Part shown: positions 1 to 38,114 of the stretch, in pieces | How positions within the stretch are numbered: position 1 is the first letter of the stretch | How the letters are laid out: every line of letters starts with the position of its first letter | Source: Nitrospinaceae bacterium | GTDB lineage: Bacteria > Nitrospinota > Nitrospinia > Nitrospinales > VA-1 | Assembly: GCA_029261515.1 (NCBI GenBank) | Contig: JAJDBE010000121.1 | Span: 1 to 38,114 of the forward strand | Length of the DNA stretch: 38,114 bases | Reading direction: 5' to 3' | Program-made: the position numbers and the translations under genes | Notes under the pieces: generated by a model | The model's input: only the letters and a program-made list of their open reading frames with translations | Databases searched by the model: none | Told to the model about the DNA's origin: nothing

Positions 1-414
1 CTCGGCGGCATGCTGCATGATGTGGGGAAAGTTAAAATTGATGCCGCTATCCTCAATAAGAATGGAAAGCTGACGGACGAGGAATTTGAAACCATTAAAA
101 CCCATTCTCCTCTTGGAAAAGAAATGCTGGTTTCCATGAAATGTTACGCCTCGGATATTGTCGATATGGCTCACCACCATCATGAAAGATTTAAAGGGAA
201 CGGATACCCCGATGGCCTGGTGGGAGAAGAGATTTCGCTTTTCTCGCGAATCTGTAAAATCATGGATGTCTATGATGCCTTGACCACGCGCAGATCCTAT
301 AAAAAAGCATTGGCCCCTTTCGCCGCCATCAACCTGATGGGAAAACAGATGGCGGATGAATTCGATCTCGAAATTTTCAGGAACTTTGTCCAGTGTTTGG
401 GGCCTGATCTATAA
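1..414 (+). CDS. HD-GYP domain protein, C-terminal part (5' end outside window)
   Basis: The reading frame is open from the first base, so the N-terminus lies upstream. The visible part is an HD-GYP domain: an HDVGK metal-binding motif at the left edge, then HHHHERFKGNGYPDGL containing the HHE and GYP signatures, then DVYDAL and a SYKKA helix. HD-GYP enzymes hydrolyse the second messenger cyclic di-GMP to pGpG or GMP, and all signature residues I can see are intact. The usual N-terminal sensor (receiver, PAS, GAF or membrane domain) is not in the window, so the input signal is unknown. No terminator is obvious after the stop; a hairpin-rich spacer follows. The family is certain; the phosphodiesterase activity is inferred from the motifs. 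Confidence 0.93.
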   Translation, partial: LGGMLHDVGKVKIDAAILNKNGKLTDEEFETIKTHSPLGKEMLVSMKCYASDIVDMAHHHHERFKGNGYPDGLVGEEISLFSRICKIMDVYDALTTRRSYKKALAPFAAINLMGKQMADEFDLEIFRNFVQCLGPDL

Positions 415-669
415 ATTTCCTTCCTCTCAACCAAAAAATTCTCAAAGAGAAAGATTAAAATTTAAAACAGCCGGCAGGGAGGGCGGTCCGAATGAAATAT
501 AAGGAACCGTGGAAAAACCTTACGTGGAATTCGAGCGAGGCCGGCGTTAAATAGAGAGAAAAACGGCAGAAACCAGGGGATAAAGTTGGAACCGTTCCAG
601 TTGGCATGCGCCCAAAAAGGGTCAGCTGGCGCAGAGGCGGAAACAGAAAACTCGCCCTCCGCGAAAGAG
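415..669. other. Intergenic spacer with several potential hairpins
   Basis: No protein gene is seen here. The first 50 bases are AT-rich. From about 461 the sequence becomes G+C-rich and holds several complementary pairs: GCCGGC at 470-475 and 540-545, CGGTCC 484-489 with GGAACCG 503-509 (one bulge), CCAGTTG 597-603 with CAGCTGG 623-629, and GAGGCG 634-639 with CGCCCTC 653-659 (one bulge). This could be a structured RNA or only compositional noise. It does not match tmRNA, RNase P, SRP or 6S RNA as I remember their conserved cores. Confidence 0.3.
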
Positions 670-743
670 TGGCGGTGCAGGGACTTGAACCCCGGACACT
701 ACGGATATGAACCGTATGCTCTAACCAGCTGAGCTACACCGCC
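670..743 (-). tRNA. tRNA-Met (anticodon CAU)
   Basis: Read on the minus strand the 74 bases fold as a complete cloverleaf: 7-bp acceptor stem GGCGGTG/CACCGCC, D arm GCTC/GAGC, anticodon stem TACGG/CCGTA with loop TTCATAT (anticodon CAT), variable loop GTGTC, and T arm CGGGG-TTCAAGT-CCCTG, with discriminator A. The first pair is G-C, so it is not an initiator tRNA, which has a mismatch there. It is either elongator Met or the Ile2 tRNA whose C34 is modified by TilS; the overall sequence resembles elongator Met. CCA is not encoded: the bases after the discriminator read CTC, so CCA must be added enzymatically. Confidence 0.95.
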
Positions 744-877
744 GTATGAGAGATCAATTATGAGGAAACCGGCCTCTCGGCGCGATTATTTCGCTAACTG
801 TTTGATTTTACTAGAAAGAACGGAAAATTTTACCTGTTCTTCATACCCCTGTCAATAAAAACCCATTTCCGGGGAAA

Positions 878-2263
878 TCAGGCTTTCCCCTTCCACCTTC
901 GCACATCCTTCATGTATTTTTCCCGGTCCATTTCCTTGTCCGGAGGGAAAATCTCCATCAACGGCTGGGGGAACCGCTTGTCCTTGGGGTAGCACTCGGT
1001 TTTTCCCGGTTCGATCCGGTAGATGTTCTTGAAGGTTCGGTACTGGGCGGCGACGCCGACAAAATCCCAACTGATTTTCTTTTCTATCAGATTATAAAAC
1101 TCCGAATAGCCGATGGCTTCGTACAGATTGATTTTGCCGATGCGCTTTTTCTGAATCACCGCATCTTCGCCGGCGAAGTCGATGCTCCAAATGTCGGACC
1201 CCTCAGCGCCGAACACTTCCAGCTGATACCCGGTGCTCCACTCCACCCATTTCTCCACGTTCGGATTTTCCAGCAACAGGGACACGAACTTGTTCTCGAT
1301 AAAATCGGTGACCACCTGTTTCTCCTTTTCCTGCTGGGCGGAATCTTTCGTCAACGTGCGCAACGGCGGAATGTCGAGAACCGGTTTGAACTGGACGAGA
1401 TGCTCATCGTTTTCGTGCACACATACGAAATCAGAGGCCTGCCGGTGAACGGTGACTCCCTCAGGCGTGATCTCCGCCACGTCGCCCGGATAAAACGTGC
1501 TGTTTTCCACTTCCGGGCAAAATTCCGTCAAATCCCGCAAATACTGCTCCTGCGTCGTCGGAAAGGAATAGTGGTTCAAAAATTCAAATTCCTCCTTGTA
1601 GCGGAATCCCGCCGAACCGGGAACGGCGAATTTCGGCCTCAGCGCCCCGGCTGAATACAGAAACGAACTGTATTCTTCAAACGGAAGATCGAGCGACAGG
1701 TGAAACGTGAAGTTTCCCTCCAATAGTGGCAGATAACGTACATGTGCCAGGTCAATCTGTGGGTAGAGTTTTTGAATGTATTGAATGATCTGCGGACTGA
1801 CAATGGTGTCGACCTGATTCCACACCGTCACCTCGCCGTCATGCACCAGCAGACCGTGCTCCGGGAAATAATCCTGCTCGTTGAGGGAAGGCGTTGGCGT
1901 GAGGGTGAAATCCCGAATCTCCATCGGTTCAAAATCCGCCACCACCTTAATATTTTTGAACTCCAGTTCCTTCAAAACGTCGAGCAGAATTTCATCCTTC
2001 GGCGCGAGAACCGTCACATCGGGCGATAAAATTTTGGTGTCGCGGGCCAGATACGCCAGGGTGCGGATGTCGAAATGATCCTGATGCCGGTGGGAAATGT
2101 TCAGAATGTCCACCTGGGGAATTTTGTCCCGCTTGAGGTCGATGCTGGGGCAATGCACGTTCAGCTCTTCCCAATGCGGCTCGAACAATACCGGGTCCGT
2201 CAACAGGGTGGTGTTTTTCGACTGTATCAACAGGGTCGCGTGCCCTATCAGCGTGGTCTTCAT
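878..2263 (-). CDS. MBL-fold metallo-hydrolase (UlaG-like)
   Basis: The protein begins MKTTLIGHATLLI, the typical first strand of UlaG-like metallo-beta-lactamase-fold proteins, followed by LLTDPV and, about 58 residues in, SHRHQDHFD, the HxHxDH metal motif. Such proteins bind two metal ions and hydrolyse phosphoesters, lactones or similar bonds; the substrate here cannot be told. At about 460 residues it is much longer than the minimal fold of about 220, and the C-terminal half (after about residue 290) has no domain I recognise. I chose the ATG at 2263. The frame stays open to a TTG at 2308, which would add 15 residues; neither start has a good ribosome-binding site. It stands alone, with a repeat element upstream and the tRNA downstream on the same strand. 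Confidence 0.82.
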   Translation of the reverse strand: MKTTLIGHATLLIQSKNTTLLTDPVLFEPHWEELNVHCPSIDLKRDKIPQVDILNISHRHQDHFDIRTLAYLARDTKILSPDVTVLAPKDEILLDVLKELEFKNIKVVADFEPMEIRDFTLTPTPSLNEQDYFPEHGLLVHDGEVTVWNQVDTIVSPQIIQYIQKLYPQIDLAHVRYLPLLEGNFTFHLSLDLPFEEYSSFLYSAGALRPKFAVPGSAGFRYKEEFEFLNHYSFPTTQEQYLRDLTEFCPEVENSTFYPGDVAEITPEGVTVHRQASDFVCVHENDEHLVQFKPVLDIPPLRTLTKDSAQQEKEKQVVTDFIENKFVSLLLENPNVEKWVEWSTGYQLEVFGAEGSDIWSIDFAGEDAVIQKKRIGKINLYEAIGYSEFYNLIEKKISWDFVGVAAQYRTFKNIYRIEPGKTECYPKDKRFPQPLMEIFPPDKEMDREKYMKDVRRWKGKA

Positions 2264-2366
2264 CGTCTTGCAGGAGGTGATGGGTTCAAACTCATCAAAA
2301 TAAACCAAGCGCCAGGAGAACTCAAGCCTTTTCCTTGCTGGTCATTCGGGGGGGCAATCTTTATTT

Positions 2367-2462
2367 TGTCATGCTGAGCTTGTCGAAGTAGGACATCAAA
2401 TTTATAGGTGTTATCACCCTTCGTTCTTCGACAGGCTCAGAATGACATAGCTCAGGGTGACA
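2367..2462. repeat. Palindromic intergenic repeat with CTTCGACAGGCTCAG arm
   Basis: Left arm 2367-2388 (core CTGAGCTTGTCGAAG) and right arm 2426-2447 (core CTTCGACAGGCTCAG) are near-perfect inverted copies of about 22 bases, separated by 37 bases. A second, smaller inverted pair is interlocked with them: GTTATCACCCT around 2410-2420 against AGGGTGACACC around 2453-2463. Short palindromes with this same core occur between genes in many unrelated bacteria and are usually regarded as REP- or MITE-like elements. This is the only copy in the window. It lies in the gap between two divergent genes. Confidence 0.75.
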
Positions 2463-2624
2463 CCGATGAACCCCCTCTCCTACTTTTCAGCAACCAGATA
2501 ATATCCCCCATCTGAAACCCACCGGTGGATTTTGGGTTGACTTTACGGGCACAGACAAGACAATATGGTTTTATAAATCAAACCCAACCGACATTAACCA
2601 CCAATTTTTAATAGCGGGTAAACG

Positions 2625-3161
2625 ATGGAAGACACGATACGATTCGAAGAAGGAAAATTCTGTCCGGTAAAAATCGAGGGAGAAGGCGGCGGCCTGTCCT
2701 TCTCACCCAACGGGGACATGCTGTTGATCGGGCGGTTCCCCAGCCCCTCCAAGGCGCAGATCGAAGCCTGGGATGGCAAATGGCGGGCCAAGCTGTGTGC
2801 CGAGTCGGAGTTTCCCTCCATCCCCATATTCGCGGTGGGAAGTGAGGACTGGATTCTCGAAACCCCCTGTAACCCGGCTCAGCAGGAAAAGGAAGCGCCG
2901 GGATTCATAGAAGCGATGTTCGGAAAGGACGATTCGGAAATGGTGGCGGTACTGGTCGATTCCCTGACCAATATGATCGTCAAGATCAAACGCGTACCGC
3001 TGGACGAGATGTTCGTCGAGCGGTTAGCATTAAGCTGGAATCCCTACCGCGGCCCTGCGGATCAATACAACAAAACCTTCAGCGACGAGGAGTTCGCCAG
3101 CCGGATCAATTCCATCTTTAAAATGAAATCGCAAAAGGAAATCTGGATGACTTCGTGGTAG
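2625..3161 (+). CDS. Hypothetical protein, 178 aa
   Basis: I do not recognise a family. The protein is probably soluble: there is no signal peptide or membrane segment. It is rich in acidic residues and aromatics, with a PSPSKAQIEAW segment near residue 39 and a C-terminus ending QKEIWMTSW. The ATG at 2625 follows a weak purine-poor leader. The gene is interesting because its last 22 codons recur, diverged, at 3755-3820 after the next gene, so the gene once had a tandem or recombined second copy. The conserved tail, with changes mostly acceptable at the protein level, suggests the reading frame is a real, translated gene. Confidence 0.75.
   Translation: MEDTIRFEEGKFCPVKIEGEGGGLSFSPNGDMLLIGRFPSPSKAQIEAWDGKWRAKLCAESEFPSIPIFAVGSEDWILETPCNPAQQEKEAPGFIEAMFGKDDSEMVAVLVDSLTNMIVKIKRVPLDEMFVERLALSWNPYRGPADQYNKTFSDEEFASRINSIFKMKSQKEIWMTSW
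3096..3161 (+). repeat. Direct repeat, copy 1 (intact gene 3' end)
   Basis: This is the last 66 bases of the 178-aa gene. They match 3755-3820 in register. The final 48 bases (3114-3161 against 3773-3820) differ at only two positions, both third codon positions, while the first 18 bases are more diverged. Sequences beyond the stop codons of the two copies are unrelated. Confidence 0.9.
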
Positions 3162-3245
3162 TTGCAATTTCAATCGTAAAGTCCTGTTCTTATATTGAAA
3201 TCAACCGAACAAAGGTAAGTAAACAACTAAGATGCAGGTAACTTT

Positions 3246-3755
3246 ATGAAAAAGATAATTTCGCTACTCTTTATTCTCATTTTGGCGTCTGGCCTTATTT
3301 TGTGGACGCAAGGAAATTCCATGCGAGAAATTAAAACCGAAATTGAAATAGCGGCTCCACCCACAAAAGTGTGGAGCATCCTCACTGATTTTGATAACTG
3401 GAAGGAATGGAGTCCCATCATCAATCAGGCAAGTGGAGTCGCTTCTCTTGGGTCTGAGTTGAGCATAATGATGCGTGGCGAAGATGGCAAAGACGGACCG
3501 AAATATGCGCCTGTCATAACAAGCTTCGATGAACCAAAGTTTTTTCGTTGGCGGGGCAAAATGATGGCCGAATTTATAATGACCAACGACAAAGTCTTCG
3601 AACTTGAAGAAACAGCTTCCGGCACCCGGTTAATTCATAAAGAATTGTTCAGTGGAATGCTCGTGCCTGTCTTTTGGAATAAATTTGAAAAACACGTCCC
3701 ATCAATGTTGAATTCGATGAACGAGGCCTTGAAAACAAAAGCTGAGAAAAGTTAG
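3246..3755 (+). CDS. SRPBCC/START-like exported or membrane-anchored protein
   Basis: The N-terminus MKKIISLLFILILASGLIL is a signal peptide or membrane anchor. From about residue 28 the pattern EIKTEIEIAAPPTKVWSIL, then TDFDNWKEWSPII, is the classic start of the SRPBCC (polyketide cyclase/dehydrase, START-like) fold, which makes a deep hydrophobic pocket for lipids or aromatics. The rest (FRWRGKM, GTRLIHKELF, MNEALK at the C-terminal helix) fits the family over its usual length of about 140 residues. AGGTAAC precedes the ATG. The ligand is unknown. It is more AT-rich than the upstream gene, and it lies exactly between an intact 178-aa gene and the 3' remnant of a related copy, so it probably arrived by insertion or recombination. 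Confidence 0.85.
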   Translation: MKKIISLLFILILASGLILWTQGNSMREIKTEIEIAAPPTKVWSILTDFDNWKEWSPIINQASGVASLGSELSIMMRGEDGKDGPKYAPVITSFDEPKFFRWRGKMMAEFIMTNDKVFELEETASGTRLIHKELFSGMLVPVFWNKFEKHVPSMLNSMNEALKTKAEKS

Positions 3756-3820
3756 TCAGCCGTGTCCACTGTATCTTCAAAATAAAATCGCAAAAGGAAA
3801 TCTGGATGACTTCGTGGTAG
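3755..3820 (+). pseudogene. 3' remnant (22 codons) of a paralogue of the 178-aa gene
   Basis: Read from 3755 the sequence encodes VSRVHCIFKIKSQKEIWMTSW and a stop. The intact gene ends ASRINSIFKMKSQKEIWMTSW. Homology begins at the last base of the SRPBCC stop codon and ends at the remnant's own stop codon. Several differences in the first eight codons are conservative amino-acid changes, and the two in the last 16 codons are at third positions, so this was once a separately evolving coding copy rather than a fresh duplication. No start codon or ribosome-binding site serves it now. Confidence 0.8.
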
Positions 3821-3886
3821 GAAATAGAATGGATGAAAAAATACTACGATTGCCGTTCCAAAAACTTTAACTTTCCAGAGTTTATT

Positions 3887-5146
3887 TCAAGTTTTCCCAC
3901 AAATTGCAATGGTATGCTGAAACTTGGCCTTTTCGTCACTCTTGGACGATTCCAATTTCAAATAATCCCATAAGCTATATAATAAACTTGTATATCCAAC
4001 GACTTTTAATCGAGCAAAAAAATCTTCCATCTGTAAAGAGGTACTACATGCAACCAATGTTCCCACAGTAAATGTCTTTGCCCCCGACTCACAAGCTTTA
4101 AGAAATTTGTTTTTGTTAAATTTCAACATTAGAGCTTTTTGCTCATTAAGAACCTCTTCTCTTAAAATTCGAAAAGCCTCATTTCCTCGGTCCATTCGAT
4201 CCTTTGGCAATGCTGTAATTCTTTCTAACGCACTTCTTAAGGTTTTTCTCCAATCTTCAAATATTTCCTCATTAATCCGTAAAGAGACTAAATCTTTTGG
4301 ATCCAAACCCATCAGACCGGGAATCTCCACCTGAACAAGTTCTCGAAGGTGTGTTAAAGGAGTTTCAGGCACTTCTTTAAGCTCTACTGGTTGCAAAATC
4401 TGAGACAATACTTCTCTATAGCATTCAAAAGGCAGATAAAAATCCACACCACCATTTATTTTGGAATTGACTACGCTAACACTCTCAATAACTTTATGAA
4501 CTACATTAAGAATAACTTGTCGAGATAATAAATCATCTTGAAAGTTCTTATTATAACTTTTCGCAACTATGACAAAATCATCGAAACAATTGGATTCAGC
4601 CAATAACTCAATTTTATTTTTTTTTGAATCAGATGTATTCTGATCTTTTCTGGCATCGATATATGCCATTTTACTCACCAAGACAAGAACACCCGAGTCA
4701 ATCAATGGACGCAAATGGTAAAGAAAAGCTAAATAGTTTATTAGTTCTTGTTTGCATCGCTCAAATAGTTGATCAAGAGTATCAGTTCGAAAAACATCTA
4801 GAAAGTATGCCCCCGGATCGTCAATAGCAACCGAATGGCAATAAAGGAGTCGCTGTGTTAGATTATCAACAATTTGCCAAATTCCATTCTGATCTCGAAA
4901 GTTACTACTACGAATTGCAATTCCTCCTACTGCCCAATTAACATAATTATGATTCGCGGGGAAATAAGGACGGAGTTCATTTTGTTTTCGATCCGGGGCT
5001 TCAAATTCATACTCTTTTTCCCATTTCCTATAACTTTCTGATAGGTCAGCAAGTTCGATACGAGAAGCAGTTCTTACTTTTTCAATAAGGTCGGGTGAAA
5101 GCTCCATTCCAAATAATCTCTCAATTTCAGGAATAAAATTCCTCAT
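3887..5146 (-). CDS. AT-rich hypothetical protein, 419 aa
   Basis: I do not recognise a family. The protein appears soluble and mostly helical, without a signal peptide; a weakly hydrophobic stretch lies near residues 140-165 (INYLAFLYHLRPL, SGVLVLVSKMAY). Cysteines are few and there is no nuclease, NTPase or protease motif I can identify. The gene is markedly more AT-rich than all its neighbours: the row 4501-4560 has 14 G+C of 60, while the adjoining LRR gene has 32 of 60 in 5161-5220. That points to recent acquisition. Its start is well defined: AGGAG lies 6 bases before the ATG and overlaps the LRR gene's stop codon, so it should be translated with that gene. The size range and composition would fit an accessory or defence gene, but this is only a guess. 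Confidence 0.8.
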   Translation of the reverse strand: MRNFIPEIERLFGMELSPDLIEKVRTASRIELADLSESYRKWEKEYEFEAPDRKQNELRPYFPANHNYVNWAVGGIAIRSSNFRDQNGIWQIVDNLTQRLLYCHSVAIDDPGAYFLDVFRTDTLDQLFERCKQELINYLAFLYHLRPLIDSGVLVLVSKMAYIDARKDQNTSDSKKNKIELLAESNCFDDFVIVAKSYNKNFQDDLLSRQVILNVVHKVIESVSVVNSKINGGVDFYLPFECYREVLSQILQPVELKEVPETPLTHLRELVQVEIPGLMGLDPKDLVSLRINEEIFEDWRKTLRSALERITALPKDRMDRGNEAFRILREEVLNEQKALMLKFNKNKFLKACESGAKTFTVGTLVACSTSLQMEDFFARLKVVGYTSLLYSLWDYLKLESSKSDEKAKFQHTIAICGKT

Positions 5147-5152
5147 AAAATT

Positions 5153-5157
5153 CTCCT
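5153..5157 (-). promoter_or_regulatory. Ribosome-binding site AGGAG overlapping the LRR stop codon
   Basis: On the minus strand the stop TAG of the LRR gene (5156-5158) shares its last two bases with AGGAG. Six bases separate this site from the ATG of the AT-rich gene at 5146. It fixes that start and makes translational coupling likely. Confidence 0.75.
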
Positions 5158-6346
5158 ACTTCTCATACTCGGCGTCGTCTAGGTCTTCCTCCTCTTCCAC
5201 TTCGACGATTTCCTCGACCTCTTCAAATTCTTCCTCGTCCTCTTCGTCCTCGACTTCGATTTCCTCGCGCTCGAATTCGGGGTATTCCAACTTGGTGAGA
5301 AATTCGGAATCGCCCAGAGCGTAATAGCCATCGTCGGTGTAGGCGTTGCCTTCGATGTAGAGACGCACCAGGTTGCTCATGTTCTCCGATTCGGCAACGG
5401 CGATCAAACCTTCATCTGTGACGAGGCAATGCTCGATCATCAGGTTCTGCAAGGCTGGCAAGGTTTCCGATGCGGCGATGAACTTGAGGCCTTCGTCCTT
5501 GATGGGGTTGCGGTCCAGTGACAACAACACCAGGTTTTTGAGATAGGGGGATTCGGCCAGGGCGCGGACGCCTTCTGCGGTGATCTTGTTCAATTCCAGG
5601 TACAGGTGGGTGAGGTTTTCCAAATCTTCGCAATGGGCGACGGCCCTGCACTCCAGATCGCCGATGCCGATCTTGCTGAGATCGAGAATGGTTTTGTCCT
5701 CATTCAGTTTATGACGAATGCGGTTGATGACGAGGAATTCCGACAGGGCGCTTTTCCCCACTTCGGTCACCGGGTTGTCGGAAATATCGACCGATTGCAA
5801 GTTGGGGTATTCCCGGCTTTTGGCAAATTCGAGCGCCCCGGCGTCGGTGATGCCGTTTTTTCTCACATCCAGATATTCGAGATTCTCAAGCTCCTTGGTG
5901 TGGGCCAGGTGTTTGATGCCATCATCGCCGATCTTGTTTTCCGCCAGACTTAAGCTCGTAAGGGCTTTGAAGTTTTTCGATTCCGCGACATACCGCGCAC
6001 CTTCCGGGCCGATCTCGTTCCACGCCAACCGTAACGATGTCAGGCTGGGAAATTTCTCCGAATCGCACAGGTACTTGACGCCCTCGTCGCCGATTTTATT
6101 CTTGTAGAGTTTGAGCGATTGCAGGTTGCCTAAAAACTCGGAACCTGCCAGGGCTTTGGGAGATTCGGGTCCCAGTTTGTTGCCACTCAAGGTCAGCCGC
6201 GTTATCTGTTTGATGGATTTGGATTTTGCCAGCTCCTGAACCCCGGAATCCCCCAATTTGACAAAATTGAAATCGAGGATTTCATAGTCCCGGCTCAGTT
6301 TGAAGCCGTTGCGGATGATCCCCTCGATGTTGTAAAACTTCTTCAT
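5156..6346 (-). CDS. Leucine-rich-repeat protein (RNase-inhibitor type) with acidic tail
   Basis: Residues about 20-345 are ten or more repeats of roughly 27 residues with the pattern L-x-x-L-x-L-x-x-N-x-I-x-D-E-G-h-x-x-L-A-E-S, for example NKIGDEGVKYL and NKITAEGVRALAESP. This is the RNase-inhibitor-like LRR class, a curved solenoid used for protein binding. From about 350 to the end (396) the protein is almost only Glu, Asp and Val, a strongly acidic low-complexity tail. There is no signal peptide, so it is probably cytoplasmic. GAGGAAT precedes the ATG. LRRs of this class are commoner in eukaryotes but occur in Planctomycetes and other environmental bacteria. Partner and function are unknown. 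The AT-rich gene follows 9 bases downstream. Confidence 0.88.
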   Translation of the reverse strand: MKKFYNIEGIIRNGFKLSRDYEILDFNFVKLGDSGVQELAKSKSIKQITRLTLSGNKLGPESPKALAGSEFLGNLQSLKLYKNKIGDEGVKYLCDSEKFPSLTSLRLAWNEIGPEGARYVAESKNFKALTSLSLAENKIGDDGIKHLAHTKELENLEYLDVRKNGITDAGALEFAKSREYPNLQSVDISDNPVTEVGKSALSEFLVINRIRHKLNEDKTILDLSKIGIGDLECRAVAHCEDLENLTHLYLELNKITAEGVRALAESPYLKNLVLLSLDRNPIKDEGLKFIAASETLPALQNLMIEHCLVTDEGLIAVAESENMSNLVRLYIEGNAYTDDGYYALGDSEFLTKLEYPEFEREEIEVEDEEDEEEFEEVEEIVEVEEEEDLDDAEYEK

Positions 6347-6446
6347 TTAATATTCCTCAAAAACGTGTTGTGCGCTTGGGTGCCCTCATTGTACACCCTT
6401 CCCTTTATATCATGACGATACCTCTTCAAAATCAATACTTAGAGGA

Positions 6447-7220
6447 CTATCGCTCTTTCCACGGCAGGGAGTCGAAAAAACTTTGGAGGCAGGAAAAATA
6501 AGCGTCATCCTGAGCCATCATCATGTCGTTGTGCCCCACCCCTTCCAGAATTTCCAATAATTTGACCTTCGACCCGGCTTCCCGGTAGTTCAGCTCCGCC
6601 TCTTTCGGGGAGATGAGGTAATCCTCCTCTCCGTGCATGATTAAAAGAGGACACTGGACCTTCCTGATTTTTATGCTGTTATTGAAAAGCGCGTCCTCCT
6701 CGGGCGTGGTTTGGTCGATCTTCAACCCCCTGCGCTCGACAAGGGGGAGGGGATCGGCGTAGCCGCTTTCGATGACACAGCAGGCGATGCTGTCGAGCTT
6801 GGAACACAGTTCGATGGTCGGGGCGCTTCCCAGGGACCGCCCCATGATACAGACATTTGGGAGCAATTCCCCATTATCCTGCAAATAGTTATAAACGATA
6901 TGCGCGTCTTCCAGGGTATTTCTCAACGTGGGATTGCCCTCGCTTTTGCCATAACCGCGATAATCGACCACGATCATTTCCGCACCCAGCAGTAGAAACG
7001 CACCGGCGACTTGATTGTAGTCCGAAGCGACCTCGCCATTGCCGTGGAAAAACAGCAGGCTGAAGCGCGCCTGCGGCAAGGGATATTTCCTCGCGTGCAC
7101 GCGGACATTGGCCTCGACCTCGATGTAAATATCCTCCGTTCCTCTGGGGGAGGGAAAAGAATCGTACCGGGGGAAGAACAGATTCTGGTTAAACTGTGGC
7201 GAATCAAATAGGGAGTCCAT
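6447..7220 (-). CDS. Alpha/beta hydrolase (BEM46/ABHD-like)
   Basis: This 257-residue protein has the alpha/beta-hydrolase landmarks in order: FFHGNGE near residue 58 (oxyanion-hole HGNG), VVDYRGYGKSEG near 85-95, nucleophile elbow MGRSLGSAP with Ser129, HGEEDYLISP with Asp200, and GVGHNDM with His230. The HGNG plus DYRGYGKS combination is typical of the BEM46/ABHD13-type serine hydrolases. The substrate is unknown; esterase or thioesterase activity is likely. There is no signal peptide, so it is cytoplasmic. I chose the ATG at 7220, preceded by AAGGA at proper spacing, over the TTG one codon upstream. It lies 100 bases upstream of the LRR gene on the same strand and could share a transcript with it. 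Confidence 0.88.
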   Translation of the reverse strand: MDSLFDSPQFNQNLFFPRYDSFPSPRGTEDIYIEVEANVRVHARKYPLPQARFSLLFFHGNGEVASDYNQVAGAFLLLGAEMIVVDYRGYGKSEGNPTLRNTLEDAHIVYNYLQDNGELLPNVCIMGRSLGSAPTIELCSKLDSIACCVIESGYADPLPLVERRGLKIDQTTPEEDALFNNSIKIRKVQCPLLIMHGEEDYLISPKEAELNYREAGSKVKLLEILEGVGHNDMMMAQDDAYFSCLQSFFDSLPWKER

Positions 7221-7450
7221 CAAAAATCCTTCTGTTGGTTAAAAGCCTGTTCCGCGATCCATGAGTTTAAACAATTTCTTTAATTTCGGAAGTCAAAATC
7301 TATTGAAATTTTCATCAAATCATGCAAAAATTCACGATTTCAAACAGTTCCCACATTATTAAAGCGTTTATCCCGGAAATAAATTCAAGCAGTTTATTGT
7401 CTGTCAATTTTAGTGCAACTAATCATTATCTAAACTCAAGGTGAAATCAA

Positions 7451-9712
7451 ATGTTGTTGGAAATCGAACCCATTGAAAAGTTGTTTCAGTCTCTGGAAAA
7501 AAGTCACGACAGTGCCCGCAAAAACCTGGGCCGCCCGCTCACGCTCGTCGAGAAAATATTTTATTCCCATATGGAGCCGACCGACTACTCCAAATTGGAA
7601 CGCGGCGTTTCCGATGTGGCGTTAAAACCCGACCGCGTCGCCATGCAGGACGCGACTGCGCAGATGGCGATTCTACAGTTCATGTCGGCCAACATTCCCA
7701 AGGTTGCCGTGCCGACCACCGTCCACTGTGATCATCTCATTCAAGCCTATACAGGCTCTATGGCGGATCTCAAGGCTGCCGAGGAAACCAACAAGGAAGT
7801 CTATGACTTTCTCCGCTCGGCGGCAATGAAATACGGCATGGGCTTCTGGAAACCCGGCTCCGGCATTATCCATCAGGTGGTGTATGAAAATTACGCCGTT
7901 CCCGGAACCATGATGATCGGCACCGATTCCCACACCCCGAACGCTGGCGGATTGGGCACCATCGCCATCGGCGTCGGCGGCGCGGACGCAGTGGATGTCA
8001 TGACCGATCAACCGTTCATGACCAAAATGCCGAAACTGGTCGGCATCAAACTCAAGGGCAAGATGAGCGGCTGGACCGCTTCCAAGGATGTCATCCTGAA
8101 AGTGGCCACCATGCTGACCGTTAAAGGCGGCACCGGAAAAATTCTCGAATATTTCGGAGAAGGCGCGAAATCCTTGAGCGCCACCAGCAAGGGCACCGTC
8201 ACCAATATGGGCGCGGAAATCGGCGCGACGACCTCTGTCTTCGGATACGACGAGTCCATGGACCCGTATCTCCGGGCCACCGGACGAGCGCCTGTTGCGG
8301 ACCTCTGTAAGAAATACGCATCGTTCCTGCAATCCGATCCTGAAGTGGAAGCCGATCCGAAGAAGTATTACGACGAATATTATGAAATCGACCTTGCCAC
8401 GCTGGAGCCGCACATCGTCGGGCCGCACACGCCGGACCTTGGCCGCCCCGTTTCTGCAATGAGCAGTGAAGTCGATGAGAAAGGCTATCCGGAGAAATTG
8501 TCCGCGGCGCTCATTGGCTCGTGCACCAACTCCAGTTATGAAGATCTGACCCGCGCCAACAGCCTGGTCGTACAGGCCAAAAAAGCGGGAATCAAAGTGA
8601 AGTCCAATTTCATGGTCACCCCCGGCTCCGAGCAGATTTTTGAAACCATCAAGCGCGATGGCATTCTGCAAAGTTTTGAAGAAGTCGGCGCCACGGTCCT
8701 CGCCAATGCCTGCGGCCCCTGTATCGGCCAATGGAAGCGCGATGACGTTAAAAAGGGCGATAAGAACAGCATCCTCACGTCCTACAACCGCAACTTTGCC
8801 AAGAGAAACGACGGCAACCCGGAAACGCTGGGATTCATCAGCAGCCCGGAACTGGTCGTGGCGATGGCGTTTGCCGGGTCCATGAAGTTCAATCCCTTGA
8901 CCGATACGTTGAAGGATAAAGACGGCAAGGATTTTAAATTTCAGCCGCCCGTAGGCGAAGTGCTTCCGGCCAATGGTTACGCATCGAAAGACAGCGGTTA
9001 TGAATCACCGACGATGTCTGGTGAAGTCGTCATCGACCCCGCCAGTGAACGGCTGGCATTTCTCGACCCATTTCCCAAGCAGGACCCGGTTGCGGATTAC
9101 CAGGACCTCCCCGTTTTGCTCAAGGCTCAAGGGAAATGTACGACAGACCATATTTCCCAGGCTGGCCCGTGGTTGAAGTTCCGCGGTCATCTCGACAATA
9201 TCAGCAAGAATATGTTTCTGGGCGCTACTAACGCCTATACCGGTGAGACAGGAACCGGGAATCATCCCTTGAACGGAGGCCAAAAAGAGGTCGAACTCAA
9301 TCAGATCGCCCGCGATTTGAAGGGACAGGGCGTCGGTTGGGTGGCCTTTGGCGATGAGAATATTGGCGAAGGATCGAGCCGCGAGCACGCCGCCATGGAG
9401 CCAAGACACATGGGCGGCAGAGCGTTCGTCGCGAAGTCCTACGCACGCATCTTTGAGGCCAACCTGAAAAAACAGGGTATGCTGGCGTTCACCTTCTCCG
9501 ACAAAGAGGATTTCAACAAGATCCAGGAAAAAGACCGGATTTCCTTTGCAGGGCTGGATCAACTGGCTCCCGGCAAACCGGTCACCATGACGGTCAAGCA
9601 CGAAGACGGCTCGACGGAAAGCCTGACCGTGAACCATACACTAAACAAGGAACAGATCGAATGGTTCAATGCTGGATCGGCGCTCAACTACGTCGGCCAG
9701 CAAAAGAAGTAA
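7451..9712 (+). CDS. acn: Aconitate hydratase, mitochondrial type
   Basis: This 753-residue enzyme interconverts citrate and isocitrate through cis-aconitate in the TCA cycle, or in its reductive version. The three [4Fe-4S] ligands are present: Cys358 in GSCTNSSYEDL, and Cys421 and Cys424 in ACGPCIGQW, the same numbering as mammalian mitochondrial aconitase. Other family motifs are GTDSHTPNAGGLG, the swivel-domain GEGSSREHAAMEPR, and CTTDHIS. The length and N-terminus match the mitochondrial-type subfamily rather than bacterial AcnA (about 890 aa) or AcnB (about 860 aa). AAGGTG precedes the ATG. The gene is flanked by a long upstream gap and a strong terminator, so it is probably transcribed alone. 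Composition is typical of the window. Confidence 0.97.
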   Translation: MLLEIEPIEKLFQSLEKSHDSARKNLGRPLTLVEKIFYSHMEPTDYSKLERGVSDVALKPDRVAMQDATAQMAILQFMSANIPKVAVPTTVHCDHLIQAYTGSMADLKAAEETNKEVYDFLRSAAMKYGMGFWKPGSGIIHQVVYENYAVPGTMMIGTDSHTPNAGGLGTIAIGVGGADAVDVMTDQPFMTKMPKLVGIKLKGKMSGWTASKDVILKVATMLTVKGGTGKILEYFGEGAKSLSATSKGTVTNMGAEIGATTSVFGYDESMDPYLRATGRAPVADLCKKYASFLQSDPEVEADPKKYYDEYYEIDLATLEPHIVGPHTPDLGRPVSAMSSEVDEKGYPEKLSAALIGSCTNSSYEDLTRANSLVVQAKKAGIKVKSNFMVTPGSEQIFETIKRDGILQSFEEVGATVLANACGPCIGQWKRDDVKKGDKNSILTSYNRNFAKRNDGNPETLGFISSPELVVAMAFAGSMKFNPLTDTLKDKDGKDFKFQPPVGEVLPANGYASKDSGYESPTMSGEVVIDPASERLAFLDPFPKQDPVADYQDLPVLLKAQGKCTTDHISQAGPWLKFRGHLDNISKNMFLGATNAYTGETGTGNHPLNGGQKEVELNQIARDLKGQGVGWVAFGDENIGEGSSREHAAMEPRHMGGRAFVAKSYARIFEANLKKQGMLAFTFSDKEDFNKIQEKDRISFAGLDQLAPGKPVTMTVKHEDGSTESLTVNHTLNKEQIEWFNAGSALNYVGQQKK

Positions 9713-9735
9713 TTGTTTTAGAAAAAAGTTTCGAA

Positions 9736-9770
9736 GGGCTTATGGGGAAAACCCATAAGCCCTTTTTCTT
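9736..9770 (+). terminator. Rho-independent terminator of aconitase gene
   Basis: A perfect 11-bp stem (GGGCTTATGGG at 9736-9746 with CCCATAAGCCC at 9752-9762) encloses a 5-base loop and is followed by TTTTTCTT. It lies 24 bases after the aconitase stop and separates that gene from msrAB. Confidence 0.93.
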
Positions 9771-9989
9771 TGCAGTAGCCCTCCGCTTGATTTGCCCGCA
9801 AAATCGACTCAAAATCCCACCCTTTGGCCGAAAAAAACTCCAATTATTAATTATTTTTAATGTTCCCTTTGGGCCAATTAACCGTCTGTAAGCAATTCCC
9901 GGTTTCTTCGACTTTACCAGCGAATTGCGATGCGTTAATCTAGATAATCATCCGCGCAACTAACAGGCGTTTCATTAAGGAGAAGGAAA

Positions 9990-11123
9990 ATGATTAAGCG
10001 CTATTTACCCTGTTTAATAGTTTTTAGTTTTCTGGCGCTCATTCTGGTGAAGGTCAACGCGTCCTCGATGAATGAAAGCCGGAGCCAAAATACAGAAGCA
10101 AAAATGAGCGGCCAAAGTGCAATCGCCACCTTCGCCGGGGGATGCTTCTGGTGTATGGAACCTCCGTTTGAAAAGCTGGCCGGTGTGAAAAAAGTCGTTT
10201 CAGGATATACCGGGGGGCAAACAGCCAATCCGACTTATGAAGATGTCTCTTACGGTTCTACCGGGCATGTCGAAGCCGTGCAGATTCACTACAATCCAGA
10301 TCAGATTTCCTATAAGGATCTGCTGGAAGTTTTTTGGAGGAACATCGATCCTACAGATGCTGGCGGGCAGTTTGTCGACCGGGGCCATTCTTACATCACC
10401 GGGATTTTCGTTCACAATGAAGAACAACGAAAGCTGGCCGAAGCATCCAAGGCAGAGCTTGAAAAAAGCAAACGCTTCGACAAAAAAATTGTCACTATGA
10501 TCTCTGAGGCAAAAGAATACTATAATGCCGAAGAGTATCATCAGGATTATTACAAAAAGAACCCGGTGCGGTATAAATTTTACCGGCACCGATCAGGCCG
10601 GGATCAATTCATTGATAAACATTGGGGAAAGGAGCGGGAATACATGCCTATCAACGCATCCATGCAGGAAAGCAACGACAACTTTTCCAAACCCTCGGAT
10701 AGCGAACTGAAAGAAAAGTTGACGGCAATTCAATATAAAGTGACGCAAAAGGATGGTACGGAACCGCCATTTCAGAATGAATTTTGGGACAACAAAAAAG
10801 CCGGGATTTATGTGGACATCGTTTCCGGAGAAGCCTTGTTCAGTTCTAAGGACAAATTCGATTCGAAAACGGGGTGGCCGTCGTTTACCCGGCCTCTGGT
10901 CGAGGAAAACATTGTGACTCATACCGACAAGAGTTTTTTCATGGTCCGAACCGAGGTCCGGTCCAAACAGGGAGATTCTCACCTGGGACATATATTTAAA
11001 GACGGGCCGCAGCCAACGGGATTGCGTTATTGCATCAATTCCGCCTCGTTGCGCTTCATCCCTGCGGAAAAACTCAAAGAAGAAGGTTATGGGCAATTCA
11101 TTTCCCTGTTCCAAAAAGCTTAA
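9990..11123 (+). CDS. msrAB: Peptide-methionine sulfoxide reductase MsrA-MsrB fusion, exported
   Basis: The protein repairs oxidised methionine with both stereospecificities. Residues 1-25 are a signal peptide or membrane anchor, placing it in the periplasm. MsrA spans about 45-200 with catalytic Cys52 in [11 protein letters not shown], plus the GYTGG and GHVEAV motifs; it reduces Met-S-sulfoxide. MsrB spans about 235-370 with GWPSF, HLGHIF and catalytic Cys348 in RYCINSASL; it reduces Met-R-sulfoxide. The four zinc-binding cysteines of many MsrB proteins are absent, as in other A-B fusions. A strong AAGGAGAAGG site precedes the ATG. No thioredoxin-like domain is fused, so the electron donor must come from elsewhere. 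The next gene starts 13 bases downstream. Confidence 0.96.
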
Positions 11124-11136
11124 AGGAGCTTGAAAT

Positions 11137-11970
11137 TTGATTTTCCGTTTCCGTCTGAATTGCACGTTGTCATTATTTTTATCTCTGTTTTATTTGTTGA
11201 CGCCGGGTTTTGCCTGGTCTGGGAATGCGGACGCAGGAGCCGCTAAACCTCCTGAAGGAATGGCATTCATCCCTGCGGGAGAATCGCTCCTGGGTTTCGA
11301 CCCGGACCAGGCTTACCGGCAATGCCTCAAGAATAATGACACCTGCAAGAAAAACTGGTTTCTCGATGAGGGGCCTGTCCATTCGGCGCAATTGGACGGT
11401 TTTTTTATCGATACCCATGAGGTAACGCAAAAAGAGTTTGCACGCATCATGGAGAAAAACCCTTCCGAATATACTGGAGCCGATCTTCCCGTAGAAAATG
11501 TCACCTGGCATGAAGCGAAGGACTATTGCCAGCGCCTGGGCAAACGCCTGCCCACTGAAGCGGAGTGGGAACGAGCTGCTAAAGGCGGAAAGGACTCGGT
11601 TTTTCCCTGGGGAGACGAGGTGAAATCAGGAAAAGCCAATTTCTGTGATACGCATTGCGATAAGCGATGGAAGGAAAATCACTTTGATGATGGTCACCGC
11701 TATACGGCTCCCGTGGGCAGTTTCCCGCCAAATGAATACGGACTTTATGATACCGCCGGAAATGTGTATGAATGGGTGATGGATTGGTATGAGGAAGATT
11801 ACTACACTAAAAAGCCGCGAAAAAACCCGAGAGGCCCTGACAACGGAAAGCTAAAAGTGATCCGCGGCGGATCATGGATCAACTATTCCGTTGGTGTCCG
11901 GCCTTCCGACCGCACCGACGCCAACCCCTCCAAGCGATTAAATTTCCTGGGGTTTCGCTGTGCCTTGTAA
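11137..11970 (+). CDS. Exported SUMF/FGE-fold protein (catalytic cysteines absent)
   Basis: Signal peptide about 1-27, then a formylglycine-generating-enzyme/SUMF fold (PF03781-type): MAFIPAGESLLGFDP, DEGPVHSAQLDGFFID, HEVTQKEFA, NVTWHEAKDYCQRLGKR, LPTEAEWERAAKG, YDTAGNVYEWVMDWY, KVIRGGSW and the terminal LGFRCAL. After RGGSW, where active FGE carries its two cysteines, the sequence is INYSVGVRPSDR with none. It therefore cannot make formylglycine in the known way and is more likely a binding or accessory member of the fold. The start is TTG, set by AAAGGAG in the spacer; no ATG exists in a suitable place. It forms a tight pair with msrAB, so a role in envelope oxidative repair is an inference from context. 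Confidence 0.88.
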   Translation: MIFRFRLNCTLSLFLSLFYLLTPGFAWSGNADAGAAKPPEGMAFIPAGESLLGFDPDQAYRQCLKNNDTCKKNWFLDEGPVHSAQLDGFFIDTHEVTQKEFARIMEKNPSEYTGADLPVENVTWHEAKDYCQRLGKRLPTEAEWERAAKGGKDSVFPWGDEVKSGKANFCDTHCDKRWKENHFDDGHRYTAPVGSFPPNEYGLYDTAGNVYEWVMDWYEEDYYTKKPRKNPRGPDNGKLKVIRGGSWINYSVGVRPSDRTDANPSKRLNFLGFRCAL

Positions 11971-12015
11971 ATTTCCAAACGGATATCATTAAGAACCCGC
12001 TTCCTGCCACGTGGC

Positions 12016-12225
12016 CTAATCGCCTTCCCACAGGCTTCTCAACCGTAATTCTTGTTCGATCGAAGACAGTTTTTTCCTGATCGTGTCTATTTTATTGTGA
12101 TTGGAAGCGTTGTTCTTTTCTATGCCGGCTTTCAACAGCTTTTCTGTCGCATCGAATAAACTCAACAGATCCTCATCGTCAAGATCTTCTAGATTCTGGG
12201 CACCCATAAGTTCGACATTCAACAA
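12016..12225 (-). CDS. Small acidic helical protein, 69 aa
   Basis: I do not recognise it. The sequence is predicted helical and probably amphipathic, with an acidic first half (NLEDLDDEDLLSLFD) and a mixed-charge second half ending RLRSLWEGD. There is no signal peptide or cysteine. No clear ribosome-binding site precedes the ATG at 12225; a second ATG six codons in (12207) is no better placed. It is the last open frame of the minus-strand envelope set and lies 55 bases after the SH3 mini-gene. Its protein-like composition supports it, but it could be a chance frame. Confidence 0.5.
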   Translation of the reverse strand: MLNVELMGAQNLEDLDDEDLLSLFDATEKLLKAGIEKNNASNHNKIDTIRKKLSSIEQELRLRSLWEGD

Positions 12226-12280
12226 AAGGTTATGAGGTTAAAACGAGGCACTTTGGTGAAAATTTATTGCCCGTCACGAT

Positions 12281-12496
12281 TTAACTAAAAGTTGGTTTTT
12301 GGCCTGTCAATCCCGGAATATCGACGGGGAGATGAAGCCACCCTTTTTTCTTGCCATTCCTCCAGGTGATCTGAATCCACTCGCCTTTTCTCTTCAACGG
12401 GTGAACCTTCGTCCCGCGATTCAAACGGTTGCAAACTTCTCCCCCTTCTTTAAGATAAACATACTGCGTTTTTTCTAATGTAATAACTCTTTCCAT
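12281..12496 (-). CDS. Small SH3-like domain protein, 71 aa
   Basis: The whole protein resembles one bacterial SH3 domain (SH3b): TQYVYLKEGGEVCNRLNRGTK, then KVHPLKRKGEWIQITWRNGKK and KGWLHLPVD, the usual order of small beta strands ending in the GW-L pattern. SH3b domains often bind peptidoglycan peptides or proteins, but this one lacks a signal peptide, so a cytoplasmic role is possible. It begins 9 bases after the stop of the M48 protease gene, which suggests co-translation; no good ribosome-binding site of its own is visible. Confidence 0.68.
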   Translation of the reverse strand: MERVITLEKTQYVYLKEGGEVCNRLNRGTKVHPLKRKGEWIQITWRNGKKKGWLHLPVDIPGLTGQKPTFS

Positions 12497-12505
12497 AAAA
12501 AAAAG

Positions 12506-13582
12506 TCAAGGAGAATTCGTCTGCAATTTTAAAGTTTTATTATCTTCATAGATCCCATCGCGAACCAGCTTGATCAATTCACCGGGAACCGGGGTACTGC
12601 TTTCCTTTCTTCCATTCAGCACCGAAATTTCCAGATCGCGCTGTTTGTCCTGCAACTCTTTTTCCGCGATGCTCTGCCAGGTGTCGCCGGCTTGAACTTC
12701 GTAGATATCGATGTACTGGGGTTCATACCGATTCGTGTCTCCGCGGTGGACCCGGCCTCCATAGGCCAATCCCTTTATCTTGGATAAGTAAACTTCCCGG
12801 TTGTGTTTCAGGTCTTTTTTATTCCGGCTCACCGAAGAAGCCATGAGTCCGGCTTTGATGATCCTGTCCTTGGTGTCGGGATGCGTTGCTTGAAAACTAT
12901 GGTAAGCCTGCCCCGTCATCACTTCCTGTTTGCGCAAATTGCGCAAAAAATCCACCAACCCTTCGGGGTCGTATCCGGATTCCGTGGAAGCCAACATTCC
13001 CTGAGCGTCCGATTCAAGCTCCGCTTCCCTGCCATAGCCGAGGTTGATTTGCTGGAACATGGCCGAACTCACAGCCAGCCACTGACCCGCATGTTTAGGG
13101 CTGGCAATGGCGCCTCCGATACTGAGAATTTGCGCCCCAATAGTTCGAACCATCATCTTGGCGCCGTGGTGAAGGGTCACATGCGCGATTTCATGACCGA
13201 TGACCCCTGCCAGCTCCGCTTCGCTGTTGAGAGTCACCAGCAGCCCGCGCGTCACATAGACATAACCTCCGGGAAGAGCAAAAGCGTTGATCTGAGAACT
13301 ATCCACTAGTTTGAAAAAGAAACGCCGGAATACTTTATCTGAAAGATCGGAAACCAGCTTTTGCCCGACCTGATTGACATAAAGCTGAAGCTCTTTATCC
13401 TGATATATTCCATACTGCTGAATGACCTGCTTGTCAGCGCCTTTGCCCATGGCCACTTCAGTTTCCAATGAGATAAAAGGGATAGAATGAGCGGATGGAG
13501 GGGAAAGAACAAAAATCCCCAGGGGAAGGAGGAGTAAAACACTCAAGAAAAGGGAAATGATGAAATGTCTTCTCAAAGACAT
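12506..13582 (-). CDS. M48 family metalloprotease, BepA-like, with C-terminal LysM-like domain
   Basis: An N-terminal signal peptide (about 1-32) is followed by a zinc metalloprotease domain. GHEIAHVTLHH gives the HExxH motif at residues 130-134, and the ELESD segment at 188-192 supplies the third ligand. This is the family of E. coli BepA (YfgC), which degrades or rescues misassembled outer-membrane proteins such as LptD. BepA has a C-terminal TPR domain. Here the C-terminus (about 292-345: YEVQAGDTWQSIA through PGELIKLV) looks instead like a LysM or TPR-SP1 type module that may bind peptidoglycan. It lies 22 bases after a YfgM-like TPR gene, so the pair is probably an envelope quality-control unit. 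Confidence 0.9.
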   Translation of the reverse strand: MSLRRHFIISLFLSVLLLLPLGIFVLSPPSAHSIPFISLETEVAMGKGADKQVIQQYGIYQDKELQLYVNQVGQKLVSDLSDKVFRRFFFKLVDSSQINAFALPGGYVYVTRGLLVTLNSEAELAGVIGHEIAHVTLHHGAKMMVRTIGAQILSIGGAIASPKHAGQWLAVSSAMFQQINLGYGREAELESDAQGMLASTESGYDPEGLVDFLRNLRKQEVMTGQAYHSFQATHPDTKDRIIKAGLMASSVSRNKKDLKHNREVYLSKIKGLAYGGRVHRGDTNRYEPQYIDIYEVQAGDTWQSIAEKELQDKQRDLEISVLNGRKESSTPVPGELIKLVRDGIYEDNKTLKLQTNSP

Positions 13583-13604
13583 AATCTATGCAGTGAATGA
13601 AATT

Positions 13605-14294
13605 TCAGGCTTGACCGGATAATTTTCGGATTCGGCTCTCTACGTTGTCCAGCTGAGAATGGCCTTGAAATTTGTTTTTAGCTTCGCGCAAAGTCAACAA
13701 AGCATTATTTTGATCTTTATTCAATTCATAACATCTTGCCAATCCGATATAAACCTGAAACAAGGGATACCCTTCGGAACCCTCAATAACGGACTTGTAA
13801 ACTTCGATCGCCTTACTGTAATCCTTTTTCCCTTCGTAAGACTGCGCCAAACCCGCTCGTGCCAGTTGATAGGGGATTTTTTCGCGGGCATTCCCATCCA
13901 GAATATCCTGGTAAAGGTCGATGGCTTTGTCGAACTGACCATTCTGGAAGTAACCTCCCGCCAGCAATAAATTGGCTCGTATTTTTTGCGGGCCTTCCTG
14001 AAACTCTCCGATCAGCTTCTCCATCTCAGGGATTGCCTCCTCGGGGGTTTTCGCCAATTTGTCGGTATGGACTTTCTCCACCTCGAAATACAATTGCTCC
14101 ATCCGCAGGGATTTCACTTGCTGGTTGTATTTGAATCCCCCGACCAGTACGAAAATTGCCAGAACCGCACCAGCAGAAATCAAAAGTGGAAGCCGGTGCT
14201 CCTCAAAAAATACAACCACTTTTTCACTGGTCGTCAAAAATTGATCCTGCTCTTTGAGAAGCTCTTTTCTGCTAACCTTGACACGCTTGGCCAT
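13605..14294 (-). CDS. TPR protein with N-terminal membrane anchor, YfgM-like
   Basis: A short basic N-terminus (MAKRVKVSRKELLKEQDQF) precedes a transmembrane helix at about 35-53 (LPLLISAGAVLAIFVLVGG). The remaining 175 residues form a series of TPR helices, for example YFQNGQFDKAIDLYQDIL and ARCYELNKDQNNALLTL. Architecture and length match the TPR_21 family of E. coli YfgM, a SecYEG-associated protein that works with periplasmic chaperones. Topology should be N-in with the TPRs in the periplasm. It heads a minus-strand set with an M48 protease 22 bases downstream. Family membership is fairly sure; partners are inferred. Confidence 0.85.
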   Translation of the reverse strand: MAKRVKVSRKELLKEQDQFLTTSEKVVVFFEEHRLPLLISAGAVLAIFVLVGGFKYNQQVKSLRMEQLYFEVEKVHTDKLAKTPEEAIPEMEKLIGEFQEGPQKIRANLLLAGGYFQNGQFDKAIDLYQDILDGNAREKIPYQLARAGLAQSYEGKKDYSKAIEVYKSVIEGSEGYPLFQVYIGLARCYELNKDQNNALLTLREAKNKFQGHSQLDNVESRIRKLSGQA

Positions 14295-14528
14295 AAGGTA
14301 AATACGGGAAATTAAAGGATTGTGAATTAAAGAGTTTCGGCGCTCTGAAATCTTTGGAAATCATTATGGGTCAATAGGTTGATTTCAATTTAAACATAAA
14401 GGAATACCCCATACAAGGCATTTTTCCGCGCCGTTTCCCGTGAAAATTGCATTAGGGTTCACGCTTTCCTTTCGCTATAATGCTTCAAAAAATAAGCGGT
14501 TAAACAATCAACCTCACGACCTTTTTGC

Positions 14529-15551
14529 ATGAACTCTGAAAAAATTGGAATTATTGGCGCAGGAAGCTGGGGAACGGCTTTGTCTCTCTTGCTTTCGGGA
14601 AAAGGGTACTCTCTCGATCTTTGGGTCTTTGAAGCGGATTTGTGTGAAAACCTGAAGACCCATCGGGAAAATACCGTTTTTCTTCCAGGGTTTTCCTTAC
14701 CGCCTGAAATCCACCCTACCCAGTCTCTGGAAAAGACGGTGCAGGACAAATCCATCGTCCTGCTGGTGGTGCCGACCCATGTCATGCGGGAAACCGTAAA
14801 AAAGATCAAGCCCTTTCTAAAACCCGGCTGCCTGCTCATCAACGCCAGCAAGGGCATCGAAAATGAAACCCTCTGCACCATACACCAGATTCTGGAGCAG
14901 GAACTGGACCAACCGCATTTTTCCGCCGCTATTTCAGGCCCCACTTTTGCCAAAGAGATTGCGAGCGGAACGCCTTCGGCGATGGTCGCGGCGGCGGATA
15001 CGCTGGAAACGGCAGAGCGCGTACGGGAGATTTTCTCAACACCCAAATCAAAAATTTTTACCAGCACCGACGTTCTCGGTGTCGAAATCGGAGGGGCATT
15101 AAAAAATGTCATCGCCATCGCTACGGGAATCTGTGATGGAATGGAGTTGGGATTCAATCCGCGTGCCGCGTTGATCACCCGCGGCCTGGTCGAAATCACC
15201 CGTATCGGCACCGCTCAGGGAGCGCGCCCGGAAACGTTTTCCGGCCTTTCGGGTATGGGTGATCTGGTTTTGACCTGCACCGGGGACTTGAGCCGCAACC
15301 GCAGTGTCGGAATCAAACTGGGCCAGGGACAAACGCTAAATGAAATCACCAAAAATATGAAGATGGTCGCCGAGGGGATCTGGACTGTCAAATCTGCGTT
15401 CGAGTTAAAAAATAAACTCGGCATTCAGGCATCGATCATCGAAGAAACCTACCGGGTGATTTACGAGGAAAAACCGCCGCAACAGGCTGTGAAAGATCTG
15501 ATGAATGTGGAAATCGACACGGAATTTTCCGGGGTGAAGGGTCTGCAATGA
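14529..15551 (+). CDS. gpsA: Glycerol-3-phosphate dehydrogenase [NAD(P)+]
   Basis: The enzyme reduces dihydroxyacetone phosphate to sn-glycerol 3-phosphate, the first backbone step of phospholipid synthesis, in the cytoplasm. The Rossmann motif IGIIGAGSWGTAL gives GxGxxG at residues 10-15. SGPTFAKE at 136-143, the catalytic Lys192 in GGALKNVIAIATG, and NPRAALITRG near 210 are all present. SGMGDLVLTC and TGDLSRNRSVG complete the family pattern. The length of 340 is normal. The stop overlaps the larB start by four bases (ATGA), so the two are translationally coupled. A TATAAT hexamer lies at 14476-14481 upstream, without a convincing -35 partner. Confidence 0.97.
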   Translation: MNSEKIGIIGAGSWGTALSLLLSGKGYSLDLWVFEADLCENLKTHRENTVFLPGFSLPPEIHPTQSLEKTVQDKSIVLLVVPTHVMRETVKKIKPFLKPGCLLINASKGIENETLCTIHQILEQELDQPHFSAAISGPTFAKEIASGTPSAMVAAADTLETAERVREIFSTPKSKIFTSTDVLGVEIGGALKNVIAIATGICDGMELGFNPRAALITRGLVEITRIGTAQGARPETFSGLSGMGDLVLTCTGDLSRNRSVGIKLGQGQTLNEITKNMKMVAEGIWTVKSAFELKNKLGIQASIIEETYRVIYEEKPPQQAVKDLMNVEIDTEFSGVKGLQ

Positions 15552-16318
15552 AACAGGAGGAATTGAAAAAAATCCTCGCCGACATTTCCACCCAGAAACT
15601 GAGTCCGGCAAAAGCGTTTGAAATTTTAAAAACCCTGCCTTATGAAGACCTGGAGTTTGCCCGAATAGATCATCATCGCCATTTACGCAGCGGACTCCCG
15701 GAAGTGATCTACTGCGCGGGTAAATCCCCGAAACAGGTGTTGACGATCGTTCAGAAAATGCTGAAAGCCCGCAGCGATATCCTCGCCACCAAGCTGGCCC
15801 CAGACGTTTTTAAGGGATTGAAACGACAATTACCTGCAAAGGCCAGTTATCACGAATCGTCGCAAACGCTGGTGATCCGGCATAAGAGAAAGCGTGAAAC
15901 CGCCGGCTTGATCGTGGTGGTCACCGCCGGGACTTCAGACATTCCGGTGGCTGAAGAAGCGGCCATCACGGCGGATTTACTGGGAAGCCGGGTGGAGAAA
16001 ATCTTCGATGTCGGCGTCGCCGGAATTCATCGTCTGCTCGACAAAATGGATCGGTTGCGCGAAGCCCGCGTGGTGGTCGCCGTCGCGGGGATGGACGGAG
16101 CGCTGGCAAGCGTCGTCGGCGGGCTGGTGGAAAATCCGGTCATCGCCGTCCCCACCAGCGTCGGATACGGCGCTTCCTTTAACGGCGTCGCGGCGCTTCT
16201 CACCATGCTGAACAGCTGCGCCGCGGGGATTGCCACGGTCAATATTGACAACGGTTTTGGCGCCGGCTGCATGGCGCACAAGATCAACCTTCTGGGTGAA
16301 CCCGAAGGTGAGCGATGA
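15548..16318 (+). CDS. larB: Nickel pincer cofactor biosynthesis protein LarB
   Basis: LarB carboxylates and hydrolyses nicotinic acid adenine dinucleotide to pyridinium-3,5-biscarboxylic acid mononucleotide, the first step to the nickel pincer cofactor of lactate racemase and related enzymes. The N-terminal helical part has the family pattern EFARIDHHRHLRSGLPEVIY. The C-terminal half is a PurE-like domain: VVTAGTSDIPVAEEAA, AGMDGALASVVGGL, VPTSVGYGASF, and NSCAAGI with Cys224, the conserved position of the reported covalent cysteine. Length is 256, as usual. It overlaps gpsA by four bases. No larC, larE or larA is next to it; they may be elsewhere. Its last 35 bases overlap the convergent epimerase gene. 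Confidence 0.95.
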   Translation: MKQEELKKILADISTQKLSPAKAFEILKTLPYEDLEFARIDHHRHLRSGLPEVIYCAGKSPKQVLTIVQKMLKARSDILATKLAPDVFKGLKRQLPAKASYHESSQTLVIRHKRKRETAGLIVVVTAGTSDIPVAEEAAITADLLGSRVEKIFDVGVAGIHRLLDKMDRLREARVVVAVAGMDGALASVVGGLVENPVIAVPTSVGYGASFNGVAALLTMLNSCAAGIATVNIDNGFGAGCMAHKINLLGEPEGER

Positions 16319-17279
16319 GCCGATCCATCCCCTCTTTCTGCGTGATCACCGGAGCATACCCGAAATCCTTTTTGGCCTTCGCAATATTAAAATAATGCGA
16401 GGTCGCCAATTGCGCCGCCACAAAACGTGTCATCGGCGGTTCGCTCATGATCCCCAAAAAACCATACACCTTCTCTAACAGCGCCCCCATAATTTTGGCA
16501 GAAGAATAGGACAGCGATTTTGTCGCCGGCGGTCTTTCAAGTGCAATGAGCAGATCGTTGATCCAGTCCCACAGGTTGACAGGTTCCCCGTCGCTGATGA
16601 AATAGCACTGCCCGGCTACCGGTGAATCCGGCGTTAACGCGTCGCAGGCCTGAACATGTGCCTGGGCGGCATTGTCCACATGGATGATATCGACCTTGTT
16701 TTGGCCCTCGCCGACCCGGACCAGCCTTCCCTTCTCTGCGCGATCGAGGATGCGCGGAACCAAGTGCGGATCGCCCACTCCCCAGATCAAATGCGGGCGC
16801 AAGGATACGGTACACAGGCCCTTCACCCCATTGGCGGCCACGACCAATTTTTCGGCCATCGCCTTGGTTTCGGGATAATGACAGAGGTAAGTTTTTGGAT
16901 AAGGGACGGTCTCATCTACATTTTCAAGGTCGGATTCATCGAATACCACGCTGGGCGAACTGGTGAAGATCAATTTCTTCACGGCATGCGCGTGGCAGGC
17001 GTCGATTACATTTTGGGTGCCCTGGACGTTGATCTCAAAATATTTCTGGTAATCGCCCCAGACTCCCGGAATGGCCGCCGCGTGAAATACAGCATCCTGA
17101 CCTTCCACCGCATTGAATACGCCTGTTCGGTCGCGAAGATCGCATTGAAGGCATTGAATTCCATTTTCAATGTGCGGATATTTGTTTCTTCCAAGGACGG
17201 TGACCCGATCGCCCCTTCGGTGCAGTCTCTCCACGATATGAGAGCCTAAAAATCCACCTCCGCCTGTGACTAAAGCGCG
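16284..17279 (-). CDS. NAD-dependent epimerase/dehydratase (3-beta-HSD-like, extended SDR)
   Basis: Extended short-chain dehydrogenase/reductase of 331 residues. The cofactor motif GGGGFLGSH is at 7-15, CDLRD near 47, and the active-site pair is SSPSVVFD (about 108-115) and Tyr136-x3-Lys140 in CHYPETKAMAEKL. The pattern NVQGTQNVIDAC and the later DIIHVDNAAQAH fit the 3-beta-hydroxysteroid dehydrogenase/isomerase-like branch, whose bacterial members act on sterols, hopanoid precursors or other nucleotide-free substrates. The substrate cannot be told here. I chose the ATG at 17279, which starts MRALVTGG as expected for the fold; an upstream ATG at 17300 adds seven residues. The 3' end overlaps larB tail to tail by 35 bases. 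Confidence 0.9.
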   Translation of the reverse strand, partial: RALVTGGGGFLGSHIVERLHRRGDRVTVLGRNKYPHIENGIQCLQCDLRDRTGVFNAVEGQDAVFHAAAIPGVWGDYQKYFEINVQGTQNVIDACHAHAVKKLIFTSSPSVVFDESDLENVDETVPYPKTYLCHYPETKAMAEKLVVAANGVKGLCTVSLRPHLIWGVGDPHLVPRILDRAEKGRLVRVGEGQNKVDIIHVDNAAQAHVQACDALTPDSPVAGQCYFISDGEPVNLWDWINDLLIALERPPATKSLSYSSAKIMGALLEKVYGFLGIMSEPPMTRFVAAQLATSHYFNIAKAKKDFGYAPVITQKEGMDRLIAHLRVHPEG

Positions 17280-17405
17280 CATATCAAAACAAAATTGCAA
17301 TTTTCAGGAAGTTAGAATTTAATAAGTCGAGGCCTACTGAATCTAACAGCATCCTTTTGATTTCTCAAGGATCAAGTCGCGGGGCAACCCAACGGAGAAT
17401 TCCTC

Positions 17406-18686
17406 ATGAATTTTGAAGCCGACCACAGAGACAATCCCGAGTATTTCACTCCGATTTACCAGATGGCCTTGACTCAGTTTAACCAGGCGGTCAAACTGCT
17501 GCAGTTGCCTGAAGATTGTGCGGAGTGGATCATCAGCCCCGACCGGTGCATGATGGTCAGCCTGCCCATACGCATGGATGACGGCAAACTTAGAACGTTT
17601 TACGGTTATCGCGTCCAGCACAATTCCGCTCTGGGCCCCGGAAAAGGCGGCCTGCGCTACCATCCCAGCGTCACCCTTGGAGAAGTCACCGCCCTCGCGA
17701 CGTGGATGACATGGAAAGGGGGATTGATGAACATCCCTCTAGGCGGCGCAAAAGGTGGCATCCGCTGCAATCCGAAAGAAATGTCGAAAAACGAATTGGA
17801 GAATCTGACGCGCAGATACACCGCTGCCATTTTCCCGATCATCGGCCCGGGAAAGGATGTTCCGGCGCCGGATGTGGGAACCGACTCGCAAACCATGGCC
17901 TGGATCATGGACACCTACAGCATGCAGACCGGCTTTCACACCATGGGTGTGGTCACGGGAAAACCGGAGATCATGGGCGGTTCGCTGGGCCGTATGGAAG
18001 CGACGGGCCTTGGGGTGGCGCACACCATTGCGCATGCGGCGAAAAAAATCAACCTGCCGTTGGAGGGCGCAACGGTTGTGGTCCAGGGTTTTGGCAACGT
18101 CGGTTATTACACGGCAAAATTTTTACAGGGGATGGGGGCTAAAATCATCGCGGTCAGCAACTCGCTGGGCGGGGTCCACAATAAAAACGGTATTCCCATC
18201 GACCCTCTGCATCAACATGCGCAGGAAGACCGGCAATTGGACAACTTCCCGGACACGGAAAAAATCACCAATGCCAAACTTCTGTCCTTGAAATGTGACA
18301 TTCTGGTGCTGGCGGCTTTGGAAAATCAGGTGACGGAAAAAAACGCGTCCAAAGTCAATTGCAAAATCTACGCGGAAGGCGCCAACGGCCCTACCAGCCT
18401 GGAAGCGGACAAAATTCTCGAGGAGAAAGACATCTTCCTAATCCCGGATATCTTATGCAACTCCGGCGGCGTGGTGGTTTCCTATTTTGAATGGGTGCAG
18501 GGAATGCAGAGTTTCTTCTGGGAAACAGACGACATTTATAAACGAATGGAAAAAATCATGAACAATGCGTTTGAAGAGACCTACACGCTTTCCCAGCAGG
18601 AAAAAGTCGGAATGCGCACCGCCGGCCTGATGATCGGCATCAAACGCGTCGCCGACGCCATGATGGTGCGGGGGCTTTATCCTTAA
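17406..18686 (+). CDS. gdhA: Glutamate dehydrogenase (Glu/Leu/Phe/Val dehydrogenase family)
   Basis: The enzyme interconverts glutamate with 2-oxoglutarate and ammonium. Residues 80-120 carry GKGGLRYHPSVTLGEV, TWKGGLMNIPLGGAKGG with Lys104 and catalytic Lys116, and Asp156 is in the PAPDVGT motif. The Rossmann domain has VVQGFGNVG at 225-233. The length of 426 matches hexameric GDH of the NAD- or NADP-specific small class; the cofactor preference cannot be read with confidence. CGGAGA lies 6 to 11 bases before the ATG. It converges with tsaD across only ten bases, with no clear terminator between them. Confidence 0.95.
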   Translation: MNFEADHRDNPEYFTPIYQMALTQFNQAVKLLQLPEDCAEWIISPDRCMMVSLPIRMDDGKLRTFYGYRVQHNSALGPGKGGLRYHPSVTLGEVTALATWMTWKGGLMNIPLGGAKGGIRCNPKEMSKNELENLTRRYTAAIFPIIGPGKDVPAPDVGTDSQTMAWIMDTYSMQTGFHTMGVVTGKPEIMGGSLGRMEATGLGVAHTIAHAAKKINLPLEGATVVVQGFGNVGYYTAKFLQGMGAKIIAVSNSLGGVHNKNGIPIDPLHQHAQEDRQLDNFPDTEKITNAKLLSLKCDILVLAALENQVTEKNASKVNCKIYAEGANGPTSLEADKILEEKDIFLIPDILCNSGGVVVSYFEWVQGMQSFFWETDDIYKRMEKIMNNAFEETYTLSQQEKVGMRTAGLMIGIKRVADAMMVRGLYP

Positions 18687-18696
18687 TGGAGTTTTT

Positions 18697-19710
18697 CTAA
18701 TCCAGTGAAAGCGTGGCGCTGGCGTCGAGTTGCATGGCCTCAGTATCCGGGACACCGCCGTTCTGGTAGCGGTGGTATGCGGCACAGGCAATCATAGCGG
18801 CGTTGTCGGTGCAGAACACGAGTTTGGGGAAATAGGTTTGCATCCCCCTGGCTTCGGCGGCGGTTTTGACGGCTTCTCTCAAGGCGCCATTGGCCGCGAC
18901 CCCGCCAGTGACCACCACGCGACTCAAGTCCTGCTGTTCGCAGGCGAGAAAAACTTTTTTGACGAGAACATCCACCACAGCCGCTTGAAAGCTGGCGGCC
19001 ACATCTGCGTCGCTCAGTTGCGGCCCTTCCCTTCTTTGTCTTTTTAAAAGCAAATTCCGGACGGCGGTTTTTAATCCGCTGAAGCTGAAATCGAGTGATT
19101 CATTCCCAAGCATCGCGCGGGGAAAAGGGAACGCATCCGGCTTTCCCGATCGGGCTAATTTTTCGATCACCGGACCGCCGGGATAGCCAAGGCCCAGCAT
19201 CTTCGCCACTTTGTCGAAGGATTCGCCTGCCGCATCGTCGCGGGTACGGCCCAGCAGGGTGTATTTCCCGAATCCATCCACCCGGTACAAGTCGGTGTGG
19301 CCGCCGGAAACTCCCAGTGCCAGGAAAGGGAACTCCACCTTCTCCTGAAGAAAAATCGCCAGCAGATGGCCTTCCAGATGATTGATACCGAGGATGGGTT
19401 TTTTAGAACTGTAGGCAATGCCCTTGGCGGTGTTCAGCCCCACCAGTAAGGAACCAACCAGACCGGGTCCCCTGGTGGCGGCGATCAGATCAATTTCCGC
19501 AAGGGAAACCTTCGCGTCCTTCAAGGCCTGCTCGATAACGTGATGGATCCGCTCTACATGCGAACGTCCCGCCAGTTCGGGAACCACGCCGCCGTATTTA
19601 TCGTGCAGGCTGATCTGATCCGCAATGACATTGGACAATAGAATATTGCCATCTTTAAGCACCGCGGCGGCGGTTTCATCGCAGGATGTTTCAATACCCA
19701 AAACCAACAT
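18697..19710 (-). CDS. tsaD: tRNA N6-adenosine threonylcarbamoyltransferase
   Basis: TsaD transfers the threonylcarbamoyl group from threonylcarbamoyl-AMP to A37 of tRNAs reading ANN codons, together with TsaB and TsaE. The N-terminus MLVLGIETSCDET is the family signature of the ASKHA fold. Metal ligands His111 and His115 lie in INHLEGHLLA. GVSGGHTDL, AGESFDKVAKMLGLGYPGGP and VVTGGVAANGALRE are also present. The length of 337 is normal. It follows ctpA by 120 bases on the same strand and may be at the end of the ftsE-ctpA transcript. Confidence 0.97.
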   Translation of the reverse strand: MLVLGIETSCDETAAAVLKDGNILLSNVIADQISLHDKYGGVVPELAGRSHVERIHHVIEQALKDAKVSLAEIDLIAATRGPGLVGSLLVGLNTAKGIAYSSKKPILGINHLEGHLLAIFLQEKVEFPFLALGVSGGHTDLYRVDGFGKYTLLGRTRDDAAGESFDKVAKMLGLGYPGGPVIEKLARSGKPDAFPFPRAMLGNESLDFSFSGLKTAVRNLLLKRQRREGPQLSDADVAASFQAAVVDVLVKKVFLACEQQDLSRVVVTGGVAANGALREAVKTAAEARGMQTYFPKLVFCTDNAAMIACAAYHRYQNGGVPDTEAMQLDASATLSLD

Positions 19711-19830
19711 GTGTTTTTTATTTTAACCTTTCACCTTTGGAAAATACCAAACGGCTAATAGGAAAAACTGAATCACGTCTCGTCGGTATATTTCTCCCGT
19801 CTCCTGCCGCGGTTAACTTTTCAGATAAAC

Positions 19831-21318
19831 TTATTGAGTCATGCTTACTTGATTCTTCACCATATTAGAATTGCCGCTTTTTAAAGACTTAATGGTTTTC
19901 TTCATGATGTCCCAGCCTTTGAGCAGAGACACCGCCTGCATGAGCTGAAAATCTTTCCCCAGCTCTTCTTCCCTGGAAGCTTCCAGGGCATCCATTTCCT
20001 CATTTCCTTCCGGCTCTTCTACCACCTGATCTTTGCTTTCGTCAACCTCATCGATACTGCTTTTGCCTTTGAGATGCTTTTTCAAATCCTTTTCACGCAG
20101 GAAGCGGCGCAGTTTCTCTTTCTCCGGATTCTTTTTTTCCGCTTCTTCATCCTCATCGACTTCCGGTTTTGCCGGCATTTCAACGATGATATCAGGCTCA
20201 ATCCCGTTTTCCTGAATCACCCGGCCACTGGGGGTGTAATATCGGGCGGTCGTCAGCCGCAGAGCCGAACCATCCGTAAGCGGGATGATGGTTTGTACGG
20301 ACCCTTTTCCAAATGTCGCCGTTCCCAAAATCACGGCCCGGCCCAGATCCTGCAAAGCTCCAGCAACGATCTCCGAAGCGCTGGCGCTGCCTCCGTTGAC
20401 GAGAATAATCATCGGATAGGACACCCGCTTGCCTTTTTCATGAGTGGTGAACCGCATATTCTGGTCGTCCGTCCGGCCTTTGGTGTAAACAATCAAATTC
20501 TCTCGATCCAGAAAACGATCGGTCACTTCCACCGCCTGATTCAACAATCCGCCCGGATTGTTGCGGACATCCAGAACCAATTTTGTGATGCCTTTTTTCT
20601 CCAGATCTTCGAGAGCATTATCCAGATCGTTACTGGTGGATTTGGAAAAGTTGCGGATTTTTATATAACCCACATCGTCGCGGTAGAGCTTGGAGACAAC
20701 GCTTCTGACTTTGATGATATCCCGCACAATGGTGTATTCCTTGGGCGCCTCCAGAGATTCCCTGAAAATCGTGATCTTGATCGCCGCGCCCCGTTCCCCC
20801 CGCAGACGGTTGACAGCATCATTCAGGGTCATGTCCAGAGTGGATTCGTCTTCGATCTTGATGATTTTGTCGCCTGCCTGAATGCCGGCTTTAAAAGCGG
20901 GAGTGTCATCAATGGGAGAAACCACTGTTAAAATTCCATTCTTCAGGCTGATCTCAATGCCCAACCCACCAAACTTTCCTGAAGTGTCCACCAGCATATC
21001 CTTATAGGATTTTGGTGGCAGGTAACTGGTATGCGGGTCGAGGGATTTCACCATGCCTTTAATGGCTCCCTCAATCAACTCTTCGGAATTCACTTCCTCA
21101 ACATAATTGGATTCCACGAGGGAAAGAATCTCGGAAAAAACCTTTAACTTTTCATAGCTGTTCAGAGAGGGTCTTCCGCCCTCTTCCTTCCCGTCCTCGG
21201 CGATGGCAATATTCACTGTTGCAAAACAGATCAAAACCGCCAGAACAAAGGTGGCCTGCAAAATTCTGGAGCGCAAAAAGATGTCATCAAACTTTGGTTT
21301 ATGGTGAACGGCAGTCAA
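19831..21318 (-). CDS. ctpA: Carboxyl-terminal processing protease, S41 family
   Basis: A membrane anchor or signal peptide (ILQATFVLAVLICFATVNIAIA) is followed by an N-terminal helical region, a PDZ domain (about 115-200: GGLGIEISLKNG, AGIQAGDKIIKIE), and the S41 protease core. The serine-lysine dyad is in GGSASASEIVAG and FGKGSVQ; the Ser, Lys and Gln are spaced 25 and 4 residues, as in E. coli Prc. CTPs trim periplasmic proteins, including peptidoglycan hydrolases and their regulators. The tail after about 375 is a charged low-complexity extension. The start is TTG at 21318, supported by GGGAG 8 bases upstream; another TTG at 21333 is in frame but has no such site. It lies 83 bases downstream of envC. 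Confidence 0.94.
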   Translation of the reverse strand: MTAVHHKPKFDDIFLRSRILQATFVLAVLICFATVNIAIAEDGKEEGGRPSLNSYEKLKVFSEILSLVESNYVEEVNSEELIEGAIKGMVKSLDPHTSYLPPKSYKDMLVDTSGKFGGLGIEISLKNGILTVVSPIDDTPAFKAGIQAGDKIIKIEDESTLDMTLNDAVNRLRGERGAAIKITIFRESLEAPKEYTIVRDIIKVRSVVSKLYRDDVGYIKIRNFSKSTSNDLDNALEDLEKKGITKLVLDVRNNPGGLLNQAVEVTDRFLDRENLIVYTKGRTDDQNMRFTTHEKGKRVSYPMIILVNGGSASASEIVAGALQDLGRAVILGTATFGKGSVQTIIPLTDGSALRLTTARYYTPSGRVIQENGIEPDIIVEMPAKPEVDEDEEAEKKNPEKEKLRRFLREKDLKKHLKGKSSIDEVDESKDQVVEEPEGNEEMDALEASREEELGKDFQLMQAVSLLKGWDIMKKTIKSLKSGNSNMVKNQVSMTQ

Positions 21319-21401
21319 GTTGGTTTCTCCCAAAAAGGTTTTTAAAGCCAGTTAAATTATAGCGTAAATAGGACGCTCATGCATCAGAGATGCTTCCGAT
21401 G

Positions 21402-22589
21402 TTACCGTTTGGCCACTTGAAACCAACTGGTGGGTTCTATCGGTTTTCCTTTGTGACGCAGTTCGAAATAGAGGGTTTCTCCTACCAGAGACCCCGTATC
21501 CCCTGATCGGCCAATGATCTGGCCGGATCGAATCGTTCGCCCTACTTTCGTCACAATTTCATCCAGATGACCGTAAAGTGAATGGTATTCCTTTCCGTGA
21601 CCGACGATAATCAGGTTTCCGTAGCCTTCCAGCTCATTGGCGTACAAGACCTTGCCCTCGAAAATGGAGCGGACCGGCGTCCCCTTGGGGGCTTTGATAT
21701 TGACTCCATTATAGACGATATAGGTGTCGAACTGTTTATCCCTTTTTTTGCCGAATTTGTTGAGAAATTTACCTGACACCGGGAGGGCCAGGCGCCCTTT
21801 CTTATCGCCAAGGCCAATCCCCTCGCCCCGATCCAGTTTCTCTTCCAGCTGGAAAACCAGATTGGTTAAATTTGTGGCGGCGTCAAGGAGTTCCTTGCGG
21901 ACCCGAAGGTTCAAGGTTCTTTCTCTTTTCAGTCTTTGCAGGAATGCGGATCTTTCCTGAGTCTTGTTTTTTATTTCTTTCCGCTTTTTCAGGGTGCCTT
22001 TTTCCAGCTGTTCCAGCTTGGCCCGCGCATTGAGCAAGGCTCTTTTTTCTTCCTCCAATTGCTTCAATCGATTCCCATATTCCCGGAACACAGAGGAATC
22101 GTATTCCGCTACGGTCTCCATGTATTTTATTCGTTGCAGAAGATCGTGAAAGTTGGTGGCGGAAAAAAGAACTTTGACGGGAAACATGCTGCCTTCCTTG
22201 TAGATGGCACGGATGCGTTTCCCCAGGATTTTCTTCTGCCGGTTCTGAAATTTTTCAGCTTCCCCGATTTTTTGCGTCAAACGGGCGACTTTCTTTTGAT
22301 TGATGGTTTTGTTCCATTGGTAGATTTTGAGTTCCCGCTCCTTCAGCTTCAAACGGGTTTCGGTTTTTTGCAGGGTCTTGAGAAGAGAACTTTCCTTGGC
22401 GCCGGCAATGGAAATGGCTTTATCCTGGGCCTCAATTTTGGCTTTTAACTTTTCAAGTTCGTTTTTTTCCTGTTCGATTTGAGATTGAACTTCCGCATCG
22501 GGGTCTGCCGAAACCTGGTGGAAATTCAATCCCGCTATCAAAATGGAAAGCAGGCAAAACACCCAGACTTTTTTGACCCGTGCGCGCAT
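21402..22589 (-). CDS. envC: EnvC-like murein hydrolase activator (degenerate LytM domain)
   Basis: Signal peptide 1-28, long coiled coils at about 30-120 and 165-240, then a C-terminal LytM/M23 domain (about 265-390). In active M23 enzymes the zinc site is HxGxD, a second His in the HL motif, and HxH. Here these read Y293-N-G-V-N297, His341 retained, and LYFE with Tyr374, so most ligands are lost. This is the pattern of EnvC and NlpD, which activate N-acetylmuramoyl-L-alanine amidases at the septum rather than cut themselves. It overlaps the ftsX stop by one base (TAATG), so it is co-translated with its expected partner FtsEX. Confidence 0.93.
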   Translation of the reverse strand: MRARVKKVWVFCLLSILIAGLNFHQVSADPDAEVQSQIEQEKNELEKLKAKIEAQDKAISIAGAKESSLLKTLQKTETRLKLKERELKIYQWNKTINQKKVARLTQKIGEAEKFQNRQKKILGKRIRAIYKEGSMFPVKVLFSATNFHDLLQRIKYMETVAEYDSSVFREYGNRLKQLEEEKRALLNARAKLEQLEKGTLKKRKEIKNKTQERSAFLQRLKRERTLNLRVRKELLDAATNLTNLVFQLEEKLDRGEGIGLGDKKGRLALPVSGKFLNKFGKKRDKQFDTYIVYNGVNIKAPKGTPVRSIFEGKVLYANELEGYGNLIIVGHGKEYHSLYGHLDEIVTKVGRTIRSGQIIGRSGDTGSLVGETLYFELRHKGKPIEPTSWFQVAKR

Positions 22590-23482
22590 TATTTTCGCTC
22601 GACATGCAGGAATTGGCGAATGGATATAAAACTGCCCAGCCAGCCGATGAACACGCTGGTTGCCAGGACGGTAAGGATCATTGATTGCGGAATATATTGA
22701 AACTCGATGCCGCGGGCGATGGATTCCAGCGATCCCTGGAATTGATATCTGATATAAAGCTGGATGGCTTTGATCAGAGCCAGAGCGGCAATTCCGCCGG
22801 TCAACCCCTGCAATAAACCTTCAATGAGGAAAGGAATCTTGACGTAACGGGGAGTCGCGCCGATCAAAAGCATGAGTTCGATTTCATCCTGCCGGGAATA
22901 ATAGGACAGCTTGATAGTATTGGATATGATGAGAGTCAACCCGATGGCCAGAAGCGATCCCACGGCCAAAAGGAAGATGCGGATGAACACCATGAATTTC
23001 TCAAAAGCCCCCAGCCACCTCTCGCCATATTCCAGGGATTCCACTCCTGGCCTTTTACTTAAAAGGTCGGCAAATTGGCGAATCCTCAAAAAGCGATCGT
23101 CCGCCGGCTTGAATTTCAGGCTGTAGGAACTGGGCAATGGGTTGAATTCGAGATCCTCTATGACTTCCGAGTTTCCGGAAAAGGTGTTCTTGAAGCCTTG
23201 CCAGGCGGCTTCTTTGGACACAAATGTCATGGACTCGACATCGCTATTGATCGATATCAGCTTTTCCAATCCCTGTTTTTGATCACCGGTGATTTTATCC
23301 TCCAGATAGACGATCAACTGGACCTGTTTGCTCCAGGTCATTAGGAACGTGTTGAGGTTGACAAAAATGACGAGAAACAAACCGAGGATGGAAAACGCCA
23401 CGGTAATCGTGGCGATGGATACGAGAAACGTCTGCTTGTTGGACTTGATGTTGGAGAAGGTGGTTTGAATGGTATTTAGCAT
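22589..23482 (-). CDS. ftsX: Cell-division permease-like protein FtsX
   Basis: Four transmembrane helices at about 17-42, 163-190, 217-245 and 266-290, with a periplasmic domain of about 115 residues between the first two, the FtsX arrangement. RQDEIELMLLIGATPRYVK between TM2 and TM3 is the conserved cytoplasmic loop that meets FtsE. FtsX passes the FtsE ATPase cycle across the membrane to EnvC-type activators, controlling septal peptidoglycan splitting. Length 297 is normal. It starts 17 bases after ftsE and shares one base with envC. Confidence 0.95.
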   Translation of the reverse strand: MLNTIQTTFSNIKSNKQTFLVSIATITVAFSILGLFLVIFVNLNTFLMTWSKQVQLIVYLEDKITGDQKQGLEKLISINSDVESMTFVSKEAAWQGFKNTFSGNSEVIEDLEFNPLPSSYSLKFKPADDRFLRIRQFADLLSKRPGVESLEYGERWLGAFEKFMVFIRIFLLAVGSLLAIGLTLIISNTIKLSYYSRQDEIELMLLIGATPRYVKIPFLIEGLLQGLTGGIAALALIKAIQLYIRYQFQGSLESIARGIEFQYIPQSMILTVLATSVFIGWLGSFISIRQFLHVERK

Positions 23483-23499
23483 CTATGACAAAGCTCGGA

Positions 23500-24156
23500 T
23501 CATTGCGAGACCAGCATCCCCCGGTTGAGGACCACCACTCTGTGGTTGCGTGAGCGAATCATCTCCTGATTGTGCGTGGCAAAAATGATGGTGACTCCCT
23601 TTTGCTTGGTCCGCTCGAACAATTTGAGGATCTCCAGGGAGATTTCCGGGTCCAGGTTTCCTGTCGGTTCATCGGCCAGGATAACTCTCGGTGAATTGAC
23701 TAATGCGCGGGCAATGGCGACCCGCTGTTGTTCTCCGCCGGACAATTGCGGCGGGAAAAAATCTTTTTTGTGCGTGAGGCCGACATTTTTCAACGCTTCC
23801 CAGGTTTTATAGCGGATGCGTTTTCTGTCCGCACCGATGACTTCCTGAGCAAAGGCGACATTTTCAAACACGCTTTTTCTGGCGAGAAGTTTGTAATCCT
23901 GAAACACAACGCCTATTTTCCTTCTGAGGCTGTAAAGCCGGCGTTCGGGAATTTTGCCGATATTCATCCCATGCACCAGAACCTGCCCCCTGTCGAAAAC
24001 CTCCGCGCCAAATAAAATTTTCAAGAGCGTGGTTTTTCCGGCTCCACTGGGTCCGGTCAAAAAAATAAACTCGCCTTTTTTGATCGAAAAGGTGATGTCG
24101 ATCAAGGCCGGGGTCACTCCGCCATATGTTTTTGAAACGTTAAAAAGCTGGATCAT
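23500..24156 (-). CDS. ftsE: Cell-division ATP-binding protein FtsE
   Basis: ABC ATPase of 218 residues. Walker A GPSGAGKTT (35-43), Q-loop VVFQDYKLL, signature LSGGEQQRVAIARAL (138-152), Walker B VILADEPTGNLD (158-169) and H-loop ATHN (His195) are all intact. The FQDYKLL segment is typical of FtsE rather than other MacB-like ATPases. With FtsX it forms the septal complex that drives EnvC. No ribosome-binding site is obvious before the ATG. The upstream 208-aa unknown gene is 94 bases away on the same strand. Confidence 0.96.
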   Translation of the reverse strand: MIQLFNVSKTYGGVTPALIDITFSIKKGEFIFLTGPSGAGKTTLLKILFGAEVFDRGQVLVHGMNIGKIPERRLYSLRRKIGVVFQDYKLLARKSVFENVAFAQEVIGADRKRIRYKTWEALKNVGLTHKKDFFPPQLSGGEQQRVAIARALVNSPRVILADEPTGNLDPEISLEILKLFERTKQKGVTIIFATHNQEMIRSRNHRVVVLNRGMLVSQ

Positions 24157-24250
24157 GCGAACGAGGGATTAAGTGGTGGTGATCCAAGGATCAAAAAATG
24201 GAAGCAGTATGAATGGTCTTTATTTAGATTGCAAAAACTGGGTAATGTGT

Positions 24251-24877
24251 TCAGACTTTAGATCGATCGGTGAGATGGGGGAATTCGTCCGCAATAATGA
24301 AATCGCTTTCAGCGCTGTCCTCCGCCAGAAACTCTTCTGGAAAGGTAGAGATCATTCCCGGACCGTAAAACTTTTTGATCTGCTCGGATGATAGCAGTTC
24401 AAAGTTGATAAAGGTCTTGGTTACCATCCGTTCGTTTTCCATTTCGCAGGCAAAAACTCCCGCCGGACAGGTGAGGTAGCCTTCATGCTCACCATAAGAC
24501 AATAACGCATCGTGCATATAGGAGTCGAGGACGATCACACAGTTGTCCTGCGTCTGGGTTCTTTCGCTGAACCGGTCGATGCAATGTGAGGTGTAAAATA
24601 CCTGGGGATGGGAAAACGACTGTGTCAATTTTCCCTTGTCTGTGGCTATTTTTCGCGCAGGAGAAACCAGGGTCACAAACCCCTGTTTGGTGAAATCGAC
24701 CAGGCACAACACATCCTTGCCAAATTTTTTACTGATTTTCTGGGTCATTTCTTCCATGAACTTCTGCCGTTTGCGGATCGAAATCCGGGCATTGCCACGG
24801 AACTTTTTCTGAAAAGCCGTCTTGAGATAGCTTTCAATTTGACTTTTTTTATACTGAAATTCCCGGTCTACCGACAT
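24251..24877 (-). CDS. Hypothetical protein, 208 aa, upstream of ftsE
   Basis: I do not recognise a family. The N-terminal third is strongly basic (KKSQIESYLKTAFQKKFRG, ISIRKRQKFMEEM) and may bind nucleic acid. The middle has a compact segment SHCIDRFSERTQTQDNC near residue 98-114, in which Arg and His are well placed to act as catalytic or binding residues, and a small beta-rich part follows (YGEHEGYLTCPAGVFACEM). There is no signal peptide. No ribosome-binding site is clear. Position suggests it may be the first gene of the ftsE-ftsX-envC-ctpA transcript, but the 94-base gap leaves this open. Confidence 0.75.
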   Translation of the reverse strand: MSVDREFQYKKSQIESYLKTAFQKKFRGNARISIRKRQKFMEEMTQKISKKFGKDVLCLVDFTKQGFVTLVSPARKIATDKGKLTQSFSHPQVFYTSHCIDRFSERTQTQDNCVIVLDSYMHDALLSYGEHEGYLTCPAGVFACEMENERMVTKTFINFELLSSEQIKKFYGPGMISTFPEEFLAEDSAESDFIIADEFPHLTDRSKV

Positions 24878-25101
24878 TTTTTAAAAGAAAGCTGATTTTT
24901 GGGCGCTAAGTAAAAAGTGGCTGGGAAATCACAACCACAGAATAGTCATTTATAATTTATCATACCTCCCATAAAAAATCTCCATTTTGTTAAAATATTT
25001 GTTTTTATTGGGATTACTTTCCCCTGAAAATGCTTTATATTTCTCAATTTCCCTGTCACAGTCTGGTTTTTTGCCAGGCTCCTATGTGTTAAAATAAATA
25101 A

Positions 25102-25824
25102 ATGAACAGTACATTAAAGGTTTTTGCCATCCTTCTTTTGGGAACGGCCATTTTTCACGTCACCCTCAATTTTATGATCGATAATATTGAGGATTTCGAA
25201 ACCGTCCCCCTGCCGCCTAAAAAGGTGCAAAAACTAACCTCTTCCAACCCCATTCTGACCGTCGATGCCACTTCCAAGGATTCCTGGACGCTGGTCAATT
25301 TTGCTACAGGCAAAGCCGTCACACTGCTCGATATTGAAAAGGACAGGGAGCAATTGAGTCGGTTGGATTGGGATTTGGGGTTTCAACGGACCAAGGTCAT
25401 CACCAACAGCGGAGTGACCAACCCTGAAGGAAAAGTGGGTGTGATGGATCTGGGTCCGGTCGATTTTGACGGCGTGCGGGAGGCTCCGCCAGAGTCACTG
25501 GTTCAGGATACCCGGTCCTTTGGCAAACACATCAACAAGGCCATTTCGAATTGGTACAACTACCGGACGCGAACGCATAACATCGAATCAAGGAAAAATG
25601 TCTATGTGGTCAAAACCTCTTCCGGGAAGTTCATGAAAATGCGGATCTTAAACTATTACTGCTCCAATGATGAGAAGGATTGCCGCAGCATGATGTGCAC
25701 CCGGGAACAGGCGGCATGCCTGACGGTGGAATACGTTCTGTCCCGCGACCAGAACGCAACATTTCCCGCCGCCCCCTCTATAAAAATGGCCAAGAATCCT
25801 GAAACGGATTCCCAAAGCAATTAA
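25102..25824 (+). CDS. HmuY-like exported protein
   Basis: A signal peptide or anchor (LKVFAILLLGTAIFHVTL) is followed by a domain that resembles HmuY: WTLVNFATGKAVTL near residue 62, then RLDWDLGFQRTKVITNSG at 87-104, and YVVKTSSGKFMKMRILNYY at 168-186. HmuY proteins are haem-binding hemophores best known from Bacteroidetes. The histidine pair used by Porphyromonas HmuY cannot be assigned here. A cluster of cysteines (YCSNDEKDC, MMC, AAC at 187-206) is unusual and may form disulfides or bind metal. The gene lacks an obvious ribosome-binding site before its ATG. The next gene starts at the base after its stop. Ligand unproven. Confidence 0.72.
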   Translation: MNSTLKVFAILLLGTAIFHVTLNFMIDNIEDFETVPLPPKKVQKLTSSNPILTVDATSKDSWTLVNFATGKAVTLLDIEKDREQLSRLDWDLGFQRTKVITNSGVTNPEGKVGVMDLGPVDFDGVREAPPESLVQDTRSFGKHINKAISNWYNYRTRTHNIESRKNVYVVKTSSGKFMKMRILNYYCSNDEKDCRSMMCTREQAACLTVEYVLSRDQNATFPAAPSIKMAKNPETDSQSN

Positions 25825-26565
25825 TTGAAACCCGCTGCATTCGGACTCCTCTTCCTTATCTTTCTTTGCTCCTGTCAAAAGGGTCCTGACGATATGGTGT
25901 TCATTCCTGCCGGGGAGTTTACCCTGGGGATTGTCCCTGCCGAAACTGCTCCCCGCTTTATGTCGGAACGAACGGCGGGGCGAAACGCCCAGCCTCAACA
26001 AAAACGCCAGCTGAACTCTTTCTATATCGACAAATATGAAGTGACCTACGAAGCCTTCATTCGTTTTAAACCCGTGGCTAAATACGCAGTGACCCAGCCT
26101 AACGAACCGATTCGTGGAATCAGCTGGTACGAGGCGGACGCCTATTGTTTGTCAATCGGCAAACGTTTGCCAACGGAGTTGGAATGGGAAAAAGCCGCCC
26201 GGGGAATGGACGACCGCGTATTCGTCTGGGGAAACGAGTTTCACGAGGAGTGGGGCAACTTCGGCAAAACGGTTCAGCCGGTTGGCAGTTTCAAAAAGGA
26301 TGTCAGCCCTTATGATCTGTATGATATGAATGGCAACGTTTCGGAATGGACCGCCAGCTGGTACGAACCCTATCCGGAATCAACCTATGAGGATGAAAAC
26401 TTCGGCAGGAAATTCAAGGTGACGCGCGGCGGCGGCATACAAAAGCGGGAACATGGATTCATGCAGGAGTTCACTACGATCACTTACCGTAATTTTCTCC
26501 CGCCTGATGACCGGTTTTGGGACACCGGGTTTCGCTGTGCCCTTTCGGGACCTCCAGAGCCTTAA
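25825..26565 (+). CDS. SUMF/FGE-fold lipoprotein (catalytic cysteines absent)
   Basis: The start is TTG directly after the TAA of the HmuY-like gene, so translation is probably by re-initiation. The N-terminus KPAAFGLLFLIFLCSCQKG is a lipoprotein signal with lipobox LCSC. The rest is a SUMF fold: MVFIPAGEFTLGIVP, LNSFYIDKYEVTYEAF, ISWYEADAYCLSIGKRLP, TELEWEKAARGM, YDMNGNVSEWTASWY, KVTRGGG, and a final FRCAL. After RGGG the region of the FGE active site reads IQKREHGFMQEF without cysteine, so formylglycine formation is not expected. It is a second, diverged copy of the architecture at 11137-11970, and again it directly follows an exported protein. Confidence 0.86.
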   Translation: MKPAAFGLLFLIFLCSCQKGPDDMVFIPAGEFTLGIVPAETAPRFMSERTAGRNAQPQQKRQLNSFYIDKYEVTYEAFIRFKPVAKYAVTQPNEPIRGISWYEADAYCLSIGKRLPTELEWEKAARGMDDRVFVWGNEFHEEWGNFGKTVQPVGSFKKDVSPYDLYDMNGNVSEWTASWYEPYPESTYEDENFGRKFKVTRGGGIQKREHGFMQEFTTITYRNFLPPDDRFWDTGFRCALSGPPEP

Positions 26566-26608
26566 ACTAAGGGTAAACGCCCTGTAAAATTCCCCATTTA
26601 AAGATCAA

Positions 26609-28552
26609 CTACAAGGAAGGCGGTTCCTCAGGAAACGGCACTGACTTTATTTCATTGCCGGAATCGCGGCTTTCCGGGGCTGGAGGCACGACGATGGATA
26701 TCTTGGGTTCCACACTGGAAACTTCGTTCAAAGAGCCGCCACTTTCCGCAATTGCCTTATTCTCCTGGGCAGGAGTTTCCGTTCCTTCCGCCTTGTTGCC
26801 ATCCTTATCCTGGCTCCGGGGTCTCTCCGTCCGTCTTTGCCGGCCACGGTAGGGTCTTTTCGAAGCGGATTTATTGCGGCTGTTCCGGTTTCTCGAAGTC
26901 GATTTTGGCCGTCTGCCTCTTGGCCTTGCCTCAGCCTTAATCCCTTCTTTTTTCTCTTCAACTCCCGAACCTTCGGATACAGCTGCTTCCGGGCTTTTGC
27001 TTTCTTCCCTTTCAGCAGGTTTTTTATCTCTTGACGGGGCTTCTAAAACAGGTGGAGCCTCTTCTTCTTTTTGCCGTTCAAGAATGCTATAGGAAAATTG
27101 ATCGTAGGCTAAACCCGGCTTGCCACGGAACTCGATTCTGAACTTGTGCTTTTCCTGCAATTCCACCAGATGTTTCAACTTGTGGTTGAGCAGGTAGTCC
27201 TCCACTTCCGAAGATACCTCCACCGCCAGGACCTTCACCTTCCCAAAAGATAAATTTTCCTGAATGTTGCGCAAAACGCCAAGCACCAAGGCGCCGACGG
27301 ACTTCACATGACCGGTTCCCTTACACGTCTGACAGGTTTCAAAAACCCCCTCCTTCACCGGAGGCGACATTCTCTGCCGGGACATCTCCATCAAGCCGAA
27401 TTTAGAAATACGGGACAGATTGATTCTCGCCTTGTCTTTTTTGGTGGCATTTTTCAGGCACCGCTCGACCTGGGTCTTGTTCTTCTTTTGAAACATGTCG
27501 ATAAAATCGATCACGATCAGACCGCCCAGATCGCGCAAGCGCAACTGCCTGGCAATCTCTTCGGCGGCTTCCATATTGGTTCTGGTGGCGGTTTCTTCGA
27601 GCTGGCTGGCGCTGGTGGTTTTCCCGGAGTTGACATCAATAGAAACCATAGCTTCACCGATGTCCACGACGATGGACCCTCCCGAAGGCAACTGGACGGT
27701 ACGATCGTAGATTGATTCGATTTGCTGCTCGACCTTATAGTGGGAGAACAGAGGTTTGGTTTCCTGGTAGAGTTTGACCCGCCGAACGAGACGCGGCATC
27801 ACCAACTTCACAAATTCCTTGACCGCCTTGAACTCTTGCACGTTGTCGATCAAAATTTCAGACGTGTCGGCGGTAAAATGATCCCGCACCGTACGCACCA
27901 CCATGTCGGGTTCCTGATAAACCAGAAGCGGGGGGTTGCTGTTATCATCCTCAAGAGCGGATTCAACCGTCTGCCAAATTTTCATCACCATCTGCAGATC
28001 TTTCTGTAGCTCGATTTTCGTTCGGCCCAAACCCGCTGTCCGGATGATGACTCCCATATTTTCCGGAAGTTCGAACTCGGTGATGATCTCTTTCAGCTTT
28101 TTTCGTTCACTTTCGTCTTCGATTTTTCGGGAGATGGCGCTGGCTTCCTGCCCGACCATCAACACCAGAAAACGCCCTGGCAGACTGACCCAGTTGGTCA
28201 GGGAAGGGCCTTTTGCATCCCTGCCCTCTTTTACAACCTGAACCAGGAGCTTCTGTCCGCGCACTAGAACATCCTGGATTCTAATTTTCGCCTTTTTTTC
28301 GCCTGTCTGAATATAGGAGTCTCGACGCACATCCTTGAAGGGTAAAAATCCAAATTTCTTCACGCCGATGTCCAAAAAGGCCGCTTCAATAGCAGGTTCA
28401 ACCCGGTTTATGTTGCCTAAATATATATTTCCTTTGATCTGTTCGTGGGAGGCGTGCTCCACGATTAATTCATCGACCTTTCCGTCTTCCAGAATAACCG
28501 CGCGGCATTCTTCGGGATGGTCGGCATTGATTAACATTATTTTTTTCGGCAT
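26609..28552 (-). CDS. rng: Ribonuclease E/G family endoribonuclease
   Basis: Residues 35-130 are an S1 RNA-binding domain (GNIYLGNINRVEPAIEAAFLDIG begins it). The DNase-I-like catalytic domain has the two magnesium aspartates, Asp306 in SIDVNSGK and Asp349 in LIVIDFIDM. The zinc-link CxxC is Cys407/Cys410 in TCQTCKGTG, used for dimer and tetramer formation. The catalytic body ends near 495. A disordered tail of about 150 residues follows, rich in E, K, P and then R (RGRRPKSTSRNRNSRNK), possibly a scaffold or RNA-binding tail. The length of 647 lies between RNase G (489) and RNase E (1061). A promoter and a 5'-UTR hairpin are visible upstream. Confidence 0.94.
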   Translation of the reverse strand: MPKKIMLINADHPEECRAVILEDGKVDELIVEHASHEQIKGNIYLGNINRVEPAIEAAFLDIGVKKFGFLPFKDVRRDSYIQTGEKKAKIRIQDVLVRGQKLLVQVVKEGRDAKGPSLTNWVSLPGRFLVLMVGQEASAISRKIEDESERKKLKEIITEFELPENMGVIIRTAGLGRTKIELQKDLQMVMKIWQTVESALEDDNSNPPLLVYQEPDMVVRTVRDHFTADTSEILIDNVQEFKAVKEFVKLVMPRLVRRVKLYQETKPLFSHYKVEQQIESIYDRTVQLPSGGSIVVDIGEAMVSIDVNSGKTTSASQLEETATRTNMEAAEEIARQLRLRDLGGLIVIDFIDMFQKKNKTQVERCLKNATKKDKARINLSRISKFGLMEMSRQRMSPPVKEGVFETCQTCKGTGHVKSVGALVLGVLRNIQENLSFGKVKVLAVEVSSEVEDYLLNHKLKHLVELQEKHKFRIEFRGKPGLAYDQFSYSILERQKEEEAPPVLEAPSRDKKPAEREESKSPEAAVSEGSGVEEKKEGIKAEARPRGRRPKSTSRNRNSRNKSASKRPYRGRQRRTERPRSQDKDGNKAEGTETPAQENKAIAESGGSLNEVSSVEPKISIVVPPAPESRDSGNEIKSVPFPEEPPSL

Positions 28553-28570
28553 TTCTTATTTTCTCGCAGA

Positions 28571-28595
28571 AATTTTGCCTTGATCGGCAAAAATT
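28571..28595 (-). promoter_or_regulatory. 5'-UTR hairpin upstream of the RNase E/G gene
   Basis: On the minus strand TTTTGCC and GGCAAAA form a perfect 7-bp stem with a 6-base loop (GATCAA), extendable by two pairs with one bulge. It sits between the predicted -10 box and the ATG at 28552, about 20 bases from the start codon. In E. coli the rne leader contains hairpins bound by the enzyme for feedback control; a similar role here is inference. Confidence 0.5.
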
Positions 28596-28610
28596 ATCTT
28601 TTCGTCTGTT

Positions 28611-28639
28611 ATAATAAACTAAAACCTATTGGATTACAA
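28611..28639 (-). promoter_or_regulatory. rng: Sigma-70-type promoter for the RNase E/G gene
   Basis: On the minus strand TTGTAA (28634-28639) and TATTAT (28611-28616) are separated by exactly 17 bases. They match the -35 and -10 consensus at four and five of six positions. Transcription would start near 28604, giving a leader of about 50 bases. Confidence 0.55.
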
Positions 28640-29031
28640 AAGTTGTTCAATTCGCCGTAATTTGTTAAAATTCAACTATATAGAAGGCTGGCTTCTTGAT
28701 CTGTTCCAAGACGAACAGGTTGATTGCATTTGTGTTCCACAGGGTTGGCTGCTATCGAAAACCAGAACCTGGTATTTCGCGTTACGACTAGTTTTTCAGG
28801 AAAGAGGGATTAATTTTCCCAAGAGGCGCACTTGGCGAGTACAGGATTGATGGTTTTAAGGGCTAATAACGATGCTCCCTTTGCTCACCCTTTTAATATA
28901 CTGACGGTTTTATCGGATTAAAACTTAAATTTTCTAGTTTAAATTTTTTAAGCTCCATTGCAGATTTTCAGTCTTCCGTAATTTTATATCAATTTCAGGA
29001 ATAATAAACCCGTAACTTTTGGTGATTAACG
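28640..29031. other. Long divergent intergenic region before the phosphoglycerate kinase gene
   Basis: No convincing gene is seen in this 392-base stretch. A 73-codon open frame with a TTG start (28629-28850) has no ribosome-binding site or recognisable domain. AT-rich segments such as TTTTAATATACTG near 28895 could be promoters of the downstream gene, but no clear -35/-10 pair emerges. The region may hold regulatory sequence for the divergent genes. Confidence 0.4.
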
Positions 29032-30621
29032 ATGATGGACCCTGTTGGCATGGTTTCTCTCGACACGTTGAGTCCGGAGGACTTAAAAGGAAAGACAATT
29101 TTTATTCGGGTTGATTTCAACGTCCCTCTTCTTCCCGTCAAAAAAGGCTATTTCCGGGTCGCCGACGACACCCGGATACGCCGGTTCCTCGACCTCACAT
29201 TCAAAAAAATCCATGAGCTGACAGACGGCGATTGCCAGATCATCATCGGGTCGCATCTCGGACGTCCGCACAAAACCAAGGACCATGTCGGGTGGGACGG
29301 CATCTTCAACATTCAGTTTGTCAGCACGCACTTTGACACACTGATCCGCAAACGCTATGGGGATACGTATACCATTTTCCCTCCGGAAATCATCGATTCC
29401 CACATGAAGCATTCTCTGGAAATATTGGCGCATCATCGAATGCCTATAGGCGGCATCAAATTTCTTCCCAACCTACGCTATTTGCTGGAACCTAAAAACC
29501 CGGAAACCTACCGGGAGGAGTTCATCACGGAACTGGCGAAAGCGACTGACGTTTATATCAACTGCGCCTTTGGTTGCAGCCACCGGGTGACCCGGAGCAT
29601 CAAAATGCTTCCCAATCTCATGCGCCAACAGGGGAAAATCGTCGTTTCAGGAAACCTGCTCTATGAAGAAGTCAAGGTTATGGGAAGGTTTGGAAAAGGC
29701 ATCTTGGTCAACCCGAAAAAAACACTGGTGATCGCGGGTGGCGCCAAGATTGCGGATAAAATATCCATTCTGAAACAATTTGTTCACACCAAGGTCAAAC
29801 GCGTGGTCATTGGCGGGAAAATGGTCAATGCTTTCCTTTTGGCCCTGAAACGAAAAGATCAGGTCTCGGCTATGAAGGTGGAGGATATTCCGCACAAATT
29901 GCTGGGGAAAAATGACGAAGGTAACCAAAGTTTGCTGAAGGAAGTTGAATTGGCCGAAGAAATCCTCAGTCTGGCGGAAAAGAATGAAGTGGAAATCCTG
30001 TTTCCCGAAGATTACAAGGTGGTCTCCAATTATCAGGACAGCAATTACGAAGTCAAAAGCGCACCTGATTTCAACAAAGAACTGCAATTGGACCTGGGTC
30101 CCAAAACCATCGAAAATTATTCCAAAAATATTCTAACGCCGGAAATTGAGAATGTGTTTTGGAACGGACCGCTCGGAGCCTACGACCACCCGAATAGCAA
30201 CGCCTTCATGGAAGGTTCTCTGGAAATGGCGAAAATGCTTTTTGCCTCGGCCCTCATCAACCCGAAATTGTGCGTGGTCATCGGCGGTGGGGATTCTGCG
30301 GCCATTCTCAACAAGGTAAGCATCAATGAATTGAAAAACCTGATTAAGAAACAGATCGAACAACAGCTTCTGCCGTCCATTAACCGGAATCTTTTGACCA
30401 TCGGCTTCATGGAAGATGACAGTTACATCCTGTGGAATTATTTTTCCAGCAATTTTTTTGTCTCGACAGGCGGCGGCGCGGCCCTGGAGTTTCTCGAAGA
30501 GTTCCTGAAGGATGAGGGAAAATCGGCAATCGCTTCTTACCTGCCCGGAACCAGCACGTTGATGGAATTGCCGGCAACCAATGGTGGACCGAAAGACGCG
30601 GTATTGGTGAAGGAGTGTTGA
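29032..30621 (+). CDS. pgk: Divergent long phosphoglycerate kinase
   Basis: The protein carries the phosphoglycerate kinase signatures: IRVDFNVP (25-32), SHLGRP (74-79), NLR (147-149), AFGCSHR (179-185), AGGAKIADK (235-243), LDLGPKT (353-359), VFWNGPLGAYD (375-385), VVIGGGDSAA (415-424) and STGGGAALEFL (478-488). It interconverts 1,3-bisphosphoglycerate plus ADP with 3-phosphoglycerate plus ATP. At 529 residues it is about 130 longer than usual. Insertions lie after SHLGRP, around 280-345, and between GGGDSAAILNK and STGGGA (429-474), where the normal linker is only some 15 residues. The usual NDAFG reads NCAFG. Core lysine and arginine positions seem kept, so it is probably active, but substrate or regulation may differ. 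The 3' end overlaps the next gene. Confidence 0.88.
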   Translation: MMDPVGMVSLDTLSPEDLKGKTIFIRVDFNVPLLPVKKGYFRVADDTRIRRFLDLTFKKIHELTDGDCQIIIGSHLGRPHKTKDHVGWDGIFNIQFVSTHFDTLIRKRYGDTYTIFPPEIIDSHMKHSLEILAHHRMPIGGIKFLPNLRYLLEPKNPETYREEFITELAKATDVYINCAFGCSHRVTRSIKMLPNLMRQQGKIVVSGNLLYEEVKVMGRFGKGILVNPKKTLVIAGGAKIADKISILKQFVHTKVKRVVIGGKMVNAFLLALKRKDQVSAMKVEDIPHKLLGKNDEGNQSLLKEVELAEEILSLAEKNEVEILFPEDYKVVSNYQDSNYEVKSAPDFNKELQLDLGPKTIENYSKNILTPEIENVFWNGPLGAYDHPNSNAFMEGSLEMAKMLFASALINPKLCVVIGGGDSAAILNKVSINELKNLIKKQIEQQLLPSINRNLLTIGFMEDDSYILWNYFSSNFFVSTGGGAALEFLEEFLKDEGKSAIASYLPGTSTLMELPATNGGPKDAVLVKEC

Positions 30622-32288
30622 ACGGTTTCCAGTAAAGCCAGCAACTTTTTAATTTCGGCTTCCATTTTCTCATAGCAGTGGAGCGTCGCCTTAGCTAACT
30701 CGGCGATGTCCTCGCCTTGCAGGTTTTCCTTACGCTTCATGAATAGATCGACAATCGGCCTGACTTCGGGATGTGCGCACCCTGTGATTTCCATTTGCTC
30801 GTCGATGCGGTTGATCTCCTCACCCAATGCCTTCGCCTTTGCGACCACCACCCCTCCCCTGTATAGCTGTAACAGATTTAGGGTGGTCTGGCTTCCCTTG
30901 CGGCTCAAGCGGCCAAGATCCCGCAGTACCTGGATTTTTTTCTGCAGAGAAACCCACGTTTCCTCCATATGGCTGCAATCGTAATCCTCGCGCAATTGAC
31001 TCGCCAAATTGTCATTAATGATTGAAGCTTTACCGTCACCGTACCCCAACGTGCTCAACCACAATCGGGTGTAGGCCGAGCGGAATAAATCGTCCAGATT
31101 CAATGGATGGCGAATGAGAGGCTTCAACACGAGGCGCTGGTCTGCATCGAGCCGGGTTTCAAATAGGTGCATTTCGTCAAGCGCCCCCATTTTTTCGGAC
31201 AATTTCCAGGCGCCTTCTCTATGATGCGTTTCCATCATGGTATAGAGATGCTCAGGACGGACCTTCTGAATGCAGACAATGTTGTTGCACTCCACGCCGT
31301 AACTGCACGGGGCGCAGGAAATGCGAGCCTGAAACAACAAGTGGCCCGGTGAACAGGGACCGGTTTCATACGGATGCGCATGTGCGAAAAACAATCCCAC
31401 GATGGGCGTTCCAAGGGCGGCGGCGATGTGCATGGTGCCGGTGTCGTTGGTCACGAGATACTTGCATTGATCGACCAGCCCGATCAACTGCGGAATACTG
31501 GTTTTGCCCGTAAGATCACTGATGCGGTCTTTTCTTTTCGCCAATGCTGTTATCTCATCGGCCAGTGGCGATTCCGACGCCACTCCGAACAAAAGGATGC
31601 GGGCATTCAGGTGATTGATGAGCCTATCCGCCAGTTCCGCGAAAGAGGATGCGGGCCAACGCCGCCCTTCCAGGCTGGAGCCTGCCTGAATCCCGATCAA
31701 CAGCTCGTCGTCGCGGACGTCTTCCCGGTCGAGAATTTCAGCGGCGGAGGATGCCGATTCGGGCGATACCTGGATTCGGATGCGCTGCTCCTCGGGGCGG
31801 ACATCGCCGCTGCGGGTGAATATTTCCACGAGATTGAAAGCGTTATAGGTCCGGTTAAAAAGTTCGATGCCGAAATACTGCATCCAGGGATGATGGGTGA
31901 CGCGGTCGCCGGTCTCATTGCAGGTAAAACCGCACACTTTTTGGATTCCGAGATAACGGATCATCAGGGCGCTGAGTTTGGAATGGCTGAGATTGACCAC
32001 CATGTCAAATTTCTGCGATTTCAGACCTGCAAGAAACGTTTCCAGGTAGCGGTAAATGACCACCCAGGAAAAGTCTTTCCAGTTTTCTTTATGAGTGAAC
32101 TGACGCACGTCCATCACGATGGAATCGTCGATATCCGCAATATTGGGAACAAATGCCGCAAAATCGCTGGAGACCATCAGCGTGATCTTAGCCTCGGGAT
32201 GCTCTGCCCTGAGTCCGCTTATCAACGGCGTCGCCTGCACCAGATCACCCATCCGCGTCAGGCTCATAACCAATATGCGTTTTACCAA
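30537..32288 (-). CDS. Glycosyltransferase family 9 (ADP-heptose transferase-like) with C-terminal extension
   Basis: The N-terminal domain starts MVKRILVMSLTRMGDLVQATPL, the GT9 signature of heptosyltransferases; IGIQAGSSLEGRRWP near 198 and LVTNDTGTMHIAAALGTP at 278-295 form the sugar-nucleotide site. GT9 enzymes add heptose to lipopolysaccharide core or to other acceptors. A cysteine cluster (Cys325, 328, 334 and 339 in CAPCSYGVECNNIVC) follows, as in several GT9 proteins. Residues 355-583 form a helical extension of unknown role. The start is TTG, one base after the stop of the upstream gene, with GGAAGAGG nearby. The last 85 bases overlap the convergent phosphoglycerate kinase gene. Confidence 0.9.
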   Translation of the reverse strand: MVKRILVMSLTRMGDLVQATPLISGLRAEHPEAKITLMVSSDFAAFVPNIADIDDSIVMDVRQFTHKENWKDFSWVVIYRYLETFLAGLKSQKFDMVVNLSHSKLSALMIRYLGIQKVCGFTCNETGDRVTHHPWMQYFGIELFNRTYNAFNLVEIFTRSGDVRPEEQRIRIQVSPESASSAAEILDREDVRDDELLIGIQAGSSLEGRRWPASSFAELADRLINHLNARILLFGVASESPLADEITALAKRKDRISDLTGKTSIPQLIGLVDQCKYLVTNDTGTMHIAAALGTPIVGLFFAHAHPYETGPCSPGHLLFQARISCAPCSYGVECNNIVCIQKVRPEHLYTMMETHHREGAWKLSEKMGALDEMHLFETRLDADQRLVLKPLIRHPLNLDDLFRSAYTRLWLSTLGYGDGKASIINDNLASQLREDYDCSHMEETWVSLQKKIQVLRDLGRLSRKGSQTTLNLLQLYRGGVVVAKAKALGEEINRIDEQMEITGCAHPEVRPIVDLFMKRKENLQGEDIAELAKATLHCYEKMEAEIKKLLALLETVQHSFTNTASFGPPLVAGNSINVLVPGR

Positions 32289-32289
32289 G

Positions 32290-34086
32290 TCACACCTCTT
32301 CCTTCACCAGCTGGTTCAGCATCAGCATGAGAGTTTCCGTTTGCGTCAGGGCCCCCTCTCCTTTGGCAATATGATCGGTGACCGTTTTCAGGGAAAATTG
32401 CGGAACTCCGCGAAACTGTTCCAGATAATGCCCCAAATCCGTATCGACTCCTGCCTGTTCGATGAAAAAATCAATCGGTTCTTTTCTACGATCCACTCGT
32501 TGTTGCAACTTTTCGAACTGTTCCAGAAAAACATGGATCAACATTTCGTTCATGCGGTGTTCCAGCGTGTGTTCGGACAGCACCCGCTCCTGGCCTTTTT
32601 GGGCTATCGACTTTCTTTCGTCCTCATGCTTCAAGTAATAGGTGATTTTCTCTTTTAAATCACCAATACTGTTGAACGTGATAACCTCTTCTCCGGCATT
32701 AAACAACTCGGCCAGTTCCGAGCGTTCATCCACCAGTTGAAACCCACCGCAGGCGGCGATTTCAAACGTCCGGGGGTTGGCGAAGTCGCCGTCGGGATGG
32801 ATGCCTTCATGGTAAGTCGAAGAATGCAGGTTCAGGTTGATTTTGCCGCCATTATAAATCTTAACCGTTTCTTCCGTCGAAACGCGTTGGTTGCCGTTTT
32901 GCACTTTTGCGCCGACAGGAGATTGCAGGTCCCATTCGGTTCCCCAGATTTTAAAATCATATTCCAGCAACTGCGGAAATGTTTTTCTGCGGTTGTGATA
33001 AGCCGCTCCCATGAAAGAAAGATCCGCGTCATAGGCCTTGCGTTCTCCCGGGGTCAACGCAACCGGTTTGTGCGCGTCCGGGAAACAGCCCTGCGGCAGG
33101 TAATGAACGTTTTTCGCGCCTGCGGCTTTGAGTTTTGCAAGGAACGGTTCTTGTTGCAGGGTGAAAATAAAATCATACGAACCCGCGATTTCCTTCCAGT
33201 ATGTGAGGGTGCGGAAATCCTCGACAAACCAGAAAGCAATGGGAATATCCAGAACTTTGAGCCGTTCGATGGCTTCCGGACTGAGAGGAGCCTGAGCCAG
33301 AGACAGGATCAGATCGGGCCGAAACTCCGCCGCTTGCGCCGCTGTAATCTCTCCCATCAGGTTCATGAACAGGTTGGATAGAACCCCGGCGTGCTGTTTG
33401 TCGCGGGTGACTTTTTGGAGAGAAAAAAATCCGCTGTCGAATTTGTCGCACTCCACTGAACGCACCTGATGGCCCAGGTTTTCCAAAGCGCTGGCGCAAA
33501 ACCGCGCCGTCGGTAAAGAGCCGCCGTAAATGGGGTTGACCACCAGAATTTTAAGAGAACGTGATTTTAGATAACCGGAAAGTCCACGTCCAGTCTCGAG
33601 GCGCTTGAAATAGTCCTGGGAAATCCGCATGGAAGGCGCGTGCTGCAGAATATTCCATTGCGCCGGGTTTCCCGTTCGGGCGCAAATTTTTGCGGGCGGT
33701 TCCGCGATTAAAAACCGTGTTCGTGGTAAAAATGGCTGTATGCTGACAGCAGATAAAAACGCATGAAACATTTCCATCGACGGTTCAATCACCGTGACCG
33801 GGCCGGAACCTCGCTTCAGCATTTCTAGTGCATGGTAACCAAAGCCCAATCCGTAGATGACGCTCGTTTCTCCCTCCCGCAATGCAAAGGCGGATAGCAA
33901 ACGCACCGCTTCTTCCACTGGCCGGTAAGTGCTGTGCAGGGAAACCGACTCCACTTGCGGAACCGGATGCCCGTCTTTGGAGTTCACCACCTGCACGGCC
34001 CCGGACGGCTGGAACGCTTCCACCTTGCGGGCTAAAACAGGGTCATGACCTCTCAAAAAGTTTAAATTTTTATCAAATAAATTCAA
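32290..34086 (-). CDS. Glycosyltransferase with N-terminal Rossmann-like domain (DUF3880/Glyco_trans_1_2 type)
   Basis: Two parts. Residues about 1-170 contain SVIYGLGFGYHALEML and VTVIEPSMEMFHAFL, a Rossmann-like pattern similar to the N-terminal region of motility-accessory-factor (Maf, DUF115) glycosyltransferases. From about 178 (KILVVNPIYGGSL) runs a GT-B glycosyltransferase: PDLILSLAQAPLSPEAI and IPIAFWFVEDFR resemble DUF3880, and INLNLHSSTYHEG through NPRTFEIAACGGFQLVDE is the CgeB-like Glyco_trans_1_2 donor-binding domain. Donor and acceptor are unknown; protein or surface-polysaccharide glycosylation is plausible. It lies between two other glycosyltransferase genes, 30 bases after one and one base before the other, in one operon. 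Confidence 0.85.
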   Translation of the reverse strand: MNLFDKNLNFLRGHDPVLARKVEAFQPSGAVQVVNSKDGHPVPQVESVSLHSTYRPVEEAVRLLSAFALREGETSVIYGLGFGYHALEMLKRGSGPVTVIEPSMEMFHAFLSAVSIQPFLPRTRFLIAEPPAKICARTGNPAQWNILQHAPSMRISQDYFKRLETGRGLSGYLKSRSLKILVVNPIYGGSLPTARFCASALENLGHQVRSVECDKFDSGFFSLQKVTRDKQHAGVLSNLFMNLMGEITAAQAAEFRPDLILSLAQAPLSPEAIERLKVLDIPIAFWFVEDFRTLTYWKEIAGSYDFIFTLQQEPFLAKLKAAGAKNVHYLPQGCFPDAHKPVALTPGERKAYDADLSFMGAAYHNRRKTFPQLLEYDFKIWGTEWDLQSPVGAKVQNGNQRVSTEETVKIYNGGKINLNLHSSTYHEGIHPDGDFANPRTFEIAACGGFQLVDERSELAELFNAGEEVITFNSIGDLKEKITYYLKHEDERKSIAQKGQERVLSEHTLEHRMNEMLIHVFLEQFEKLQQRVDRRKEPIDFFIEQAGVDTDLGHYLEQFRGVPQFSLKTVTDHIAKGEGALTQTETLMLMLNQLVKEEV

Positions 34087-34116
34087 TAGTTAACCAATAT
34101 TATCTAATGCTTAAAG

Positions 34117-37100
34117 TTAAACCAATTCCGGATGCTTTTTGGGGACTGAAACCGGGGCTTCCTGCTCAATACGAGTCATTAAATCGAGCGCGTCTCTGTG
34201 GTCGGGGTCTAAAGCCAGGATGGTTGCCAGCGTTTCCCTGGCTTCGTCGATCCTTTTCATTTTGTACTGAATCCCCGCCAGACCAAACAACATAAGCAGG
34301 TTCGCCGGGCGCATGCCGAGATAATTTTTTACCGCTTTCTCGCTTTCTACAAAATCGTTTTCCTCATAGGACAGTTCTATTAGAGACTTCAGGGCCAGCG
34401 TATTCTCGACATTGTTTGCAAGCGAGCGCACAAAATGGTCCATGGCTTCCCGGTTCATGCCCTTATGACGATAAGCCATCCCGAGGCCGGCCAGGGCGCG
34501 GTCATGATCCGGCTCGATTTCAAGCGCCAATCCAAAGCCTTCAATCGCGGCATCCCAGTTGCCATTTTGCAACGCCAGCGAACTCCACCCCATCCAGGAC
34601 GAAACGTTTTGCGGCGCCAGAGCGAGAGCCTTTCGGTACAGCGCTTCGGCCTGATCCTGGTTTTGCAGGTGCATGTGACAATTGGCCTCATTGCAAAAAG
34701 GTTCCGGGCTTTGCGGAAACCGTTCCTGTATCTCCCGGTAAACCTGAATGGCGCCTTCAAAATTCTTTTCCAGTTCCAGTTTTTTGCCTATGGTCATTTC
34801 TTCTTCCATCTGTGAAGCAACACTTCCACCCGAACTCCCCTTACCAGCGGGGGATTCCACTTTCAGCTTCGCGCCGATTTTGTACTGGAACACAAAAAAC
34901 CGCCGAAACTCTTCCAGGGTCAGGTCGTTGAGCGTCATGCGCCCTATGGTGAGGCTGGCGGGGTTGCCGGGTTTTAATTGATGAAATTGCGGGTCCAGGG
35001 TTTCATCCACCTGGTCGATGGCAAACCCTGCCTTTGAAAATAATTTTTCCATCTCCTTAAAGGTGAAAAATCGCAGATGCGTTTCATCAAGAATCCCCTC
35101 TTTCTCGTACGTCCAGTTGCCCTCGGTCAAATGATGAATCAGGCCCAAGTACTGCACATTCGGGATGCTGGCCACCACCGTTCCACTGGGCTTTAGAAAT
35201 TTGCGGATTTTTTTCAACACCGCAAGCGGATCGACCAGATGTTCCAGCACGTCGGCAAACAAAATGCAGTCAAAGCTGTTTTCATCGTAAGGCAGATCCA
35301 GATCCTCGATACTGCCCTCGACCACATCGTCCAGCACCTTGCGGGCGAGACGCGCCGCTTCCGCCTCCGCCTCCACTCCGGCGACGAACACGCCACGGCG
35401 TTTTTTGAGTTCCTTTCCGGTCATCCCGGCGGCGCAGCCGATTTCCAGAATGCAGGTCGCATCTTCAGGAATAAGCGGAAACAGATCGTCGCGGACATTA
35501 TGAAAGTAGGACTTCGGTTTCTCTTTGGGAATACCCTCTTCTGTCTTTCCGCGGAAGTGACGGTTCAGCGTTTCCAGTATCTGCCCGGCGCGATGGTCGT
35601 ACGTGTGTCGTGCGAGCACTTCACGGCGGCCCTGTTCGGCAATTTCCTCCCGCTCCTCCGGATGGTCGAGGTAGTGCTCGATCAAATCGGTCAGGGTATC
35701 GTCGGAATAAAGCACAAGGTGCCTGTTGTTTTGAAACAGTTCGTCTAATCCGCTGCCCGGAGCCGGGTCGGTCATCAGCAGGCTGCCACTGCACAAGGCT
35801 TCAAAAACGCGCATGTTGAGATCGTTATTCACTGCATTATTGAAAACAATCCGGGATTCGGACAACACCGCCGCCATTTCATCCATGAATTTGCGGTCCG
35901 AGTGCAGTTGAAACCGCTGACCGATGGCATCGAGCAATTGTTTTCGACGCGCATGCGACGGAGTCACCGAACCCACAAAACCGACATCGTATTGCTTCTC
36001 TTCGCCTTTCTTGCCGTGGATTTCCGCATCGCACGCCAGGGGCAGCCAGAACACGTTTTGAATGCCGGCGGCGTGCATTGCATCTAAATAGCCTTTTTGG
36101 GCGATAAAGACAAAATCAAATTGACGGGCGATTTCCACATGCCGGTCGAAATGAATGTGCGTGTCGATGAGATAACAGGCTTTGGGAATTGAATGCTCTT
36201 TTAAGTCAGCAGGCAGGCCGCCAAGGCCCGTCTCCACCCAAAGATAAAGATCGGGACTCCAGCCATGCGGCAACCGCCCCAGCATTTCCCCAAGCGATGC
36301 GGAAGCGTCGCACGGGATGTCCTGCGGCTTGACTTCCCAATTCAGCGCTTGCAGATTCCATTTTTCGATGACTTCCTGGGTGATCATCGGGCCGCTGGTG
36401 ATGACGTTGTGTTCTTTCCTGAGCGCGCGTTCCAGATAAAACGCCGTCGTCACCGGATAGGACACGAAGTTCATCAGAATATTTTTGCGCGGCTTTTCAT
36501 GAAACGCCTGTGCTTTAGCGCCGAGGGATATTCCCGTGGTCTCGAGAAATTCCACTATGGCCGCATGCACCACCTGCCGCCAGGAATTCAAGAACGCGTC
36601 CACTCCAAATTGCCTCTGTACCGTGTCTCTGGCCTTGCGCCCCATTGCGCGGGCTTTCTCCGGATGATCCAGTAATTCCTGCACCCGCTCCCGCAAATAG
36701 TTTGTATCGTTAGAAATGTATCCGTTGACCCCATCCTCTATGGGAGAGGTCCGGTTAAAGGTCGATATTACCGGCATTCCCGTCGCCATCGCTTCGAGCA
36801 TCGACAGATTGTAGCCGTCCTCGTAAGCGTCCACCGTGGTGTTGAGATACAGCCTTGCACTGCGGAAATGATCTTTGAGGTCCTGAAAACCGTTGGAAAT
36901 CCGCGCATTGGGAATGGAAGGATTCCAGCCCAGGGTGGTGGTGGGATATCCCTCGCTGATCGCCTCACTGGCCGTGTACCCCAGCATGAGGTCGCGTTCC
37001 TTGAGTAAATTTCCCACTCGCAAAACACATTGATTTTCCCCTGTATATTCGTCAAATTCGGTCACGTCAATTCCCGGCAGGATGATGTTGCCGTCCAGCC

Positions 37101-37512
37101 CCCAGTCATCCTGTTTGCTTTGCGAGATGAACACCTTTTTCACATCCTTTAACAGTGGTCGAATCTTTTCCAGATACTCGTCGCGCCGGACTGGATTGTT
37201 CCCCAGTTCAATTTCCGTCGTCAGACGGTTGTGAAACACGAGAATTTTCGGCAGGGTATGATGTCGCACCTCGATCAAGTCTTTAACGTTATGAGCGACG
37301 ATCAGGTCGATGGCGTTTTGGTCGAGCTCGGCTCTGGCTTCCTGCAGGGAAACCAGCCGGACGTTCTTCGGCACCGGGCGCATGTTTTCGTCCCAGTGGC
37401 GGATCTTTCCGGCGGCAATCTCCGGTTCGACCACCAGGAATTCGTGTCCGATTCTGGAGAGTAGACAAAGATAAGGTTCGTGCCAGTTGAATGTGAGGAT
37501 TTTTAGATTCAT
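34117..37512 (-). CDS. Four-domain protein: two glycosyltransferases, SAM methyltransferase, TPR
   Basis: Domain order in 1131 residues: (1) GT4-like glycosyltransferase, 1-325, with EDGYNLSMLEAMATGMPVIS at 231-250; (2) CgeB-like glycosyltransferase, about 340-655, with YDVGFVGSVTPSHARR and MRVFEALCSGSLLMTD; (3) class I methyltransferase, about 680-840, with SAM motif LEIGCAAGMTG at 689-699 and FADVLEHLVDPL; (4) five or more TPRs, about 905-1110. Such a chain would build and methylate a glycan, with the TPRs binding the acceptor or partner proteins, as in O-GlcNAc transferases. There is no signal peptide. It is the first gene of the three-gene glycosyltransferase operon. GGAG lies about 13 bases before the ATG. 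The chemistry of the glycan is not predictable. Confidence 0.9.
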   Translation of the reverse strand: MNLKILTFNWHEPYLCLLSRIGHEFLVVEPEIAAGKIRHWDENMRPVPKNVRLVSLQEARAELDQNAIDLIVAHNVKDLIEVRHHTLPKILVFHNRLTTEIELGNNPVRRDEYLEKIRPLLKDVKKVFISQSKQDDWGLDGNIILPGIDVTEFDEYTGENQCVLRVGNLLKERDLMLGYTASEAISEGYPTTTLGWNPSIPNARISNGFQDLKDHFRSARLYLNTTVDAYEDGYNLSMLEAMATGMPVISTFNRTSPIEDGVNGYISNDTNYLRERVQELLDHPEKARAMGRKARDTVQRQFGVDAFLNSWRQVVHAAIVEFLETTGISLGAKAQAFHEKPRKNILMNFVSYPVTTAFYLERALRKEHNVITSGPMITQEVIEKWNLQALNWEVKPQDIPCDASASLGEMLGRLPHGWSPDLYLWVETGLGGLPADLKEHSIPKACYLIDTHIHFDRHVEIARQFDFVFIAQKGYLDAMHAAGIQNVFWLPLACDAEIHGKKGEEKQYDVGFVGSVTPSHARRKQLLDAIGQRFQLHSDRKFMDEMAAVLSESRIVFNNAVNNDLNMRVFEALCSGSLLMTDPAPGSGLDELFQNNRHLVLYSDDTLTDLIEHYLDHPEEREEIAEQGRREVLARHTYDHRAGQILETLNRHFRGKTEEGIPKEKPKSYFHNVRDDLFPLIPEDATCILEIGCAAGMTGKELKKRRGVFVAGVEAEAEAARLARKVLDDVVEGSIEDLDLPYDENSFDCILFADVLEHLVDPLAVLKKIRKFLKPSGTVVASIPNVQYLGLIHHLTEGNWTYEKEGILDETHLRFFTFKEMEKLFSKAGFAIDQVDETLDPQFHQLKPGNPASLTIGRMTLNDLTLEEFRRFFVFQYKIGAKLKVESPAGKGSSGGSVASQMEEEMTIGKKLELEKNFEGAIQVYREIQERFPQSPEPFCNEANCHMHLQNQDQAEALYRKALALAPQNVSSWMGWSSLALQNGNWDAAIEGFGLALEIEPDHDRALAGLGMAYRHKGMNREAMDHFVRSLANNVENTLALKSLIELSYEENDFVESEKAVKNYLGMRPANLLMLFGLAGIQYKMKRIDEARETLATILALDPDHRDALDLMTRIEQEAPVSVPKKHPELV

Positions 37513-37782
37513 AGGGATGGAAGGTCTCCTGTCAAAAAAGGTACGTCATTCCTTTTCGGCCTTATAAATGAATCCCTTTACGATTATTCGAGCCTGCGGC
37601 GAATTTCTCAGGTTTACTCCCCCTCAAAAGGAAAAATTTTGTAACCATTCCGCCTTGACTCCATCCAATACCCCATAAGCGTGGACCGACCTGTTTGTCC
37701 TCTGAAAAAATCGGCTAGACACCTTACACATAAATAATACTAATAAAATCAAATAGTTATTTAAAAGGAGTGTGAATCCCAA
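37513..37782. other. Divergent intergenic region upstream of the molybdoenzyme gene
   Basis: This 270-base, AT-rich gap separates two divergently transcribed genes. I see no gene in it. AAAAGGAG at about 37763-37770 is the ribosome-binding site of the gene starting at 37783. No clear promoter pair could be chosen. Confidence 0.4.
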
Positions 37783-38114
37783 ATGTCGATCGATCCCAAT
37801 TCGAAACGCATTCAAGGCCGGCTAAAGTTAATGGAATACCGCAAGGCCATGCAGGCAAAGCAGAAATGGGAAGGGGAAATCCCCATGGGTGAGGGAGAAC
37901 TGAACCGCGACGGCAACCCAAAAACGCCTCCCGGGCAACGGATCACCACGAACTGGCCGGTTCTCGATCTCGGATTTCAGCCGGAGCTGGATGAAGTCAC
38001 GTGGAGTTTGACCGTCTCTGGCCTGGTGGAAAATCCTGAGACTTTCACCTGGGAGGCCTTCATGGGATTGCCTCAAACCGAAGATGTGTCCGACTTTCAT
38101 TGCGTGACCAGTTG
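37783..38114 (+). CDS. Sulfite-oxidase-like molybdopterin oxidoreductase, N-terminal part (continues beyond window)
   Basis: Only the first 110 codons are present; the frame is open at the right edge. After a charged N-terminus, WPVLDLGFQPELDEVTWSLT and VSGLVENPETFTWEAFMGL, then DFHCVTSW, are the conserved start of the molybdopterin-binding sulfite oxidase fold. Cys107 in HCVTS corresponds to the cysteine that binds molybdenum. There is no Tat signal, so this is probably one of the cytoplasmic sulfite-oxidase-like proteins whose substrates are mostly unknown. A GGAG site lies 12 bases before the ATG. Confidence 0.9.
   Translation, partial: MSIDPNSKRIQGRLKLMEYRKAMQAKQKWEGEIPMGEGELNRDGNPKTPPGQRITTNWPVLDLGFQPELDEVTWSLTVSGLVENPETFTWEAFMGLPQTEDVSDFHCVTS

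Follow-up and report, generated by a model that had tools for sequence, protein, structure and literature searches.

A probably displaced gene tail beside a small foreign gene in a Nitrospinaceae genome, and similar layouts at toxin loci of Nitrospinota

Results

The stretch of DNA analysed here (the window; 38,114 nucleotides from a Nitrospinaceae bacterium, genome G000) carries an intact gene of unknown function that encodes 178 amino acids (positions 2625 to 3161, forward strand) and belongs to no family in Pfam, NCBIfam or PADLOC. The gene is conserved in Nitrospinales, with homologues of 60-83% amino acid identity in 41 of the 60 relatives compared, always as one copy; the sole extra match in these genomes stops at a contig edge. 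The 60 relatives all lie outside the source genus, so that an empty allele of the same species is not among them. Named records that match the gene come from Nitrospinaceae or Nitrospina, plus one titled KSB1. Its upstream neighbour in the relatives is an MBL-fold gene, and its downstream neighbour, in contigs long enough to include it, is usually a convergent leucine-rich-repeat (LRR) gene.

An AT-rich spacer (3162 to 3245; 32% GC) leads from the stop of the 178-aa gene to an SRPBCC gene of the polyketide cyclase 2 type (3246 to 3755, forward strand), which encodes 169 amino acids as called and matches PF10604 (Polyketide_cyc2) with 53.7 bits (E 3.6e-14; gathering cut-off 27.4). An alternative start is likely at the ATG at 3321, preceded by AAGGAAA, because a homologue of 61% identity begins there. 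Beyond this gene lie 22 codons with a stop and no gene body attached (3755 to 3820, forward strand), an orphan gene of 419 amino acids (3887 to 5146, reverse strand), and the LRR gene (5156 to 6346, reverse strand), whose conservation in relatives marks it as the right border of a variable gap. Two further features lie upstream of the 178-aa gene: an imperfect palindrome at approximately 2366-2450 (GTCATGCTGAGCTTGTCGAAG ... CTTCGACAGGCTCAGAATGAC), which resembles a REP-type element, and a tRNA-Met gene at 669-743 (reverse strand), beyond the MBL gene.

The bodiless 22 codons are a 3' remnant of the 178-aa gene. They match the last approximately 22 codons of the intact gene (3096 to 3161, forward strand; reading GCCAGCCGGATCAATTCC...) at 57 of 66 bases and begin on the final base of the SRPBCC stop codon (TAG, 3753-3755), exactly where an earlier note on this DNA had placed them. 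The similarity extends upstream to 3750, giving a match of 71 nt at 86%, and the final 36 nt of both tails, stop included, are identical; this exact 36-mer has two occurrences in the window and is absent from shuffled sequences. When the tail was searched against its own genome just two places matched (E 1.2e-16 for the copy). Among the 60 relatives the remnant DNA has no match other than the terminal part of the 178-aa gene, the tail is single-copy, a second copy being present only in the window's genome, and viral contigs contain no exact copy of the 36-mer. An origin of the tail as a dispersed or widespread unrelated repeat was therefore discarded, as no copy was found away from the 178-aa gene in the own genome, the relatives or the viral contigs.

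The two tails differ at 10 positions over the 71-nt match, 6 of them third codon positions. The earlier note had described the differences as mainly conservative or third-position, which needs correcting in that the amino acid changes in 6 of the 8 codons affected (within the 66 nt, 5 of 7: A-V, I-V, N-H, S-C and M-I). Its view that each of the tails was shaped by evolution as coding sequence is supported. All 9 differences within the 66 nt are confined to the first 30 nt, a clustering with a chance of 0.0004 if differences were evenly spread and of about 0.002 given the real variability of the region.

The coding character of this divergence is what would be expected if two tandem 178-aa paralogues had once been present and the body of the second had been lost to the SRPBCC gene, as the note had proposed. 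We found no tandem arrangement and no second full copy in the 41 genomes that carry the gene, and unrelated genes show the same layout, each with its own tail (see below), which together make this origin very improbable. Even less probable is an artefact of metagenome binning in which strain variants of the gene end were joined in one contig: the assembly does consist of 308 contigs with 3.5% contamination, but the contig spans both copies with unique sequence between them, and the layout also appears in several other assemblies, including a genome in a single contig (G037).

Both genes between the 178-aa gene and the LRR gene are low in GC and outlying in codon use. The SRPBCC gene has a GC content of 42% and, in the comparison with its neighbours, a codon score of -0.037, against 0.005-0.166 for resident genes; the 419-aa orphan, a second foreign gene of the gap, has 36% GC and a score of -0.174, occurs in this genome only among 77 genomes of the phylum, and matches no Pfam family above cut-off and nothing in PADLOC or NCBIfam. 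The nearest homologue of the SRPBCC gene (61%; genome G016) sits at an unrelated locus with no tail beside it, so that movement of the SRPBCC gene together with the 178-aa gene was rejected; nor did any of the 60 relatives carry the 66-base tail behind an SRPBCC gene in a place lacking the 178-aa gene. PADLOC and NCBIfam profiles gave no support for a known toxin or defence gene, the Rv0910-type toxin model NF047960 scoring 27.9 bits against an equivalog cut-off of 100. The segment 3162-3754 holds just the SRPBCC gene and encodes no recombinase or integrase. These data support the SRPBCC gene as foreign cargo at a variable site beside a conserved gene end.

The variability of this site became evident from the gene order conserved among relatives, which runs MBL(-), 178(+), LRR(-), hydrolase(-), aconitase(+), M48(-), TPR(-), with convergent gaps between 178 and LRR and between aconitase and M48. 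The 178/LRR gap is often only 12-60 bp long in relatives and exceeds 500 bp in 11 of 34 genomes; the aconitase/M48 gap does so in 11 of 22, as compared with 2 of 119 divergent and tandem gaps of the same block (both convergent gaps pooled, Fisher P 7e-11). The cargo varies by genome and includes (named by eye from the sequences) a TPR protein, ParD/RelE pairs, a PIN-like protein, a large NTPase-like protein, and CBS-type, cold-shock-type and other proteins. The idea of a gene-capture site is thus borne out by a gap that is filled in about a third of the genomes, with contents differing between them. Other cargo enclosed by the 178-aa gene and a remnant of it was not encountered, the other occupied gaps having no copy of the 178-aa tail, and we therefore rejected this tail as a required attachment site. 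Because the second convergent gap behaves likewise, it is convergence, and not the tail sequence, that marks the site. In the window this second gap (9713-12505, between the aconitase and M48 peptidase genes) holds a methionine sulfoxide reductase gene and an FGE-sulfatase-like gene, and no copy of the tail was found in it.

We searched elsewhere in the phylum for the same layout, namely a gene followed by a small cargo and then by a second copy of the gene's own 3' tail up to the stop codon. One scan for such downstream tail copies was applied to 70 ParE/RelE loci (0.29 Mb; best-scoring matches rather than a random sample) and to a background of 1.02 Mb with 1083 ORFs sampled from three genomes. 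The layout is present at 7-8 of the 70 toxin loci: six clear cases came from the tail scan (G016, G018, G055, G007, G037 and G047), and further ones from a repeat scan (G042) and from direct comparison (G046, an 18-nt remnant). Low-identity tail matches at two loci (L096 and L124), a third locus (L166), and a ParD/ParE pair whose flanking repeats lie inside an ORF (L129) were left out of this count. In the background the only high-identity match was the window itself, accompanied by two matches at 59-65%.

The target genes of these cases are diverse, including a 134-aa gene (G042 and G046), a radical-SAM-like gene (G016) and a YidC-like gene (G037). The cassettes contain toxin-antitoxin pairs, joined in G007 and G042 by a few more small genes, and the remnants measure 18 to 145 nt. 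In most cases cargo and gene are co-oriented, about 50 bases at most separate the toxin stop from the remnant, and the sequences diverge right past the stop codon of the gene (about 11 bases later in G055). G047 differs in that the cargo is reversed and the repeat, 100% identical, continues beyond the stop. Checking both borders of every occupied gap revealed a mirror image of the window in the same 178/LRR gap of G018, where the last 78-79 nt of the LRR gene are duplicated, at 98.7% identity, beyond a ParD/RelE pair.

Several observations lie beside this series. In G018 the excluded L129 locus has a 78-bp repeat (1992-2069 and 3055-3132; 90%) around its ParD/ParE pair, whose toxin frame runs into another gene; this looks like an insertion within a gene. 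G016 and G024 (L178 and L179) share a toxin-antitoxin type that follows one and the same radical-SAM-like gene, with a tail remnant in the former and other downstream repeats in the latter.

The differences between paired tails bear on how the repeats arose. A staggered break in the last approximately 70 bp of the gene, repaired so that the tail is duplicated, with the copies drifting apart afterwards, is the main rival to the import described below, above all for the near-identical repeats of G018 and G047 (the latter running past the stop), which it explains directly. A drifting non-coding remnant, however, should not differ mainly at third positions, and over seven cases the differences fall on the three codon positions as 9:8:43 (P 0.0035 against the 1:1:2 expected of a freely drifting remnant). 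That the copies differ mostly at third positions suggests two alleles rather than a duplication.

Under duplication, sister genomes should likewise not resemble the remnant more than the intact gene. At the 9 differing sites of the window, six sister tails of the g7 type show 22 matches to the remnant against 7 to the intact copy; random change starting from the intact copy would yield such closeness with P 0.0025-0.007, the sister group having been picked after looking. In G042, toxin-less sisters give 7 matches to the remnant and 1 to the intact tail, and the toxin-bearing G046 shares the intact tail of G042 at 37 of 38 bases though its gene is less similar overall. The cassette DNA of these two genomes is more diverged than the gene (79% versus 87% identity), so that this pair does not stem from a recent transfer. 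In G037 sisters favour the remnant at synonymous sites (8 versus 0) and the intact tail at three replacement sites (6 versus 0), the latter being read as decay after the original tail was displaced. From these small counts, the left tail of the window (3096 to 3161) was probably supplied by incoming DNA, with the remnant as the displaced original. Long target duplication is a possible yet rather unlikely account of the window.

Discussion

We favour, with a probability of roughly 0.6, an import that replaced the tail of the gene as the explanation of the window locus. Incoming DNA composed of the 3' tail of a related 178-aa gene and the SRPBCC gene would have recombined with the resident copy of that gene. 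On the left, the join would lie within homologous gene sequence, and the gene would therefore have stayed whole while adopting the imported tail; the right end, just past the SRPBCC stop, would have been joined inside the original tail of the resident gene, thereby stranding its last 22 codons downstream. The right junction (3750 to 3763, forward strand) has AGTT and CAGCCG in common with the gene's own tail in the alignment and is possibly a microhomology join. The likeliest route would be one-sided recombination, anchored by homology at one end and otherwise illegitimate, or integration of a small circle by a single crossover. The 178/LRR convergent gap tolerates imports of this kind, its cargo having differed from genome to genome, and a scar would arise only where the far join falls within the gene, a condition that would agree with the roughly one in ten toxin loci that bear one.

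Several facts count against this import model. The identical last 36 nt require homogenisation or chance; the tail is short, and the assignment of the native copy depends on 9 differing sites; the replacement sites of G037 side with the intact tail; the G042 and G046 cassettes are more diverged than the gene; and the 99-100% identical repeats of G018 and G047 fit simple target duplication equally well. Such insertion with long target duplication was reportedly described by Nobusato et al. in 2000 for restriction-modification genes of Helicobacter pylori. The Helicobacter genes have a similar anatomy, with target duplications of roughly 100 bp and no transposase (PMC3874152, PMC1643837). Common to them and to our cases are the lack of an own transposase and a direct repeat that flanks the cargo and is single-copy in genomes free of the insert. 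Our cases depart from that pattern in their cargo (an SRPBCC gene or toxin-antitoxin pairs), in a repeat that consists of a gene's 3' end and usually ends at its stop, and in copies whose differences are concentrated at third codon positions.

Homology-facilitated illegitimate recombination, in which one end is homologous and the other is joined at microhomology, is known from laboratory transformation. Its expected products are a left tail of imported origin, a right join that is abrupt, and a native remnant whose length varies; its operation at the present loci is something we infer from sequence comparison.

The e14 element in icd of E. coli is an integrase element that replaces the 3' end of a gene and leaves the old tail beyond the insert. 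Like icd, the 178-aa gene is whole; the few informative sites in the window, G042 and G037 suggest that the intact tails may likewise be replacements, with the originals as remnants past the inserts. A small element carrying a replacement 3' end might have integrated there by means of an integrase provided in trans. Besides the apparent tail replacement, the tRNA-Met of this locus, duplicated around a toxin-antitoxin-like pair in G038, speaks for such a process. Unlike e14, our inserts are mostly of about 0.6-0.9 kb, with one or two genes, no integrase and many different target genes; these targets are unrelated and their tails have no evident common core sequence, no cargo shown resembles a recombinase, and remnant length varies from 18 to 145 nt. 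We consider an integrase-type origin unlikely.

The recurrence of the layout points to repeated gene import at gene ends without a dedicated enzyme, and bears on the open question of how lone genes or very small toxin-antitoxin pairs come to be dispersed among chromosomes when no transposase is involved. From a displaced tail one can read in which direction and between which end-points each import took place; with 7-8 of 70 toxin loci showing such a scar, its frequency is measurable and the proposal is open to testing in many genomes. More tentatively, Nitrospinota may harbour recombinase-free mini-cassettes of about 0.6-0.9 kb that move together with the 3' end of the gene they target, mostly as toxin-antitoxin pairs and sometimes as single genes such as the SRPBCC gene; through ordinary homologous recombination between the direct tail repeats they would be able to leave and, in other strains, to enter that gene end again. 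As in known integration hot spots in intergenic gaps, one gap receives different cargo in each lineage; unlike these in general, the variable gaps here lie specifically between convergent genes of one syntenic block. In the open-access literature we came across no account of such gene-tail scars beside inserted toxin-antitoxin pairs.

Among the short direct repeats detected over 1.5 Mb, most were internal to a single protein; others were intergenic repeats (G006) and tRNA ends (G038 and G019), and of the few remaining ones several bracket toxin-antitoxin pairs. In G038 two tRNA-Met copies (179-266 and 1128-1212 of L077) bracket a RelB/RelE-like pair, which has the classic form of an insertion at a tRNA end and belongs to the same neighbourhood as the window locus, and in G019 (L051) there is a 38-nt copy of a tRNA-Met tail. 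The G006 repeats (11020-11954 of L039) are paired, 86-90 bp long and bear inverted ends (TAACAGGTTGCTGAAAAA), and are possibly a miniature transposable element.
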